Source: Thermostichus lividus PCC 6715 (GTDB taxonomy: Bacteria > Cyanobacteriota > Cyanobacteriia > Thermosynechococcales > Thermosynechococcaceae). From it: a stretch of DNA of 64,000 bases. The notes under the pieces are model-generated. The model saw only the letters and a list, made by a program, of their open reading frames with translations, had not been told where the DNA came from and ran no database searches. Shown here one piece after another: positions 1 to 64,000 of this stretch. The stretch lies in NCBI RefSeq assembly GCF_002754935.1, contig NZ_CP018092.1:2170001-2234000 (forward strand), written 5' to 3'. The translations under genes and the position numbers were made by a program. Position 1 is the first letter of the stretch, and each line of letters starts with the position of its first letter.

Positions 1-250
1 GTGCCCACGTGGTACTGCCCCCATAGTTAAAAACACCACTGGGCACCTCCCGAACTTCAGCAAAGGTCTCAACCGTGACGTCCGGCGTGCTGGGGGTTGA
101 GCCGTCTTGAGTGAGTAGCTCCCCAAGAGGATTTCCCGTCTGAGAATTCAGTAACCGCATCACCAACACCCCTGCCACCCCCACAATAGCGATCGTAAAG
201 ATGAGGGAGATTAGCAGCGGCAGCACATTATTGTTATTACCTTGGGACAT
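1..250 (-). CDS. PstS-like phosphate/substrate-binding protein, N-terminal part (runs off the left edge)
   Basis: The ATG lies at 248-250 on the minus strand and the frame stays open to base 1, giving about 83 residues. The protein starts MSQGNNNNVLPLL, followed by one hydrophobic segment (about residues 9-30, rich in L, I, V) that should act as a signal anchor. A Ser/Thr/Pro-rich linker follows. The end reads VPSGVFNYGGSTTWA, which resembles the opening of the mature domain in cyanobacterial PstS-type phosphate-binding proteins (SGxFxYGGSTTWAPIR). The role would be periplasmic ligand binding for an ABC importer, but the binding residues lie outside the window. A degenerate PstB-like ATPase occurs far away at 44.96 kb and is not an operon partner. 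Family call is moderately sure; the substrate is inference. Confidence 0.6.
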   Translation of the reverse strand, partial: MSQGNNNNVLPLLISLIFTIAIVGVAGVLVMRLLNSQTGNPLGELLTQDGSTPSTPDVTVETFAEVREVPSGVFNYGGSTTWA

Positions 251-443
251 AGGTAGGATCGGCAAACACTCTGCCCTTAGACTATCCCAACTTCAGCTAA
301 AAACCGCAGGAGCCCTGCCCTTTGTCTGTAGGACAAGGGTCAGGAGGAATGTGGCTCTTGACTTTGATGATGTATCATAGCGCTACGGCTCAAGTCCTGA
401 GTATCTCTTGCAAACTCAAGGTATCGCAGTCACAAGCCGCTAA

Positions 444-743
444 GCTGGATGCCACGTTGTACTGGCAGGGGTTAACCTTGTGGTTGTGCCGCCGGCCTAC
501 ACATCGCAGACTTGCCACAAGTGCCTGCATATTCATCCTGACCGGAGCAAATCCTATCGGTTGGGCAAGATGTTTACGTGCGGTCATTGTGGCTGGCAAG
601 GGGATGCAGACTTTAACGGTGCGAATCTAATTGCGCTTTTGGAGCTGCCTGTAAACCAGCCTAGAGGTATGGCTGACGCCACCTACGGAGCGTGGTTGGC
701 GTGCCAACTGCAGGGCTACCGAAAGCCCACGCTCTGTTCGTAG
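444..743 (+). pseudogene. TnpB (IS200/IS605 OrfB) C-terminal remnant
   Basis: Only the C-terminal end of a TnpB-type RNA-guided nuclease is left. It shows VPPAYTSQTCHKC, then FTCGHCGWQGDADFNGAN: the four-cysteine zinc ribbon (CxxC...CxxC) followed by the D-x-N segment of the last RuvC motif. The frame is closed upstream by TAA at 441-443, so the RuvC I/II parts and the N-terminus are missing. The GTG at 480 should not be taken as a real start. No clear IS right end follows the stop. Downstream DNA passes straight into the gatA leader. A dead relic; related non-coding elements occur elsewhere in the window. Confidence 0.8.
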
Positions 744-829
744 GAGGAGCGTCGGGTAGTTTACCAAGTACACTGAAGAATAGTGCTTGTACAGCCTAGT
801 ATTTATCGCGTTGTTAGGAAAGCTATGTT

Positions 830-2284
830 ATGTCAGTGATTCAGGAGCTTCATCGGCAATTGGTTAAAAAAGAACGCTCCGCCACTGAAATTACCCAAGC
901 CTATCTGGAGCGGATTCAGGCATTGGAGCCAACTCTGCACAGTTTTTTGACGGTGACTGGCGATCGCGCTCTTGAGCAAGCAGCAGCCGTGGATCGGCAG
1001 ATTGCTGCCGGTGAGACGATTGGTCTTTTGAGTGGTATTCCTTTGGCCATTAAGGACAACCTCTGCACCTACGGAGTTCGTACCACCTGTGCGTCAAAAA
1101 TGCTGGCTGACTTTGTGCCGCCTTACGAATCGACGGTGACGGCAAAACTGCACCAAGCGGGAGCGGTTATGCTGGGCAAAACCAATCTGGATGAGTTTGC
1201 CATGGGGAGCTCCACGGAAAACTCTGCCTTTGGCTTGACCGCCAATCCGTGGAACGTTGAATGCGTCCCCGGTGGCTCCTCGGGAGGCTCCGCTGCTGCC
1301 GTGGCTGCTGGAGAATGTGCCGCAGCCTTGGGGTCGGATACCGGGGGATCCATTCGCCAGCCGGCATCCTTTTGTGGGGTCGTCGGTCTCAAGCCCACCT
1401 ATGGGTTGGTGTCGCGCTACGGCTTGGTGGCCTACGCCTCCTCCTTGGATCAAATTGGGCCGTTGGCACCCACGGTTACCGATGCCGCGATTTTATTGGG
1501 GGCGATCGCTGGCCACGATCCTCGCGATGCCACCAGCTTAAAGGTACCGGTTCCAGACTATACCCAAGCGCTGCGGCCAGATCTCAAAGGACTGCGGGTT
1601 GGGGTGATTCAAGAAACCGTTAGCGAGGGGCTACAGCCAGAGGTGAAAACCGCCATTGAAGCGGCGCTGCAAACCCTCAAAGAATTAGGAGCCACCCTTA
1701 AGGAACTCTCCTGTCCCCGTTTTGCCTACGGCTTGCCCACCTATTACATCATTGCGCCGTCGGAAGCCTCCGCTAACCTAGCGCGCTACGATGGCGTTAA
1801 CTTTGGCTTCCGGGTTGAGGGGGCAGCGGATTTGCTAGAGATGTACACCCAAACCCGTGCCCAAGGCTTTGGGGCAGAGGTGAAGCGGCGGATCATGATT
1901 GGCACCTACGCCCTCTCGGCAGGCTACTACGATGCGTACTACCTGCGCGCGCAAAAAGTCCGCACCCTGATCAAAGAGGATTTTGCCAACGCTTTTGAGC
2001 AGGTGGATGTGTTGATTTGCCCGACCTCACCTACCACCGCCTTCAAAGCAGGCGAGAAAACTGCTGACCCCCTGAGTATGTACCTGTCGGATTTGATGAC
2101 CATTCCCATTAATCTCGCGGGACTGCCCGGCCTCAGCTTACCCTGTGGGTTTGATGCCACCGGTTTACCCATTGGCCTGCAACTCATTGGCAATGTCCTG
2201 CAGGAAGAAACCCTTTTCCGGGTTGCGTATGCTTACGAGCAAGCCACACCGTGGCACCAGCAGCAGCCCAGCTTAGGGATTTAG
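830..2284 (+). CDS. gatA: Asp-tRNA(Asn)/Glu-tRNA(Gln) amidotransferase subunit A
   Basis: GatA is the amidase subunit of GatCAB. It releases ammonia from glutamine for conversion of Glu-tRNA(Gln) to Gln-tRNA(Gln) in the cytoplasm, which is essential in organisms lacking GlnRS. The 484-residue length is normal. The amidase-signature triad is visible: K75 in [10 protein letters not shown]150 in [12 protein letters not shown] and S174 in [11 protein letters not shown], with the same spacing as the Staphylococcus enzyme. The start is ATG at 830 with AGGAAAG just upstream; the nearby ATG at 825 is out of frame. gatB and gatC are not in the window, as is common in cyanobacteria where gat genes are scattered. 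Confidence 0.97.
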
Positions 2285-2336
2285 ATTTTTGGCCAGAGCT
2301 TGGCTAAAATGGGTCAGGTTGATCGGCAATACTAGT

Positions 2337-2348
2337 GTTAACGTTAAC
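2337..2348. promoter_or_regulatory. 12-bp palindrome GTTAACGTTAAC before ycf54
   Basis: Two abutting GTTAAC hexamers make a perfect 12-base palindrome 15 bases upstream of the ycf54 ATG. Its place between gatA and ycf54, near a plausible -10 (TAAAAT at about 2305), suggests an operator or leader element. No regulator can be named and it could be chance. Confidence 0.25.
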
Positions 2349-2362
2349 GGTAGACATCTGCA

Positions 2363-2683
2363 ATGACCACCTACTACTACGTTCTTGCGAGTAAGAAATT
2401 TCTCACTGAAGAAGAACCCCTTGAGGAAGTCTTTCGCGAGCGGCAGCGCAACTACCGCGAGCAGGGCAAGGAAATTGACTTTTGGCTAGTGCCCCAGCCC
2501 GCCTTCTTGGAACAGCCCCAGTTTGCTGAGCACAAGAGCCGCTGTCCCCAGCCCGCCGCCGCCATTATTTCCACCAACCAGCAATTTATCCAGTGGTTGA
2601 AGCTGCGGTTGGAGTACGTTTTGATGGGGCAGTTCACCAGTGAAGAGGTGCCTCATCCTCTAGCCTCTTTGGCCGAGGTCTAG
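2363..2683 (+). CDS. ycf54: Ycf54, accessory factor of Mg-protoporphyrin IX monomethyl ester cyclase
   Basis: The 106-residue protein opens MTTYYYVLASKKFL and contains GKEIDFWLVPQPAFLE, CPQPAAAIIST and WLKLRLEYVL, the well-known signature of the Ycf54/DUF2488 family. In Synechocystis this protein is needed for assembly or activity of the oxidative (AcsF/CycI) cyclase that forms the fifth ring of chlorophyll. It has no membrane segment and should act as a soluble or peripheral partner. Length matches the family. The gene converges with the large ATPase-WD40 gene, sharing 4 bases at the two stop codons. Confidence 0.93.
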   Translation: MTTYYYVLASKKFLTEEEPLEEVFRERQRNYREQGKEIDFWLVPQPAFLEQPQFAEHKSRCPQPAAAIISTNQQFIQWLKLRLEYVLMGQFTSEEVPHPLASLAEV

Positions 2684-5600
2684 GGGCACGAGCGAGCCAC
2701 GGCGGGGTTTTGCGTGCGGTAATCTTGGAGCCAGCCACAGGCAGCAGTTATCAACTCTGGCAACGAGGCAAGGGGCGTAACAATGACTTCGTCATCTTCG
2801 GTGCCGACGGCAATGTAGAGATTTCTTTGTCCTTGGATGTCAACGCTGTAGGGAATGGCTCGAATATCGTCGAGTAGGGTAATGAGTTGCCCTGAGCGGT
2901 TCCAGACGCGAACACTGCGATCGGGGGAGGCGGTGGCAATGGTTTGACCATCGGGGCTAAGGCTGAGGCTGACAATGCTGCGCTGGTGAGCACGAAACGA
3001 GCGGCGATCGCCCCCCTGAGACGTCCAGATATACACCGAGCCACTTTCACCCGCTGCCACAAGAGACTGACCATCGGCGCTAAACAGAACGCTTGCCAAC
3101 CACCCCTGTTGGGGATCAAGGCGATAGGCCAAGCGATCGCGACGGATATTCCAGACTTCGATGACGCCAGCTTGCCCAGCACTGGCGAGTAGTGGCCGCT
3201 CTGGATGAAAACTTAAGCTCCAGATTTCCCCTTTGGCTTGCCATTGACGGATGTGCTCTGGCTGTTGCAGGTCTAAAAGATAAATGATGCCCTTAGCGTC
3301 CCCCGCTGCGAAATACCGCTGCTGGGGGTCAAGGGCAATGGCGTACAGCGGGGCTTTGATGGGCAGTGTCCACGTTTGCAGTGAGTCCTCTTTAAGGTTC
3401 CAGAGCGCCAGTTTACCGCCCTTAGTGGCGATCGCCACCCGCTGCTGATCGGCAGTAAATCGCACCTGATTAATTCCCTCCGAATCGAGGACAGGGGTTT
3501 GGGCAAGGAGGTGGCCATCGCGCTGCCAATACTTAACTCGGCCATCTTTGCCACCGGTGATTAGGGTCTGTGCCTGAGGATCTAGGGCTAAAGTCCACAC
3601 ACTGTCCTGTTGCGCCAGCCATTCTACGAGGCGGTTATGGTTGAGGTACCACAGGGTCATCTGACCTCCGCGATCGCTACTCAAGAGGGTGCGGCCACTG
3701 GCATCAAAGCTGACAGTGTTCACCAACCGCTCATGGCCTTGCAACTCACCGAGGAGTTCCCCTGCGGCTGACCATAGGCGTATGCTATTGTCGGTGCTGA
3801 GGGTGAGGAGTTCTTCGGGGTGGGGAGTGGTTCCCACAAAATAAACGGGGGCTGAACTCACCTGCCATTGGTTGATCTGCTGCCCATTGCGGTTCCAAAG
3901 GCGCAGAATCCCGTCTTTTCCGGCACTGGCCAGCTTGCCATTCCCTAGATAGGCTAAACTCGTCTGCGGAACGGGGACATCCGTTTGCACCCGCCATGCC
4001 TGCAATGGCTCTCCCGCCAGCGACCAGATGCGAATCCACCCAGCTTCATCGGCAGTGGCTAGGCGATCGTGACCATAGCTAAGGCTGTTGATCTGTTGAC
4101 TGGGAGTCGCAATGACATCCAGCAACTCGCCAGTGGTGCGCCAGCGAAAAATTTTGCCCGTTGTTGTGGTGGCGGCAATTTCGCGACTGTCGGGGCTGAA
4201 GCGCAAATTACCAATCTCAGCATCAACTGGCGTTAAGCGGTTCTCCAACACGACCTGCTGCTTCTCAATTCGCCAGACAGAGAGTTGCCCCTGACGGTTA
4301 AGCACCGCGAGGCGATCGCCCCCAGGGTTGATGCGCACTAGAGCCACAGAGCCAATATTCAAGGAGTGACTGGCGGTTGCCTCCCCCTGCACCGTCCAAA
4401 ACTGTACGGTGCCGTCTTCACTAATACTGAGCTGTTGGCCATCATGGCTGATCAGGGCGGCCACAAGGGGGGAGCGCTCACTCCGCCACTGATTGCGGGC
4501 TTGAATGCGATCCAACAGGGTATTCAGGACAAACAGAGGGCGCGTGGTGGGGTACTCGCTCAACGGGCGATCGCCCACCAGTGTTTGCAACCGCCGTCCC
4601 GCCTCTATCGCCGCTAATAATGCCGCCAGTTCTTGGGTTTGGAACTGCTCCAAAATATCATCGCTGGTTTGTTCAAGGGCTAAACTCTGCTCTGTAGTTC
4701 GTAGCTCCCCATAGGTTTTAACCAGAATGGTTGCAACTCCAAGGGACATCACCGACACCACCCCCAAGGCCAAAAGGGCACGTTGGGTAAGGCGACTGGC
4801 TTTGCGGCGAGCAGCGTCTAGAATGCGGTTAGCGGCACTGATGGCTTCCTTTTCCTGTCGCTCTAACAGGAGTGTATCTTGAATTGCCTTTTGGTTGGCC
4901 TCTTGGCTAGCGGACAGGTATTGATAATCTAGATCGCTGAGGCTTTTGCCACTTGCCCACAGGAGAGCATCTTGGAGGGCTTGCCCCCGTAGGAGTCGCG
5001 AGCTATCGCTGCCCCCCGATCGCACCCATGCCTGAAAGTCTTCGGTATAGGGGCGCAATTGCTCGAATTGCTGTTCAATCCAGCAGCGATCAAAGACGTG
5101 GGCATAGATCGGGTTAAACACCACCAATTGGCTGTGGCGCTGACACACGAGTCCTGTTAAACACAGGGCACGCTGCTCAGGACTGCCATCAAGGGGTAAC
5201 CCTCCCTCCTCGAGAATCCGTTGATATAGCCCCAGTAACCGGCCAATACGTTGCTCATCTGCCAGCAGACGATTGCGAATGGTTTTCAGGTGCTCGGGTT
5301 CATCGTGGCGCTCCCAGTCTTGCAGTAGATGCTGATGGATAAAGTCTGCCAGCAGTGTGGGTAGGGCACTTGCACTCATAAATGGCGCATGGACTTGCAG
5401 CAGGCGGCAAAGCTTTTGGGTCAAAAAGGGCTGACCGCCCGTCCAAGCCAAAATTTCAGCAAGCAGTTGCTCCGGTGCATCGCTGAGGTGGGCAATTCCC
5501 TTGAGTAGGGGTGTGGCTTCACTGAGGTCAAACCCACTCAGAGCAATCGCTCGGCCAATGTTAAAGGGTGTGCGCTGCTTATCTTGAATGAGCTGATCGG

Positions 5601-6171
5601 GGGTGGCAACGCCAAAAAGAGCAAAGGTCAACCGTCGATACTCGGGGCGATCGGCGCGTTGGTTGTAGCAGGCACGGATCCACGCAAAAAAATCATCCGT
5701 CGAAAAGGGTAAGCTGAGGAGGCTATCAATTTCATCAATGAAAATTACCAACGGCTCGCTGGTGTGGGGCAGCAGCACCTCCTCGACAAACTCACTCAGG
5801 CGTTGAATGGGGGACACCAGTTGGCGATCGCGCCACCAAGAGCGCAGTGAGACCACATCACCTAGGTGGAACCCTTGAATTAAAGCACCCACAAAACTGG
5901 CATACCACTGCTCCGGTTGAATATTTTGACTGCCAATTTTCGTAATATCCAAAGCCGCACAACGGTACCCCATGGTCAGCAGCTGCTGCGTTACCTGTAC
6001 CCGTAAACTCGACTTCCCCATCTGGCGCGAGTTCAGGATATAGCAAAACTCACCGGCCACTAACCCCGCGAGCAGATCCGCATCCGCCTGCCGCTGTACA
6101 TACACCGGAGAGGCCGTGGGCAAACTCCCCCCCACCTGATAACTTGAGGTTGACTCTAGGGGAACCCTCAT
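2680..6171 (-). CDS. STAND-like ATPase (AAA-like) with transmembrane segment and WD40 propeller
   Basis: A 1163-residue protein. Residues about 1-380 form an AAA-like NTPase of the type found in many cyanobacterial multidomain proteins: P-loop NSRQMGKSS (K53) and Walker B LVIFIDEIDS (D146, E147). A coiled linker follows, then one hydrophobic segment (about 465-485). From about residue 560 to the end there are many WD40-type repeats (GRVKYWQ, IRLWSAAG, VRVWNRSG), probably one or two propellers facing the side opposite the ATPase. This layout resembles signalling STAND proteins, where repeats sense and the NTPase switches. The actual ligand and output are unknown. The same ATPase type appears at the C-terminal end of the kinase-TIR protein at 48.3 kb. 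It sits head-to-tail with the rodZ-like gene, 21 bases away. Confidence 0.8.
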   Translation of the reverse strand: MRVPLESTSSYQVGGSLPTASPVYVQRQADADLLAGLVAGEFCYILNSRQMGKSSLRVQVTQQLLTMGYRCAALDITKIGSQNIQPEQWYASFVGALIQGFHLGDVVSLRSWWRDRQLVSPIQRLSEFVEEVLLPHTSEPLVIFIDEIDSLLSLPFSTDDFFAWIRACYNQRADRPEYRRLTFALFGVATPDQLIQDKQRTPFNIGRAIALSGFDLSEATPLLKGIAHLSDAPEQLLAEILAWTGGQPFLTQKLCRLLQVHAPFMSASALPTLLADFIHQHLLQDWERHDEPEHLKTIRNRLLADEQRIGRLLGLYQRILEEGGLPLDGSPEQRALCLTGLVCQRHSQLVVFNPIYAHVFDRCWIEQQFEQLRPYTEDFQAWVRSGGSDSSRLLRGQALQDALLWASGKSLSDLDYQYLSASQEANQKAIQDTLLLERQEKEAISAANRILDAARRKASRLTQRALLALGVVSVMSLGVATILVKTYGELRTTEQSLALEQTSDDILEQFQTQELAALLAAIEAGRRLQTLVGDRPLSEYPTTRPLFVLNTLLDRIQARNQWRSERSPLVAALISHDGQQLSISEDGTVQFWTVQGEATASHSLNIGSVALVRINPGGDRLAVLNRQGQLSVWRIEKQQVVLENRLTPVDAEIGNLRFSPDSREIAATTTTGKIFRWRTTGELLDVIATPSQQINSLSYGHDRLATADEAGWIRIWSLAGEPLQAWRVQTDVPVPQTSLAYLGNGKLASAGKDGILRLWNRNGQQINQWQVSSAPVYFVGTTPHPEELLTLSTDNSIRLWSAAGELLGELQGHERLVNTVSFDASGRTLLSSDRGGQMTLWYLNHNRLVEWLAQQDSVWTLALDPQAQTLITGGKDGRVKYWQRDGHLLAQTPVLDSEGINQVRFTADQQRVAIATKGGKLALWNLKEDSLQTWTLPIKAPLYAIALDPQQRYFAAGDAKGIIYLLDLQQPEHIRQWQAKGEIWSLSFHPERPLLASAGQAGVIEVWNIRRDRLAYRLDPQQGWLASVLFSADGQSLVAAGESGSVYIWTSQGGDRRSFRAHQRSIVSLSLSPDGQTIATASPDRSVRVWNRSGQLITLLDDIRAIPYSVDIQGQRNLYIAVGTEDDEVIVTPLASLPELITAACGWLQDYRTQNPAVARSCP

Positions 6172-6192
6172 CGACTCTGCCCTAGCGTGATT

Positions 6193-7047
6193 CTAATTAG
6201 GCACTGACGCATCAGGAATCGTCGAGGTTGCGGTACTGCCAGGGGTCGCTTGTCCTACCACATATTCTTTTTCAGTGACTTCCCCCACCGCTCCCATAGG
6301 GGTCGCTGGGCCGTTATTGACACTCACCTTCACATCCCCCGCGTTGCCCGTGCGGACAATCAATCGTTCCTTGGCCTGCCAACTGCGCTCGGTGCCCGCC
6401 TCAAGAATCCCCGTATACACCACCTTCCCATCCGCTTCAACTTCTAGCCAAGAGGCTCCCGACAGTGACAGCTTCACATCAACGACGTCACTACTGGGGG
6501 TTGGGGCTAGACTGGGGTCAGTGGCCATGACGGCATTGGGGCTGGCCGTGGGGTCAGGCGAGGATGTCGTCTGATGGGCTGGGCTAGGACTTGGATTCGT
6601 TGCTTCAGGGGTAGGCACTGGGCGAACATCCGTAATACTTTGAGGTTGGGGGCGAAACAGATAGGCTAACCCCGCCACTGCTGCCACCACCACAGCAAAG
6701 TAGGTGAGATACAGATGAATGGGACGCAGTTGAAAACCAATGCCAGTGACACCCCTTGTGGGCTTATCAATCGGTCTTGCAGATTCGGCCATCGTCGGAA
6801 AATGCGCTGCTAAACTTTTGCCATCTAGACCCATCGCATCAGCAAAGCGGCGAATAAATCCTTGGGTGTAGATAGCCTCAGGCAATTCATCTAAGGCACC
6901 TTTCTCAATGGCGGCCAGAATGGACTGGCGCACAAGGGTTTTAGCGGCCAAGTCCTCGAGGCTGAGGCCAAGCTCTAACCGTTTTTCATGCAGAAAGGTG
7001 CCAATTTCTGTAAGTTTTTCTGCCTGTTGAGCGGTCAAATCGGGCAT
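6193..7047 (-). CDS. RodZ-like helix-turn-helix membrane protein
   Basis: 284 residues. The N-terminal 80 residues are an Xre-type helix-turn-helix (IGTFLHEKRLELGLSLEDLA ... YTQGFIRRFADAMGLD), typical of RodZ. A single membrane span lies at about 111-131, then a Pro/Ser/Thr-rich linker, then a C-terminal beta domain of the DUF4115 kind (SLSGASWLEVEADGKVVYTG). RodZ links MreB to the elongation machinery. Here the function is inferred from architecture only, and no mre gene is visible. The ATG at 7047 is followed directly by the conserved HTH, which supports the start. It is probably co-transcribed with the downstream ATPase-WD40 gene. Confidence 0.82.
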   Translation of the reverse strand: MPDLTAQQAEKLTEIGTFLHEKRLELGLSLEDLAAKTLVRQSILAAIEKGALDELPEAIYTQGFIRRFADAMGLDGKSLAAHFPTMAESARPIDKPTRGVTGIGFQLRPIHLYLTYFAVVVAAVAGLAYLFRPQPQSITDVRPVPTPEATNPSPSPAHQTTSSPDPTASPNAVMATDPSLAPTPSSDVVDVKLSLSGASWLEVEADGKVVYTGILEAGTERSWQAKERLIVRTGNAGDVKVSVNNGPATPMGAVGEVTEKEYVVGQATPGSTATSTIPDASVPN

Positions 7048-7148
7048 TATCCCTAGCTCCTACTGTCAGTCTTTGCCGTCCTTGCAGTGGTACACTCTAG
7101 CTATTGCCTTCATCCTATAGTAACCTAGGGCAAATTGAGCATGGCGCT

Positions 7149-7676
7149 ATGCATATCCACTCCCTCGAACCCTAGCAACACAGAGGGTTAGCTTGGTAGC
7201 TCCGTACTTTAGTACGGGGTGGAAAAGCCCTAAAGCAACTTTAGTTGCTCTGTGCTAAACTATACTTGGTCGCCATCCTTGGTGAAAAACCCAATCGGCG
7301 ACAGTTGTTACAAGTAAGCAGAACCTTGGGGCTTTGCCTCTAGGAACTGTGTAGGGGCGTCTTGACAACGCCTTTATGAGTTCGTTTATGGACTGCGTAA
7401 GAATCCCCCACCTTTAGGTGGTGGGAGTGTCAATCCCACGACTTCCTGATTCGGCAGGAGCACGCAGAACGCAGCACTAACCTTGTACTCATTCTGACTG
7501 CCCTCACGATGGTGGCCGAGATTATAGCAGGCAACCTGTTTGGCTCGATGGCGCTGCTAGCAGACGGTTGGCATATGGCAACCCATGTTGGTGCCTTTGG
7601 CATTGCAGCGTTTGCTTACCACTATGCCCGCAAACAGGCTCATAATCCTCGATACACCTTTGGCACAGGTAAAGTG
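7149..7676 (+). pseudogene. dmeF-type cation diffusion facilitator, interrupted and truncated
   Basis: The start MHIHSLEP is at 7149-7172, then TAG (probably once TGG), CAA, CAC. A 252-base element follows (7182-7433), and the frame resumes as SHDFLIRQEHAERSTN at 7434, running through LTALTMVAEIIAGNLFGSMA, LLADGWHMATH and RYTFGTGKV. Joined, the two pieces read as the N-terminal third of DmeF-like CDF exporters of divalent metals (Co, Zn, Ni), with the metal-site motif HMATH in TM2. Similarity ends after GTGKV near 7673, so TM3-6 and the cytoplasmic domain are lost. The gene is therefore dead by insertion plus 3' deletion. The ATG at 7509 is internal and does not mark a separate gene. Confidence 0.8.
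7182..7433 (+). mobile_element. Element A, copy 1: 252-bp non-autonomous IS200/IS605-like element
   Basis: The exact ends follow from the split dmeF frame and from an equally long (252 bp) inverted copy at 27316-27567. A left hairpin CCGTAC-TTTA-GTACGG lies near 7204-7219. The right end reads GAATC, then the hairpin CCACC-TTTA-GGTGG, then GAGTGTCAA, a layout like TnpB-element right ends where the omega RNA finishes. The interior holds a conserved stretch shared with the other copies (GGTGAAAAACCCAATC, AAGTAAGCAGAACC, GGAACTGTGTAG). No ORF of substance is present, so it must have moved with a transposase supplied in trans. Confidence 0.75.
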
Positions 7677-7759
7677 AGTGTAGTTGTGCTTGCTTCGTGT
7701 TACCTGCCCAGAACCGTCAAACGCCCATGATGAAGTTCCTCTAGGATAGACCAAGTGGA

Positions 7760-7832
7760 TGGAGAGTAGGGAACTCGAATCCCTGACCTTCGCGGTGCGA
7801 TCGCGACGCTCTACCAACTGAGCTAACTCCCC
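7760..7832 (-). tRNA. tRNA-Ala (anticodon CGC)
   Basis: The reverse strand folds as a cloverleaf. The acceptor is GGGGAGT/ACTCTCC with the G3:U70 wobble that marks alanine tRNAs. The D arm is GCTCAGTTGGTAGAGC and the anticodon stem TCGCG/CGCGA closes loop ATCGCAC (anticodon CGC, codon GCG). The T arm is AGGGA-TTCGAGT-CCCTA... and A is the discriminator. CCA is not encoded. It lies just upstream of the psbP stop side, with no close partner. Confidence 0.93.
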
Positions 7833-7842
7833 TTCAGTATTC

Positions 7843-8394
7843 CTAATATACGGTAAATGAGGCAACAATTGCCTTAAATTGGTCTTCAACCTTCGGCCAG
7901 CGCTCCTCTGGCGCAGAGACGCTGAGGGTATAAACGTTACCTCGGCTCAGGGTAATACTCGAGAGGTTATGGCGCTGCCGTGCGGTTTGAGCGTCTCCCG
8001 GCAAGGTGACGGCATACTCAAGGATGTAGTAGGTTTTGCCATCAGCTTTCTGAGAACTGGCGCCAATGAGGGCAGAACTGCGCCCGCTTTCGCTGGGGGC
8101 AATGATGTTGCGCAAGAGACGATCGCCTACCTCTTCCGGGGAACCCAAGTCTTCAAGGGATTGAGTGCTAGAGACACTGTTGACCACAACACTCACATTT
8201 TCTGTCGTTTGAATAATATCGTGGAAAACCACGTCTGCCGGACCATCCACCTGTACCTGTACCCATCCCCGCGGATAGAGGAATTCATAGCCGTCATAGC
8301 TATCGACAAAGGCTTGCAGACCACTGGTGGCGCTACACCCGGTCAAAAGCACCACAACGATCGCCACCACCGTGGCAAGAAAACGCTGTACCAT
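7843..8394 (-). CDS. psbP: CyanoP, PsbP-like photosystem II lipoprotein
   Basis: 183 residues with a lipoprotein signal: hydrophobic stretch VVAIVVVLLTGCSA with lipobox LTGC at about residue 20. The mature part carries the PsbP fold signature (DSYDGYEFLYPRGWVQVQV, VFHDIIQTTENVSVVV, YILEYAV, RHNLSSITLSRGNVYTLSVS). CyanoP is a lumenal, lipid-anchored accessory protein thought to help photosystem II assembly. The ATG at 8394 has AGAAGGA just upstream and lies inside the 3' end of ftsI (52-base overlap), so the two may be translationally coupled. Confidence 0.92.
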   Translation of the reverse strand: MVQRFLATVVAIVVVLLTGCSATSGLQAFVDSYDGYEFLYPRGWVQVQVDGPADVVFHDIIQTTENVSVVVNSVSSTQSLEDLGSPEEVGDRLLRNIIAPSESGRSSALIGASSQKADGKTYYILEYAVTLPGDAQTARQRHNLSSITLSRGNVYTLSVSAPEERWPKVEDQFKAIVASFTVY

Positions 8395-10190
8395 AACATC
8401 CTTCTGCTGTGTTCTTTCCTATTGTGGCACCGATGTTGCAGCAGCGGGTCGCCGTAATTCTTCGGGATGGGAGGGGGAATCCCCTCAATCGTAATCAGAG
8501 ACTCAGTGACCGCTTTCACAATGGGAATTGCCACAGTAGAGCCGTAGGCATCATCCCCTTGGGGTTCATCCACAACCGCTAAAATCACGTACTGCGGCTG
8601 CTCAAGGGGAAACACCGCTGCAAAACTGGTAATACGCTGATTTCCGTAGGTGCCGCCAACGGCTTTTTGCGCTGTCCCTGTTTTGCCGCCTAAGCGATAA
8701 CCAGGAATATGGGCAGGCTTGCCGGTGCCTGAGCGCACCACCTCCCCCAGCATGTTGATTACCTCAGTGCTAGTACGCTCAGAAAAGACTCGTCGGGGTT
8801 CGGCGCGCCTTGGCTGCCGTTGCAGATGACCATTTTCATCGTAAAGCCCCTCAATGACGTGGGGAACCACCAGTTCGCCGCCGTTGGCGATCGCCCCCAG
8901 TAATTGCACTAAATGCAGAGGGGTCAGGGATAATCCTTGGCCAAAGGCAGCCGTGGCCGACTCAATGGGATAGTGAATAAACTGCTCCGCTGGCTTGAGT
9001 TGGGCGGCAGTTTCAAAGGGGAGATCGCTGCCCACTTTTTGGGTTAACCCCAACCGATGCAGATAGCGATAGTAATGGCGCCTGGGAATGCGGTTCATCA
9101 TGTGAACCATTGCCACATTGCTCGAATAGCCCAAGACTTGGCTAATCGTCAGCGCACCACGCCCCCCCCGCTGGCTAAAGTCACTATTTTGGATCGGCCA
9201 CCCACCCACCATAATTCGCCCCTCATCCGGAAGCACAGTATTGGGGGTAATGGCATTGAGTTCAAGGGCGATCGCCGTATTGATGGGCTTAAAGGTCGAT
9301 CCCGGCTCATACAAATCTGAAACCGCCCAATTACGGAATAACGCTGGATCCGCACGGTAGTACTGATTGGGGTTGTAGGAGGGTTCAGACACCAGTGCCC
9401 GCAGTGCCCCCGAGGCTACCTCTAGAACCAAAACAGTGCCCCGCTTGGCATTAAATTTCCGCAACTGTTGCCGCAGGGCTTGGCGAGCCGTCTGCTGTAA
9501 GCGGCTATCCACCGTCAGGCGCACATGATAGCCCTGAGTGAGCACCTGAGGATCCGTGGGGGCAAGGGCTGGTAACCACTGCCCCAAGCCATTCATGGAG
9601 AGCAACGGTTGGGGGTTGCGCACTTGTAAAAAGTCATTTTGGCTAAACTCAATCCCCGCTTGTCCCTTGTGCTCCCGATCCACATAGCCAACGATGCCTG
9701 CCATTAACTCTTGCTGGGGGTAAATGCGCTGCCATGCCTGATTCAGTTCTAAGCCGTCGTAATTGAGGGCGCGAATTTTAGCTGCAACCTCCTCGCTCAC
9801 CTCGTAGGCAATAGGCACGCCGGTGGGATAGGTGCCAAACTTCGCCAGCAGTTGAGTGGGGGACTGTCCTAGGAGTGGGGCTAGGGCATGGGCGATCGCC
9901 GTTGGCTCCACCTTAAAGTGAGATGGATGGGCAAAAAGGGTAAAAACAGGTCGATCTAGGGCAACAACCGTATCCCGGCGATCGGTGATCGGGTAGCGTG
10001 CCAAAGTTGGGGGGGTGTAGTGTTGCTGTTGCTGGCGGGCTTTTTCTGCTAGGGTGTCTCGTTCGAGAACCTGTAGATAGACTAGCCGTGCTGCGACACC
10101 GGCCATGGCACCCAGTAAAAAGATCAGAATCAGCCAAATACGACCAGCGGCGATGGGCTTTGGCGTGGCAACTGCTTTGGCCGTCGTCAT
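8343..10190 (-). CDS. ftsI: Class B penicillin-binding protein (FtsI/PBP2, septal transpeptidase type)
   Basis: 615 residues from the chosen ATG at 10190 (MTTAKAVATPKP), which has GGGAGGG six bases upstream. A longer frame back to 10304 would overlap the preceding gene. One N-terminal membrane span (IWLILIFLLGAMAGVAARLV) is followed by a PBP dimerisation domain. The transpeptidase has the three active-site motifs: STFK (EPGSTFKPINT), SSN (GYSSNVAMV) and KTG (GGKTGTAQKA). It cross-links peptidoglycan at division, outside the cytoplasmic membrane. Position after rsmH and an FtsL-like gene fits the dcw cluster. The C-terminal tail after EGIPPPIPKNYG overlaps psbP and looks unlike conserved sequence, so the natural stop may have been lost. 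Confidence 0.92.
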   Translation of the reverse strand: MTTAKAVATPKPIAAGRIWLILIFLLGAMAGVAARLVYLQVLERDTLAEKARQQQQHYTPPTLARYPITDRRDTVVALDRPVFTLFAHPSHFKVEPTAIAHALAPLLGQSPTQLLAKFGTYPTGVPIAYEVSEEVAAKIRALNYDGLELNQAWQRIYPQQELMAGIVGYVDREHKGQAGIEFSQNDFLQVRNPQPLLSMNGLGQWLPALAPTDPQVLTQGYHVRLTVDSRLQQTARQALRQQLRKFNAKRGTVLVLEVASGALRALVSEPSYNPNQYYRADPALFRNWAVSDLYEPGSTFKPINTAIALELNAITPNTVLPDEGRIMVGGWPIQNSDFSQRGGRGALTISQVLGYSSNVAMVHMMNRIPRRHYYRYLHRLGLTQKVGSDLPFETAAQLKPAEQFIHYPIESATAAFGQGLSLTPLHLVQLLGAIANGGELVVPHVIEGLYDENGHLQRQPRRAEPRRVFSERTSTEVINMLGEVVRSGTGKPAHIPGYRLGGKTGTAQKAVGGTYGNQRITSFAAVFPLEQPQYVILAVVDEPQGDDAYGSTVAIPIVKAVTESLITIEGIPPPIPKNYGDPLLQHRCHNRKEHSRRMLWYSVFLPRWWRSLWCF

Positions 10191-10215
10191 CGGCACCCTC
10201 CCAGCAACACAACCA

Positions 10216-10671
10216 CTAGTAACTAACCCGACGGTGGGGAGCAACTGCGACAGAGGGAATCTGGACGGGGAGCGTTGCCCCTGTTGAGGCTTGATTGGGA
10301 ACAAACAAGACGCGCTGCGGATTCTGGGGAACTAGACCCTGCGGGGCTTGCTGCACCTGCTGAGTAACGCGGTAGCGTAGCGTTTCATGACTGACCAACA
10401 ATTCGCGTTCCTGACGCTTTAGCTGCTCCAGTTGATGGTAGGCACGGCTCCACTGCTGCTCGCAAAGCGCTAGCCAACCGTACAAAGGCAGTAGTGCCAC
10501 CATTGAGCTGGCTGCCGCCACCCCAGAGACCCATTGCAGACCCACCAAGGTTTTTTGCCATAGAGGCATGTGAGTCTTGGGAAGAGGGCGAATTTCGGTG
10601 AGGATCGGGGATGAGCCACTGCGCGATCGCAGCGAGCCAATCGAAGACTTTAGTTTAGGAGCAGCAACCAT
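10216..10671 (-). CDS. FtsL-like small division membrane protein
   Basis: About 151 residues starting MVAAPKLKSS (the ATG at 10683 is an alternative). A basic N-terminal part is followed by a single hydrophobic span (WVSGVAAASSMVALLPLYGW), then a coiled-coil segment (QQWSRAYHQLEQLKRQERELL) and a Pro/Gln-rich tail. This bitopic layout and the position between rsmH and ftsI match FtsL or its cyanobacterial counterpart, which bridges FtsB/Q and the septal synthase. Sequence similarity to FtsL is always weak, so the name rests on position and topology. Confidence 0.6.
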   Translation of the reverse strand: MVAAPKLKSSIGSLRSRSGSSPILTEIRPLPKTHMPLWQKTLVGLQWVSGVAAASSMVALLPLYGWLALCEQQWSRAYHQLEQLKRQERELLVSHETLRYRVTQQVQQAPQGLVPQNPQRVLFVPNQASTGATLPVQIPSVAVAPHRRVSY

Positions 10672-10757
10672 ACACTCAAGCACTCCTCAGCATGTTAACG
10701 CCATGAATGATAGATGCATTGTAAAGATACCCACAAATAAAGCACTAATGCGGCGGT

Positions 10758-11630
10758 TCATGCAAAAGTGCGCGCTGCAATTCGCAACTTTGCCGATCGT
10801 GAGCGGGGGTTGCTCGCAACTTCTGTATCGTCGGCAACAATAGGTTTACGATTCAGCGCCGTCAATAGGGGGGTCTGCCGCCATGCTTGCTTTACCCGCC
10901 GATCTTCCAGACTGTGGAAGCTAATGATTGCAAGGCGACCTTGGGGAACCAACCAGCGGGGAGACAGCGCTAAGAACTGATCCAGCACCTCCAATTCCCG
11001 ATTTACGTAAATGCGCAGCGCCTGAAACACCCGCGTGGCCGGATGAATGCGTTGGCGGGGCGACGATTTCAGGGTTCGTGCCACCAATTGTGCCAGTTCT
11101 TGGGTGGTGTGGAGGGGACGACGTGCCACAATGTGGCGGGCAATACGGCGGGAAAAGCGCTCTTCGCCATACTCGTAGAAAATATCGGCTAGATCCTGCT
11201 CACTGTAGTGGTTAATCACAGTGGCTGCAGTAAGGGACTGATTCGGGTTCATGCGCATATCCAACGGAGCGTCAAAACGGAAACTAAAGCCGCGATCGCC
11301 ACGATCTAGCTGGGCTGAACTCACCCCCAAATCCGCTAAAATGCCATCAAACATGGGTTCAGTCACCCTAAAATCGGCAAAATTCCCCTGCCAAAACTGG
11401 ACGCGATCGCCAAACGGCCTGAGGAACTCCTGGGCTGCCGCCAAGGCCATGGGGTCTTGATCGATCGCCACTACCCGACAGGTTGGTGCAGCGCTCAGTA
11501 GTAGCGCAGTATGCCCACCTCCCCCCACCGTCGCATCTAGATATAACCCACCCGCCTTAGGTTGAAGGGCATCGAGCACCGCAGCGGCCAGTACTGGCTG
11601 ATGATAGCCTGAAAACTCTAGATTTTGCAT
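10758..11630 (-). CDS. rsmH: 16S rRNA (cytosine1402-N4)-methyltransferase
   Basis: 290 residues, close to the usual length. It opens with [15 protein letters not shown] and the SAM-binding loop [10 protein letters not shown], then [38 protein letters not shown] and [13 protein letters not shown], all diagnostic of RsmH/MraW. It methylates N4 of C1402 in the ribosomal P site. It heads the local dcw-like run rsmH - FtsL-like - ftsI on the minus strand. Its start lies about 60 bases from the divergent coiled-coil gene, so the two share a short promoter region. Confidence 0.97.
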
Positions 11631-11689
11631 GGTTGTCTATCAGTCTGCGTAGGATTTACCACAGCGTATCCCCTTGGAGAGCAGCATCC

Positions 11690-12250
11690 GTGAACGATCA
11701 TCCCCTGAGCGCCCCCTCCCTCAACGTAGCCGATGAACTGCTGGTACGGGATCAGCTAGTGCAGCAGCTTTCAGAGGAACTGTATCAGTTAATGGTGCAG
11801 CACCCTGAGTTGTTTGTGCGCTTTTATCAAGCTCGCAAAGCAGAAGCAGCCAATGCTGAAGCACTACAGCGCCTACAGCAGCAAATTCAAGACGTTGAAG
11901 CGCGTATTGCCACCTACCAAGAGCAAATCCTTGCCTATCAGCAGCAAGCCCAGGAGCGGGAGTCGGAAGTCACTGCTCTGAAACAGCAAGTCATTGAACT
12001 GGGCGATCGCAACCAAATGCTAGAGCGAGTGATTCAGGAGATGCCCGAAGTCTATCGTCAAAAATTCAGTGAACGCCTGAAGCAAGTCCAACTGAAAGTC
12101 GAGCATCTACAAAAAGAAAATGATCAACTGCGCAGTGAACTGCGGCATATGCAAGCACTACTTGCAGCACAATCGCGCCAGCAGCAGCAGGGTCTTCCCT
12201 CCTTACAACCAGCTCGCGTGAGCCTGATTCCCAGCTTTGGCAATGCCTGA
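11690..12250 (+). CDS. Coiled-coil protein of unknown function
   Basis: I do not recognise a named family. From GTG at 11690 (GGAGAG nine bases before) the product is about 186 residues; a TTG at 11633 would add 19 residues but sits only two bases from the divergent rsmH start. Residues about 10-50 form a compact part (ELLVRDQLVQQLSEELYQLM). Most of the rest is heptad-rich coiled coil (LQRLQQQIQDVEARIATYQ, LEHLQKEN-type repeats), and the C-terminal end is Gln/Pro-rich. No signal peptide or membrane span. Divergent from rsmH; a structural or scaffolding role is only a guess. Confidence 0.7.
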   Translation: MNDHPLSAPSLNVADELLVRDQLVQQLSEELYQLMVQHPELFVRFYQARKAEAANAEALQRLQQQIQDVEARIATYQEQILAYQQQAQERESEVTALKQQVIELGDRNQMLERVIQEMPEVYRQKFSERLKQVQLKVEHLQKENDQLRSELRHMQALLAAQSRQQQQGLPSLQPARVSLIPSFGNA

Positions 12251-12647
12251 TCCTCAAGCGCCGCTATGAGTGAGGCTACCGATTTAACTCGAGATTTATC
12301 AATTTTTGGTCAAGCCACGTATCTGAACGTACCTCGTTGTCAGTCTTATTGTAGGGATTTCAGAGTTATTGTTTATTGATTTAGTGCAGCGATTGCCTCA
12401 TTTGACTGTCTTTGGCGGCTGCTGTGGCACAGATCACCGTCATGTGGCAGAAATTTGTCGCTTAGTTTTGCCCACCCCACGACCAATCCCCACTCCTAAG
12501 GGTTGAGGGCTGGTTGACTGACAAAATGTTGCCCTCTCATCCCCTCTCCCCTTGTGACAGTAGGAAGGCAACAGAGGTAACGCTGGGTGCGAAGCCCCTC
12601 TCCCCCTCTGCCAGAGGGGTTGGGGTGAGGGGTCTGCTGGATGAGCC
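12251..12647. repeat. Gene-free stretch with a CCCCTCTCC-type palindromic repeat
   Basis: About 400 bases without a credible gene. The right half carries pyrimidine-rich repeats: CCCCTCTCCCC at 12541-12551 and a second copy leading into a hairpin CCCCTCT-GCC-AGAGGGG (12603-12619), followed by TTGGGGTGAGGGG. This kind of dispersed CCCCTCTCC/GGGGTGAGGGG repeat is common between bacterial genes. The left half is more AT-rich with a 37-codon ORF from 12267 that I do not accept as a gene. Confidence 0.45.
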
Positions 12648-13196
12648 TTAGGGCAGACGTTGAATTTCTGCCCGAAAGCCATTGACTTCCATGTAGGCTC
12701 GCAGTTCGCTGGCTTGAATTTCATTTTGGAAGCTGCCAACTTGGAGTGCCCGCTGCTGACCTGTGTTAATAGGTAAGACTTCTGGCACGAGCGATCGCAA
12801 CCGTTCTTGATTGGCGATATCCCCCTCCCGCACGTCAAAAACAATCACTCGGAAGCGTCCGCCGGTGGTTAAAGATTGCCCTGACGGGGCTGTATCTATG
12901 CCAGTTGTATCCGGTGGTGGCGGTAACTGGTTCATGGTGACATCTGCCCCCACATACCCTATGGGAATTGGGGTACTGGGGACGGGCAAGCGCTCTAGGC
13001 GAGTATCAACGCTTTGTGGCTCTGGCGGCGAAATTGGAGCCAGTGTTGTCACTTCTGGCGGGGGCACGGGAATCGGAATCGGCTCTGCTGCCTGCACGCT
13101 AGTGCCCCAACCCAGTAGGATCAAACATAGGGAGCCAGCCCATGGCCATTGCTGGCGACAGGAGGAATGGTGGATTGTGTTAGCCGACGGTTTCAT
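12648..13196 (-). CDS. Secreted proline-rich protein with SPOR-like C-terminal domain
   Basis: 182 residues. A signal peptide is visible (hydrophobic LCLILLGWG, cleavage likely after SVQAA). A Pro-rich linker (PIPIPVPPPEV, LPPPPDT) leads to a C-terminal part: FRVIVFD, then QQRALQVGSFQNEIQASELR and MEVNGFRAEIQRLP. The last 40 residues resemble a SPOR-type fold (LQVGSF...A..L...GF.A.I), a peptidoglycan-binding module. So a periplasmic or wall-associated protein is likely. The domain call is by eye and only moderately sure. It is divergent from thiE. Confidence 0.65.
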   Translation of the reverse strand: MKPSANTIHHSSCRQQWPWAGSLCLILLGWGTSVQAAEPIPIPVPPPEVTTLAPISPPEPQSVDTRLERLPVPSTPIPIGYVGADVTMNQLPPPPDTTGIDTAPSGQSLTTGGRFRVIVFDVREGDIANQERLRSLVPEVLPINTGQQRALQVGSFQNEIQASELRAYMEVNGFRAEIQRLP

Positions 13197-13260
13197 TGTG
13201 ATTCAGACAACGCGTAACGATGGGTGTTGCTTATCCCTTTCTGCGGGGATGTGACAGGGT

Positions 13261-14316
13261 ATGCAAGATTTAGCTCCCATTCTTTGCCACGCTAGGGTGT
13301 GCCGGATTTTGGATGCCAACCTCGATCGCGCCCGCGAAGGCCTACGGGTGATTGAGGAATGGTGTCGCTTGGGGTGTGAAGATGCCGAACTCACCGCCAC
13401 CTGTAAAGAGCTACGGCAAACGCTGGCGGGTTACCATACGCCGGAATTGCGCTCAGCACGGCAAACCGATCACGATCCGGGTACAGCGTTGACGCATCCC
13501 CAGGAGCGCGATCGCCAGACGCTACAGGACGTCCTCACTGCTAACTTTGCCCGGGTTCAAGAGGCGCTGCGCGTCATCGAAGAGTATGCCAAACTCACTC
13601 ACGCTGACCTAAGTGCGGCAGCAAAAACATTGCGCTATCGGGTGTATATCCTTGAACAAGCGTTATCCCCCCAGTCTCGGCAGGGACGTTTGCGACGCTT
13701 GCACCACGCACGGCTATACCTAGTGACCTCCCCAAGCGATCGCCTGCTTGAGCGTGTTGAAGCTGCCCTCAAAGGTGGGTTGCGACTGGTGCAGTACCGC
13801 GATAAAACGAATGATGACCAAACCCGCTTGAAGATCGCACAGCAGCTACAGGCTCTGTGCCAGCGTTATGGTGCCCTGTTTCTGGTGAACGATCGCGTCG
13901 ATATTGCCGTGGGTGCCAATGCCGATGGGGTGCATTTGGGACAAACGGATCTTCCTATTGCCCTTGCTCGACAGATTCTAGGGGGCGATCGCCTAGTGGG
14001 ATGCTCCACCACCAACCCCCAAGAACTCGAGCGCGCCTTGCAGGAGGGTGCAGACTACGTCGGTGTTGGCCCCGTTTTTGCCACCCCTACTAAACCTGGA
14101 AAAGCTGCGGTGGGGTTTGACTATCTTCAGTACGCCCGCCACCACTGCTCGATCCCCCAGTTTGCCATTGGCGGTATCGATGCCAGTACTATTGGCGAGG
14201 TTATTGCGGCGGGTGCCACCCATGTCGCAGTGGTACGCGCCATTATGGACGCTGCTGATCCACAACAGGCCACCCAAGACCTACTTCAACACTTGCACGA
14301 GGGGAACCAACCATGA
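13261..14316 (+). CDS. thiE: Thiamine phosphate synthase with N-terminal ThiD2-like domain
   Basis: 351 residues, the typical cyanobacterial length. Residues about 1-140 are the ThiD2-like domain (RILDANLDRAREGLRVIEEW, repeated as RVQEALRVIEEYAKL). Residues about 150-345 are ThiE, the TIM barrel that joins HMP-pyrophosphate and thiazole phosphate: LVQYRDKT (pyrophosphate contact), FLVNDRVDIA, ADGVHLGQTDLP, VGCSTTN, DYVGVGPVFATPTKP and AIGGID. Cytoplasmic. The last four bases overlap the following methyltransferase (ATGA), indicating an operon. Confidence 0.95.
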   Translation: MQDLAPILCHARVCRILDANLDRAREGLRVIEEWCRLGCEDAELTATCKELRQTLAGYHTPELRSARQTDHDPGTALTHPQERDRQTLQDVLTANFARVQEALRVIEEYAKLTHADLSAAAKTLRYRVYILEQALSPQSRQGRLRRLHHARLYLVTSPSDRLLERVEAALKGGLRLVQYRDKTNDDQTRLKIAQQLQALCQRYGALFLVNDRVDIAVGANADGVHLGQTDLPIALARQILGGDRLVGCSTTNPQELERALQEGADYVGVGPVFATPTKPGKAAVGFDYLQYARHHCSIPQFAIGGIDASTIGEVIAAGATHVAVVRAIMDAADPQQATQDLLQHLHEGNQP

Positions 14317-15521
14317 CATCTGCCGCTGAGATTACCGCTGCGGTACGGCAATTGTATAACACCTATCCGTTTCCGCCGGAACCCATTCTCGATGAGCCAC
14401 CTCCGGGCTACAACTGGCGGTGGTCATGGCCAGCTGCCTATAGCTTTTGTACAGGACGCTATCCCTCCCGCTTAGATGTAGCGATTTTGGATGCGGGATG
14501 TGGCACAGGAGTGGGAACGGAGTACTTGGCGCATTTGAACCCCCACGCCCAAGTTATGGCAATTGATCTGAGTGAAGGAGCACTGGAGATTGCTCAGGAG
14601 CGTTGTCGGCGATCGCGCGCCCACAACGTGCAGTTTCAGCACCGCAGTCTTTACGATGTGGCTCACTTGGGGCAAACCTTTGACATGATTAACTGTGTGG
14701 GGGTGCTGCACCACCTGCCAGACCCCGCAAGAGGAATTCAAGCCCTAGCGAACGTGCTGGCACCCGGTGGGATTCTCCATGTTTTTGTCTATGGCGAACT
14801 GGGACGCTGGGAAATTAAGCTGATGCAGCGTGCCATTGCCTTGCTCCAAGGGAGCGATCGCAGCAACTATCCCCAAGGGGTTGCCATTGGTCGGCAGATC
14901 TTTGCTGCCCTGCCGGAGGGGAACCGCCTCAAAAAACGCGAACAGGAACGCTGGAGCCTAGACAATCAGCGGGATGAATGCTTTGCAGATATGTACGTTC
15001 ATCCGCAGGAAATTGACTACACCATTGCCAGTCTCTTTGAGCTGATTGCCGCGTCGGGGCTAGAATTTGTGGGGTTTTCTAACCCGCGTCTGTGGCAGTT
15101 GGAGCGACTGTTGGGCACTCAGCCGGACTTACTAGCGCGAGCACAACACCTATCCCCCCTGGAGCAGTACCAACTAATTGAAGCCCTTGATCCGGAGGCC
15201 ATGACCCACTACGAATTCTTCTTGGCGAAGCCACCCCTCGTGCGTCAGGACTGGTCAGCCGATGCTCAGGTCTTGGCAGCAATTCCTTACCGTCACCCCT
15301 GCTTAGATGGCTGGCCGGGGGGCTGTGTGTTTAATTGCCACTACGATGTCATTTACCTGAATGCAGCGGAGCAGCAGTTTCTGGCAGCGGCTAATGGCCA
15401 AGCTACCGTTGCCGATCTGTTGGCACAGCAGCCTGAGGTTTCCCTTGAACAGGTGCGATCGCTCCTTGAGCAGCAGTTGATTCTCTTGGCACCCGGAGGG
15501 GCATCATGGCCGACCTATTAA
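14313..15521 (+). CDS. Class I SAM-dependent methyltransferase, cyanobacterial type
   Basis: 402 residues. The Rossmann methyltransferase core shows motif I ILDAGCGTGVGTE, AIDLSEGALEIA (motif II acidic residue) and INCVGVLHHLPDP (motif IV). The N-terminal entry RQLYNTYPFPPEP is typical of a cyanobacterial family with unknown substrate. The C-terminal 110 residues (CLDGWPGGCVFNC, then a small helical part with VADLLAQQPEVSLEQVRSLLE) look like a separate regulatory or wing domain. It starts in the thiE stop and overlaps the ygfZ start by 16 bases, so the three are probably one transcript. Substrate unknown. Confidence 0.85.
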   Translation: MTSAAEITAAVRQLYNTYPFPPEPILDEPPPGYNWRWSWPAAYSFCTGRYPSRLDVAILDAGCGTGVGTEYLAHLNPHAQVMAIDLSEGALEIAQERCRRSRAHNVQFQHRSLYDVAHLGQTFDMINCVGVLHHLPDPARGIQALANVLAPGGILHVFVYGELGRWEIKLMQRAIALLQGSDRSNYPQGVAIGRQIFAALPEGNRLKKREQERWSLDNQRDECFADMYVHPQEIDYTIASLFELIAASGLEFVGFSNPRLWQLERLLGTQPDLLARAQHLSPLEQYQLIEALDPEAMTHYEFFLAKPPLVRQDWSADAQVLAAIPYRHPCLDGWPGGCVFNCHYDVIYLNAAEQQFLAAANGQATVADLLAQQPEVSLEQVRSLLEQQLILLAPGGASWPTY

Positions 15522-16446
15522 CGACACTCACTACCCAAGGTGCTGTTTATGACTGCTCCCACTGGGGGCGGCTGCGCTTAACGGGGGCGATCGCCTCAAA
15601 TTTCTGCACAACCAAACCTCCAATAACTGCCTAATCCTCAAACCGGGTCAAGGGGCAGATACGGTCTTTCTCACGTCCACTGCGCGCACTCTAGACTTGG
15701 CAACCGTCTTGGTGCATCAGGAGTGGGTCGATCTACTCGTCTCCCCCCAACGGCGGGCGTTTTTACTGCAATGGTTGGATAAATACATCTTCTTTGGCGA
15801 TGACGTCCAAGTGAGCGATCTGACCGCCAGTAGCTATTGCTATCGGCTGTTTGGGGAGGTTGCCCACACCATTCGGCACACCCTTGGCCTGCCTGAGTTC
15901 ACCACCCCTTACCAACACGTTACTGTGGCGCAGGGGGGCCGTTCCCTAACGGTGGCCGCCACGAGTGGCCTTGCCCTGCCGGGGTTCACCCTCTGGAGCG
16001 ATCGCCCCCTCACAGATTGGCTTGGCACCTATCCCCAACTGCAAGACCCTGAATGGGAGCACATCCGCATTCGCCAAGGCCGACCTGCGGCAGATGCCGA
16101 ACTCACCGAAGACTACAACCCCCTTGAAGCTCGCCTCGGCCATACCCTGTCTTTTGACAAGGGCTGCTACATTGGCCAAGAAACCATTGCTCGCCTTAAC
16201 ACCTACCAAGGGGTGAAGCAACACCTGTGGGGACTCGACCTCAACGGTTGCGTGACGGTACCCACCCCTCTATTTCTTGCGGGGGAAAAGGTTGGCCTAC
16301 TAACCAGTTGCACCCCCCTAGGGAGCGGTGCTTTTGGCTTGGGCTATGTCCGCACCAAAGTGGGAGGGGCTGGGTTGACCTTACAGGTGAGCAGTAACCG
16401 TCAGGCGCAGGTGGTCGAGGTGCCCTTCTTAAGAACTGTTGCTTAA
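15506..16446 (+). pseudogene. ygfZ: YgfZ/GcvT-like folate-binding protein, frameshifted
   Basis: The start MADLLTTLTTQGAVYDCSHW at 15506 is open for 27 codons up to LRLTG. There the run of five G at 15583-15587 shifts the frame; with one more G it would read LTGGDRLKFLHNQTSNNC and join the 249-residue frame beginning near 15589. The second part carries the YgfZ hallmark KGCYIGQET. YgfZ uses tetrahydrofolate and helps iron-sulfur enzymes such as MiaB. Whether the lost base is real or a sequencing slip cannot be told from this window. The overlap with the methyltransferase stop suggests translation coupling in the intact form. Confidence 0.8.
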
Positions 16447-16465
16447 AAATACTCTGAACAGAGAA

Positions 16466-16474
16466 TGTTATAAT
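16466..16474 (+). promoter_or_regulatory. Extended -10 promoter (TGTTATAAT) before the Nif11-like gene
   Basis: A perfect TATAAT at 16469-16474 with an upstream TG makes an extended -10, about 55 bases before the ATG at 16531. No good -35 is seen. The leader carries a strong ribosome site (AAGGAAGGGAG) nine bases before the start. Confidence 0.5.
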
Positions 16475-16530
16475 CCAATCGGTTCGTCCAGATATTCTAC
16501 TCACCTTAGTGATCGTAAGGAAGGGAGCCT

Positions 16531-16941
16531 ATGGCAACGGCACAGGTATTAGCGTTTATGCAAAAAACTGCCGAGGATGCTTCATTGCGGGATGAGTTAG
16601 AAGCCCTTTTAGGGGTTGGCGACGGCAACATTAGTGGTGCTGCTGAACTCGATACCGAGGAATTAGCCGCCCTCAAAGGAGAACTGGCGCCCAAGGTCGT
16701 TGACTTTGCCAATCAGCATGGCTTTGAATTTTCGACAACCGAACTGATTGACGTTGTGGACTCCTTCGCCCAGCACCAAGCAGGAGAGCTCAGTGACGAT
16801 GAATTTTCGGGTATTTTGGGAGTGCCGATCAACAGCAATAAAGCGGATCACAAGGCCAATATAGCAAACCCATTGCAACGGCTGACCCGCTATCTCAGCA
16901 AGACCTATCTTGGCATCGGTGCGGATGAGGAGAGCGAATAA
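16531..16941 (+). CDS. Nif11-domain small protein
   Basis: 136 residues. The N-terminal 40 residues ([24 protein letters not shown]) match the Nif11/nitrile-hydratase-like leader fold; [19 protein letters not shown] is the second typical segment, followed by [12 protein letters not shown]. Nif11-type domains serve as leader peptides of some ribosomal peptides but also occur as free-standing proteins of unknown role in cyanobacteria. Here there is no Gly-Gly cleavage site with a Cys/Ser/Thr-rich core and no lanthionine enzyme nearby. The 55-residue C-terminal part is charged and ends GADEESE. It overlaps the YvcK-family gene by 17 bases. Confidence 0.75.
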
Positions 16942-18274
16942 GGCTCGTCAACTTTCGGCAACTCTGCGACCTGCTCGCCGTAAATTGCGCCTCTGGTCTC
17001 AATGGTTGCTGCCAGGGCTACTGGTAAAGCGTTGGCTGTTAATTAGTACGGTTGGGGTACTCCTAGCGAGCCTTGGCCTAGCCATTAGCGTTAACCTAAC
17101 CCCTGTTTTTTACACGCTACAGTTTATCGAGCAACTGCTGCAAACCTTGGCACGCTTTGTGCCCAGCTATGTGAGTGGTCCCCTCCTCTTTTTGGGTGGC
17201 ATTGCCCTAATTTGGTGGGGCTATGCCCGTACCCTTGGCTCCATTACCCAAGTGCTGCTGCCGGACGATGACAAAGCGCTTGTGGAACGATTGCTGACCC
17301 ATCGGCGCCTAGAGCGCGGACCTAAAATTGTGGCCATTGGCGGTGGCACGGGGCTATCGACCCTATTGCGGGGCTTAAAAGTGTTTAGTGCCAACATTAC
17401 GGCCATTGTGACGATGGCGGACGATGGTGGCTCTTCAGGGCGACTGCGGCGGGAAATTGGGGTCTTGCCGCCAGGGGATATTCGCAACTGTTTAGCCGCC
17501 TTGGCGGATGAAGAAAAGTTAGTGACAGAGCTATTCCAGTATCGTTTTGATGCGGGGGATGGGTTGGCAGGCCATAGCTTTGGCAATTTATTTTTAACGG
17601 CCATGACCAACATTACGGGGGATCTCGAGCGGGCGATCGCCACCAGTTCTGCTGTGCTCGCCATTCGCGGTCAGGTTCTACCGGCCACTCTGACGGACAT
17701 GACCCTTTGGGCACGCCTTGCGGATGGTCGTTTAATCCATGGCGAATCGAACATCACCGCAGCCAAAGGACAAATTGTTGAAATTGGCTGCTCGCCGCCT
17801 GCGCCGACTGCACTGCCGCGTGCGCTCCAAGCGATTCGCGATGCCGACTACATCATCCTTGGTCCGGGCAGCCTCTATACCAGTGTTATCCCCAACTTGC
17901 TGGTGCCGGATATTGCCCAAGCTCTTGCCGAGCGTCGCTGTCCCTGTGTTTACGTGTGTAACATCATGACACAGCCGGGGGAAACCGATGGGTATCGGGT
18001 GAGCGATCACGTGCGAGCCTTAGATAAGGTAACGGGCGATCGCCTCTTTGATGCCATTCTCGTCCAAAAATATCCCCCCAGTTCCGCCCACCTTAGCCAC
18101 TATAGGCAACAAGGCAGCGACGTTGTAGCCATCGATCGCGACGAACTGGCACGCCTCAACTGCCGCTTAATTTTGGCGGATGTGATGGATGAAACCACCC
18201 CCACAGTGCGCCATGACTCGCAAAAGCTAGCGACGATCTTGATGCGTTGGTATGGTCGGGTGCAATCCCTGTGA
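16925..18274 (+). CDS. YvcK/CofD-like protein with N-terminal membrane segments
   Basis: About 449 residues from ATG 16925 (TTG 16910 is an alternative; both lie in the end of the Nif11-like gene). Two hydrophobic segments near the N-terminus ([19 protein letters not shown] and [18 protein letters not shown]) precede a cytoplasmic YvcK domain: [58 protein letters not shown] and [16 protein letters not shown]. YvcK proteins bind UDP-sugars and link carbon state to wall growth in Bacillus. The membrane-anchored form is common in cyanobacteria. Regulatory role here is by family only. Confidence 0.88.
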
Positions 18275-18346
18275 CAAGTCCCGCGTTGTAGCTGCCGCTT
18301 GCTTCCCGAAGGGTAAGGTCAGCGTCGAGAAGAGGTCACGACTTGT
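18274..18346. other. Inverted repeat after the yvcK-like gene
   Basis: ACAAGTC at 18274-18280 and its complement GACTTGT at 18340-18346 enclose about 59 bases with a possible inner stem (CGCTTGCTTCCC / GGGTAAGG). It could be a transcript end structure or a small RNA. There is no U-tract, and the evidence is thin. Confidence 0.25.
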
Positions 18347-18404
18347 GTCAGCCAAAGGACATCACAGATAATAGATACCGTCCTAGTGGTGTAAATTGGC
18401 TGCC

Positions 18405-18995
18405 ATGCCCCTTGAACTTCTGCGATCGCTAGTATGGATGGATTATCGCCTTGCCGTGCTCTTTACCGTGGTGCTGCCCCTGCTGTTGCTGTTGTGGGCC
18501 ACCATCCAGAATGTGCCGGCGATTAGCCATCTGCTAGTGATTTATTGGCGTGTGGCGAGTTTGCTAGCAATTACGGTGTATCTGATGATGCCGCAGTGGC
18601 CGGTGGCCTACGTTACTGGTTTCATGGCCTTGGTGCTCATTCCCATTAGCCTTTGGTTTTGGGTCGATCTCAACGAAGAAATTAACGATCGCCAAGACTT
18701 AATCGGTCAAGTCTTTAGTAGTTGGCGGTGGGCAGTCACGCTCTACTGTGTCTTAGCAGCAGTCGGTCAAGCCTTTTATCTGCCCTGCGCCTTCGTACCC
18801 GGAGCGGTGGCAACCCCCAGTTGTCACGTGTGGCTAGAAGCACCCCTCCTGTTCAAGGATATGTTCCATGCCCAAGCGCGGCCGGGCACCCTTGGTTTCT
18901 TTGCCGCAGTGGCCTTAGTGATTTATGTGCTGTACCTGAGCTATTTTGTCTTTGTGCGGTTACCTAAGCAGGGGCGATCAGCCACTGGCCTATGA
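18405..18995 (+). CDS. DUF3177 family membrane protein
   Basis: 196 residues from ATG 18405 (MPLELLRSLVWMDYRLA); a TTG nine bases earlier is less likely. Four to five hydrophobic spans: LAVLFTVVLPLLLLLWA, VIYWRVASLLAITVYLMM, VTGFMALVLIPISLWFWV, ALYCVLAAVGQ-type and FFAAVALVIYVLYLSYFVFV. The LWFWVDLNEEINDRQ loop is typical of this cyanobacterial family of unknown function. It overlaps the next gene by four bases (ATGA), so the two are a unit. Confidence 0.75.
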   Translation: MPLELLRSLVWMDYRLAVLFTVVLPLLLLLWATIQNVPAISHLLVIYWRVASLLAITVYLMMPQWPVAYVTGFMALVLIPISLWFWVDLNEEINDRQDLIGQVFSSWRWAVTLYCVLAAVGQAFYLPCAFVPGAVATPSCHVWLEAPLLFKDMFHAQARPGTLGFFAAVALVIYVLYLSYFVFVRLPKQGRSATGL

Positions 18996-19651
18996 AACGA
19001 TCGCGACGGCGGCCTCAGCCACAGCAGCCCAGCCAAAACCTTGACTCGTTTCTGGATGTGCTCACCAATACGGTGGGGGTCATGATCTTCGTCTGTCTGT
19101 TCGCCAGCTTAACGGCGGCAGTGTCTCCTGCCCTTGTGCGCACCCCCATTGCCCGCGAAACCCGTAAACAGGGCTACTTCTTTGAGTGCCGCGGGAATCG
19201 AGCCATCCCCCTCGATGAAGACAATGCCAGCGCGGCAATTCAGCAGTTCTTTCGGCGGGTGAATGACAATCCATTTGTAGATCCACAGCACCTCCAGCGG
19301 CAGTTTAGGGACTTTTCCCATAACACTCGCTACTACACTGTGCGGCTTAGTTTAGTCAATTTTGGGGGGCAACCCATTATTCAAACTCTATTTCAGCCCC
19401 GCGATCGCTTTGGTGGCGAGTCCGTTGCCAGCCTTGATACCTCAACCTCCACCTTCCGCCAAACCCTCCGTCGTCTTTCCCCTAGTCGCCATTCCCTGAT
19501 CTTTTTTGTCCGCCCCGATAGTTTTGATTGTTTTCGCGCCGCACGGGCGATCGCTTGGCGCAATGGCTTTGACGTGGGTTGGGAGCCAATGACTGAGGAT
19601 CGCGCCATTATTTTTGTCAGCGGTGGCGGTCGCCGCGTCACTGTACAGTAA
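18992..19651 (+). CDS. Conserved cyanobacterial protein with one N-terminal membrane span
   Basis: 219 residues. A basic start (MKRSRRRPQPQQ) leads to LDSFLDVLTNTVGVMIFVCL, a span reminiscent of ExbD/TolR-type anchors (SLLDVxxNxxxV) but without a clear proton-carrying aspartate in the usual place beyond D22. The remainder is a soluble domain facing the periplasm with no known motif (VDPQHLQRQFRDFS, LIFFVRPDSFDCFRAAR, GRRVTVQ). No function can be assigned. Translationally coupled to the DUF3177 gene. Confidence 0.7.
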   Translation: MKRSRRRPQPQQPSQNLDSFLDVLTNTVGVMIFVCLFASLTAAVSPALVRTPIARETRKQGYFFECRGNRAIPLDEDNASAAIQQFFRRVNDNPFVDPQHLQRQFRDFSHNTRYYTVRLSLVNFGGQPIIQTLFQPRDRFGGESVASLDTSTSTFRQTLRRLSPSRHSLIFFVRPDSFDCFRAARAIAWRNGFDVGWEPMTEDRAIIFVSGGGRRVTVQ

Positions 19652-19734
19652 AGTCTAGTCAATTGCTGAGTCTCAACACTCACCCGAGCAGGCGCCAGTC
19701 GTGTTGCACCCAGCATATACCCTAAGGAGGACTC

Positions 19735-20502
19735 ATGCTTGCCAAACGAATACTCCCCTGTCTTGATGTCAAGGCTGGACGGGTCGTCAAGGGAGTGAAT
19801 TTTGTCAATCTGCGGGATGCAGGCGATCCAGTGGAGCTAGCCCAAGCCTATAATGCAGCGGGAGCTGATGAACTGGTGTTTCTGGATATTACGGCAACCC
19901 ACGAAGAACGAAATATTCTCATTGATGTGGTGTACCGTACAGCGGATCAAGTGTTTATTCCTCTCACTGTGGGCGGTGGTATTCAGTCCCTCAGCATGAT
20001 TAAGGATCTTCTGCGTGCCGGAGCCGACAAAGTCAGCCTCAACTCCGCAGCGGTGCGGCAGCCAGATTTAGTGAATCAGGCCAGCGATCGCTTTGGTGCC
20101 CAATGTATTGTGGTCGCCATTGATGCTCGCCGCGTGCCCGGCACAGATCAGCCCCGCTGGCAGGTCTATGTACGGGGTGGACGGGAAGCCACAGGGTTAG
20201 ATGCAGTGGCATGGGCAGTGGAAATGGCACAGCGAGGAGCAGGCGAACTGCTGATCACAAGTATGGATGCCGATGGCACTCAAGCGGGCTATGATCTGGC
20301 GCTCACCCGTGCCATTGCCGAGCAAGTGGAAATCCCCGTCATTGCGTCCGGTGGAGCGGGCACCTGTGATCACATTCGGGCAGCCCTGACCGAGGGCAAA
20401 GCTGAAGCAGCGCTGCTGGCTTCCCTCCTTCACTATGGCCAACTAACCATCGCCGAAATCAAAGCCCATTTGGCTCGCCATCAAGTGCCCGTGCGGCAAT
20501 GA
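19735..20502 (+). CDS. hisF: Imidazole glycerol phosphate synthase, cyclase subunit
   Basis: 255 residues, normal for HisF. The TIM barrel shows [20 protein letters not shown] with catalytic D11, [18 protein letters not shown] (phosphate site), [19 protein letters not shown] with the second catalytic Asp near 131, ITSMDADGT and VIASGGAG. With HisH it converts PRFAR and ammonia to ImGP and AICAR in histidine synthesis. A near-perfect ribosome site TAAGGAGG precedes the ATG by four bases. It appears monocistronic. Confidence 0.97.
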
Positions 20503-20821
20503 CTCAGCTGTGACCTATTCAGTCTATAGCTCGCAGCCAAGCAGAGAGCTTGACGCAGACGTTTGCGAAAATTTGGAAAAAATCCCTTCGGCATCAAAGA
20601 CATCCATACCATTTTCTGAAGCGACGGCTGCAGGATCTTTGATTTGAGCATTACCCTTTCGGTGTAACTTACCTTTTCGGGGATTTGAGTAGGGCTATGC
20701 GGGGGATTGATAGCCCGAACTGTCTATACTATAGCTGAACGAGCTGACGATGGCAACGACGTTGCTCGCTGAAACGGTTAAAAACTATTACTAAACTAGC
20801 ACTGGACTGGGCATAGTAACC
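20503..20821. other. 320-base gap between hisF and ruvA
   Basis: No coding sequence is seen. It holds the ruvA-side promoter at 20707-20735 and a short inverted repeat GCAAC-GAC-GTTGC at 20753-20765, 57 bases before the ruvA GTG. The first 180 bases show nothing I can name. Confidence 0.4.
20707..20735 (+). promoter_or_regulatory. Putative sigma-70 promoter for ruvA
   Basis: TTGATA (20707-20712), 17-base spacer, TATAGC (20730-20735). Transcription would start near 20742 and give an about 80-base leader containing the GCAAC/GTTGC inverted repeat, a possible operator or hairpin. Confidence 0.45.
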
Positions 20822-21442
20822 GTGTTTGCTTACCTCAAAGGTTGTGTCGTTGACCAGCAGCAAGATGGCTCAAACCGCTCTTTTTTGGTGCTGGAGGTTC
20901 AGGGAATTGGCTACCGCCTGAGTGTGACCTCCCATCTCCTCAGAGCCTACCCTCCCAGCAGTAAAGTGGTGCAAATTTTTACCCATCTGATTGTCCGTGA
21001 CGATCAGCTAAGTTTGTACGGCTTTGGCAGTGCCGCAGAGCGGGAGATGTTTTCACGGTTAATTCGGGTGAATGGGGTGGGGCCCCAACTTGCGCTTGCC
21101 CTGTTGGATACGCTTCCCCTGCCGGATTTAGTGCAGGCCATTGTGAGTGGCAATACCCAGCGGCTGAGCCGCACTCCGGGGGTTGGCCAAAAAACCGCTG
21201 AGCGGATTGCCCTTGAGCTAAAAGCCTCCTTGGCAGCATGGCGACAGCACACTGCCCCCGCTGGGGTGCCCACAGCCTCTCTACAGGAGGAGCTAGAACT
21301 AACCTTACTGGCCTTGGGCTATAGCGATCGCGAGATTCAAGAGGCACTCATTGCCGTAGGCCAAACCACGAGCCTTGCCCAAACGAGTGATCCTGAAGCA
21401 TGGTTACGGGAGGCGATCGCTTGGCTGAGTCGCTATGCATAA
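20822..21442 (+). CDS. ruvA: Holliday junction branch migration protein RuvA
   Basis: 206 residues, normal. It starts at GTG 20822 ([11 protein letters not shown]), with the OB-fold domain ([36 protein letters not shown]). The double helix-hairpin-helix follows ([17 protein letters not shown] and [20 protein letters not shown]), then a C-terminal RuvB-binding domain ([18 protein letters not shown]). RuvA binds four-way DNA junctions and loads the RuvB motor. ruvB and ruvC are not adjacent, which is usual in cyanobacteria. Confidence 0.97.
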
Positions 21443-21529
21443 ACATCAAAAGGCGCTGCAAAAATTTCTGAAATCCGCTACAACTTATACAATTAAGGTA
21501 GAGTGAGGTTCCTCGAGGAATCACAAATT

Positions 21530-21844
21530 ATGATGCTTCCCCAAGATATTATTGGCCAAAAAGTATGGCTAGACGTTGACTCCGAGGATGCCTACTACCC
21601 CGGAGAGACGGTGCGGGTTCAAGCCGAGATCACCCAGCCGACTGCCCCGCCATGGTATTTTGCCCGCTACCTCAATGCCCCGCGCTGGCTGCGTACCCAG
21701 GGGCAGTGGTTGACCCACCACGAGGCAGAAATGGCCGTCCTGCTCAACCCAGTCCTCGAGGAACCAGAGTTGGTTGAGGGGGACGACGACTACGACAACT
21801 ACGGCGACGAACTCACCAACGGGGGGTGCGATAGCCATCACTAA
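21530..21844 (+). CDS. Small acidic conserved protein of unknown function
   Basis: 104 residues from ATG 21530 (MMLPQDIIGQKVWLDVDSED), with GAGGAA upstream; the GTG at 21503 lies too close to the likely -10 (TATACA). It contains DAYYPGETVRVQAEI, WYFARYLNAPRWL and an acidic C-terminal end (EGDDDYDNYGDE). No membrane segment, no known motif. It converges with the ABC ATPase gene, seven bases apart. Confidence 0.6.
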   Translation: MMLPQDIIGQKVWLDVDSEDAYYPGETVRVQAEITQPTAPPWYFARYLNAPRWLRTQGQWLTHHEAEMAVLLNPVLEEPELVEGDDDYDNYGDELTNGGCDSHH

Positions 21845-21851
21845 GGAATCC

Positions 21852-22874
21852 TCAGCGCTGCATGGCCTCCTTTTTAAGCTGTTTGCTATCTCGCTGAGCA
21901 CTGGCCGCCAAATCGGCATCCAGTAGGGTTTGGCCAGTGGCAGCTAGGTAAACATCATCCAAGCTCGGGCGGGATTGCGCCAAGCTAAAGATGGGAAGCA
22001 TTGCTGTTTCTAGGGCGGCTTGAATCTCCGCTAGGGCAACCGCAGCCTCCGTCACAACCAAGTTTAGGGAATTGCCTTGGTTACGGTTAATGACGACGGA
22101 TTTTACGCAGGGCAATTGCATCAGTAACGCTTGGGTTGTCTGGGCTTCGCTGTAGGGGGTAAACTCCCGTATCCGCACTGTGATGCGATCGCCCCCAAGG
22201 TTAGCCTTGAGGTCAGCAGGGGAGCCACTGGCAATCACCCGCCCCCTATCAAGAATGGCAAGGCGATCGCTGAGGAGATCCACCTCTTCAAGGTAATGAC
22301 TGGTGAGGATAATCGTTAACCCTTCGGCTTTAAGTTCCCGCAAGATGTCCCAGATCACCTGCCGACTTTCAATGTCTAGTCCGACCGTCGGTTCATCTAA
22401 AATCAGAACTTGGGGTTGATGCAGCAACCCCGCCGCCAGATCAAAGCGCTTGCGAATCCCCCCGGAATAGGTGCCACACTTGCGATCGCGCCATTGCCGC
22501 AGATCCAGACGCTCCAGCACTGCTTCAATGCGTTGGGGAATCAGGGCGCGGGGAATATGGTAGAGCGCCGCTTGCAGTTCTAAAAACTCCTGACCCGTGA
22601 GAATCTTATCGAGTGCCACCTCCTGAGCCACATAGCCCAGCTTTTGGCGCACCAAGTGAGGCTGAGTGGTCACCGAGAGGCCACAGACTTCCAAGTGTCC
22701 CGCATCTGCCTGCGAGAGCGTACATAAACAGCGTAGAGTCGTCGTTTTACCGGAACCATTGGGGCCAAGCAGGCCAAAAATTTCAGCTGCCTCAACGGTG
22801 AAAGACACATCCTCAACCGCCGTCACCGCGCCGTAGGACTTTTTGAGATGTTCAACCTTGACCGTGACTGACAT
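21852..22874 (-). CDS. ABC transporter ATP-binding protein, DrrA-like exporter type
   Basis: 340 residues. Walker A GPNGSGKTTT, Q-loop YVAQE, signature YSGGIRKRFDLA (the YSGG form of the drug-export/ABC-2 group), Walker B VLILDEPTVGLD and H-switch TSHY. The C-terminal 110 residues (ITVRIREFTPYSEAQTT ... SRPSLDDVYLAATG) form the extra domain of DrrA/NatA-type ATPases. It should power an ABC-2 exporter, but no membrane partner gene is in the window. Divergent from the glycine-zipper gene across about 100 bases. Confidence 0.88.
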   Translation of the reverse strand: MSVTVKVEHLKKSYGAVTAVEDVSFTVEAAEIFGLLGPNGSGKTTTLRCLCTLSQADAGHLEVCGLSVTTQPHLVRQKLGYVAQEVALDKILTGQEFLELQAALYHIPRALIPQRIEAVLERLDLRQWRDRKCGTYSGGIRKRFDLAAGLLHQPQVLILDEPTVGLDIESRQVIWDILRELKAEGLTIILTSHYLEEVDLLSDRLAILDRGRVIASGSPADLKANLGGDRITVRIREFTPYSEAQTTQALLMQLPCVKSVVINRNQGNSLNLVVTEAAVALAEIQAALETAMLPIFSLAQSRPSLDDVYLAATGQTLLDADLAASAQRDSKQLKKEAMQR

Positions 22875-22978
22875 GGCACTTGTAACCTCAACGCCGTCAT
22901 CTTCACATTCTGACAGAATTCCCCACGGCTTTTGGGTACATGCTAGAACAACGGTAGAGCCTTCTGAGAGGAATCGCC

Positions 22979-23947
22979 ATGGCTGCTGCTGACACTGCCC
23001 CGATTGCTGAAGTGATGCACCTCACGGGCGATCGCCTCCGCCTGCGGATTCAAGAGCTAAAACGTGAGCCGGCCTTTCGAGACTCCCTAGTTGCTTACCT
23101 CCACACCCTAGAAGGCATCAGAGCCGTTCACTGTAATCCCCTTGCCGCTTCCCTTACCCTTGAGTATCAACTAGAGCAGATTACCCCCCTGCAACTGCTG
23201 GCAGCCATTCAATTGTGGGGGGATGTGCAAATTGTTGGCCAAGGCAACCAAGGACTGCAAAACCTGACCCGCGCCTTTGCCCTAGAACCCGAAGAGGTAG
23301 GGCACAAAGCCACAGCCATGGGGGGCTTTGTGGTGGGGGGGTACCTTGGGGATATGGTGGGAGGGATGGTGGGTGCCACAGCGGGGGGGGTGTTTATGGG
23401 GCCTGCCGGAGCCGTCATGGGGGTACAAGTGGGCACCTTTGTGGGTGGAGTGATTGGTGCCCGTCTGGGGATGAGCACCACCGAACAAATTAGCCAATTG
23501 CAGTTTACCTCCTTTGAGCAGACCCCCCAGCAAGTTGCTAAAGCCCTAGAGGTTCGCACTGGCGATAAAATTGGCGAAACCGCTGGGGAAATTGCCGGGG
23601 GTCTCGCTGGGCAAGTGGTGATGGGGCCTGTGGGAGAAACCGTAGGGCGAGTTCTCGGCAGCATGATTGGCTCTCAGGTGGGCGAAGACCTTGGCCGCCA
23701 GATAGCCGAACCCACCCCTGTTGACCCCACTCCCCCCTCCGTTGACGTGGTACTGGAGTGGTGGTTGAAGGCCAGTCGCTCCTTTGTGGGAGAAACCCTG
23801 TGGGCAACCTTGGGGGGCTTACTGGCGCGGCTCACCCTAGGTCCCCACGCAGAGGCCGTTGGCATCCGCGCTGGCACCCGCATCAGTCGGCAGTTAGACA
23901 TGAGCGAGCCAGCCCTGACAACCGCCCCCCAGAAGAAGGAAGTATAA
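22979..23947 (+). CDS. Protein with HMA-like N-terminal domain and glycine-zipper repeats
   Basis: 322 residues. The first about 90 resemble a cyanobacterial HMA-like fold (VMHLTGDRLRLRIQELKR ... LEGIRAVHCNPLAASLTLEY) without a CxxC metal site. Two glycine-rich hydrophobic stretches follow: GGFVVGGYLGDMVGGMVGAT with VMGVQVGTFVGGVIGARLG, and GETAGEIAGGLAGQVV with VGRVLGSMIGSQVGEDLG. Such glycine zippers pack as membrane helices. The C-terminal part has a further segment (LWATLGGLLARLTLGP). Likely a membrane protein; function unknown. Confidence 0.65.
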   Translation: MAAADTAPIAEVMHLTGDRLRLRIQELKREPAFRDSLVAYLHTLEGIRAVHCNPLAASLTLEYQLEQITPLQLLAAIQLWGDVQIVGQGNQGLQNLTRAFALEPEEVGHKATAMGGFVVGGYLGDMVGGMVGATAGGVFMGPAGAVMGVQVGTFVGGVIGARLGMSTTEQISQLQFTSFEQTPQQVAKALEVRTGDKIGETAGEIAGGLAGQVVMGPVGETVGRVLGSMIGSQVGEDLGRQIAEPTPVDPTPPSVDVVLEWWLKASRSFVGETLWATLGGLLARLTLGPHAEAVGIRAGTRISRQLDMSEPALTTAPQKKEV

Positions 23948-23996
23948 TCCATAAAGTAACGGCTTATGGATCGTCCAGCACGGCAGGAGCAAACCG

Positions 23997-25076
23997 ATGC
24001 TCGATACACTTTTACTCCTCATTATTGTGGTGATGGGGATTGCCGTTGGCTTCAATAGCATTGACCTATTGCCAACGACGGTGCTTGATCAAGTTGCGAA
24101 CGTTAGGGGCTTACAGTGGGTCACCGCAGGGTTTGGTGGGCTAGTGGGCATTGCCCTTGGCCTGTTATTGCAAACCCTCTACCATCGCCTTGAGCGCAAT
24201 ATTCGTCAGCTCCCTGCTGATACCTTACTATCGCGAGCTGTAGGGCTAGTGGTGGGGTTGCTATTGGCCAACCTGATGCTGGCTCCTATTTTTCTGTTGC
24301 CGATTCCTAGGGATTTTTCCTTTATTAAACCCTTGGTGGCTGTTCTCACCAGTATTGTCTTTGCCTATTCCGGGACAACCTTGGCCGATAGTCATGGTCG
24401 CGCCCTACTGCGGCTGGTCAACCCTAACTCCGTTGAAAGCAGCCTCTTGGCAGAAGGAATGATCAAACCTGCCCGTGCTAAGGTCTTGGATACCAGTTGC
24501 ATCATCGATGGTCGCATTGAAGCTCTGTTGAACTTAGGGGTGCTAGAGGGGCAAATTATTGTGCCTCAGTTCGTGCTGCAAGAACTGCAACTGATTGCGG
24601 ATGCCGCCAATGATCAAAAGCGCAGTCGGGGTCGCCGCGGCCTAGATGTACTGAACCGCATCCAAGCTAACCTAGGCGATCGCATTGTCATTCACTCCGC
24701 AGACTACCCAGACTTGACTACGGTGGATGCCAAACTGGTGCGCCTATGCCAAGAAATTAACGGCACCCTTGTCACCAACGACTTTAACCTTAACAAAGTA
24801 GCTCGCTTCCAAAAAGTTGATGTCTTTAACGTCAACGAACTGGCTCAAGCCCTACGCCCCATCTACTTACCCGGAGATACGCTGGAACTCAAAATTCTCA
24901 AAGAGGGCAAGGAACCGGCTCAAGGGATTGGCTACCTAGAAGACGGCACCATGGTGGTGGTCGAGGAGGGCGTTGATCACATCGGCGATCAGTTGTCAGT
25001 GGTGGTCACCAGTGCCCTGCAAACCTCTGCCGGTCGGATGATTTTTGCCCGCCTGCAAATGCCGACCATTGCCTAG
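23997..25076 (+). CDS. PIN-TRAM domain membrane protein (YacL-like)
   Basis: 359 residues. Three to four N-terminal membrane spans (LLLLIIVVMGIAVGFNSI, AGFGGLVGIALGLLLQTLY, VGLVVGLLLANLMLAPIFLL, VAVLTSIVFAYSG). A PIN nuclease-like domain follows: KVLDTSCIIDGRIEALL, QFVLQELQLIAD, RRGLDVLNRIQ, DAKLVRLC and GTLVTNDFNLNKVA, with the acidic residues of the active site in place. The C-terminal TRAM-type RNA-binding part reads GIGYLEDGTMVVVEEG. Possibly a membrane-tied RNase; the substrate is unknown. Sixteen bases from the next gene, so a possible operon. Confidence 0.88.
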   Translation: MLDTLLLLIIVVMGIAVGFNSIDLLPTTVLDQVANVRGLQWVTAGFGGLVGIALGLLLQTLYHRLERNIRQLPADTLLSRAVGLVVGLLLANLMLAPIFLLPIPRDFSFIKPLVAVLTSIVFAYSGTTLADSHGRALLRLVNPNSVESSLLAEGMIKPARAKVLDTSCIIDGRIEALLNLGVLEGQIIVPQFVLQELQLIADAANDQKRSRGRRGLDVLNRIQANLGDRIVIHSADYPDLTTVDAKLVRLCQEINGTLVTNDFNLNKVARFQKVDVFNVNELAQALRPIYLPGDTLELKILKEGKEPAQGIGYLEDGTMVVVEEGVDHIGDQLSVVVTSALQTSAGRMIFARLQMPTIA

Positions 25077-25091
25077 CTTTGTAGCTAACCC

Positions 25092-27299
25092 ATGACTCAA
25101 GAACCGCACTCAAGACCAGCGTCCCCCCCGCAACTGGTGTCACCGTGGGTATGGGGCTTTCTGGTTTTGAGTGTGCTGACCCTCGTGGCGGTGCTGTTGG
25201 CCACGGTCTGGCAGCCAACCCTATTTCCCATTGGGCTGGTTAATCCTGATCAGTTACGACCCCTGCCCGAACTGCTGCAACTGCCACGGGATGATCTCAG
25301 TCAGTGGTGGCCTTTAGTCATTGCAGCGTTGGTGGCGCTCTCTCTCAACATCATTCCCAGTAATAATGTTACCCGCCTTGTCATTCGCTTGATTGTGATC
25401 CTGTTTGGCTTTCGCTATCTGCTATGGCGCGGTTTGGCGACTCTCAACACGACCCATTGGTTTAGCGCCATTGCCAGTATTAGCTTCTATGGGCTAGAGG
25501 TTCTGTATTTCATTACCTATGTGCTCTACGTTTACCAAACGGCATGGCTCACCGATCGCCAGCGCTCCCGCGAGGCAAATTACTATCAAGCGGCTGTCCT
25601 TGCAGGGGAATATTGCCCCAGTGTTGATATCTTTATTCCCACCTATAACGAACCTCCCTACATTTTGCGCCGCACTATTGTTGCCTGTCAGGGGATTAAC
25701 TACCGCAATAAAACCATTTACATCCTAGATGATGGCCGCCGTTCGGAAGTCGCAGATCTATGCGCTCAACTGGGGGTGCACTACATTACCCGCCCTACCA
25801 ACGAACACCGCAAGGCAGGCAACCTCAACCATGCCCTCCAGCAAACCAACGGTGAACTTATTGCTGTCTTTGATGCTGACTTTATCCCTTTCCAAAACTT
25901 TCTAAGCCGTACCGTTGGCTTTTTTCAAAATGACCAAATTTCCATGGTGCAAACCCCCCAACACTTTTTTAACCCCGATTACCACGCCCAAAACTTAGGG
26001 ATTGAATTCATGATGCCGGGGGATATGGAGTACTTTTTTGGCTTTATTCAGCCCGGGCGCGATTTTGGCAACGCTATTATCTGCTGCGGTACCTCCTACG
26101 TCGTGCGCCGTCGCGATCTTGAGGCGGTGGGGGGCTACTACACCCGCTGTGTTGTCGAAGACTTCCAAACCGGCACCAAGATGCAGATTGCCGGTTACCG
26201 CTTGATCTATCTCAACGAAATTCTGAGCTTAGGGGAGTCTCCCCGTAACTTCCGCGATCACCTAGAGCAGCGCTTGCGTTGGCTGCAAGGCAATATGCAG
26301 ATCTATTTCTGTGGTGATGATTTACCTATTTGGTCAACGCTGTCGTGGTTTCAGCGCAGTTGTCACCTATCGCTCCTGTTGTACAACTTTAACCCCTTTA
26401 CTCGCGCTTGTTTTCTGGTGGGTCCCTTTGTGAGCCTGATGACAGGGGTGTCTCTCACGGTAGCCACCTTTTGGGAATATCTTTACTTTGCTATCCCCTA
26501 TACACTGTTAACGCTGGCAACCTTTAGCTGGGCGACGGAGGGGCGTTACTTTTCGCTGTGGGGTGAAGTGTATGAGGTGATGTTTGCCTTTCCTGGGATG
26601 GTGCAGTTAATAAAAATTCTACGCAATCCCTTTGGCAAAATTGGCAGCGTTGTGACGAACAAAGGAACCCTCTCAAATCGCAAACATCTGAATTTGGCGT
26701 TTACCTGGCCGCTGCTCCTGTTGGTGCTAGCTTCGGTTTTTGGGATTTTTGTCCGTTATGGGGGCTATTGGTTTGGGGTGTGGCCGCCGCTGGAGTACGA
26801 GCGCGCTGGCCTAGAGGTCATGCTGGCCTGGACGGTTTATAATGCCGTAATTGCTTTGATTGCGGTGCTAGCAGCAATTGATCAGCCGACGCGCCGTCAA
26901 AGCGATCGCTTTCCTATCTGTACCGTGTGTCGGTTTGATCTGGGGTCACAAACGTTCTGGGGCTATACCCGCGATCTTTCGGAAACCGGGGCAGCGCTAC
27001 TGCTAACCGCCGGGCGGCAGGTTCCCCCGCAGCCGATCCTCACTGGAACCCTGACCTTTTTAGAGCAAGACTTTAAGGTTCAGGCAGCAGTTGTGCGGAT
27101 GCGGCAGGAGGATGAGCGCAGTTGTCTTTATCTGCGGTTTTTAGAGGTTGATGAGGCCGCTAGCCGTGGCCTTGTCCAACTTCTGTACGGCGGCTTGACG
27201 TGGTGGCACAAACCCAAGGCACCCCATGCAATTGATGCCTTTGGGGCGATGCTGCGGCGACTGTTTGACTTTCGCTCCCTCTTTACGCTGTACAGTTAA
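25092..27299 (+). CDS. Cellulose-synthase-like glycosyltransferase (BcsA/XcsA type) with PilZ domain
   Basis: 735 residues. Membrane spans at the N-terminus enclose a GT2 domain with UDP-sugar residues DD at 213-214 (ILDDGRR), DAD at 261-263, ED at 356-357 (VVEDFQTG) and QRLRW at 393-397. More spans follow (LLLYNFNPFTRACFLVGPFV and others). Near the C-terminus there is a PilZ domain with RRQSDR and DLSETGAALLL, the c-di-GMP binding motifs. This is the architecture of cellulose synthase, which in Thermosynechococcus drives c-di-GMP-dependent cell aggregation. The gene lacks bcsB/bcsC neighbours; a broken HlyD-like gene lies 3.7 kb away. The product is inferred to be a beta-glucan. Confidence 0.88.
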   Translation: MTQEPHSRPASPPQLVSPWVWGFLVLSVLTLVAVLLATVWQPTLFPIGLVNPDQLRPLPELLQLPRDDLSQWWPLVIAALVALSLNIIPSNNVTRLVIRLIVILFGFRYLLWRGLATLNTTHWFSAIASISFYGLEVLYFITYVLYVYQTAWLTDRQRSREANYYQAAVLAGEYCPSVDIFIPTYNEPPYILRRTIVACQGINYRNKTIYILDDGRRSEVADLCAQLGVHYITRPTNEHRKAGNLNHALQQTNGELIAVFDADFIPFQNFLSRTVGFFQNDQISMVQTPQHFFNPDYHAQNLGIEFMMPGDMEYFFGFIQPGRDFGNAIICCGTSYVVRRRDLEAVGGYYTRCVVEDFQTGTKMQIAGYRLIYLNEILSLGESPRNFRDHLEQRLRWLQGNMQIYFCGDDLPIWSTLSWFQRSCHLSLLLYNFNPFTRACFLVGPFVSLMTGVSLTVATFWEYLYFAIPYTLLTLATFSWATEGRYFSLWGEVYEVMFAFPGMVQLIKILRNPFGKIGSVVTNKGTLSNRKHLNLAFTWPLLLLVLASVFGIFVRYGGYWFGVWPPLEYERAGLEVMLAWTVYNAVIALIAVLAAIDQPTRRQSDRFPICTVCRFDLGSQTFWGYTRDLSETGAALLLTAGRQVPPQPILTGTLTFLEQDFKVQAAVVRMRQEDERSCLYLRFLEVDEAASRGLVQLLYGGLTWWHKPKAPHAIDAFGAMLRRLFDFRSLFTLYS

Positions 27300-27315
27300 C
27301 CACGTAGGTTTGGCT

Positions 27316-27567
27316 TTGACACTCCCACCGACTAAAGTCGGGGGATTCTTACGCAGTCCACAAACGAACTCGTAAAGGCGTGAGCAAACCGCCCCTACAC
27401 AGTTCCTTGAGGCAAAGCCCCAAAGTTCTGCTTACTTGTAACAACTGTCGCCGATTGGGTTTTTCACCAAGGATGGCGATTAAGTATAGATTAGCACAGA
27501 GCAACTAAAGTTGCTAGGTAGCTTTTCCTCCCCGTACTAAAGTACGGGGCTACCAAGCTATCCCTCT
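27316..27567 (-). mobile_element. Element A, copy 2: 252-bp non-autonomous IS200/IS605-like element
   Basis: Inverted relative to copy 1 and exactly the same length. On the minus strand it begins AGAGGG (27567-27562), carries a left hairpin CCCCGTAC-TTTA-GTACGGGG and the shared interior, and ends with GAATC, the hairpin CCGAC-TTTA-GTCGG and GAGTGTCAA. Compared with copy 1, the right hairpin has changed ACC/GGT into GAC/GTC, so pairing has been kept. The left end supplies the last five codons and the stop of ddl. Confidence 0.75.
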
Positions 27568-28593
27568 GTGTCGCTCAAGCGCTAATTGCACGAGCCGATG
27601 CACCAGTTCTGGAAACGATAGGCCACTGGCAGCCCACAACTGCGGGTACATACTCAGTGCCGTAAACCCTGGTAAGGTATTGACTTCGTTAATTAAAATT
27701 TGGCCATTGTCTGGGAGGTAAAAAAAGTCAAACCGTGCTAGACCAGCCCCATCCAAGGCTGTAAAGGCTTTCAGCGCCATGTCCTGAATGGTGTTACTCA
27801 CCGTCGCTGGAATATCTGCCGGAATCTTCAGATCAGCTCGGCCATCCGTATATTTGGTTTCGTAGTCGTAGAATTCGCTACTGTAGGTGATTTCACCCAC
27901 GACTGAGGCTTGGGGGGCATCATTGCCGAGGACGGCACACTCGAGTTCTCGCGCTACTACCCCCGCTTCCACAATGATGCGCCGATCTAGTTCGGCGGCG
28001 GTTTCTAGGGCAGTGGTCAACTGTTGGCGATTCTTGGCTTTAGAAATGCCCACTGATGAGCCAAGGTTGGCCGGCTTGACAAAGCAGGGGTAGCCCAATT
28101 CGGTTTCGATGCGATCGCACACCTGACGATAGCGGCACGGATCCGACCAAAGTTCTGAGCGGCTGATCGCCACATACTGCACTTGCGGTAGCCCCACCGC
28201 TCCAAAAAACGTTTTCATTAAAATTTTATCCATGCCAATGGCGGAGGCCGCCACCCCAGACCCCACGTAGGGACGTTGCATCATTTCCAACAGTCCTTGA
28301 ATTGTGCCATCTTCACCGTTGGGGCCGTGGAGAATGGGGAACCAAACATCAATGGTTTCTGCCACTGCCGGAAATGACCACAGCGATTGATTATCTAGAG
28401 AAGGTGCTGGCGCACTGACGGTTTCGGTACACCGCCAACGACCATCTTTTTGAATATAAATGGGCACCACCTCATAGCGATCGCCATTGAGAGGATCGGC
28501 AAAGGCTTGGGCAATTGCCGCCGCCGATACAACCGAGACCTCGTGCTCCCGCGAGCGACCGCCAAATAGTAACCCAACCCGCAGACGACCCAT
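27550..28593 (-). CDS. ddl: D-alanine--D-alanine ligase, 3' end altered by element A
   Basis: 347 residues of the ATP-grasp ligase that makes D-Ala-D-Ala for peptidoglycan. Seen: [17 protein letters not shown] (N-terminal motif), [59 protein letters not shown] and [18 protein letters not shown]. The core is complete. The last residues, RGIAW and the TAG stop, are encoded by the left end of the 252-base element at 27562-27567 and inward. The original C-terminal end beyond ALERH has been replaced. Since the catalytic parts lie upstream, the enzyme should still work; it is presumably essential. Confidence 0.95.
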
Positions 28594-28665
28594 AATGTAA
28601 ACCTGTGTTAACGCGACCGTTTCTTGGTACGATTTTCAAGGATTATACAAACTTTGGGAGTTGCT

Positions 28666-28860
28666 ATGGACGTGGGGCAAAAAGTGCGCGTCTGCCGGAT
28701 TCGCGATCGCGTCGCCCAAGAAGTGCTCAAAAAACTGGGTCAAGTCGGTCAAGTCACGGGCTTTAAGATGACTGACGGCAGTGGAGTCGGGGTGGTGGTC
28801 ACCTTTGATGATCGCTCCAGTACATGGTTTTTTGAAGACGAAATCGAAGCCGTTGGCTAG
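28666..28860 (+). CDS. petP: Cytochrome b6f complex subunit PetP
   Basis: 64 residues from ATG 28666 (MDVGQKVRVCRIRDRV), preceded by GGGAG; the upstream GTG at 28624 would add a non-conserved tail. The small SH3-like protein matches the PetP/DUF2862 family (GFKMTDGSGVGVVVTFDD, STWFFEDEIE). PetP is a peripheral, cytoplasm-facing subunit of the b6f complex found only in cyanobacteria and red algae, thought to favour some electron-flow modes. It diverges from ddl. Confidence 0.88.
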   Translation: MDVGQKVRVCRIRDRVAQEVLKKLGQVGQVTGFKMTDGSGVGVVVTFDDRSSTWFFEDEIEAVG

Positions 28861-29027
28861 CCCCCTGTTGCCCCATTAGTGGTACGTTGTATTGTGGTGC
28901 TTTTGCGGGCACAGCGTCATTCTCCATTTAGGTTTGATCGTCCGCTCTCATGTGTGAACCCTTTCGCTCACAGATGATGGCCTGAAGCGATCGCCAGTTA
29001 CAAAAAATGAACTTACCAAGACAGTAG

Positions 29028-30485
<1,458 letters not shown>

Positions 30486-30512
30486 GCAAGTAACGATTGG
30501 TCGGCAACAGTG

Positions 30513-30530
30513 GGGTGGGGCTTCCCACCC
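30513..30530 (+). promoter_or_regulatory. Intercistronic hairpin between atpB and atpC
   Basis: GGGTGGG-GCTT-CCCACCC forms a 7-bp GC-rich stem in the 81-base gap. There is no U-tract, so it is more likely to set the beta:epsilon expression ratio (partial stop or mRNA protection) than to end transcription. Confidence 0.5.
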
Positions 30531-30566
30531 TAAGAATAAGAATTATCACTTAAGAAGGGAAAGGCT

Positions 30567-30983
30567 ATGGTGATGACCGTACGGGTGATTGCACCCGATA
30601 AGACCGTTTGGGATGCCCCAGCAGAAGAAGTGATTCTACCCAGTACAACGGGACAACTGGGCATTCTCTCAAATCATGCGCCCCTGCTGACGGCGCTGGA
30701 AACTGGGGTGATGCGGGTTCGCCAAGAGCGAGAGTGGGTGGCGATCGCCCTGATGGGGGGCTTTGCCGAGGTGGAAAATAACGAAGTCACGGTTTTGGTG
30801 AATGCGGCTGAGCGGGGCGACACCATTGACCTAGAGACAGCCAAACGGGAATTTAGCGAAGCTCAGGCGGCGGTGGCAAAAGCAGCTCAAAGCGGCTCCA
30901 AGCAAGCTCAGATTCAAGCAGCTCAAGCCTTTCGGCGTGCCCGAGCACGGCTACAGGCAGCAGGGGGTGTCGTTGAAATTTAA
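30567..30983 (+). CDS. atpC: ATP synthase F1 subunit epsilon
   Basis: 138 residues. The N-terminal beta sandwich ([58 protein letters not shown]) and the C-terminal helical pair ([27 protein letters not shown]) are typical. The subunit couples rotation and inhibits ATP hydrolysis. Ribosome site GAAGGGAAAGG precedes the ATG; MVMTVRV or MTVRV are both possible starts. It converges with the HlyD-like gene, overlapping by four bases. Confidence 0.96.
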
Positions 30984-32314
30984 TTGATTTCAAAGGTCAC
31001 TTTGCCGGTATAACCCACGTAGCAGAAGTTGCCCTCCCTCCAAGCATCACTCACATCCAATTCCACTCGCACTTGGCTTTGCCGTGGGTAGTTTTCAGGG
31101 ATAGGGATGACCATGTCATCCCCGGGGTTGAGGCGACCCAGCCCTGAGCGGATGCTGGAGACTCTGCCGCGCAAGGTCACCCATTTATCACCGTACAATT
31201 CAATCCTAGCTCGTGTACCTGGATGCACAAGACGCAGCATTTTCTCATCCAAGAAGACATCGACCCAGCGGCGTTGGCAGTCTAGGACTTGCAAAATGAG
31301 ATCGCCTTTGCCGAGGAATGCCCCCTGCCGCGCCTCCACTCGCCAGACGTAGCCTGCCACCGGTGTGTTAATGGGAACAACTTGACGCTGGGCAACTTCC
31401 CGCTCTGCTTGGGCTAACTGCTCCTGCTGGGCAGCAATTTCCGCTTCAATACCGCGGATGGCGGCCTTTTGCTCAGCAATTTGCAACTTAAGTTCCTGTA
31501 GGCGCAAGCGAGGATCGTAATTACTGCGGGTGTTGCGCAGGGTTAAACCCAACTGTGCCGCCTGTGCTTCCGCAGCTAATGCTTCTACGGTGCGCGCCGC
31601 TGCATCAACAGTGCGTTGATGGTTGACCACCTGAGCTTGGCTTTGTTTGAGTTCTGTGCGCGCGGCATCTGCTTGAGACTGAGGTACTGCTCCCTGTTGG
31701 GCAAGGGAGACGAAGCGCTCATAGTTAATTTGCGCGAGTTCCTGCCGTGCTTTGGCATTGGCAAGCTGTGCCCGTGCGGCAGCCAGTTCCGCTTGCGCAG
31801 CCGCAAGTCGGCGATCGCTCTCAGTCACTTCTAGATGGTGCTGATGGGTGTCATCTGCTTGGGCAGAGGCCAATAAGCTTTCGAGTTCAGCTAATTTAGC
31901 CTTGGCGGCTCCTAACTCCCCCCGGCGCCGTTGCAGCCATGTTTTTACATCCTTAGGGGTCATGGCAGTGGTACGGTCGTTCTTTAAGATAGCCACCGCC
32001 CCCTCTGACGGCTCAACTATCTCGCCCACTTAGGCGTGAAGATCCACTAGCGTTCCCTCTTCTGGGGCACGGACATTGACAATAACCCCGTTGATTACGG
32101 CGTCGCGGCTGGTAACGCTTGTTAGGTGGCGAAATAGAAAGATCCCTGTAAATGCTAGAACACCCACTCCTGTTGCGATCACCACCCCATTGGCAAGGAG
32201 CGATCGCCGCACCTTAAGTCGCTGAGCAGAAACAACTTGAGCCCTTGAGGCAGCAGGGATGTCTTGGGATTGCAAGTCTTTTGGCATAGGCCTAAACAAA
32301 GATCGTTGACGCAT
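30980..32314 (-). pseudogene. HlyD-family membrane fusion protein split by an in-frame TAA
   Basis: Two consecutive frames are in the same phase and separated only by TAA at 32030-32032: residues 1-94 end INGVIVNVRAPEEGTLVDLHA, and the next codon begins VGEIVEPSEGAVAIL. In HlyD proteins this is the first half of the lipoyl-like domain, where a Gln (CAA) is expected at the stop. The rest (349 codons) has long coiled-coil hairpins and the second lipoyl half (INTPVAGYVWRVEARQG) plus a beta-barrel. One N-terminal membrane span is in the first piece. Reinitiation at GTG 32029 is possible but would lack the anchor. The intact protein would be a periplasmic adaptor of an export system. Confidence 0.82.
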
Positions 32315-32525
32315 GGTGTACTTCCCCTACTTCCTTAAGCACTCCAGAAACCTACGCCTCGATGTCTTAGGAGAGGGCTAGCCTTGGTCTAGAGAGAGTT
32401 TACCGCAGGCTTTACTACCTCTATTGAAGTTGATAATTCACGGGTGTGGCATCCGTAAATGTACTAATTTCCTCCGCCCTTGCTCTCAGGAATGCATATC
32501 ATGGAAGTATGAACGGCACGCGTCT

Positions 32526-32900
32526 ATGACCGGTTCTTTCGATCTCGCAAAGCAAGCATGGCTAGTGGTGCGCTCCCAAGGAATCATTGTTGGTAAGTAT
32601 CACTTGGCCGGCAAAGCATTCTGGAGCATTGGCCGCTCTAAGGAGTGCGATGTTATTATTAATGACCCCTTTATTTCCCGCCATCAAGCCACGATTGAAC
32701 TACGCCCCCGGGGCAGTGATTTAATTTATTTGATCCGCGATACAGGGAGTCGCAATGGTACCTTGGTCAATGGTAGTCCCATTGCAGAGGAACGGGTATT
32801 GCACCACGGGGACATTATTATGATGGGCGATACGGACTTGACCTTCCGCTACAGCGGCAGAACACCGTCACTCAACTCTGACTTACTGAAAGGGGCGTGA
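32526..32900 (+). CDS. Single-domain FHA protein
   Basis: About 124 residues from ATG 32526 (MTGSFDLAKQAWLV); a longer frame back to 32424 has no supporting sequence. The FHA core is complete: WSIGRSKECDVIINDPFISR, HQATIEL, RDTGSRNGTLVNGSPI, HHGDIIMMGDTDLTF. FHA domains bind phosphothreonine, so it probably reads the output of a Ser/Thr kinase. It lies nine bases before bioY on the same strand, though no functional tie is evident. Other FHA proteins are found at 46-48 kb. Confidence 0.85.
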   Translation: MTGSFDLAKQAWLVVRSQGIIVGKYHLAGKAFWSIGRSKECDVIINDPFISRHQATIELRPRGSDLIYLIRDTGSRNGTLVNGSPIAEERVLHHGDIIMMGDTDLTFRYSGRTPSLNSDLLKGA

Positions 32901-32909
32901 GGGGGGGGT

Positions 32910-33518
32910 GTGTCACCGCTAGATGAATTTCTCTGGGCGGTTTTGGGGTTACTGCTCACGGTTGCTGGCACCTTTATGGAGGCAGCGATCGCCATTCCTA
33001 ATCTGTTAAGTGATGACGGGCAATTGGTGCTACCCAGTTCATGGAGTGCAATCCCCGTCTATTCCTTACCGGTCTCCTACCAAGTGGCGGCAGTGCTACT
33101 GGTGGGGTGCATGGGAGGACGACAAGCGGCAGCACTCTCGCAGGTGGCCTATCTGATCCTTGGCCTCAGTGGTTTTCAGGTATTTTCCCAAGGCGGAGGG
33201 CTAGACTATTGGCGGGAGCCAACCTTTGGCTATCTGTTGGGGTTTGTTCCTGGGGCGTGGGTCTGTGGCTGGTTAGCGTTTCGCTCAGGAGCGGCTGCTC
33301 GCATTGAGTGGCTCGCCCTCAGTGGGTTGGCAGGGTTAGCGATCATTCATAGCTGTGGGTTGCTGTACCTTTGCGCCTTGGCACTCGTTGGCCAGTTAAG
33401 TCAGCCCTTAGTAGAACTCATACAGCAATACTCCCTGTGGGCGCTGCCCGGACAATTGGTGATTGTCTGTTTAGTGGCGCTGGTGGCGCGGATTCTGCGA
33501 CTGGTGTTACTGTACTAG
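32910..33518 (+). CDS. bioY: Biotin transporter substrate-binding subunit BioY
   Basis: 202 residues starting GTG 32910. Hydrophobic with about six spans (LWAVLGLLLTVAGTFMEAAI, VSYQVAAVLLVGCMGGRQAA, VAYLILGLSGFQVF, TFGYLLGFVPGAWVCGWLAF, and two more). GGRQAAALSQVAYLILGLSG and FGYLLGF are BioY signatures. It is the S-component of an ECF-type biotin importer in the cytoplasmic membrane. No ECF ATPases lie nearby; BioY may work alone or with a shared module. It directly follows the FHA gene. Confidence 0.88.
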   Translation: MSPLDEFLWAVLGLLLTVAGTFMEAAIAIPNLLSDDGQLVLPSSWSAIPVYSLPVSYQVAAVLLVGCMGGRQAAALSQVAYLILGLSGFQVFSQGGGLDYWREPTFGYLLGFVPGAWVCGWLAFRSGAAARIEWLALSGLAGLAIIHSCGLLYLCALALVGQLSQPLVELIQQYSLWALPGQLVIVCLVALVARILRLVLLY

Positions 33519-33533
33519 AGCGTGGGGGGTAGC

Positions 33534-34712
33534 TTAGAGTAAACCCAACATATGCAGCGGGCCTTGACCACTAATCAGTTCAATAATGAGGGCAAGGAAC
33601 CCCAGCATGGCTAAGCGCCCATTCCAGCGTTCCGCCGCAGAGGTCATCCCCCACTCCCAACGTTCTTGGGGGTAGAGTTTCACCCGCTTGCGCAAGGTAT
33701 TGACATCGGCAAAGGTACGGGGCGGCGCAGCAAGGGACTCTTTCACCAACTGGGCTAAGGCAACAATAAACCCAGGGTGATCATTGAGCGCCGGAACCCG
33801 CCGAAAAATTTCAATACCAGCTTCTTCTGCAAGTTCTCGGTATTCGATATCAATTTCTTGCAATGTCTCGATGTGCTCCGAAATAAAGCTGATGGGCACC
33901 ACAACAAGGGTTTTGACACCTTGAGCCGCTAGCTCCGGAATAATGTCTTCGGTGTAGGGTTGCAGCCATTCCACCGGCCCGACCCGACTTTGATAGGCTA
34001 AAACGTGGGGGTTGGGTCGCCCCAGCGCGTTCATGATCAATCTGACACAGGCTTCAATTTGCTCCTGGTAGGGATCCCCCGCCTCAGTAACGTAGCTTTT
34101 GGGGACACCGTGGGCGCTGAAGAACACCATGGCAGTGTCGGGGTTGGGGCATTGATCGAGTTCCCGACGGATCAGTTCCGCCATGGCAGCGACGTAGCCC
34201 GGATGGTTATACCACGATGGAATGAGGGTGTAGTGAATTTGACGGAGGGCGGGATCATTTTCCCAGAGGGCTTCGAGCAATCGGAAACTAGAGCCACTCG
34301 TGCTGATGGAATACTGGGGATAGAGGGGCAGGATGACGAGTTGGCGAATGTTATCAAGTTTAATTTGGGCGATCGCCTCTTCGGTAAAGGGGTGCCAGTA
34401 GCGCATGCCAATGTAGAGGTTCGCTTCGATGCCAAGGTCAGCGAGAGCCGCTTTGAGGGCTTTGGCTTGCTGCTCGGTAATGCGCCGTAGGGGTGAGCCG
34501 CCACCAATTTGGGCATAGTTTGCCTGAGACTTGCGGGCGCGGCTGGTGGAAATGAACCACGCTAGCGGCTTTTGCAACCAGCGAAAGGGCAGGCGAATAA
34601 TTTCCGGATCTGAGAAGAGGTTATACAGGAAGGGGCGGACATCTTCTGGCCGATCTGGCCCGCCAAGGTTCAGTAGTAGTACACCAGTTTGCCCCATAAT
34701 CCTAGAAATCAC
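33534..34712 (-). CDS. hemH: Ferrochelatase with C-terminal chlorophyll-binding-like helix
   Basis: 392 residues. Opening [20 protein letters not shown], then [45 protein letters not shown] (catalytic His), [17 protein letters not shown] and [18 protein letters not shown]. It inserts iron into protoporphyrin IX. The C-terminal 35 residues [20 protein letters not shown] form the CAB/LHC-like membrane helix (ExxNGRxAM) typical of cyanobacterial and plastid enzymes, thought to tune activity with chlorophyll binding. The start lies about 110 bases from the divergent Hsp70-like gene. Confidence 0.97.
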
Positions 34713-34822
34713 CTACATATCTTTGCGATCGCTCCCTTATTTTGACATACTCCTAGGGGTTCAGAGGAGCAGAACTCACTATCTTAGGATAAGGGGTTTA
34801 GCGAGAATAGGTTGAGGGCGCT

Positions 34823-36412
34823 GTGACCTACGCGATTGATTTTGGTACCAGTAACACCCTAGTAACCCGCTGGAACTATGCGGCTCAGGTGGCAGAACCC
34901 GTGACAGTGGCCGGGCTGTCGCTGGGGTTTGGGGAGGTGCCAGCGCTGATTCCCAGTTTGGCCTACGTTGAGGATGCCAAGTTGCCTTTGGTGGTGGTGG
35001 GGCAGCAGGTGCGGGATCGGGGGTTTGATGTGGCCGGCGATCGCCGCTTTTTCTCGCGGTTTAAGCGGGGGATTGGCGCAACGGTGCAGGGCTACCTGCC
35101 GGAATTAGATGGGTGCCCGATCACTTTTGAAGCGATAGGAACGTGGTTTTTGCGCACGCTGCTGACGGCGTTAAAGCACAGTGCCGGGGATTTTGGCGAC
35201 TCCCTGATTTTTACCGTGCCCGTGGATAGTTTTGAAACCTATCGCCGGTGGTTATTGCAGGTGTGCGATGGCTTTGCCATTGACCAGATTCGCCTTGTGG
35301 ATGAACCTACAGCGGCGGCGCTGGGCTATGGTGTGGCCGAGCGTCCCGTGATCCTTGTGATTGATTTTGGCGGTGGTACCCTTGATCTGTCCTTAGTGGA
35401 ACTGAAAACAAACGACCAGCAGCGCTCACCCTTGGGTTTTATCCTGAAGTGGGGCGATCGCCAGTGGGCCGATAGTGATCATCAACGCCCGCGTACAGCC
35501 CGAGTTCTCGGCAAAGCTGGAGTGAACCTTGGCGGAACCGATATTGATCACTGGATTGTGGATTATTGGGGGCAGCAGGGGATTGCCGCCAACCGTTTGC
35601 TGCTGCGCTTAGCGGAGCGCTTAAAAATTCAACTCTCCCAGCATCCGCGCGCCCAAGAGGTATATTTTGACCCAGACACCTTTGCTACTCTGGAGCTAAG
35701 CCTAGAGCGTGCTGAGCTAGAGGCAATTCTGCACCAACAGCAGTTCTTTGAACGGTTGGAGAAGGCGCTTTTGCAGGTACTTCAGCAGGGTCGCCGCCAA
35801 GGGATTGCCCCAGAGGACATTGAGGCGGTGCTATTGGTGGGGGGCACCACCCAAATCCCCGCCGTGCAAGCTTGGGTTGGCGAGTATTTTGAGCGCAGCA
35901 AAATCAGCAGCCATCAGCCCTTTACCGCCGTTGCCATGGGTGCGTTGGCTCTGAGCCAAGGCCTAGACCTCAAGGATTTTCTGTACCATAGCTACGGCAT
36001 CCGTTTTTGGGATCGCAAGCTGAATCGCCATGGTTGGCATCCCATCATTCAGCGGGGACAGCCCTACCCGATGCGCGAACCGGTGGAACTGATTCTAGGC
36101 GCTTCTACAGAAGGACAACCCAAGATTGAACTGGTGATTGGCGAGCTAGGGGATGAGCAAGGGGGCGTGGAAATTTTTTTTGATGGCGATCGCCTCATTA
36201 CCCGTACCTGCGGGCAACTGACCGTTCAGCCTCTGAATGACACCCCCCAAGGCAAAACCCTTGCCACCCTTGACCCCCCCGGCTACCCCGGTAGCGATCG
36301 TCTAAAAGTTCTCTTCTACGTGGATGGCGATCGCCAACTGCGGATAACCGTGGAAGATTTGCTCACCCAAGAGCAACTGGTCACCAACCAAGTTGTTGCT
36401 GAACTACGCTGA
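34823..36412 (+). CDS. Hsp70-like protein with short C-terminal part
   Basis: 529 residues starting GTG 34823. The actin-like ATPase domain is clear: YAIDFGTSNTLVTRWN, VDEPTAAALGYGV, VIDFGGGTLDLSLVELK, LLVGGTTQIPAVQAW. After about residue 400 only about 130 residues follow, shorter than the substrate domain and lid of DnaK, with FLYHSYGIRFWDRK in place of the usual linker. It belongs to the cyanobacterial Hsp70-like proteins separate from DnaK1-3. A chaperone or regulatory role is assumed. It is followed after three bases by the DUF3146 gene. Confidence 0.85.
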   Translation: MTYAIDFGTSNTLVTRWNYAAQVAEPVTVAGLSLGFGEVPALIPSLAYVEDAKLPLVVVGQQVRDRGFDVAGDRRFFSRFKRGIGATVQGYLPELDGCPITFEAIGTWFLRTLLTALKHSAGDFGDSLIFTVPVDSFETYRRWLLQVCDGFAIDQIRLVDEPTAAALGYGVAERPVILVIDFGGGTLDLSLVELKTNDQQRSPLGFILKWGDRQWADSDHQRPRTARVLGKAGVNLGGTDIDHWIVDYWGQQGIAANRLLLRLAERLKIQLSQHPRAQEVYFDPDTFATLELSLERAELEAILHQQQFFERLEKALLQVLQQGRRQGIAPEDIEAVLLVGGTTQIPAVQAWVGEYFERSKISSHQPFTAVAMGALALSQGLDLKDFLYHSYGIRFWDRKLNRHGWHPIIQRGQPYPMREPVELILGASTEGQPKIELVIGELGDEQGGVEIFFDGDRLITRTCGQLTVQPLNDTPQGKTLATLDPPGYPGSDRLKVLFYVDGDRQLRITVEDLLTQEQLVTNQVVAELR

Positions 36413-36415
36413 ACC

Positions 36416-36673
36416 ATGGCTGCCTTACCCCAAACAATCGCCCATGTTCGGATTACTGCCCAAAATTGGCAGGAAGGGCACCTGCGCGGTCAAGTATGCG
36501 CCAGTCACTACGAGTGGGACTTTTGCTGGCTGTTCAAAGCCAAAACGCTGATTATCTCGCCCGCTTTGGGCCGAGCACTGATCAAAGAACCCCTGAGCCG
36601 CTTTCTTGAGCAACAGGACTATCAACTGGAACCGGGAGGCGATTATCAATTTGTGCTTCGCTCAAAATTTTAA
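36416..36673 (+). CDS. DUF3146 family protein
   Basis: 85 residues: MAALPQTIAHVRITAQNW, VCASHYEWDFCWLF, SPALGRALIKEPLSRFLE and QQDYQLEPGGDYQFVLRSKF, all typical of this cyanobacteria-only family. Soluble, function unknown. The ATG begins three bases after the Hsp70-like stop, so they are likely co-transcribed. Its last 92 bases are antisense to the 3' end of the hydrolase gene. Confidence 0.82.
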   Translation: MAALPQTIAHVRITAQNWQEGHLRGQVCASHYEWDFCWLFKAKTLIISPALGRALIKEPLSRFLEQQDYQLEPGGDYQFVLRSKF

Positions 36674-37562
36674 ATTTTGCTTCTAGCTGCTGCAACCACT
36701 CCACCAAAATCGGGTTCACCAACTCAGGGCGATCGTCGTGGGGGCAGTGCCCCGTATCGGCAAGACGCTCAATACGGATGGGAATGCGCTCTTGGTGGGC
36801 TTCAAAATGCTTCACCCCAGACACGGGGGTCCACGGATCCACTTCCCCCCACAGCACTAGGATCGGAACCTGAATCGCTGGCAACAGATCGACAATTTTG
36901 GGTCCCGGCGGTGCAGAAATCACCCGCGCAAACACCTCCTTTGCCCCCGTATCCAGAGCTGGGCGATGCAATAGCTCCACCAGTTCATCGGTAATGGCAT
37001 CTGGATTGGCGTACACTTGGCCGAGGGTTTTGCGGATCCGCTCCGGCTGGCGAATTTGATCGAAAATCAAATGCCCAATCACAGGCGCAGCGACCAAGGT
37101 GCGAAACAGGTTCGTAAACAGCGTCTGCATCCAGTTAAGTTCGTTAGGGCGATGATTGAGACCGCCCGCACAGTTGAGAACACTCACCCCTCGGCAGGTA
37201 TGCCCATAGTCCGCTGCCATCCGTAAACAGAGCAAGCCGCCAATGGAGTTCCCCACCCACACCACGGGTTCAGCAATGTGTGCCTGCCAAAAATCGGCCA
37301 GTAATTCTGCCCACAGATCCATACTGTAGGCTAGGTTAGGTTTCGCTGAAGCCCCAAACCCCAGTAAATCGAGGGCATAGACGCGATAGCCCGCCTCTCG
37401 CAAAGCAGGAATGGTTTTGCGCCAATGGCCAATGGAGGCACCAAACCCATGCACCAGCACAACGGGTGCCCCTGTACCACTCATGCTGTAGCGAATGCGA
37501 TGGCCGCGCCATTCCCAATCAGCGGTGGGGAAGGCAGCCATGGCCGAAAGGGTTGAGGTCAT
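36582..37562 (-). CDS. Alpha/beta hydrolase with an extended C-terminal tail
   Basis: 326 residues. Oxyanion region PVVLVHGFGASIGHWRK, nucleophile elbow VWVGNSIGGLL (Ser), acid VLWGEVDPWTP (Asp) and ADTGHCPHDDRPE (His) form a complete triad. The sequence resembles the pheophytinase-like cyanobacterial/plastid branch, but the substrate is unknown. The natural end is near VEWLQQLEAK; the last 30 residues read through into the antisense of DUF3146 and are low in conserved features, suggesting a lost stop. ATG at 37562, divergent from the SDR gene. Confidence 0.85.
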   Translation of the reverse strand: MTSTLSAMAAFPTADWEWRGHRIRYSMSGTGAPVVLVHGFGASIGHWRKTIPALREAGYRVYALDLLGFGASAKPNLAYSMDLWAELLADFWQAHIAEPVVWVGNSIGGLLCLRMAADYGHTCRGVSVLNCAGGLNHRPNELNWMQTLFTNLFRTLVAAPVIGHLIFDQIRQPERIRKTLGQVYANPDAITDELVELLHRPALDTGAKEVFARVISAPPGPKIVDLLPAIQVPILVLWGEVDPWTPVSGVKHFEAHQERIPIRIERLADTGHCPHDDRPELVNPILVEWLQQLEAKFKILSEAQIDNRLPVPVDSPVAQESGSGVL

Positions 37563-37631
37563 AGGAACGCCGTGCCAATTTTCAAAGTAGGTTACTCTCT
37601 AAGATAACAATCTTTACGTTTCGCAACAATT

Positions 37632-38414
37632 ATGCCAACTGCATTGATTACCGGTGCGACGGGAGGCTTAGGACAAGCCTTTGCCGCAGCCCTTGCCGAT
37701 CGCCACTACGATTTAATTTTGACCGCTCGTTCTGCTGCTGCCCTAGACACCTTGGCCAAGGAACTAACGACCTCACGGACGGTGCAAGTGATTACCCTGC
37801 CGCAAGATTTGAGCATTTCAGGGGCAGCCGCACAGCTTTATGAGCAGGTGGAGGCACGGGGGGTAAGGGTCGATCTGCTCGTTAACAATGCTGGATTTGG
37901 GGACTACGGGGCGTTTGGCGATCGCGATCGCTCCCGTTTGGTGGCCATGGTACAGGTCAACATCACCGCCCTCATGGAACTAACCCATTTGGTTTTGCCC
38001 CAGATGCGTCAGCGCCACAGTGGCACGATCATTAACGTCAGTTCCATTGCTGCCTTTCAGCCCCTACCCTATCTCGCGGTATATGCGGCCACTAAAGCCT
38101 TTGTGCGCCACTTTAGCGAAGCCCTGTGGGCAGAACTCAAGCCCCTTGGCATTCGGGTGCTGGGGGTGTGCCCAGGTCCAACGGCCACTCAATTTTTTGA
38201 GCGCGCCGATATGATGGGCAACCCGGCATTGATAGGTTCCCAAGACTCCCCCGCCCATATTGTGGCCGAAACCCTCGCCGCCTTGGATCACGATGTGGCT
38301 ACCCTCATTCCCGGTCAAGCCAGTAATCGCCTCTTGGCATTTGCTGGTCGATGGGTGCCTCGGCAATGGCTGGTGCAGCAGCTAGAACCCCGCTTCCGTC
38401 CCCCCGCTCAGTAG
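37632..38414 (+). CDS. Short-chain dehydrogenase/reductase (SDR)
   Basis: 260 residues, classical SDR: TGATGGLGQAFA (cofactor loop), LLVNNAGFGDYG (NNAG), INVSSIAAFQPLPYLAVYAATKAFVRH with catalytic Ser, Tyr and Lys (YAATK), and VCPGPTATQF. It resembles the DltE/YqjQ-type SDRs. An NAD(P)-dependent oxidoreductase; the substrate cannot be told. Its 3' end overlaps the convergent CPBP protease gene by 33 bases. Confidence 0.88.
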   Translation: MPTALITGATGGLGQAFAAALADRHYDLILTARSAAALDTLAKELTTSRTVQVITLPQDLSISGAAAQLYEQVEARGVRVDLLVNNAGFGDYGAFGDRDRSRLVAMVQVNITALMELTHLVLPQMRQRHSGTIINVSSIAAFQPLPYLAVYAATKAFVRHFSEALWAELKPLGIRVLGVCPGPTATQFFERADMMGNPALIGSQDSPAHIVAETLAALDHDVATLIPGQASNRLLAFAGRWVPRQWLVQQLEPRFRPPAQ

Positions 38415-39788
38415 CAGCAGCCCCAAAAACGAGCCACTATTCCAAATGCCATGCAGAATCATGGCCGCCCCTAGGTTTTGCGATCGCCAGTAGGTGTAGC
38501 TCAGCACCGTACCCAAGACCGTCAAGGGCAAGAGATCTGCAAGGTTCAGGTGCGCCACCGCAAACAACAGCCCCGTCAACACCATCGCGCTACCAAGGGG
38601 CAGATAGCTTTGCAGCGATCGGAAAAAGAAGCCGCGAAAGAGTACCTCCTCAAACAGCGGCGCCATGACCGCCACCATGAGGTAGAGCAGTGCAAAGGTG
38701 CGATAGTCTTGGCTTTGTAAAATGACCTCCAAGAGCGGATTCCCTCCCCCTTGATTTTTCAGCAGTCCTTGGGACAGCAACGAGGTCAACAGTACCAACG
38801 GTAAAGCTGCTAGGTAACCGCCACTGCCCCACAGGACGGCACTGCGCCACCCCCCTTGCCACCGTAACCACTGCCATGGGGGCTTACCAAAGCGGTTTAA
38901 CAGCCACCACAGCAAGCCATACCCAGCCACCATCATCACCCCATAGGTAGCCAACGCATAAAGGGTTTGGCCAAACGCCGAGGTCAAGAGCTGTCCCCCA
39001 GTCACCAGCGCACGCAGGAGAGGCATCACCACAAGGCTAAGGGCAAAAAAGGTGGCAAACCAACTCACCATCACCTCCCAAACGGTCGCCCAGCCCCACG
39101 GCACCGGCGCAAAGGCTGGTAAGGGGCTGCCCTGTTGTCGCCGTCGCACATGCTGGTAAATCCACACCAGCCACAGCACCACCCCCAACCCACTACCGAT
39201 CAGGGGCGTACTGCCCACCAATATTAAGCGTTGAAACGCTGCCTGCGCCTGCACCTGCTCTGCGGTTGCTAAGGCCATCAGAGCCTCGGGGCGCTGTTGC
39301 AGTTCGTAGAGCCGCTCAAGGGCACGGTTGCGAAACCACCCCCGTAGCGTCGTTTTAATCAGCGATTCAGCCTCCGGTAAAAGCTGCGGTGGCGTATCCC
39401 ATAGCCCAATTAACACCTCTGCCGTGCGGCGAGGGGTGCCCTGAGCCATAGTTGTTAATGGCTGCCATGTCTCAAGGGCGCGATCGCGATCGCCCTGATC
39501 CGCGTACAGCAACCCCAATTCGAGGCGCAAGCGCTGGTTTTGCGGGGTGGGTGGCTCCAGCGCTGCGGTGTAGGCACGGATCGCCCCTTGTGTATCGCCC
39601 AAGAGGCGATCGCGCGTCCAAGCATCACCAATGCCTTGCCATTCCCTCGCTTGCAGTGTCAAATGGGTCTGCAGAAGATTAATTTGGCTTTGGGGTTGGG
39701 GTTCCAGATAGCTACTTAATAGAGACAGGCTCACCAGAGCAGCCACAAGAATTGTCAGAGCGGCCAGTACAAACTGCTTCACAGACAT
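38382..39788 (-). CDS. CPBP-family intramembrane protease with TPR-like N-terminal part
   Basis: 468 residues. One N-terminal span, then a periplasmic helical region with TPR-like repeats (RLRLELGLLYADQGDRDRALETW), then about eight spans. The CPBP (Rce1-like) motifs are present: EEVLFRGFFFRSLQ (EExxxR), and HLNLADL and HGIWNSG (His/Asn residues). Such proteins are intramembrane glutamic endopeptidases; in cyanobacteria and plastids related ones are linked to acclimation. Substrate unknown. Confidence 0.85.
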   Translation of the reverse strand: MSVKQFVLAALTILVAALVSLSLLSSYLEPQPQSQINLLQTHLTLQAREWQGIGDAWTRDRLLGDTQGAIRAYTAALEPPTPQNQRLRLELGLLYADQGDRDRALETWQPLTTMAQGTPRRTAEVLIGLWDTPPQLLPEAESLIKTTLRGWFRNRALERLYELQQRPEALMALATAEQVQAQAAFQRLILVGSTPLIGSGLGVVLWLVWIYQHVRRRQQGSPLPAFAPVPWGWATVWEVMVSWFATFFALSLVVMPLLRALVTGGQLLTSAFGQTLYALATYGVMMVAGYGLLWWLLNRFGKPPWQWLRWQGGWRSAVLWGSGGYLAALPLVLLTSLLSQGLLKNQGGGNPLLEVILQSQDYRTFALLYLMVAVMAPLFEEVLFRGFFFRSLQSYLPLGSAMVLTGLLFAVAHLNLADLLPLTVLGTVLSYTYWRSQNLGAAMILHGIWNSGSFLGLLLLSGGTEAGF

Positions 39789-40147
39789 AGAATTGCTAAG
39801 AAGGGGGCTTTCAAAACCTTAGCGGAAAATCAGTCTCGATAAAGAACTCAACCCCTTGGCTGGGGTGTAGAGGCACCAGAACCAACACACATTTGCGTAT
39901 ATTTACGGTTGGCGCTGTACAGACCCGGTGATAGTCTGCAAAATAACACTTATTTAAAGATTCAAGGTCAGCAGTTCTGTGCTTTGCAATGATTCAGGGG
40001 AGGGCTACAGAAAGTCCGCGTTCTATGCGCTAGGATGAGCACCGGCTGGTTTACTGTTCCACCTGTGGTCATACCGCTGAGCGATACTAAAGCTAGCTAT
40101 GCTAGTTCCTCATCGCTGCTGTTGTGTGTTTTCAAGGAGAAACAACT
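39789..40147. other. Gene-free leader of the pilus operon
   Basis: About 360 bases between two divergent genes without a credible ORF. The part next to the pilus operon contains AGCTAGCTATGCTAG, which could be a -10 (TATGCT near 40101) close to the start, and AAGGAG at 40134-40139, nine bases before the ATG. Nothing else recognisable. Confidence 0.4.
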
Positions 40148-40726
40148 ATGTCCTTTGCGTTTCAGCTAACACTCAGACAAATTATTCTAGGGTTATTTCT
40201 AACGGCTGCCAGTGGCGTTTTACCCATTCTGCTAGCCCAAGCCGCTAAAGCTCAAAGCGTAACCGATAACTTGCAGATTCAGGCCACTGTTAAGGCTTCC
40301 TGCAAAATTAGTAGCGTCACCAACATTAACTTTGGTACCTACGATGCCTTGGGTACCCATTACACAACCCCTCTAGATAGTCAAGGGTCGGTCAGCGTCA
40401 GTTGCCTGCCAAAGGTTAAAGCCAGCATCCAGCTTGAGAAGGGTCTCTATCCGATAGCGGGTTCGACCTGTACAGCTCCCGCTCGCCAAATGAAAGGACC
40501 AAGCGCCACAGCCTTGCTACCCTACGGCCTATTTCAGGATGCAGCACGCACCCAAACCTGGGGATGCACTGCCGCCACGGGGGTAGATTATACCGCTGCC
40601 TCGGCTGCAGCAACCTCCTTTGATATCTATGGCCGTATTCCAGCGGCGAACAGTATGCTAGGCATTCTGGATACCCTTGAGCCAGGTGCCTACAGTGATA
40701 CGGTGCAAATTGTAGTCTCCTTCTAA
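40148..40726 (+). CDS. Spore-coat-U-domain pilin (CsuA/B-like)
   Basis: 192 residues from ATG 40148 (MSFAFQLTLRQIIL), preceded by AAGGAGAAACAACT. Signal peptide with likely cleavage after AQAAKAQ. The mature domain shows the SCPU pattern: VKASCKISSVTNINFGTYDAL, VSVSCLPK and the ending IYGRIPAANSM...GAYSDTVQIVVSF. SCPU subunits assemble by donor-strand exchange into thin pili (Csu type). First gene of a four-gene chaperone-usher operon. Confidence 0.85.
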   Translation: MSFAFQLTLRQIILGLFLTAASGVLPILLAQAAKAQSVTDNLQIQATVKASCKISSVTNINFGTYDALGTHYTTPLDSQGSVSVSCLPKVKASIQLEKGLYPIAGSTCTAPARQMKGPSATALLPYGLFQDAARTQTWGCTAATGVDYTAASAAATSFDIYGRIPAANSMLGILDTLEPGAYSDTVQIVVSF

Positions 40727-40727
40727 G

Positions 40728-41498
40728 GTGCGGTTGCGTTATTGGGTCTTGGCCAGCCTTTGGGCAGTAGCGGCAATTGTAGGGATGCCGTTGCGCTTAG
40801 GGGCGCAGTCCACAGAGTTTTACCTGAATGCGGTGCAGGTGTTTCTGTCGCCGCGACAACGAACAGTACTGCTTACCCTTACCAATACCGGCGAAACACC
40901 CCTTAACTTTGAAATTAGTCTGCGCAAGTGGCAGCAAACCCCTGATGGCCAAGATGAACTCAGCGAGGCGGATGGCGGTGTTGTGGCTTTTCCCCTGCTG
41001 CTGTCGGTGCCGCCAGGGGAGCAGCGTAGCTTACGGGTGGGGGTGCGGCAGCCGCCCCTTGAGCAGGAGAACACCTATCGGCTGTTGGTGGCAGAGTTGC
41101 CGTCCCCTAATATCCCCAACACCCAAGGGGCACAGTTGCGCATTATTAAAACCTTGAGCTTACCAGTTTTTATTGAGCCAGTCACCCCCCAACGCCAAGG
41201 AGAGTTTGTCAATGCCAGCATCCAGCAAGGGCGGCTGAGTGTGACGCTGCGCAACACAGGCAATGTGCATATTCAAACCCTTGGCATCATAGTACGGGGA
41301 AAGAGTGATCAAGGAGCTGTGATTTTCGAGCAAACGCTAGACTCCGTTTATGTGCTGGCCAATCGTCAACGGGATTTTCGCAACCTTCTCTTACCCCAGA
41401 CAAACTGTGCCCAAGTCCGCCAAGTTACCCTACAAACAGTGGCAACCTCCCCTACAATTACGACAACCATTCCCACCCCTAACGGCATTTGTTCTTAG
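40728..41498 (+). CDS. Periplasmic pilus chaperone (PapD/CsuC-like)
   Basis: 256 residues from GTG 40728, one base after the pilin stop. A signal peptide (VLASLWAVAAIVGMPL) is followed by the two-domain chaperone fold: VQVFLSPRQRTVLLTLTNTGE, SVPPGEQRSLRVGVRQPP, YRLLVAELP and LRIIKTLSLPVFIEP (G1 strand region), then VNASIQQGRLSVTLRNTGN. It would cap pilin subunits and bring them to the usher. Tight spacing and shared orientation mark the operon. Confidence 0.82.
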   Translation: MRLRYWVLASLWAVAAIVGMPLRLGAQSTEFYLNAVQVFLSPRQRTVLLTLTNTGETPLNFEISLRKWQQTPDGQDELSEADGGVVAFPLLLSVPPGEQRSLRVGVRQPPLEQENTYRLLVAELPSPNIPNTQGAQLRIIKTLSLPVFIEPVTPQRQGEFVNASIQQGRLSVTLRNTGNVHIQTLGIIVRGKSDQGAVIFEQTLDSVYVLANRQRDFRNLLLPQTNCAQVRQVTLQTVATSPTITTTIPTPNGICS

Positions 41499-43785
41499 GG
41501 GCAGTGCTCTTCCCCTGTTCTTGGCGACTGTGCCGCCGCTCTACGCTCAAGCTCCCAGTGAAACGTCTGCAATTTATAGCCTTGAAGTTAATCGCGTTGC
41601 CCGTGGCGATGTCATTGTGTTTCTGAGGGGTGACGATGTACTCATCCCATGGCAAGACCTGTTGCAGGCTGGCCTCACGGAAGTGGGTGGCAGCCGTGAA
41701 ATGATTCAGGGCATTGAGCACGTTTCTTTGCAGTCTCTGGCGCCTGCGATTACCTTTGAGCGGGATGATGCGGCGCTGACCTTACGGATTCAGGTGGCTG
41801 CCGATCTGCTGCCCGCCAATGTGATTGACTTTAACCCAGACAATGCGCCACCGGGGATCCGCTACAGCCAACCCCTGAGTGCCTACCTTAACTATGGTGT
41901 CTTTTGGAATAATGTTGAGACCCTCACTGCCGCTGCGGAAATGGCAGTCAGCTTTGGCGGGAATGCCCTCACTTCGACGGTCGGGTTGACTGCGAATGGA
42001 GAGTTGCAGCGGGGTTTAACCGCCCTGATCTTGGATAACCGCCGTCAGTTGACCACGTTGACGCTGGGGGATAGTTTTGTTACTACGGATCTGCTGGGGG
42101 GGGGCGGTTTGTGGGGCGGCATTCGCTGGGAGCGCAACTTTGGCCTGAGTCCCTACCTCATTCGCCAACCCGCCTTTGATATGCAAGGGGAACTGGCAAC
42201 CCCCGGCACTGCCGAAATTTATATCAATGGCTTCCTGACGCGCCGTGTGAGCTTGCTGCCGGGGTCGTTTACGCTTAAGAATTTGCCCTTTAGCGGTGGC
42301 TTTAATCGGGTGCGGGTGGTGGTTACCGACGCAGAGGGTAAGCAGCAGGTGTTTACTCAAGGGTATGTGCAGTCGGCGAGCTTACTGCAACCCGGCCTGT
42401 CTGAGTTTATTGTGGCGGCGGGGGTCGAGCGCCAAGGCTTGGGGGTGGATAACTTTAACTATGATGGCTCAGTGCAGATGGTAGCCGCCTATCGGCAAGG
42501 CGTGCTCAATAACCTGACGCTGGGGGGACGCATTGAGGGGAACGCCCACCTGCTCAATGGCGGGCTGAACTTGAGTACAGCGTTACCCATTGGTACTCTC
42601 GATGTGGCGGCGGCCTTAAGTACCACTCAAGGGAAGCTGGGTACCGCGGTGGCGGCGGCCTATAACTATCCAGGGGCGATCGCCTTCAGTGGTGGGGTAC
42701 GGCTGCGCAGCCCAGATTATGTCACAACTAGCTTACCCCTAGAGGACGATCGCTCGCTGTTGGATGGATTTGTGAGTACAACCTTTAACCTTGGTTCACG
42801 GATTAATATTAGTGGTCAATATTTTTTTAATAATCCTCGCGATCAAGTGATTGGTCAGCAGGCTAGTGTGCTAGCACAGGTGCGCTTGCACCGGAACCTC
42901 AGCCTGTTATTGCAGGGATCGCGGTCTTTTTTTGGCGATCAAGCACCCGTGAACCAATTTAGCGTGACGCTTAACTATTTTCTCAATAATCAGGTGAACC
43001 TCAATACCGGTTGGGTACAGCGGGGTAATCAGGGGGTGCCTTTTGTCAATGTGTCGCGATCGCTCCCCTTGGGGGTGGGCTACGGGTATCAAGGTCAGGT
43101 GTCCCCCGTCAGTGACCAAGGGTTAGCTAGTGGGTTGTTTCAGTACAATACCCCGTGGAGTCGCTATCAAGTTGGCTATTCCCAAGCAGGCAACAGCGGC
43201 CAAACCTCATTAGGGGTAGAAGGCGGGATCGTGGCCATTGGTGGTCAGCTATTTTTCACCCGCCCAGTTCAGGGCAGTTTTGCCCTCGTGCAAGTACCCA
43301 ATGTGGCCGGTGTGCGCACCTACTTGAGTAATCAGGAAATTGGTCGCACTAATCGCCGTGGGCAAATCCTGATTCCCGATCTGCTGCCCTACTATGCCAA
43401 TGACTTACGTATCGAGGATCAAGACGTGCCCCTTGATTTTGCCATTGGCCGAAGTCAACAGTTCATTGCACCGCCATTTCGAGGTGGGGCGATCGCCCGT
43501 TTTGATGTGCGCCTCAATCGGAGCTATGTAGGGCGAGCTATTTTAGTGCGCGGCAGTACTCGCATTGTTCCCAGCTTGGGGCAACTGACGCTCAAAAAAG
43601 ATGACCAAGCGGCGGTTTCGCCCCTGAGTACTAATGGCGAGTTTTACTTTGATACCTTGGAAGCAGGTACCTATGCAGCAGAATTGGCCTATGAGCAGGT
43701 ACAGTGTAATTTTACGGTGACCCTACCCAAGGCTGACGATCTCTTTACCGATGTGGGGGAATTGATATGTCAACTACCCGATTGA
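41350..43785 (+). CDS. Outer-membrane fimbrial usher (CsuD-like); start uncertain
   Basis: The frame runs 811 codons from ATG 41350, but this overlaps the chaperone by 149 bases. The secretion signal (LRGSALPLFLATVPPLYAQA) begins only near residue 48, around 41490. No ATG/GTG is found in the right place; a weak TTG at 41521 is too late for a signal peptide. So the true start is unclear. The rest is a typical usher: plug region PGTAEIYINGFLTRRVSL and FTLKNLPFSGGFNRVRVVVTDAEG, a long beta-barrel with alternating hydrophobic residues, and a C-terminal domain (VGRAILVRGSTRIVPSL, TLEAGTYAAEL). Forms the pore for pilus secretion. Confidence 0.8.
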   Translation: MCWPIVNGIFATFSYPRQTVPKSAKLPYKQWQPPLQLRQPFPPLTAFVLRGSALPLFLATVPPLYAQAPSETSAIYSLEVNRVARGDVIVFLRGDDVLIPWQDLLQAGLTEVGGSREMIQGIEHVSLQSLAPAITFERDDAALTLRIQVAADLLPANVIDFNPDNAPPGIRYSQPLSAYLNYGVFWNNVETLTAAAEMAVSFGGNALTSTVGLTANGELQRGLTALILDNRRQLTTLTLGDSFVTTDLLGGGGLWGGIRWERNFGLSPYLIRQPAFDMQGELATPGTAEIYINGFLTRRVSLLPGSFTLKNLPFSGGFNRVRVVVTDAEGKQQVFTQGYVQSASLLQPGLSEFIVAAGVERQGLGVDNFNYDGSVQMVAAYRQGVLNNLTLGGRIEGNAHLLNGGLNLSTALPIGTLDVAAALSTTQGKLGTAVAAAYNYPGAIAFSGGVRLRSPDYVTTSLPLEDDRSLLDGFVSTTFNLGSRINISGQYFFNNPRDQVIGQQASVLAQVRLHRNLSLLLQGSRSFFGDQAPVNQFSVTLNYFLNNQVNLNTGWVQRGNQGVPFVNVSRSLPLGVGYGYQGQVSPVSDQGLASGLFQYNTPWSRYQVGYSQAGNSGQTSLGVEGGIVAIGGQLFFTRPVQGSFALVQVPNVAGVRTYLSNQEIGRTNRRGQILIPDLLPYYANDLRIEDQDVPLDFAIGRSQQFIAPPFRGGAIARFDVRLNRSYVGRAILVRGSTRIVPSLGQLTLKKDDQAAVSPLSTNGEFYFDTLEAGTYAAELAYEQVQCNFTVTLPKADDLFTDVGELICQLPD

Positions 43786-44252
43786 TCTATCTAGGAGTGC
43801 CCCTCCTGTGGCTCTTAGCAGGACTCTCCGCCTATGGCCAAGGCACTGGCTGTCAGTTTCAGAGTGTTACGGCGGTGAACTTTGGGGTTTACGATCCCTT
43901 TGCCCCAGCGGCCTTGGATGGCACCGGCCAACTGCGCTTTGTCTGTAGCGGCGGTGGTACAGGCAGCTTTAATAACCGATCCATTACCATTCAGATTAGC
44001 CAAGGCAATAGTAACAGCTTTACACCGCGGCAGATGAGCAGTGGCAGCAGCCGATTGAACTATAACCTCTACCTCGATAGCGATCGCAGCCTCATTTGGG
44101 GGAATGGCACCGGCGGCAGTTATCAGCGTGGGCCGTTTATTCCGGGTAACAATGTAGTGAATACTATCCCTATTTATGGCCGCATTCCAGCCCAGCAATG
44201 GGTTGCCCCTGGCGCCTACAGTGACTCGCTGCAGGTCGTCATCCAATTTTAG
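43767..44252 (+). CDS. Spore-coat-U-domain protein, probable pilus tip subunit (CsuE-like)
   Basis: 161 residues, overlapping the usher by 19 bases. Signal peptide (LGVPLLWLLAGLSAYGQG). SCPU motifs: CQFQSVTAVNFGVYDPFA, LRFVCSGGG, RQMSSGSSRLNYNLYLDSDR and the end IYGRIPAQQW...GAYSDSLQVVIQF. In Csu systems the last SCPU gene encodes the tip adhesin; here it is short, one domain, so it could be a minor or tip subunit. Followed by the ISL3 remnant, which may mark the edge of an acquired segment. Confidence 0.8.
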   Translation: MSTTRLIYLGVPLLWLLAGLSAYGQGTGCQFQSVTAVNFGVYDPFAPAALDGTGQLRFVCSGGGTGSFNNRSITIQISQGNSNSFTPRQMSSGSSRLNYNLYLDSDRSLIWGNGTGGSYQRGPFIPGNNVVNTIPIYGRIPAQQWVAPGAYSDSLQVVIQF

Positions 44253-44375
44253 CATATAACTGCAAGAATTATTTTATTCACTGCTGCTACTGTGCCAGCC
44301 AGTTATGTAATTCGCTACATTGTAGGGATTGTCAGAGATACTTTACTGAATTATTAACATTTATGGAAGCTGGAC

Positions 44376-44743
44376 GGCAGGATACACGACGATATCAAGA
44401 ATATATCCATTAGCACGTACAGCGATTCAGCATTGAACAAGTTAGTCGAGCAGAACCATTAAGTTTTGAGCGAATTGAAGGAATTTTCAAGCATCAGTAT
44501 GCTCAGAAAAAAACCTAGATGGAACGGAGTCAGACGGATTGGAATCGATGAGGTCAGTAAGCGCAAATGACATCAGAACTTCGCTACCGTTATCAGAGAT
44601 ATTAAAACTGGAAAACTCATCGAAGTCATTGACAGCCATCAACAGGAAGAGCTCATTGAAGTGCTAAAGCAGCAGTCTTTTGAGGTGAGAGCACAGGTGG
44701 AAGAGGTGGACGTGGCGTTCGGTGGCTCAACTCAGTTCTCGTA
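44376..44743 (+). pseudogene. ISL3-family transposase remnant
   Basis: Pieces of an ISL3 DDE transposase: RQDTRRYQEYIH, then a stop, HVQRFSIEQVSRAEPLSFE and IFKHQYAQKK, then after stops and a shift of frame RIGIDEVSKRK, TGA (expected Gly) and HQNFATVIRDIKTGKLIEV. The first catalytic Asp (GIDEVS) is present, but the helix-turn-helix region, the later acidic residues and both ends are gone. Multiple stop codons show long decay. Confidence 0.75.
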
Positions 44744-44959
44744 AGGTGATGTCTTCGGCAACGGTTAACTCAACTTGCAAGGGAGCAGGCATATGGAATG
44801 GTAAGAAGGGATGAAGTTCTCACTATTTTATAACTGCGGTGTCTATCTTCAGGCCTCGAGTAGCTCATTACAGGAACCGTGAAGGTTGCTAAATGTGAGA
44901 TCGGTGATTTGCTACAGTGGCAGTAGAGTATCCCAATAGTGAGGCTAGCTATTGCGGCG

Positions 44960-45772
44960 ATGACTTATTCTACTGCTGGCTCTGCAACCCTCAGTCTGCC
45001 AACAGTTCTAGATGTTCAGGAACTGAGCATTTACTACCATAATCAGCAAGTGGTCGATACAGTTAATCTCACAATTCCCGAAAAACAACTGGTGGCTTTT
45101 ATTGGGCCGTCGGGTTCTGGCAAGAGTACGGTTCTGCGCTGCTTTAATCGCCTGACGGATTTGATCCCGCAACTTCGGGTGACAGGGCGTATCTTCTATA
45201 GAGGCAAGGATCTTTACGATCCCCAGTGGGACGTTACGAGTATCCGTCGCCAGATTGGCATGATTTTTCAGCAACCCAACCCATTTCCAAAGTCAATTTA
45301 TGACAATATTGCCTTTGGTGCCCGGGTCAATGGCTACGCTGGTAACATCGATGAGCTAGTAGAGTGGTCGCTGCAACAGGTACATCTGTGGGACAGTGTT
45401 AAGGATCGGCTCTCAGTTAATGCAATGGCATTGACCATCGGTCAACAGCAACATCTGTGTATTGCTCGGGCGATCGCCCTTGACCCAGCAGTGCTCCTGT
45501 TAGATAACCCCACCGTCAATCTTGACACCTGCTCTAGCAGCCACCTCGAAGAACTATTGAGCCAACTAAAAAAACGCTACACCCTGATTATGACGACCCA
45601 TAATCTCCGACAGGCCGCGCGGATCTCTGACTATACAGCTTTTTTTGGTACCAAAATGAACACCAGCGGCCATTCGATAGGTTACTTGGTAGAGTATGCA
45701 CCTACCAGTCTCCTGTTTCAGCGGCCACAGCAAGCACTGACCCAGCGCTATGTCACAGGACGGGTGCTCTGA
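44960..45772 (+). CDS. PstB-like phosphate ABC ATPase with altered catalytic motifs
   Basis: 270 residues from ATG 44960 (GTG 44939 is an alternative). It aligns along its whole length with PstB: VLDVQELSIYYHNQQ, Walker A FIGPSGSGKSTVLRCFNRL, GMIFQQPNPFPKSIYDNIA and TTHNLRQAARISDYTAFF. But the signature LSGGQQQR has become LTIGQQQH (residues 158-164), and Walker B DEPTSALD has become DNPTVNLD: Asn183 replaces the catalytic Glu. Such a protein should bind but hardly hydrolyse ATP. No pstSCA genes are adjacent. It is either a decaying paralogue or a regulatory ATPase. It follows the ISL3 remnant. Confidence 0.8.
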   Translation: MTYSTAGSATLSLPTVLDVQELSIYYHNQQVVDTVNLTIPEKQLVAFIGPSGSGKSTVLRCFNRLTDLIPQLRVTGRIFYRGKDLYDPQWDVTSIRRQIGMIFQQPNPFPKSIYDNIAFGARVNGYAGNIDELVEWSLQQVHLWDSVKDRLSVNAMALTIGQQQHLCIARAIALDPAVLLLDNPTVNLDTCSSSHLEELLSQLKKRYTLIMTTHNLRQAARISDYTAFFGTKMNTSGHSIGYLVEYAPTSLLFQRPQQALTQRYVTGRVL

Positions 45773-46121
45773 GCGTCCTTATCCTTTGGCTCATCAGGGC
45801 GATCCTAGGCTCAATAAACACCTAAAACACCTAATTGTCCATAATTTCCTATAATTAAGGTCAAGTTTTGTTAAAAATTGTAGTGGCTCCCTTTGGTCTT
45901 TGACCCCCCATTCCTTAGATCAGGCGCCAGAGCAACCTTTCAGGCTTTAGTTTTAAGAAAGTATTTTTATATAACGTGTATATTATTGAGAGAGTCAAAG
46001 CTAACCTAACTATAGTGGAGATAAGCAAAGAAGTGACTCTTGCCCCTCTTGTTCACTCTTTCTGAGAAAAGGTGGGTACATTAGTCTCAAGATGGTTGGA
46101 ACGGCTGTGGAATAGGGCGTC
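45773..46121. other. AT-rich gene-free stretch before the zinc-ribbon/FHA gene
   Basis: About 350 bases, clearly richer in A and T than its surroundings (TTTTAAGAAAG, TATTTTTATATAACG, TATATTATTGAG). Several -10-like sequences (TATAAT near 45850, TATATT near 45978) suggest promoters. No ORF is accepted. It may be the control region of the FHA/kinase block or a scar of transferred DNA. Confidence 0.4.
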
Positions 46122-46783
46122 ATGACTATGATTATCTGTTCTGAGTGCTGCCACCCCAATCCAGTTGGTGCTGTTCAGTGTGAAGCCTGCTTTTCCCCAA
46201 TGCCTGATATGAATACTTGTCCAAATTGTGGTGCACCGGTTCAGTCAGATGCGAATTTCTGCGGTCAGTGTGGTTTTAACGTGCGCCAGTTTGCTATGAA
46301 TTCATCCTCCGTAGCAGAAGTGCCGGATTTAGCTGCTACTGCTGCTCCAGCGGTGGAACTTACCGCTACTGTACCGGGACGGGGGACGACCCTCTCTCCC
46401 CCCCCGCCCCCCCGCCGCATCTGTTTCCAGCCACAGCGGTTCCAGCAACGCCAATCTATGCCAAATTAATCCATGTACAGACCCGCACTGAGCTAAACAT
46501 TCCCCCCGGCCGGGTGGTGGTTCACATTGGCAAGCCCAACGATCGCATTCCCCCGGACATTGATGTTGCTGGGTTTCCTAATTCTGAGGTGGTCTCCCGC
46601 ATCCATGCCGATATTCGAGTGGAGGGAAATGCCCACTACATTGAGGATGTGGGCAGTGCTAATGGTACGTATATCAACAATACTGCGCTGTATCCGGGCA
46701 ATCGGCACCGTTTGGCACCTGGCGATCGCATTGCCCTTGGCAAAGGAGATTTAGTGACGTTTATCTATGAACTCACTTCCTAG
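46122..46783 (+). pseudogene. Zinc-ribbon/FHA protein, frameshifted in a poly-C tract
   Basis: Frame 1 (46122-46469) gives a double zinc ribbon: ICSECCHPNPVGAVQCEACF and CPNCGAPVQSDANFCGQCGF. A Pro run (LSPPPPPRR) is coded by a run of eight C, one G, seven C near 46398-46413. Frame 2, open from before TPIYAKLIHVQTRTELNIPP, continues as a complete FHA domain: HIGKPNDRIPPDIDV, SRIHADIRV, VGSANGTYINN, LAPGDRIALGKGD. One more C would fuse both into a protein of about 220 residues. The shift may be a sequencing slip, a mutation or phase variation. The order zinc ribbon then FHA recurs in reverse in the next gene. Confidence 0.78.
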
Positions 46784-46825
46784 GAACCCTTTAGCGTATC
46801 GACAGGCAAGAGGCGGTAATAAAAC

Positions 46826-48250
46826 ATGATTACATTGACACTTCTACATCCAGTCCAAGCAACCCCCGTCCAGAGCTGGACGTTTGACAGTGAAGCTGTG
46901 ATCCGCATTGGTCGTGCTGTGGATAATCATGTTGTCCTCTACAGTGCGGTGGTCTCGCGTCACCACGTTGAACTGCGGCGAAATGGGCTGCAGTGGGAGG
47001 TTGTCAACCTAGGTACCAATGGCACGTATTTAGATGGCAAACGGGTACAGCAAGCCCCGCTTTTAGATGGCGGTATCCTGCGGTTGGCTCGATCCGGTCC
47101 CAACATTCAAGTCCGCCTTAGCGCTGACCATCAACCTATGCCCCCCAACGCTAGGATGGCAACGATTCCCGAAACAGCTCGTACTGATGTGGAGAAAGGC
47201 ACCTACTCAGGGGAGGAGGAAGCCGTGGGCACCGACAATGCCGAACCCCCAGGCACCGCAGCAACCGGGATGAGTTATCAGGGCATCATTACCGAAGAGG
47301 ACGACGATGAGGAGGAAAATTTTGCGGTACAGGGGGAGTTACCGGCGCAACTATTAGCTGAGTGGCGCGCCCCTCCCGACTGTAGCCACAGCCGTGCCGA
47401 AGCTGATGATATATTCTGCATTGAGTGTGGCGTGCCCCTCAAGGTATGGAAGACCCTTGGCAACTATCAAATTATTAAAGCCTTAGGCCAAAGTAATACC
47501 TATTTGGGTTGGCGCAATGGCCAGACAGCAGTTGTCAAAGGGCACAGCTTGGCAGCCTCTAAGCGCGAAATTCGTGCCTTTCAGCGGCAAGTGCGGCAGT
47601 TATGCCAGATGAGCCATCCGGTTCTGCCTAAGTTTTGGGAGGGGTTTCAGTACGGCACAGACTCCTACCTTGTCTCGGAAATGGTCTATGGTCATTCCCT
47701 TAAGCAATGGATTAATGATCATGGCGTGATGAATGTTGTTGAAGCGAGCCGTTGGCTGATACCGATTTGCGATCTCTTGACGCTACTTCACCAGCAAGAT
47801 CCCCCCATTTTGCATTTGCATATTCGCCCATCCAACCTCATCCATCCCTATGTCAGCCGTGAGGCTACTAATGTTGTGCTGGTTGGGTGGGGCAAGGCAT
47901 CGGTGCTCACCTCAGAGTCTGGTACCTTTATTGGCACGGTGGGCTATTCTGCCCCTGAGCAGCAAGAAGGGAAACCGGAACCGGCGTCAGATTTGTACGG
48001 CCTTGGTGCCACTATTGTGTACTTGCTCACAGGGAATGAGCCAGACACCTATTTCCGCTGGGGTGCGCGGGAATACCGCCTGTATGCTGAAGATATTCCC
48101 CATCTTGATCCCCTGATGGTGGATTTAATTAACTGTTTGACTCACCCAGACCCGCGGGAACGTTATCCCAATGCCGCAGCTGTGAAGCAGCGGCTAGAGC
48201 AAATTGCGACTATAGCTATGCCTGCTCCGCCAGTTTCCAGTGCCCTATGA
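46826..48250 (+). CDS. FHA - zinc-binding - pseudokinase protein
   Basis: 474 residues. FHA domain 1-100 (RIGRAVDNHVVLYSAVVSRH, NLGTNGTYLDGK). An acidic linker follows (TEEDDDEEENF), then C186SH...FC198IEC201, a small zinc-knuckle-like site, then a protein-kinase fold from about 213. The ATP lysine is kept (VVKG, K238) and the APE motif is present (SAPEQ). But the catalytic loop reads ILHLHIRPSNLI instead of HRDxKxxN (Asp changed to His, Lys to Arg) and DFG reads GWG. So it lacks the catalytic and Mg-binding aspartates and should be a pseudokinase that binds partners. It converges with the kinase-TIR gene, with 33 bases between the stops. Confidence 0.85.
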   Translation: MITLTLLHPVQATPVQSWTFDSEAVIRIGRAVDNHVVLYSAVVSRHHVELRRNGLQWEVVNLGTNGTYLDGKRVQQAPLLDGGILRLARSGPNIQVRLSADHQPMPPNARMATIPETARTDVEKGTYSGEEEAVGTDNAEPPGTAATGMSYQGIITEEDDDEEENFAVQGELPAQLLAEWRAPPDCSHSRAEADDIFCIECGVPLKVWKTLGNYQIIKALGQSNTYLGWRNGQTAVVKGHSLAASKREIRAFQRQVRQLCQMSHPVLPKFWEGFQYGTDSYLVSEMVYGHSLKQWINDHGVMNVVEASRWLIPICDLLTLLHQQDPPILHLHIRPSNLIHPYVSREATNVVLVGWGKASVLTSESGTFIGTVGYSAPEQQEGKPEPASDLYGLGATIVYLLTGNEPDTYFRWGAREYRLYAEDIPHLDPLMVDLINCLTHPDPRERYPNAAAVKQRLEQIATIAMPAPPVSSAL

Positions 48251-48283
48251 TGCCGCCTCATGGAGGGGCAACGGCGTGAGGTT

Positions 48284-50866
48284 TTACGCGCGAAGGCGAT
48301 CGCCAAAATAACGGCGATACAGTTCACAGCGAACCTTAGCAAGGCTGCCATTCAAGCTAATTAGCCCCAAACTGTGGAGCTTAAAGCCAGTGGTTGCTTC
48401 GACGGTAACGCCACTCTCGCTACTGACAATATCGGCAAAGGCCGGTACCAGTTCTTGGCGTTGATGGAGGTGCCACCATTGTCCCCGTAAATGATCGCGG
48501 TACAGACCCGTTTCAGAGGCAGCGTTGGCCATGAGTTCCGGCCACGTTACATCGTTACGGGCTAAGTGGTATAGCGTGAGTCGAATTAAGTAGGGATGTC
48601 CCCCTACCAACTGCTGGAGTTCCTTGAGATGGTCTGGGTCTAGGTTAAGGCCGTGCAGACGGCTTAACTCACAAATTTGGTCGTGGTTAAACTCTGGTAA
48701 ATCAATGGCGAGGCCGACGTTAAAGGGGGACTGGTTAATATCGAGGGGGATATACACTTCCGTACCATGGACAACAATTAAGCGCAGATTGCGCCAAATG
48801 TCGCGGTTTTTCCCCTCCTCATGCCATGCCCGTAGTAGCCCGAAGAAATCACTGGCCACGTCAGGGTATTCAAACACGCGATCAACTTCATCCAAGCCCA
48901 ATACTAGGGGGCGACCCGCCATCTGGGTGCCGGGTTTCTGACAGTTGGGCAGTAGATATTCTTCAAAATAAGCTGTGCAGTTATACTTACTGCCAAAAAT
49001 ATCGTCCCAGTAGTCCTTAAGGCGGTTTTCTAGCCCCAGCCGCCGCCCAACTCCGGCACACAGCCAGCGCAGCAGCTTGTCAAGGTCGCTGAAGACGTGG
49101 GCATCAGCCAATTGAAAGCTCAACGGGACGGTGCCATAGCCCTCTTGGGTGGCTCGATACATCAGCCGTGCCATCAAGGAGGTTTTGCCCATTTGCCGGG
49201 GGGCTTTAATGCGAATGAGGGAACCGGGTTGTAGGAGGGTTTCGCGGCAGCGCTGCTCGATGGGAGGGCGCTCGATATAAAAGGCAGAGGCTACTTCTAC
49301 TTGCCCTTCTGGTAGTTCAGGTTCAGCCACCGGCACAGGGGCACCATCTCCCACTAGGGTGCCAGTTTGCCCTTGCTCTACAGCGGTTTCGTGAATCCCA
49401 TCACTGGTGGGCAGCACTGGATCAGCAGTGGCATTCACGAGGTCAAGGACTTCTTGAACTAGGCTCGCAGTGTCTGCTGGCGATCGCCAAAAGCGTTGCT
49501 GCAACCGATGCAAGTAGCCGCGTAATTCGTAGTTTAGGGGTAGGTCTAGGGGAAAGTTGACCCGCACCGGCAGGATGAACGGACGGCGATCGCTGCGCTG
49601 AGATTGCAGTTGCTTAACACTACGGACTTCTTCAAGTACCATCTCACTCTGGGCGGCGGCTTGGGAGAGAAGCAGTAAAAAGAAATCGCACTGCTTCAGA
49701 GCGTGATCAATGCGCTCTGCCCATCCTTCTCCCATGCGGATACTTTGGCTGGCCATAAAGGGATGATGCCCTGCGTTTTGGAGCGCTTCTTGCAGCGCCG
49801 TGGCCAGTTGCAGATCGGTGCCATCGCTGGAATGGCTGATAAATACGTGTCGTCCCCGAGGCGGAATTGCAGCGGTAGGAGCGGGGGTGCTGGGTAAGGG
49901 TTGGGGGGGTGGGGTGGTTGAGGCGATCGCAGTACTACTCGTTGAAGGAGCCGCGTTGCTAACCGGCGATCGCCAGAGGTCTTGAATCGGGGTTTTCAGA
50001 AAGGAGCCAAGGCGCTGCCAGAGGGATTTGGGAAGTTCCACCTGCTGCAAGCTTGCCAGTGCCTCTGCCGCTGTGGCAAAGCGTTCGTAAGGCGACGGAT
50101 GAATCAGTTTATTGACAAACTGGACGAGGCGATCGTTGATCGGATGGACTGGCTCCCAATGCCAGCAACCGTAGGGGTCTTGGGTGAGCTGCAAGGGATT
50201 TAACCCCGTCAACGCCTGTACAGCAATCATGCCCAAGGCGTAGAGGTCACTGGCGGGGCGAGGTCGCCCTTGGGCCTGCTCAGGTGCCATGTAGCCCGGT
50301 GTGCCAATGGCGATCGTTTGGGCGGTGGCGTCCCCCACCAAGGTGCCACCCCCAATAGAAACCCCCATTTCCTTGACCGCGCCAAAATCAATCAGGACAA
50401 GGCGATAATCCGATTGCCGCCGGATCAGGTTATCGGGCTTAATGTCGCGGTGAATCACGCCGCACTGGTGCACAAAGGCCAGAATTCCCAAAGCATCTTG
50501 AAGAAAGTAGAGGACTTCCGCCTCCGACCACGTGGCACCGGGTACGAGTTGCTGGCGCAAGACCTGTCCTTCAATAAAGTCTTGGACAAGGTAAAATTCA
50601 CTGTCTTCCTCAAAGTAGGCTAACAGGCGGGGAATTTGATCATGACTGCCGAGCCGTTCAAGGGTTTGCGCCTCCCGCTGAAAAAGAGAGCGTGCCAAGG
50701 GTAAAAAACTAGGATCGGTGCGTGCGGGTCGCAGATACTTGACGACGCATTTTGCCCGCACAGGACGGTGAGTGTCCTCCGCTAAGAAAGTTTGGCCAAA
50801 GTTCCCCGCTCCCAAGACGCGAATCAGTTTGTAACGACTGCCAAGGGTTTTACCAATCATGACCAC
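48284..50866 (-). CDS. Ser/Thr kinase - TIR - STAND-like ATPase fusion
   Basis: 860 residues. Kinase domain 10-280 with all key parts: K43, HRDIKPDN (139-146), DFG (160-162), GTPGYMAPEQ. A Pro/Ser/Thr-rich linker (300-336) follows. TIR domain about 338-460: GRHVFISHSSDGTDLQL, DFFLLLLSQAAAQSEMVLEE with E413 at the position of the NAD-cleaving glutamate. From about 520 an AAA-like NTPase: P-loop IKAPRQMGKTSL (K561), Walker B LVLGLDEVD, VHGTEVYIPL and GGHPYLIRLTLYHL. TIR plus STAND-like ATPase is typical of bacterial immune sensors; the kinase adds phosphorylation input. Function in this organism is not known. ATG at 50866 or 50860. Confidence 0.88.
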   Translation of the reverse strand: MVMIGKTLGSRYKLIRVLGAGNFGQTFLAEDTHRPVRAKCVVKYLRPARTDPSFLPLARSLFQREAQTLERLGSHDQIPRLLAYFEEDSEFYLVQDFIEGQVLRQQLVPGATWSEAEVLYFLQDALGILAFVHQCGVIHRDIKPDNLIRRQSDYRLVLIDFGAVKEMGVSIGGGTLVGDATAQTIAIGTPGYMAPEQAQGRPRPASDLYALGMIAVQALTGLNPLQLTQDPYGCWHWEPVHPINDRLVQFVNKLIHPSPYERFATAAEALASLQQVELPKSLWQRLGSFLKTPIQDLWRSPVSNAAPSTSSTAIASTTPPPQPLPSTPAPTAAIPPRGRHVFISHSSDGTDLQLATALQEALQNAGHHPFMASQSIRMGEGWAERIDHALKQCDFFLLLLSQAAAQSEMVLEEVRSVKQLQSQRSDRRPFILPVRVNFPLDLPLNYELRGYLHRLQQRFWRSPADTASLVQEVLDLVNATADPVLPTSDGIHETAVEQGQTGTLVGDGAPVPVAEPELPEGQVEVASAFYIERPPIEQRCRETLLQPGSLIRIKAPRQMGKTSLMARLMYRATQEGYGTVPLSFQLADAHVFSDLDKLLRWLCAGVGRRLGLENRLKDYWDDIFGSKYNCTAYFEEYLLPNCQKPGTQMAGRPLVLGLDEVDRVFEYPDVASDFFGLLRAWHEEGKNRDIWRNLRLIVVHGTEVYIPLDINQSPFNVGLAIDLPEFNHDQICELSRLHGLNLDPDHLKELQQLVGGHPYLIRLTLYHLARNDVTWPELMANAASETGLYRDHLRGQWWHLHQRQELVPAFADIVSSESGVTVEATTGFKLHSLGLISLNGSLAKVRCELYRRYFGDRLRA

Positions 50867-51004
50867 TTCTGCTACGTTGCTTGTTTGTACTGTAACCCAG
50901 TTACAGAGGGTTAGTGGCAGCCGCTCAAATTGCCTAATGGCTGTTGATATGGCTACACTGAGGAGTATTAACGAGTTAGACTTCAGCGGTTGACAAGCAT
51001 TGGC

Positions 51005-51577
51005 ATGGTCTTAATTTCTCCTTTACACTTTGCATGGCTCGATGGTGTGTGGGATGGGGTATTTTCCACCCAAGGCATCATGATTATGCTCCTGATGGCC
51101 TATGCCGGAGCGATGTGGCTGTTTCTCTCAAGTGCGCCCAAGGTGTTTACGGTTATGGTGTCAGATTTAGAGCATGCCCGCCAGTTTTACGAGCAGGAGT
51201 TACGGTTACCCGTTGCTGATGTGCCACTCCATTACTACTACAACTATGAGCAAACTTTGGGCATCGCCTCGATGGATCCGCTCTATGTGCCGTCAGCCCT
51301 GAGCTACAGCAGCCCCAAACGCCCCAGCCCCAGTGATGGGTTGTGGTATCAACTGAAAAAAAACACTCAACTGCACGTGATTGGCGGTGCTAGCAAGGGG
51401 GAGCGCAACCGCCAGCGCCATGTGTGTTTTGACCGCGAATGCTTAGAAATGATTTTGTTGCGGGTGCAACGTCGCCAACTGCGCTACAAAATGCGCAGCG
51501 ATCGCCCGTTGAACTTTTTGGTTAAGGACTATGATGATCGGGTGATTGAGATGGCTGAAATTACCGCACGACCATGA
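51005..51577 (+). CDS. VOC/glyoxalase-like protein with N-terminal membrane span
   Basis: 190 residues from ATG 51005 (a TTG at 50990 is possible). An N-terminal hydrophobic span (GIMIMLLMAYAGAMWLFLSS) is followed by a vicinal-oxygen-chelate fold: KVFTVMVSDLEHARQFYEQE (typical VOC entry), LGIASMDPLYV, GLWYQLKKNTQLHVIGGAS, RHVCFDRECLEMILLRVQ and FLVKDYDDRVIEMAEI. Metal ligands H and E may be present (LHVIGG, VIEMAE). Enzyme activity unknown. It overlaps murQ by four bases (ATGA), forming an operon. Confidence 0.75.
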   Translation: MVLISPLHFAWLDGVWDGVFSTQGIMIMLLMAYAGAMWLFLSSAPKVFTVMVSDLEHARQFYEQELRLPVADVPLHYYYNYEQTLGIASMDPLYVPSALSYSSPKRPSPSDGLWYQLKKNTQLHVIGGASKGERNRQRHVCFDRECLEMILLRVQRRQLRYKMRSDRPLNFLVKDYDDRVIEMAEITARP

Positions 51578-52512
51578 CAGAGCTTGAATCATTGCCCAGT
51601 CGGGGGCATTTGCTGACAGAGCAGATCAATCCTGCCAGTATCAATCTTGATCAGCTGTCGCCGCTGGCACTGGTGGATCTATTTAACCGCGAAGATCAAG
51701 CAACCTTGACGGCAATCGCCAACGCCCGCGATGCCTTAGCACAAACCATTGCCGAGACGGCCGCCAGACTGCGGCAAGGGGGGCGGCTCTTTTATGTGGG
51801 GGCAGGCACCAGTGGGCGGCTAGGGGTGCTGGATGCGGCTGAGTGCCCACCGACCTTTTGCAGTCCACCGGATCTGGTACAGGGGATCTTAGCTGGGGGA
51901 GAGTCTGCCTTAGTACGAAGTTCTGAAGGGCTAGAGGATTGCTATGCGGATGGGGTTGCCGTGGTGGGCGATCGCCACATCAATGGCAAAGACGTGGTGA
52001 TCGGGATTACGGCTGGGGGCACCACCCCCTACGTTCATGGTGCCCTAGATGCTGCTCAAGCGGTCGGAGCCTTAACCGTATTTATGGCCTGCGTCCCCCT
52101 TTCCCAAGTGCAACGCCAAGCCGACATTGATCTTCGTCTGGTCGTGGGACCAGAAGTTTTGGCGGGTTCAACCCGCCTTAAGGCAGGCACCGTCACCAAA
52201 ATGGCACTGAATATCATCTCTACGGGGGTGATGGTTCAACTGGGCAAGGTTTATGGTAACCGCATGGTGGATGTGGCTGTCACCAATCGCAAGTTATTGG
52301 ATCGCGCCCTGCGAATTCTCAGTGATGTAACTGGCATTGAGCGTCCAGAGGCAGCGGCACTGTTAGAGCGCAGTGGGCATAACGTCAAACGGGCCCTGCT
52401 GATGTACTGGAGCGGACTAGACGCGATCGCCGCTCAAGAACTACTGGATCAGCACCAAGGGCACCTTCATGCCGCCAAAGCAGCAGCTACCAAAGCTGGG
52501 GTGACTAGTTGA
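51574..52512 (+). CDS. murQ: N-acetylmuramic acid 6-phosphate etherase
   Basis: 312 residues, normal length. SIS-domain signatures: LFYVGAGTSGRLGVLDAAEC, PPTF, GDRHINGKDVVIGITAGGTTPYV, GSTRLKAGTVTKMALNIIST and GKVYGNRMVDVAVTN. MurQ cleaves the lactyl ether of MurNAc-6-P to GlcNAc-6-P for wall recycling; NagA at 62.8 kb could take the next step. Coupled to the VOC gene upstream. Followed by the decayed element A copy 3. Confidence 0.96.
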   Translation: MTELESLPSRGHLLTEQINPASINLDQLSPLALVDLFNREDQATLTAIANARDALAQTIAETAARLRQGGRLFYVGAGTSGRLGVLDAAECPPTFCSPPDLVQGILAGGESALVRSSEGLEDCYADGVAVVGDRHINGKDVVIGITAGGTTPYVHGALDAAQAVGALTVFMACVPLSQVQRQADIDLRLVVGPEVLAGSTRLKAGTVTKMALNIISTGVMVQLGKVYGNRMVDVAVTNRKLLDRALRILSDVTGIERPEAAALLERSGHNVKRALLMYWSGLDAIAAQELLDQHQGHLHAAKAAATKAGVTS

Positions 52513-52548
52513 AATGGCTCTAAAACTTGTCCTAGAATAGGGAATTTT

Positions 52549-53175
52549 TGGTAGTCCCGCACTAAAGTAGGGGGTGGAAAAGCCGTAAAGCGGTGTTAGT
52601 CGCCAATTGATGTTATAGGAGTGATGTGGGCGGGCTAAAACCCCTCCGCTTTAGCGAGGGGATACAGCCAACTCAGGGGGCTTTAGCCCTCTCTATGTGT
52701 TAAACTAGAGACGTGGAAAGTAGGCGTATCAACTACGCGAAGAAACATCCTAGTACGGAGAAATCCCGGCAAGTAAGTCACTACCGCTTTGGCGGCAAGC
52801 CTAAACCACTGCAAGCAATGGCAGGATGTTGAGCGTATCGAATTGGCTAGTGTTGAAAAGCGCGAAACCACGAACCGAAACATAAACGTAGTCCCAATAG
52901 CAGAAATGCTTGAGGTGAGTAGGGGGTCTTTGACTGCCCCCACCCGCATTAAGTTGTGGGTGACAGCTCAAGGGAAAAGCGAAGCAACGCGGCTTCAGCC
53001 CGTTGCGTAGCATCCTTTGGGAATCCCCTCTCTTTCAAGGAGGGGAGAAGTCAATCCGATACTAATCGCTAAAAACTTGGTGAAAAACCCAACCGGCGGT
53101 ATTAGTAAACGGTATCCGTAAAAAGTAAGCAGAACCCTAGGGTTTAGCCTTGAGGAACTGTGTAGCGGTGGCTTG
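52549..53175 (+). mobile_element. Element A, copy 3: decayed, interrupted by element B
   Basis: The left part at 52549-52612 (TTGGTAGTCCCGCAC...GGGGTGGAAAAGCC) matches copy 1 from about 7192. The rest at 53055-53175 carries CTTGGTGAAAAACCCAA, AAGTAAGCAGAACC and GAGGAACTGTGTAG. Between them lies a complete element B (52613-53054). The right-end hairpin and the TCAA tip are missing, and many substitutions are seen, so this is the oldest of the three A copies. Confidence 0.65.
52613..53054 (+). mobile_element. Element B, copy 1: 442-bp non-autonomous IS200/IS605-like element
   Basis: Starts TTATAGGAGTGATG and ends GGAGAAGTCAA. Left hairpin CCCCTCCGC-TTTA-GCGAGGGG; right end GGAATC, hairpin CCCCTC...GAGGGG, AAGTCAA. 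Just inside lies a strong stem (GCAACGCGG / CCCGTTGC) suggesting a structured RNA. By eye it is identical to copy 2. The 88- and 73-codon ORFs inside have no recognisable domain. It sits in element A copy 3. Confidence 0.8.
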
Positions 53176-53182
53176 AGTGCTA

Positions 53183-53986
53183 TTAGCGCTGTTGGCGCAA
53201 AAAATCAAGCCGCCCTTGACACCGTTGATCCGTTGGCTCAAGACGCAGAACGTATTCATAGTGGGCGATCGCCGAGTTTACATCTCCCAGTTGCTCTTCG
53301 ATCCATGCCAAATTGCGGTAATAATTGAGTTCTGTTGGCACAAGGGCAATGAGCTTGATGAGTGTCTCACGAGCAGCGGCTAACTGGTTGGTTAGGTACA
53401 GTGCCAAGACTAATTTGGCATAGGGCTTAGGCGCCTCTGGTGCCGCAGCAATAGCGTTTTTTAGTTTTTGAATAGCTTTGCCTAGGGTTTGCTGCTGTTC
53501 GGTCGAAAGCGCCAGCCGCAGATGGGCGATTGACCACAGCAGCATATTTTCATTCAAACTCACAGGCGTGGCCTGAGCAGATGCCGTTGTCACAGGAGAG
53601 ATACCGGCATTTAGCAATTTTTGAACACGTTTCACCAACTCCTGTGGTGTCACTGGCTTAGTAATGTAGTCCACAGCACCTACCCCCCGAGCGCGAATAC
53701 GGTGCACCGGATCATCTTTGGCCGTTAACATCACAATTGGCACGTGTTCAAGACTGGGCGATCGCCGTAACTGACGGCAAATTTCGTAGCCATCCACCCC
53801 AGGTAAATTAATATCCAGCAGAATTAAGTGTGGTGGCTCAGCAATGAGGCGAGGAACCGCAGCCGCAGGATCGGTCAGCGTCAGGACTTGGTAACCAGAC
53901 CGTTCTAAAATCAAAGAGACTTGGCGCTGTACCGTACGGCTATCGTCAATACAGGCAATCAAAGGACGTTGCTGCCTCCGAACCAT
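53183..53986 (-). CDS. Response regulator with C-terminal TPR repeats
   Basis: 267 residues. The receiver domain has acidic D14/D15 (CIDDSRTV), phospho-acceptor D58 (LILLDINLPGVDGYE), VPIVMLTAKDD and the lysine in DYITKPVTP. After a linker there are TPR-like helices (YAKLVLALYLTNQLAAARET, LNYYRNLAWIEEQLGDVNSAIAHYEYVLRLEP). There is no DNA-binding domain, so output is by protein contact; CheY-TPR proteins of this kind often serve motility or development in cyanobacteria. No kinase gene is adjacent. Its stop lies directly beside the decayed element A, so the 3' end could have been affected. Confidence 0.87.
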   Translation of the reverse strand: MVRRQQRPLIACIDDSRTVQRQVSLILERSGYQVLTLTDPAAAVPRLIAEPPHLILLDINLPGVDGYEICRQLRRSPSLEHVPIVMLTAKDDPVHRIRARGVGAVDYITKPVTPQELVKRVQKLLNAGISPVTTASAQATPVSLNENMLLWSIAHLRLALSTEQQQTLGKAIQKLKNAIAAAPEAPKPYAKLVLALYLTNQLAAARETLIKLIALVPTELNYYRNLAWIEEQLGDVNSAIAHYEYVLRLEPTDQRCQGRLDFLRQQR

Positions 53987-54166
53987 ACTGCCACCTCACT
54001 TTGGAACAAACACAACAGTTGAATGCTTTGTATCGTATCTAACTATCTTGGTCAAAAGCGTGATGTTGTTCGCTCGCTGATGTGATCCTTGTCACCTCCG
54101 TAGAGGCCTTAAAACAGGCTGTCGTAGTGCTCAAGCAGATCAAAATTAGGTTAAACTAGTAAAGCT

Positions 54167-54248
54167 GCGGACGTGGCGGAATTGGCAGACGCGCTAGATT
54201 TAGGTTCTAGTACCGCAAGGTGTGTGGGTTCAAGTCCCTCCGTCCGCA
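54167..54248 (+). tRNA. tRNA-Leu (anticodon TAG)
   Basis: 82 bases with a long variable arm typical of class II. Acceptor GCGGACG/CGTCCGC with A as discriminator, D arm with GGCGGAATTGGCAGACGC, anticodon stem CTAGA/TCTAG with loop TTTAGGT (anticodon TAG, codon CUA), T arm TGGGTTCAAGTCCC. A -10-like TAAACT (54152-54157) lies ten bases before. Confidence 0.95.
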
Positions 54249-54252
54249 TTCT

Positions 54253-54278
54253 TAAAAAAAATGGGGGCAACGCCCCCA
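54253..54278 (-). terminator. Rho-independent terminator of the DUF5132-like gene
   Basis: On the minus strand GGGGGCGTTGCCCCC is followed by ATTTTTTTTAAG: a GC-rich stem plus a run of eight T. It lies 48 bases after the stop of the gene at 54326 and ends just outside tRNA-Leu. Confidence 0.8.
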
Positions 54279-54325
54279 CTCTAAACATGCATATTCAACT
54301 ATTCGAATTATTGGTATGGTATGAG

Positions 54326-54637
54326 CTAGCTAATCGTGACCTCCCGTGGTTCTTCAGGGCTACCCGCATTCGCTTTTTGTTCCATCATTTCTGAGCGAGC
54401 CTCAGCCACAAGGTCTTGAAAAGACTCACTGGCTTCGGCAACTGCAGTTTGGGCTTTCTCATAGGTCTCAAACGCCCACATCAAGCCGGACTTGGCAGCA
54501 TTGCGAGCCTGTTCGGTGAGATTATGACCTGTCATTGAATCCACAGCCCCCACTACAGGAGCAACGGCAACTGCCCCCACACCCAATGCAAGGACAGTCA
54601 GTGGCTCTAAACCAAGCAATAGGGCTTCAAACTCCAT
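54326..54637 (-). CDS. Small membrane-associated protein, DUF5132-like
   Basis: 103 residues from ATG 54637 (MEFEALLLGLEPLTVLALGV), with GGAGG ten bases before. A longer frame from 54682 would overlap the likely -10 TATGAT. A hydrophobic N-terminal span (LTVLALGVGAVAVAPVVGAV) precedes an amphipathic helix (EQARNAAKSGLMWAFETYEK, TAVAEASESFQDLVAEARSE), like the DUF5132 proteins of cyanobacteria. Function unknown. It ends in a good terminator. Confidence 0.7.
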   Translation of the reverse strand: MEFEALLLGLEPLTVLALGVGAVAVAPVVGAVDSMTGHNLTEQARNAAKSGLMWAFETYEKAQTAVAEASESFQDLVAEARSEMMEQKANAGSPEEPREVTIS

Positions 54638-54714
54638 GCTGCGGCATCCTCCAAAAGCAATGTAAAGGCAAGAACATCGCACCCATCATAGCAAACCCTA
54701 GTGAAGTGCAATGG

Positions 54715-54968
54715 CCTAGTATGGATCAATCGTCGGACTGCCCTCGTTATGCAGTCCTGAGCCAAGAACAGCGACAGACGCTCCCAATGCAAGCATATAG
54801 GGTGTTGCTGGATGTGGCTATGAATTGCCCTCATTCCCAACCCTTGTATCTTAAAACTAGAGAGACAGACCGTCACCCCTTAGATGCGAGACATCGTGGA
54901 GAAGCTAGGGTCATCTCTCTGATGCAACAGGTCAAACTCGAATCATCGGTTGGGACAGTAGAACCCGC
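54715..54968 (+). other. Upstream non-coding part of the IS110 remnant
   Basis: About 250 bases before the transposase start have no credible gene and probably form the element's left end. In IS110 elements this stretch encodes the bridge RNA that pairs with donor and target DNA. Short inverted parts such as GGACTGCC... and CAGTCC (54735-54766) fit a hairpin, but the RNA cannot be proven by eye. Confidence 0.4.
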
Positions 54969-55534
54969 ATGACGCAAGATGGATTGGCATTGATGTGTGT
55001 AAGCGGTGGCTAGATGTACATCTACGCCCCCAGAAGCAGAGTTTTCGCGTGAGCAACACCGCGAGTGGGATTCGCGAACTTCTGACTCACCTGTGTCCGC
55101 CTGAGGCGGTCGCTCGGGTGATTCTAGAATCCACTGGCGGCTATGAGCGGTCAGTGGCGTTGGTGCTGTCCACGCTAGCCTATCCCGTGGTCGTGATTAA
55201 TGCTCGGCAAGCGCGAAACGTTGCCAAAGCTGCCAATCAACTGGCTAAAACCGATCCGGTCGATGCCGCGATTTTAGCCTAGTTTGGCGAAGCGATGAAA
55301 CCGCCGATTCGGCCATTGGCCAGCGAAGCGGACGCAGAACTTCAGGACTTGGTCACCCGCAGGCGGCAACTGGTAGACCTCCTGACTGCTGAACAAAACC
55401 GCTTGTCAGGCTTACGCGGAACAGCCCAAGCAGATATAGCAGCTCACATTGCATGGCGCAAAGACCGCATTCAGCAACTAGACGAGCAGATCGACACCCA
55501 AATCCATCCATGTCAGAGGGACTACGCCTTTTGA
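54969..55534 (+). pseudogene. IS110-family transposase, truncated and mutated
   Basis: MTQD at 54969 shifts frame after one lost base near 54980 and continues as IGIDVCKRWLDVHLRPQ, VILESTGGYERSVALVL, VVVINARQARNVAKAANQLA and KTDPVDAAILA, the N-terminal DEDD (RuvC-like) domain of IS110 enzymes. TAG at 55280-55282 replaces the expected Arg, then FGEAMKPPIRPL, LQDLVTRRRQLVDLLTAEQN and a coiled part go on to 55534. The C-terminal serine domain is absent. So it is dead by frameshift, nonsense mutation and truncation. Confidence 0.82.
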
Positions 55535-55692
55535 CCTGCGGGACGCGGGGCAACGCCTATCGCCCAGATGTAAGACCTAGTCATAGAGGCCGCAAGAAAT
55601 TTACGATTGGGCAATCTGTTGGGTAGGAAGCCGCTATTGTAATTCTTGGTTCAATAGCGGTAGTTCACTGGGTTATAGCCTTGAAACCCTGA

Positions 55693-55766
55693 TCGGAGCG
55701 GCGGGATTTGAACCCACGACCCCCACTACCCCAAAGTGGTGCGCTACCAAGCTGCGCTACGCCCCG
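55693..55766 (-). tRNA. tRNA-Pro (anticodon GGG)
   Basis: Reverse strand: acceptor CGGGGCG/CGCTCCG with A discriminator, D arm GCGCAGCTTGGTAGCGC, anticodon stem CCACT/AGTGG with loop TTGGGGT (anticodon GGG, codons CCC/CCU), T arm GTGGGTTCAAATCCC. CCA not encoded. Confidence 0.95.
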
Positions 55767-55778
55767 TTAAGCTTTACT

Positions 55779-55784
55779 AGTATA
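55779..55784 (-). promoter_or_regulatory. -10 box TATACT of tRNA-Pro
   Basis: TATACT on the minus strand ends 13 bases before the tRNA 5' end, a fitting distance for a start about 6 bases upstream of the mature end. No clear -35. Confidence 0.45.
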
Positions 55785-55949
55785 GCACTAGATGTCGGCA
55801 AAAGGGCAAAAGAATTCGTGGTGCAAAATGCGTTTGTGGCTCTTGCCCAATACGTCACTGATTCGGGGTGGCAATTCCCCTACAATGGTAGGCAAAATTT
55901 TTAGGTCGCGGACAGGGTTATTCACGGTGATGAGGAGCCTCGGAATCCA

Positions 55950-57767
55950 ATGAAAGCAACGCAGTTTTGGCAAAAGTGGTTCCGGCGTGCTCCTAAAACT
56001 TCGGACTTGGCGATCGCCGCACCGGGTTCCCTACTCTTGCGCTGGCAATACCTGCAACAGCACCTTTTACAGTATGAGGGGTGGCCATGGCTCATTCCCT
56101 TTTTGATGGCTGGTGCAACAGTGATCACCGCAAGTTCGTGGATTCTGCTGTTACCACCACTGCCGGATTGTCGTCATCTGTCGCTGCTGACAAGTGATGG
56201 CGATCGCCTTTACTGTGCTGATCAAGCAGCCCGTAACGGCAACTTGCCTTCCTTGGCTCAAGCCATTGAAACCGTGAGTCAGTGGCCGACGGATCATCCC
56301 CTGTTTCCCCAAGCGAAGCGGCGGGTGGATGAGTGGTCGTTGGCACTGTTGGTCATTGCGCGGCAGCAACTCAGCCAAGGCAATATTGAGTTGGCCACCA
56401 TGCTCTTACAAAAAATTCCTAAGACAGCGATTGCTTACGACCAAGCCCAAGAGCTACTGACGGCAACAAATATAGGTGAGGGGGGCAACCTCTTGAGTGC
56501 GGCGGAAGCGGCTATCCGGCAGCAAGATTGGGGGTTGGCACTGCTACAAGTGAAGTTAATGAATCAGCTTGGTACCGATTATTGGCAGGAGCAGGCACAA
56601 AAACTCTCAACCCGCATTTCCCAAGAGCAGGATGCATGGGGAACCCTAGTGCAGGCTAGGGATCTGGCAGGGTGGCTAACGGCAAACGAGTTGGCAGAAG
56701 CAGTGATGCTCGCCCTGAGTATTCCCCGGAATGCCGTTGTCTATGGGGAGGCACAGGCAGACATTCGCCGCTGGATTCCTGAAGTGTTTGAGTATGCGCA
56801 GGAGCGGTTGAACAATGGGGATACGGTCGGTGCTCTTGCCCTCATTGAAAAAATTGCCCCAGCCCTTGATGTGTCCTATCACGATCGCCCCATTGTCATT
56901 CTTGGTCAGGCCAAGGCACTCGCAGCACAAGACACCGTTCTAGGCTACTGGGAGGCGATCGCCCGGGTGCAGCAAATTCCTGCCAATGATCCCTTTTATG
57001 GGGCAGCGCGGGAGTACCTAGCACAATGGCAGCAGCAGCTTCAGAGTGCTAGTCAATTACAACTGTCCACATGGTTCGCTAGCAGTCACTGGCGCTGGGG
57101 CTATGAACTCGCTATTCAACAGGCTCAGCAGATTCCCCTTGGGCAGCCTAAACGACCCCAAGCCCAAGGCTTAATTGCCCAATGGCGGCGGGACTTGCGT
57201 ACCATTGACGAGCAACCCATCCTCAACGCGGCAATCGCCCTTGCCGAACAAAAAGAGTATGCCGCTGCTATTCAAATTGTTGAGCGCTTGCCCGCGAATG
57301 CTGCCCTGTTGGCGATCGCGCAGCAGCATCGTCAGGATTGGCAAATCAAACTCGAAGAGTTAGTGGATCGGCCAATACTAGATCGCGCTATTACCATTGC
57401 CCGCGAAGGGAAATTAGAGGAGGCTATTACAACCGCCGCCCAAATCAAGTGGGATCGTTATCTTTACCGCGAGGCGCAGAACAAAATTTGGCAGTGGGAG
57501 TACGAACTTGCCGTGCGATCGCGGCGGCAGGAACAGCAGACCCCTGCCGAGTCATGGTGGGAGGCTCCCCCGCCAACTGTCCCTGAGACCGCCGTCTCAA
57601 GCCCTGAACCAACAGCCTCTCCAGATACGGCACCTGAGCCAGAATTACCATCGCCAACCCCAACAGCCACTGAGCCACCTCCTCCCAGCCCTAGCCCAGA
57701 GGCCAACGCGACCCCGCCCAGCGTACCGCCAGAGCCTGTTCCCAGTGAGGCTGTCCCTGAAAACTAG
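55950..57767 (+). CDS. Membrane-anchored helical-repeat protein of unknown function
   Basis: 605 residues. A basic N-terminal part, one span at about 50-70 (WPWLIPFLMAGATVITASSW), then about 430 residues of TPR-like helical repeats in which segments such as ALLVIARQQLSQGNIELATM, AIALAEQKEYAAAIQIVERL and AITIAREGKLEEAITTAAQI recur. The C-terminal 70 residues are Pro/Glu/Ser-rich (PSPTPTATEPPPPSP) and likely disordered. The repeat part should lie in the periplasm and bind proteins. It resembles conserved cyanobacterial proteins of unknown role. No operon partner. Confidence 0.7.
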   Translation: MKATQFWQKWFRRAPKTSDLAIAAPGSLLLRWQYLQQHLLQYEGWPWLIPFLMAGATVITASSWILLLPPLPDCRHLSLLTSDGDRLYCADQAARNGNLPSLAQAIETVSQWPTDHPLFPQAKRRVDEWSLALLVIARQQLSQGNIELATMLLQKIPKTAIAYDQAQELLTATNIGEGGNLLSAAEAAIRQQDWGLALLQVKLMNQLGTDYWQEQAQKLSTRISQEQDAWGTLVQARDLAGWLTANELAEAVMLALSIPRNAVVYGEAQADIRRWIPEVFEYAQERLNNGDTVGALALIEKIAPALDVSYHDRPIVILGQAKALAAQDTVLGYWEAIARVQQIPANDPFYGAAREYLAQWQQQLQSASQLQLSTWFASSHWRWGYELAIQQAQQIPLGQPKRPQAQGLIAQWRRDLRTIDEQPILNAAIALAEQKEYAAAIQIVERLPANAALLAIAQQHRQDWQIKLEELVDRPILDRAITIAREGKLEEAITTAAQIKWDRYLYREAQNKIWQWEYELAVRSRRQEQQTPAESWWEAPPPTVPETAVSSPEPTASPDTAPEPELPSPTPTATEPPPPSPSPEANATPPSVPPEPVPSEAVPEN

Positions 57768-57813
57768 GTGGGGGTATTGATTGTAAGGGCAGTGTTACTC
57801 GCGAGGGTATGTG

Positions 57814-58734
57814 CTAGAGATGCTTCAAGGTCGGATAGGCCAGTAGCAGTTCATCAGCGGTGAGGGTATCGCCAATCGCTTGGGGTTGCCACAGGATCTC
57901 GACCGCCAGTAGGCGATCGCTTCCAATTCCCCCTAGCCCTTGCAGCACGTGCCGCAAATCCAAATCGTTGTTGATCGTGGGTAGCGCTAGCTTGCCCGTA
58001 GCCGCAACAATGAGGGTGACCACAATATAGTCGCCAACCTCTTGGGTGGTGGTAGGGGCAATGTCTCGCTGTTGAATCGTTTGGCGATAGTTCGAGAGGG
58101 TTTCTGCCGTGAGCTTGCTGCGTTCGCTCAGCGCCCGTTGGTTAAAGATCGTTTCCGCCTGTAGCAAGCGTGTATCTTGGCAACTGGCATCGGCATAGAC
58201 CCAATACTCAGGATGGCGGAGGAGCGCAAGGGTTGCCTCCTGCAGAACGTTTGCTAACCCCGCTGGCGTTTGGGTGTCAGCACTTAAGGCAAGCTTGTTT
58301 AAGTCGTTTTGCAGTTCCCGGGCTTGAGCAAGCAAGCCAACATGAAGCGTATGCACCGACACCACAGGATTATCGATCTGCTCGTCTTCCCCCGCTGCCC
58401 GAAACTGTCGAAATGCTGAAACCAAGAAATTGGCAACGACACCAAGCAAAATAATAGTGAATAGGCCGCCAAAGCCACCACCAAAGCCAAAGAAGGGAAT
58501 TAAAAACGGAAAGCCAAACCCACCGCCATAGACCGGCTGGGAATAACGATAGTCACTGCGGGGGGCACTGCGATAGGAACGGGTGGGTGCCGGACGGCTA
58601 AACGAGCCACCGCCAATGCGACCGCCACTGCGCGCTGCCCACGCTGCGCCACTGTCAAGAACAAGGTGCGCCACCAGCACCACGATTAACACAGTTGCCA
58701 AGAAAGAGTTTAAAATGCGCCAACGCTTTTTCAT
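57814..58734 (-). CDS. DUF1517 family membrane protein
   Basis: 306 residues from ATG 58734 (MKKRWRILNSFLATVLIVVL); a longer frame to 58836 is not supported. Signal peptide or anchor, then GGRIGGGSFSRPAPTRSYRS, a Gly/Phe-rich stretch (YGGGFGFPFLIPFFGFGGGF), a span (LFTIILLGVVANFLVSAFRQ), and a soluble domain (VVSVHTLHVGLLAQARELQN ... LQEATLALLRHPEYWVYADA). Typical of DUF1517 proteins of cyanobacteria and plastids, function unknown. Converges with the helical-repeat gene. Confidence 0.85.
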   Translation of the reverse strand: MKKRWRILNSFLATVLIVVLVAHLVLDSGAAWAARSGGRIGGGSFSRPAPTRSYRSAPRSDYRYSQPVYGGGFGFPFLIPFFGFGGGFGGLFTIILLGVVANFLVSAFRQFRAAGEDEQIDNPVVSVHTLHVGLLAQARELQNDLNKLALSADTQTPAGLANVLQEATLALLRHPEYWVYADASCQDTRLLQAETIFNQRALSERSKLTAETLSNYRQTIQQRDIAPTTTQEVGDYIVVTLIVAATGKLALPTINNDLDLRHVLQGLGGIGSDRLLAVEILWQPQAIGDTLTADELLLAYPTLKHL

Positions 58735-58844
58735 GGTTATATGTACCAGAAGACAATCAGCCAATAGTAGTGTTTTCCTCAGTGTACCCTTCACGCATGG
58801 AGGAGGGGGAGGGCGGGTAACCGATACTGGAGCCACAACCTTTG

Positions 58845-59286
58845 TTATAGGAGTGATGTGGGCGGGCTAAAACCCCTCCGCTTTAGCGAGGGGATACAGC
58901 CAACTCAGGGGGCTTTAGCCCTCTCTATGTGTTAAACTAGAGACGTGGAAAGTAGGCGTATCAACTACGCGAAGAAACATCCTAGTACGGAGAAATCCCG
59001 GCAAGTAAGTCACTACCGCTTTGGCGGCAAGCCTAAACCACTGCAAGCAATGGCAGGATGTTGAGCGTATCGAATTGGCTAGTGTTGAAAAGCGCGAAAC
59101 CACGAACCGAAACATAAACGTAGTCCCAATAGCAGAAATGCTTGAGGTGAGTAGGGGGTCTTTGACTGCCCCCACCCGCATTAAGTTGTGGGTGACAGCT
59201 CAAGGGAAAAGCGAAGCAACGCGGCTTCAGCCCGTTGCGTAGCATCCTTTGGGAATCCCCTCTCTTTCAAGGAGGGGAGAAGTCAA
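58845..59286 (+). mobile_element. Element B, copy 2: 442-bp non-autonomous IS200/IS605-like element
   Basis: Same ends and length as copy 1 and, by eye, the same sequence. Flanks: CCTTTG before, GTTGGCC after the GTCAA tip. The right end lies only 12 bases from the stop of the EVE gene, so it may have landed in that gene's terminator region. Confidence 0.8.
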
Positions 59287-59297
59287 GTTGGCCTCCC

Positions 59298-59762
59298 TCA
59301 GGATCTCAAGTCTAGGATAAGTTGCCATTGCGCCTCGGTGACCGGTTGCACCGAAAGGCGACACCCTTTTTGTAGGAGGAGCATCGTTTCTAAGCCCTTG
59401 GTGCGCCGGAGTTCTGGCAAGGTAACGGGAGGATCAAGATCACGGCGGTATTGAATATCTACCATGAACCACCGCGGCATATCAGGGGTACTTTTGGGGT
59501 CAAAATACTTACTTTGGGGATCCCAAGCAAAATGGTCAGGGTAGGCGGCCTTGACAACGGCGGCAATCCCCATAATGGCCGGAGGATTGGCATTACTGTG
59601 ATAAAACAGCACGCGATCGCCCACCGCCATTTGATCCCGCAGAAAGTTACGCGCTTGGTAGTTCCGTACCCCTTCCCAGCAGGTGGTTTGGTTCGGAGCT
59701 GCTTTCAGGTCATCCCACGAAAAAACCGTTGGTTCCGATTTCAGTAGCCAAATACCAGCCAT
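59298..59762 (-). CDS. EVE-domain protein
   Basis: 154 residues from ATG 59762 (MAGIWLLKSEPTVFSWDDL); ATG 59777 would add five residues and overlap the preceding gene by 13 bases. EVE/ThyN1 signatures: WEGVRNYQARNFLRDQMAVG, RVLFYHSNANPPAIMGIA, WFMVDIQYRRDL and LLLQKGCRLSVQPVT. EVE domains are related to PUA/YTH folds and may read modified bases in DNA or RNA. It lies last in the run hemE - SDR - EVE. Confidence 0.9.
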   Translation of the reverse strand: MAGIWLLKSEPTVFSWDDLKAAPNQTTCWEGVRNYQARNFLRDQMAVGDRVLFYHSNANPPAIMGIAAVVKAAYPDHFAWDPQSKYFDPKSTPDMPRWFMVDIQYRRDLDPPVTLPELRRTKGLETMLLLQKGCRLSVQPVTEAQWQLILDLRS

Positions 59763-59764
59763 TG

Positions 59765-60697
59765 CTAGCGATGACACCGCAGCAAATCCGCCACCGTCCC
59801 ACAGTAGGGAGTCAGACCCAGTTGCTGAGGGTTCAGAATAGTATCGTAGGTAAAGTTACGGTAGTTCAGGCAAAAGTAATCCCACGGTGACATTTGAATC
59901 CGGAAAAGCTTAATAAACATATTAACAAGGGCAGGGGTAAGGGGAATCAGGCCATACCAACGCAAGTTACGCCCTTGGCAAAGCTGAGTCAATAGGTCGT
60001 TCACGGTAATTGCGGGGTTGCCTAGGGCAACACGGCGGGGCACAGGATACTCAGGATGCTCAATGAGGTAAAGCACAACTTGGCCAATATCCCGGGCATG
60101 GACAAAGTGAAAACTGGCCTCAACCCGAAAAAAGCGCGCAAGCCATAGCCACTTTAATACTTGCTGCATGCCTTTAGTAATAAAGGAGGGGCGTTTACCA
60201 TCTATACCGCCGCCAAAGACCATTGTCGGAAATAACTCCACAACGCGATCGCCCACGGGCAGCTTTTCTATCGCCTGCAAGCACTGGTACTTCGAGCGAA
60301 TGTAAGCAGTTCCTAGGGTAGCCGCTTCCGGTAGCGGGGTCATCTGCCGAGTCAGGATACTGGCTGTGGAGAAGTAAAAGACCCGCTGGCAGCGCTGGGG
60401 GTCTAATTGTTGCAGGAGTGCGCAGGTTTGCTCAAAATTAATGGCCATGGCATTCTTGCCTCCCCAAGCCGCAGCGGTGAGAATCACCACATCAAGGGTT
60501 GGCAACAGATCCTGCAGGGGGGATAAATCTCGGAGATCCCCTTGCACAAGGTGTACCCCTTGGCGCTGCTGAGGATCAACGGTCAGCTTGCTAGGAGTCC
60601 GCACAAACAGAAACAGGTCGTGCTCTGTCTGGGTGATCAGTGCCTCAGTAATGTACTGGCCAATACAGCCACTTGCCCCAGTAATCAGAATGCGCAT
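59765..60697 (-). CDS. NAD-dependent epimerase/dehydratase-like protein (extended SDR)
   Basis: 310 residues. Rossmann motif [31 protein letters not shown] (Asp contact), VVILTAAAWGGKNAM, VFYFSTASILT, and YIRSKYQCLQAIEKL containing the YxxxK of the active site. Likely acts on a nucleotide-sugar or a similar substrate; not assignable. The ATG overlaps the hemE stop (TAATG), indicating translational coupling. Confidence 0.85.
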   Translation of the reverse strand: MRILITGASGCIGQYITEALITQTEHDLFLFVRTPSKLTVDPQQRQGVHLVQGDLRDLSPLQDLLPTLDVVILTAAAWGGKNAMAINFEQTCALLQQLDPQRCQRVFYFSTASILTRQMTPLPEAATLGTAYIRSKYQCLQAIEKLPVGDRVVELFPTMVFGGGIDGKRPSFITKGMQQVLKWLWLARFFRVEASFHFVHARDIGQVVLYLIEHPEYPVPRRVALGNPAITVNDLLTQLCQGRNLRWYGLIPLTPALVNMFIKLFRIQMSPWDYFCLNYRNFTYDTILNPQQLGLTPYCGTVADLLRCHR

Positions 60698-61728
60698 TAG
60701 CCGAGGGACTTAACGAGATCAAACAGATAGGCTACATTTTCTTCCGGTGTTCCTTGTAGCACGCCATGCCCAAGGTTAAAGATATACGACCCCCTGCGGC
60801 CAGCCTCAATAATCGCTAGGGCACGCTCCTTCAGCACCGCTTGGGGGGCAAAGAGCAAAACCGGATCCAGATTCCCCTGAAGCCCCACACTGGCGGGAAA
60901 CTGCTGGCGAATGGTACCAATATCTACTGTCCAGTCAAGGCTGACAATATCTACCCCTGTCGCTGCCATCCGATCCACGACTGCGGCGCTGCCATTGATA
61001 TAAAGAATCATTGGCACGTCAGGATAGACTGCTTTCACCTGCTGTACGACCTGTTTTTGGTACGGTAGAGCAAAGGTATCGTAATCTTGGCGACTCAGTT
61101 GCCCCGCCCACGAATCAAAGAGCTGAACGACTTGGGCACCGCAATCGATTTGATAGCATAGATAGTCGGCAATGGCAGTGGCTAAATGGCTCAGGAACTT
61201 GTGCAGCAGGTCTGGCTCCCGGTATGCCATGGTCTTAATTTCGATGTAGTCTTTGGAGCTTTTGCCCTCAATGGCGTAAGCTGCAAGGGTCCAAGGGGCG
61301 CCCGCAAAGCCTAATACCGTGGCGCGATCGCCGACCTCTTGGCGCAGGGTGGATAAAATTGGGCGAATGAAGGGGCAGGCGGCTTCGGGTTCAAGGGGAT
61401 GTAACTGCTGCACCTGCTCAAGGGTGCGAATTGGCGGATCAATAATGGGGCCTTTACTCTCGATAATATCGAAGGGAATGCCAATGCCCGGCAGCGGTGT
61501 CAAAATATCGGAAAACAGGATAACTCCATCCGGCGCAAAGGCACGGAAGGGCTGAAGGGAAATTTCGATGGCAAGTTCAGGAATTTCCGATCGCTCACGA
61601 AAGGAAGGGTGGCGATCGCGCAAGTCACGATAGACCTTCATGTAGCGTCCTGCTTGGCGCATCAACCAAATGGGTGGACGCTCAACACGTTCACCGCGGG
61701 CAGCACGTAGGAGTAAAGGGGTAGTCAT
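60697..61728 (-). CDS. hemE: Uroporphyrinogen decarboxylase
   Basis: 343 residues, normal length. Family signatures: [19 protein letters not shown] (substrate-binding Arg), [13 protein letters not shown] (catalytic Asp), [58 protein letters not shown] and [15 protein letters not shown]. It converts uroporphyrinogen III to coproporphyrinogen III on the way to heme and chlorophyll. Head of a three-gene unit with the SDR and EVE genes. Confidence 0.97.
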
Positions 61729-61939
61729 GCTAAATTACAGTTTCAAGGGTTGGCATTTTAGGCACTTGCCCCCTCATCTCTGGAGTTTCTAAGCGTACTC
61801 CTAGGCAGGGGTAGCAGACCGTCAATCTTACAATTATACCCTATTGCTACAACGCCCCATGTTCAGCACAGCATCCGCTACATCACCTTAGACGCTACCG
61901 AGGGGGAGGCCACTGTTCAAGGTGCATCGCGTTGAATGC

Positions 61940-62381
61940 TTATAGGAGTGATGTGGGCGGGCTAAAACCCCTCCGCTTTAGCGAGGGGATACAGCCAACT
62001 CAGGGGGCTTTAGCCCTCTCTATGTGTTAAACTAGAGACGTGGAAAGTAGGCGTATCAACTACGCGAAGAAACATCCTAGTACGGAGAGATCCCGGCAAG
62101 TAAGTCACTACCGCTTTGGCGGCAAGCCTAAACCACTGCAAGCAATGGCAGGATGTTGAGCGTATCGAACTGGCTAGTGTTGAAAAGTGCGAAACCACGA
62201 ACCGAAACATAAACGTAGTCCCAATAGCAGAGATGCTTGAGGTGAGTAGGGGGTCTTTGACTGCCCCCACCCGCATTAAGTTGTGGGTGACAGCTCAAGG
62301 GAAAAGCGAAGCAACGCGGCTTCAGCCCGTTGCGTAGCATCCTTTGGGAATCCCCTCTCTTTCAAGGAGGGGAGAAGTCAA
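61940..62381 (+). mobile_element. Element B, copy 3: 442-bp non-autonomous IS200/IS605-like element
   Basis: Same length and ends as copies 1 and 2, with about four base changes (for example GAGAGATCCC for GAGAAATCCC, GAACTGG for GAATTGG, AAGTGC for AAGCGC, CAGAGATG for CAGAAATG). Flanks: TTGAATGC before, TGTTAGGGG after the GTCAA tip. It lies between hemE and the ferredoxin gene. Confidence 0.8.
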
Positions 62382-62599
62382 TGTTAGGGGTAATCAGCTG
62401 CAGAAAGTAATCCTTGTTCGTGCGTTCAGCTTTGCTGCCGCTTAGCCCTTCATACCCACAGAGACCATTGCTGGACTGTCCTAACCGGCCTATGCAGCGG
62501 CTCAGCTAAGGGATGGGGGCATATCCCAATTTCAGGGGGGCAGCAAATATGTTACAAGTCCTAAAGAGACCTGCCAACTCTCTCACTGAGGAGCACACT
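62382..62599. other. Leader region of the ferredoxin-nagA pair
   Basis: About 220 bases without a gene. A -10-like TATGTT near 62549 and a ribosome site GAGGAG at 62589-62594 precede the GTG start. Nothing else is recognised; the ATG-like frames upstream of GTG 62600 lack similarity to ferredoxins. Confidence 0.35.
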
Positions 62600-62824
62600 G
62601 TGGCGCATACGATTGTTACCAACACCTGCGAAGGGATTGCCGATTGCGTTGAAGCCTGCCCAGTTGCCTGTATTCACGAAGGGCCGGGCAAGAATGCCAA
62701 GGGAACCAATTGGTTCTGGATTGATTTTGCAACCTGTATCGACTGTGGCATTTGTCTGCAAGTTTGTCCGGTGGCCGGAGCAATTGTGCCGGAAGAACGC
62801 CCCGATCTGCAAGCCACCCCATGA
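62600..62824 (+). CDS. Two-cluster bacterial-type ferredoxin
   Basis: 74 residues from GTG 62600 (AHTIVTNTCEG follows), preceded by GAGGAG. Cysteine pattern CEGIADCVEACPVACI and CIDCGICLQVCPVAGAI gives binding for two iron-sulfur clusters ([4Fe-4S] and a second with unusual spacing, CxxxxxCxxxCP, often [3Fe-4S] or [4Fe-4S]). This short type (ending IVPEERPDLQ) is widespread in cyanobacteria as a low-potential electron carrier. Its stop overlaps the nagA start by four bases. Confidence 0.9.
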   Translation: MAHTIVTNTCEGIADCVEACPVACIHEGPGKNAKGTNWFWIDFATCIDCGICLQVCPVAGAIVPEERPDLQATP

Positions 62825-63951
62825 TGAATGCCTCTTCACAATGGCTGGATCGCGTGCGTATTCCTGGGTGCGATCGCCTACAGCAAGTTAAATTATCTGC
62901 AGGCCGCATTACAGATATCGGCATCGATTTAATTCCGCCGGGCACACCGGAGGTGATTGACTTTCAGGGCGATTACCTGTCCTTGGGAGGCGTTGATCTG
63001 CAAATTAATGGGGCGTTGGGCTACCCGTTTCCGTGGCTGACAACCCCTGAACCCCTCGAAAAAATTAGTGCCTATCTCTGGCAGCAAGGGATTGATGCCT
63101 ACGCACCCACTATTGTCACGGCTCCCTTAACAGATATTCATCGTGCCTTGGCAGCGATTAGCCAGTTTCAACCCCCTACAAACCAGCCGAGCGCCCATAT
63201 TCTGGGGGTGCATTTAGAAGGGCCATTTCTTAATCCGGCGAAGTGCGGTGCCCATCCGCCAGCCTATTTACAGCCCCTCACCCTTGAAGCGCTTCAGCAG
63301 GTGCTTGGTTCCTTCAGCAGTGCTGTTGCCATCGTGACCCTTGCCCCGGAACTAGATGCCAGCGGTAGCGTGCTCTCCTATTTGCACTCCCTAAGCATCA
63401 CTGTCAGTGTAGGACACTCCCTTGCCACTGCGGCGGAAGCAGAGGCAGCCTTTGCCACAGGAGCCACCATGGTGACCCATGCCTTTAATGCCATGCCGCC
63501 ATTGCATCACCGGGAGCCGGGACTATTGGCGGCAGCACTTGTCAATCCACGTGTGTGGTGTGGTGTGATTGCCGATGGCATTCATGTGCACCCCTTAATG
63601 CTAAAGGTGCTCTATGAGTGCGCGGGCGATCGCCTGTTTCTGGTGAGTGATGCCCTTGCACCCCTAGGGCTGGGGGATGGGGTTTATCCGTGGGATAACC
63701 GCCAGATTCAGGTTAAAGAGGGTACGGCTCGCCTTGAAGATGGGACGCTGTGCGGCACCACCGTTCCCCTGCTGGCCATGGTAGGACGCTTGGTGGACTG
63801 GGGCGTGTGTGGGTTTGAAAGTGCCCTGCGGTTAGCAACCGTTCAGCCCCGCCATGCCCTTGGCCTGCCTTCAGAATTGCTCCAGCAACCCATGACGAAC
63901 CTGTTGCGGTGGCGATCGCCCCACCATTATGAACGCCTCATAATCCCTTGA
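62821..63951 (+). CDS. nagA: N-acetylglucosamine-6-phosphate deacetylase
   Basis: 376 residues from ATG 62821 (MMNASSQWLDRV). Amidohydrolase family: GGVDLQINGALGYPF, HILGVHLEGPFLNPAKCGAH with the metal Glu, VSVGHSLATAAEAEAAF (His), VTHAFNAMPPLHHREPG (His), GVIADGIHVHPLM and LVSDALAPLG (catalytic Asp). It turns GlcNAc-6-P into GlcN-6-P, the step after MurQ in recycling. Translation is coupled to the ferredoxin gene, which is unusual in function but clear in sequence. Confidence 0.93.
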   Translation: MMNASSQWLDRVRIPGCDRLQQVKLSAGRITDIGIDLIPPGTPEVIDFQGDYLSLGGVDLQINGALGYPFPWLTTPEPLEKISAYLWQQGIDAYAPTIVTAPLTDIHRALAAISQFQPPTNQPSAHILGVHLEGPFLNPAKCGAHPPAYLQPLTLEALQQVLGSFSSAVAIVTLAPELDASGSVLSYLHSLSITVSVGHSLATAAEAEAAFATGATMVTHAFNAMPPLHHREPGLLAAALVNPRVWCGVIADGIHVHPLMLKVLYECAGDRLFLVSDALAPLGLGDGVYPWDNRQIQVKEGTARLEDGTLCGTTVPLLAMVGRLVDWGVCGFESALRLATVQPRHALGLPSELLQQPMTNLLRWRSPHHYERLIIP

Positions 63952-64000
63952 AACAAATTGGAGGAGCGGCTTAGAGCGTTGTTCCCACCCCTGTGGGGGG
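63952..64000. other. 3' flank of nagA to window end
   Basis: Ends with CCCACCCCTGTGGGGGG, the arms of a GC-rich stem that may be a terminator, cut by the window edge. Confidence 0.3.

What the first reader, a model, noticed from the sequence alone, without database searches (positions are those of the whole stretch)
48284..50866. Kinase-TIR-STAND-like ATPase fusion, candidate immune or stress sensor
One polypeptide carries an intact Ser/Thr kinase, a TIR domain with a glutamate at the NADase position (E413) and a C-terminal AAA-like NTPase. TIR effectors joined to STAND-type ATPases act in bacterial immunity by NAD depletion; adding a kinase at the N-terminus and the nearby FHA proteins suggests phospho-controlled triggering. 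Whether it defends against phage is unknown.
Basis: partly seen in the sequence, partly recalled or inferred. Interest (0 to 1): 0.72.

Follow-up and report, generated by a model that had tools for sequence, protein, structure and literature searches.

The report
Effector half of split immune-like pair
A heat-loving cyanobacterium makes a protein that joins a kinase, a TIR domain and an apoptosis-type ATPase but carries no sensor; comparison with other genomes points to a second gene nearby, an ATPase with a WD40 sensor, as its partner, so the two look like the halves of one split immune- or stress-signalling machine.

Summary
In detail: ORF 48284-50866 (-) is one 860-aa protein with an intact Ser/Thr kinase, a TIR domain with Glu413 and a C-terminal AAA_35 domain. 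The modelled AAA_35 part has a STAND fold (Z 15-18 to CED-4, Apaf-1, TIR-NLRs); the TIR resembles SPARTA and plant TIRs.

In relatives the TIR-AAA_35 protein ("A") is followed on the same strand by a second AAA_35 protein ("B") with a WD40, GAF, histidine-kinase or other C-terminus: 72 of 108 non-redundant A genes, median gap 71 bp. B occurs in 104 of 110 sampled genomes with A-type AAA_35 and in 0 of 276 without. This genome has one A and one B; B is ORF 2680-6171 (-), 42 kb away: AAA_35, a TM helix, WD40 propellers. It groups with the partners of other kinase-type A proteins. A's N-terminal module is swapped: kinase, trypsin-like, CHAT, caspase, cyclase, short modules.

Best reading: a split two-protein STAND signalling or immune system. 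The FHA link is not conserved. Defence is plausible, unproven.

The parts
48284..50866 (-). Gene A: kinase-TIR-AAA_35 protein, 860 aa
50057..50833 (-). Ser/Thr kinase domain of A (aa 12-270), the swappable N-terminal module
   Evidence: Pfam; motifs; swapping
49523..49846 (-). TIR domain of A (aa 341-448)
   Evidence: Pfam; model; folds
49628..49630 (-). Codon of Glu413, aligned with the glutamate of Cat1, 7uxr and RUN1
48302..49315 (-). AAA_35 domain of A (aa 518-855), STAND-type ATPase with winged helix; the protein ends here, no sensor
   Evidence: Pfam; model; VIA-align
2680..6171 (-). Gene B, proposed partner: AAA_35 - TM helix - WD40, 1163 aa
5062..6129 (-). AAA_35 (STAND) part of B (about aa 15-370)
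   Evidence: Pfam; tree
4720..4776 (-). Hydrophobic helix of B (aa 466-484), present in 20 of 21 kinase-type B sequences (the 21st is a 506-aa fragment)
   Evidence: Kyte-Doolittle scan
2764..4506 (-). WD40 region of B (about aa 556-1136), modelled as beta-propellers

Best explanation
The ORF is the effector half (A) of a split, two-protein STAND system; the sensor half (B) is ORF 2680-6171. In A a STAND switch (AAA_35) carries a TIR domain and a swappable N-terminal module, here a Ser/Thr kinase. In B a second STAND switch carries a membrane helix and WD40 propellers. Proposed mechanism: a ligand met by the WD40 part of B switches its ATPase; B and A assemble through their related ATPase domains into a mixed oligomer; this brings TIR domains together, which act on NAD+ (cleavage or a signal nucleotide), and the clustered kinases phosphorylate each other or targets. 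Shown here: domain anatomy, fold, conserved motifs, co-occurrence, frequent operon linkage elsewhere, co-divergence of A and B, module swapping. Inferred: physical A-B complex, extracytoplasmic WD40, NADase activity, kinase targets, immune role.
For: Linkage: 72 of 108 non-redundant A genes (window excluded) have B downstream on the same strand within 3 kb, 54 within 350 bp, 14 abutting or overlapping; 30 have none, 6 lie at contig ends. Kinase-type A genes with B next door exist in Acaryochloris (L098, L099, L104), Oscillatoria princeps (L103) and G015 (L072), and B adjoins the broken kinase-A of G029. Co-occurrence: the same 31 of 39 close genomes have both AAA_35 types and the same 8 have neither; in 386 phylum genomes A 110, B 104, both 104. 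One A and one B in this genome. B tree: window B lies in a 96-supported clade of 20 that holds only B genes of genomes with a kinase-A, 5 linked and 15 unlinked. A and B distances correlate: r 0.75 over 70 linked pairs, 0 of 2000 permutations as high, also when partners are permuted within N-module class; r 0.95 over 17 kinase pairs of which 13 are unlinked. Fold. E413 kept in 49 of 49 members with an enzymatic N-module. The pair also stands, overlapping, on an Abditibacteriota plasmid and on one IMG/VR contig.
Against: In Thermosynechococcus A and B are 42 kb or more apart and not co-transcribed. 30 of 108 A genes have no B within the fetched flank, among them most kinase-type ones (11 of 17). 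6 genomes have A-type AAA_35 without detected B. In G003 of the same genus B is broken while A is intact. The aromatic residue before the TIR glutamate is Met; E413 is absent in 25 of 109 members; the first half of the TIR is degenerate in some kinase forms (L071, L072). The E413-enzymatic association rests on too few independent pairs to test (2). Correlated trees can reflect shared species history, which was not corrected for. No activity was measured.
Confidence: 0.65

Rival explanations
1. A housekeeping envelope- or stress-signalling system rather than immunity: B, anchored in the membrane behind the cell-shape gene rodZ, reads an envelope signal and the kinase of A relays it; the TIR is a scaffold.
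For: A and B are core in the genus: A in 11 of 11 genomes, B in 11 of 11 with one broken. Low dN/dS in every domain. In the window and 8 of 10 other Thermosynechococcus genomes, plus G012, a RodZ-like gene lies directly before B; G010 lacks it there and G009 is cut by a contig end. The neighbours of A that could be named are ordinary (ilvE-type transaminase; TrmFO; MurQ).
Against: Patchy in the phylum, plasmid copies in 36 records including a non-cyanobacterial one, repeated swapping of N-modules typical of conflict systems, faster evolution of the WD40 sensor (dN/dS 0.12 against 0.06), TIR glutamate kept in all 18 kinase members.
Confidence: 0.3
2. A self-contained single-protein sensor-effector: the kinase or ATPase of A senses the trigger itself and no partner is needed.
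For: A stands without B nearby in 30 of 108 loci and stays intact where B is broken in G003.
Against: No sensor domain after the winged helix; B present in 104 of 110 genomes with A-type AAA_35 and in none of 276 without.
Confidence: 0.15
3. The TIR is not an NADase here but an assembly domain; the swappable N-module (kinase, protease, CHAT, caspase, cyclase) is the true effector.
For: TIR constant while the N-module is swapped 24 times on the core tree; E413 replaced in 25 of 109 members; Met in place of the aromatic residue before it.
Against: E413 kept in 49 of 49 members with an enzymatic N-module and in 8 of 9 with none; nearest solved TIRs by profile include Cat1 and the NAD+ hydrolase AbTIR, and by fold SPARTA TIRs.
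Confidence: 0.35

Closest known systems
TIR-type NLRs and apoptosome STANDs (RPP1, Roq1, WRR4A; CED-4, Apaf-1, Dark)
   Same: TIR followed by NBD-winged-helix (A) and STAND followed by WD40 propellers (B); Z 15-18 for the ATPase part, Z 38.6 for the Apaf-1 propeller
   Different: Effector and sensor are on two polypeptides, each with its own ATPase; an extra kinase before the TIR; a membrane helix in B
MNS-clade STANDs (Npun2340/2341 family of Leipe et al. 2004, as named in PMC8195603)
   Same: Cyanobacterial STANDs whose N-terminal slot holds TIR, caspase, trypsin, kinase or FHA in that paper's passages; possibly the same ATPase family
   Different: Identity of AAA_35 with that family could not be tested; the passages speak of single STAND-FGS proteins, not of a TIR-AAA_35/AAA_35 pair
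Two-gene operon of two STAND proteins with GT4 or HEPN effectors (PMC8195603)
   Same: Two STAND proteins in one operon, proposed to form a hetero-multimer, effector on one of them
   Different: There one STAND is inactive and both are CR-ATPase/DAP3-like; here both keep the nucleotide-binding motifs in nearly all members and the effector protein carries a TIR plus a swappable module
SPARTA, AbTIR, Cat1 TIR NADases
   Same: TIR fold (Z 16.6 to SPARTA) and the glutamate position
   Different: Fused to kinase and STAND; Met for the aromatic residue before the glutamate; activity untested
Antiviral STANDs (Avs)
   Same: STAND ATPase fold; Avs3 and Avs4 are among the Foldseek matches
   Different: No C-terminal repeat sensor on the effector protein; no PADLOC model matches either AAA_35 domain at E 1e-5

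Membership tests
STAND NTPases | NBD plus helical and winged-helix domains | tested here: met
   AF2 model pLDDT 87.1, pTM 0.81; 287-306 residues over model 178-531 align to 2qen, 2fna, CED-4, NLRs at Z 17-19.5
STAND NTPases | Walker A and Walker B motifs | tested here: met
   A: GK[ST] P-loop pattern in 109 of 109, Asp-Glu Walker B in 104 of 109; B: P-loop pattern in 87 of 88, Walker B pattern in 80 of 88. The first P-loop glycine is replaced in both
STAND NTPases | C-terminal sensor/repeat region in the same polypeptide | tested here: not met
   A ends after the winged helix; the WD40 region is on B
TIR NADases | TIR fold | tested here: met
   Z 16.6, 136 residues, 2.4 A to SPARTA TIR; 14.9 to RUN1
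TIR NADases | catalytic-position glutamate | tested here: met
   E413 aligns with the glutamate of Cat1, 7uxr, RUN1; kept in 18 of 18 kinase members
TIR NADases | aromatic residue four before the glutamate | tested here: not met
   Met409; Trp in the aligned solved TIRs. Not claimed as strictly required (recall)
TIR NADases | NAD+ cleavage | not testable with these tools
   needs an assay
Bacterial Ser/Thr kinases | Lys, HRD, DFG motifs | tested here: met
   18 of 18
PD-T4-6 defence kinase | specific match to PADLOC models | tested here: inconclusive
   E 1.7e-87, but three paralogous kinases of the same genome match the same models as well or better
Avs antiviral STANDs | large C-terminal repeat sensor on the effector STAND | tested here: not met
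Two-STAND GT4/HEPN operon (PMC8195603) | one of the two STANDs inactive | tested here: not met
   motifs kept in both
MoxR-vWA ternary (VMAP, iSTAND) systems | MoxR and vWA partners | not tested
   no systematic scan for these genes was made

The most novel reading that the evidence does not exclude
A prokaryotic split resistosome/apoptosome: TIR effector and WD40 sensor sit on two distinct STAND proteins that must co-assemble, with plug-in enzymes (kinase, protease, caspase, cyclase) before the TIR on one subunit and plug-in sensors (WD40, GAF, histidine kinase, FHA) on the other, and with a membrane-anchored sensor in the kinase version.
Probability: 0.45. Interest if true: 0.82.

Novelty: new variant of a known kind. 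Interest (0 to 1): 0.63.

Why it matters
If the pair is real, bacteria build Apaf-1/TIR-NLR-like machines from two separately encoded ATPase subunits, so sensor and effector repertoires can be mixed. It gives AAA_35 proteins, annotated only as 'AAA-like domain-containing' in most plasmid records seen, a testable role, and a thermophile with exactly one A and one B is a clean system for structure and genetics.

Tried and rejected
FHA-phospho link: rejected; FHA gene beside A in 1 of 16 other kinase-A loci.

PADLOC kinase match (PD-T4-6): not informative, since paralogous kinases match equally well.

Defence-island test: PADLOC hits at E 1e-20 among 100 of 168 near ORFs and all 100 far ORFs of 36 loci; near 39 families (HEC-01A 2 proteins, HEC-01B 2, AriA 2, AbiLi 2, Cas6 1, Csx1 1, mad3 3, Cas12f/TnpB-like 1), far 8 families (mad3 4, Cas12f 1, HEAT 1). 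Only 25 of the 39 families are shown and one protein can hit many models, so this is at most a weak lean.

E413 against N-module type: 49 of 49 in enzymatic types, 24 of 46 in the five short-module clusters, 3 of 5 others, 8 of 9 with none. Only 2 phylogenetically independent pairs, so no test is possible.

Phage and virus collections: A in INPHARED phages none; A1 scan of IMG/VR none, but the B scan found one contig that does hold both genes; its other ORFs tested have no Pfam match, so its viral nature is unconfirmed.

Literature: PF14516 in 0 papers; Npun2340 in one; further searches searches gave no description of this pair in their listings. Subscription papers (Leipe 2004) are not held. 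Passages only were seen of PMC7159879, PMC10907252, PMC8195603, PMC2176072 and PMC9679502.

Limits: N-module classes were assigned by BLAST clustering; Pfam was run on representatives only, and the short-module clusters HTHa and HTHq have no Pfam hit in their representatives (L090, L081). 'None' and open-ended ORFs may be truncated. The 80 named loci are the best of 564 relatives, hence biased towards close kin. The first 3-5 candidates per genome were scored in the phylum searches.

Full report
1. The observation. The 860-aa ORF on the minus strand at 48284-50866 is real. Pfam gives Pkinase 12-270, TIR_2 341-448 and AAA_35 518-855. The window lies in a closed 2.66-Mb genome. The genus is Thermosynechococcus: a contig of same-genus genome G008 has the same length (16,439 bases) and the same A-gene coordinates as the named locus L100, Thermosynechococcus sp. 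M98_K2018_005. Full-length A is found in 10 of 10 other genomes of the genus and in 5 of 28 further relatives; one more (G029) holds a copy broken by frame changes. Within the genus median dN/dS is 0.061 (kinase), 0.057 (TIR) and 0.054 (AAA_35) against 0.31-0.33 in the linkers.

2. Fold and active sites. The AlphaFold2 model of TIR-AAA_35 is confident (pLDDT 87.1, pTM 0.81). VIA-align matches the ATPase part, winged helix included, to STAND proteins: 2qen Z 19.5, 2fna 18.7, CED-4 17.9, WRR4A 17.1, Roq1 16.4, Dark 16.0, Apaf-1 15.3. The TIR matches SPARTA TIR-APAZ (Z 16.6, 136 residues, 2.4 A) and RUN1 (14.9). By profile, the nearest solved TIRs include Cat1, 7uxr, RUN1, Roq1 and AbTIR, and E413 falls on their glutamate in the alignments shown. 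Against NADase activity: Met409 replaces the Trp that stands four residues before the glutamate. The kinase motifs are intact in 18 of 18 kinase-type members. The chain ends directly after the winged helix, so A has no C-terminal sensor.

3. A modular family. In 120 loci from related genomes (40 from unnamed G genomes, 80 named), 120 TIR-AAA_35 genes were found; with the window they reduce to 109 at under 95% identity. The TIR-AAA_35 core is constant while the N-terminal module differs: Ser/Thr kinase 18, CHAT 10, class III nucleotidyl cyclase 10, trypsin-like peptidase 9, caspase 2, short modules (HTH-like or without Pfam match) in five clusters 46, single cases 5, none 9 (Pfam of representatives). 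On a tree of the ATPase part alone the module label changes 24 times (minimum 11, shuffled mean 74); CHAT needs 7 changes and trypsin 6, of which starred branches force 5 and 3; the kinase form needs one. The glutamate at position 413 is present in 84 of 109: 49 of 49 with an enzymatic module, 24 of 46 with a short module, 3 of 5 single cases, 8 of 9 without a module. Phylogeny leaves only two independent pairs, so this association is descriptive.

4. The partner. Directly downstream of many A genes lies a second gene, B, whose product begins with its own AAA_35 domain. Of 108 non-redundant A genes (window excluded), 72 have B on the same strand within 3 kb, 54 within 350 bp (median gap of the 72: 71 bp; 14 abut or overlap), 30 have none and 6 stand at contig ends. 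The C-terminus of B varies: WD40 (window, L073, L077, L093, L098, L103, L185, L186), GAF (L142), histidine kinase (L080), FHA (L074, where B is divergent rather than downstream), no Pfam match (L092). Using the A-type and B-type ATPase domains as queries, the same 31 of 39 close genomes have both and the same 8 have neither. In 386 genomes of the phylum, A-type occurs in 110 and B-type in 104, all of them with A; six have A only (G060, G164, G206, G241, G261, G411). The A query is the ATPase domain and so also finds A proteins without a TIR.

5. The partner in this window. The genome has one A-type and one B-type AAA_35 gene at the thresholds used. B is ORF 2680-6171 (-): AAA_35, a hydrophobic helix at 466-484 and WD40 repeats. 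Its model (pLDDT 81.7, pTM 0.50) shows propellers that match 5yzv at Z 41.2 and Apaf-1 at Z 38.6; that there are two propellers is inferred from about 580 residues of blades. On the B tree, window B lies in a 96-supported clade of 20 made only of B genes from genomes with a kinase-A: 5 linked (L072, L073, L098, L099, L104) and 15 unlinked; the linked B of Oscillatoria princeps (L103) lies just outside. A and B distances correlate over 70 linked pairs (r 0.75; 0 of 2000 permutations, also within N-module class, where the permuted mean is 0.43 and the maximum 0.61) and over 17 kinase pairs, 13 of them unlinked (r 0.95). Species history was not subtracted. The simplest account is an ancestral A-B operon that was separated in the Thermosynechococcus line.

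6. Context. Within the genus the neighbours of A differ between lineages: the window and G010 share the FHA gene; in nine others the flanking ORFs are of matching sizes, with an ilvE-type transaminase next door in the BP-1-sized genome. A RodZ-like gene lies directly before B in the window, in 8 of 10 other genus members and in G012; G010 lacks it there and G009 is cut by the contig end. So in this genus the pair is stable and resident, which favours a standing function. Elsewhere it behaves like a mobile module: 36 plasmid records hold a match (7 of them over 80% or more of TIR-AAA_35), among them an Abditibacteriota plasmid with TIR-AAA_35 and B overlapping by 8 bp between two xerC genes, and one IMG/VR contig holds the overlapping pair. 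PADLOC hits near the loci show only a weak lean to defence genes.

7. Mechanism. Shown: anatomy, folds (predicted), conserved motifs, linkage, co-occurrence, co-divergence. Inferred: B's WD40 part binds a ligand, perhaps outside the cytoplasm given the helix between ATPase and WD40; B switches and nucleates A; TIR domains pair up and act on NAD+; the kinases are clustered and activated. The WD40 part evolves about twice as fast as the ATPase of B (dN/dS 0.12 against 0.06), as expected of a recognition surface but also of many surface domains. Against a strict partnership: in G003 B is broken while A is intact.

8. Novelty. Single STANDs with swapped N-terminal effectors, and a two-gene operon of two STANDs (one inactive, GT4/HEPN effectors), are described in PMC8195603 (passages). 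I found no description of the TIR-AAA_35/AAA_35 pair in the searches listed, and the 2007 survey of cyanobacterial Ser/Thr kinases lists 14 accessory domains without the word TIR in its main text. AAA_35 may be the 'Npun2340/2341 family' of Leipe et al. 2004, which I could not test. I therefore rate it a new variant of a known kind.

Noticed in passing
window 46826-48250 (+): FHA domain plus zinc-ribbon-like stretch plus a kinase domain whose HRD and DFG motifs look lost (HLH and GWG read in the sequence), i.e. a probable pseudokinase with FHA.
   Followed up: partly
window 6193-7047 (-): RodZ-like gene (HTH_25, RodZ_C) 21 bp before gene B; the order is kept in 8 of 10 other genus members and in G012.
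   Followed up: yes
L182 (G003): Gene B is broken by in-frame stops and a frame change while gene A of the same genome is intact.
   Followed up: partly
L073 5185-11379 (G029): Kinase-TIR-AAA_35 broken by frame changes, directly next to an intact B gene; sequencing error in a draft is possible.
   Followed up: partly
L192 5893-10279: Abditibacteriota plasmid pIAD-21 carries TIR-AAA_35 and B overlapping by 8 bp, with xerC genes on both sides.
   Followed up: yes
L193 4506-8086: IMG/VR contig with the overlapping TIR-AAA_35 and AAA_35-TPR pair; no Pfam match in the five other ORFs tested.
   Followed up: partly
window 41350-43785 (+): Outer-membrane usher-like protein (Pfam Usher, 2.3e-29), unexpected in a cyanobacterium.
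   Followed up: no
L096 6362-8371: A B-type protein in which BLAST finds two AAA_35-like stretches in one chain.
   Followed up: no
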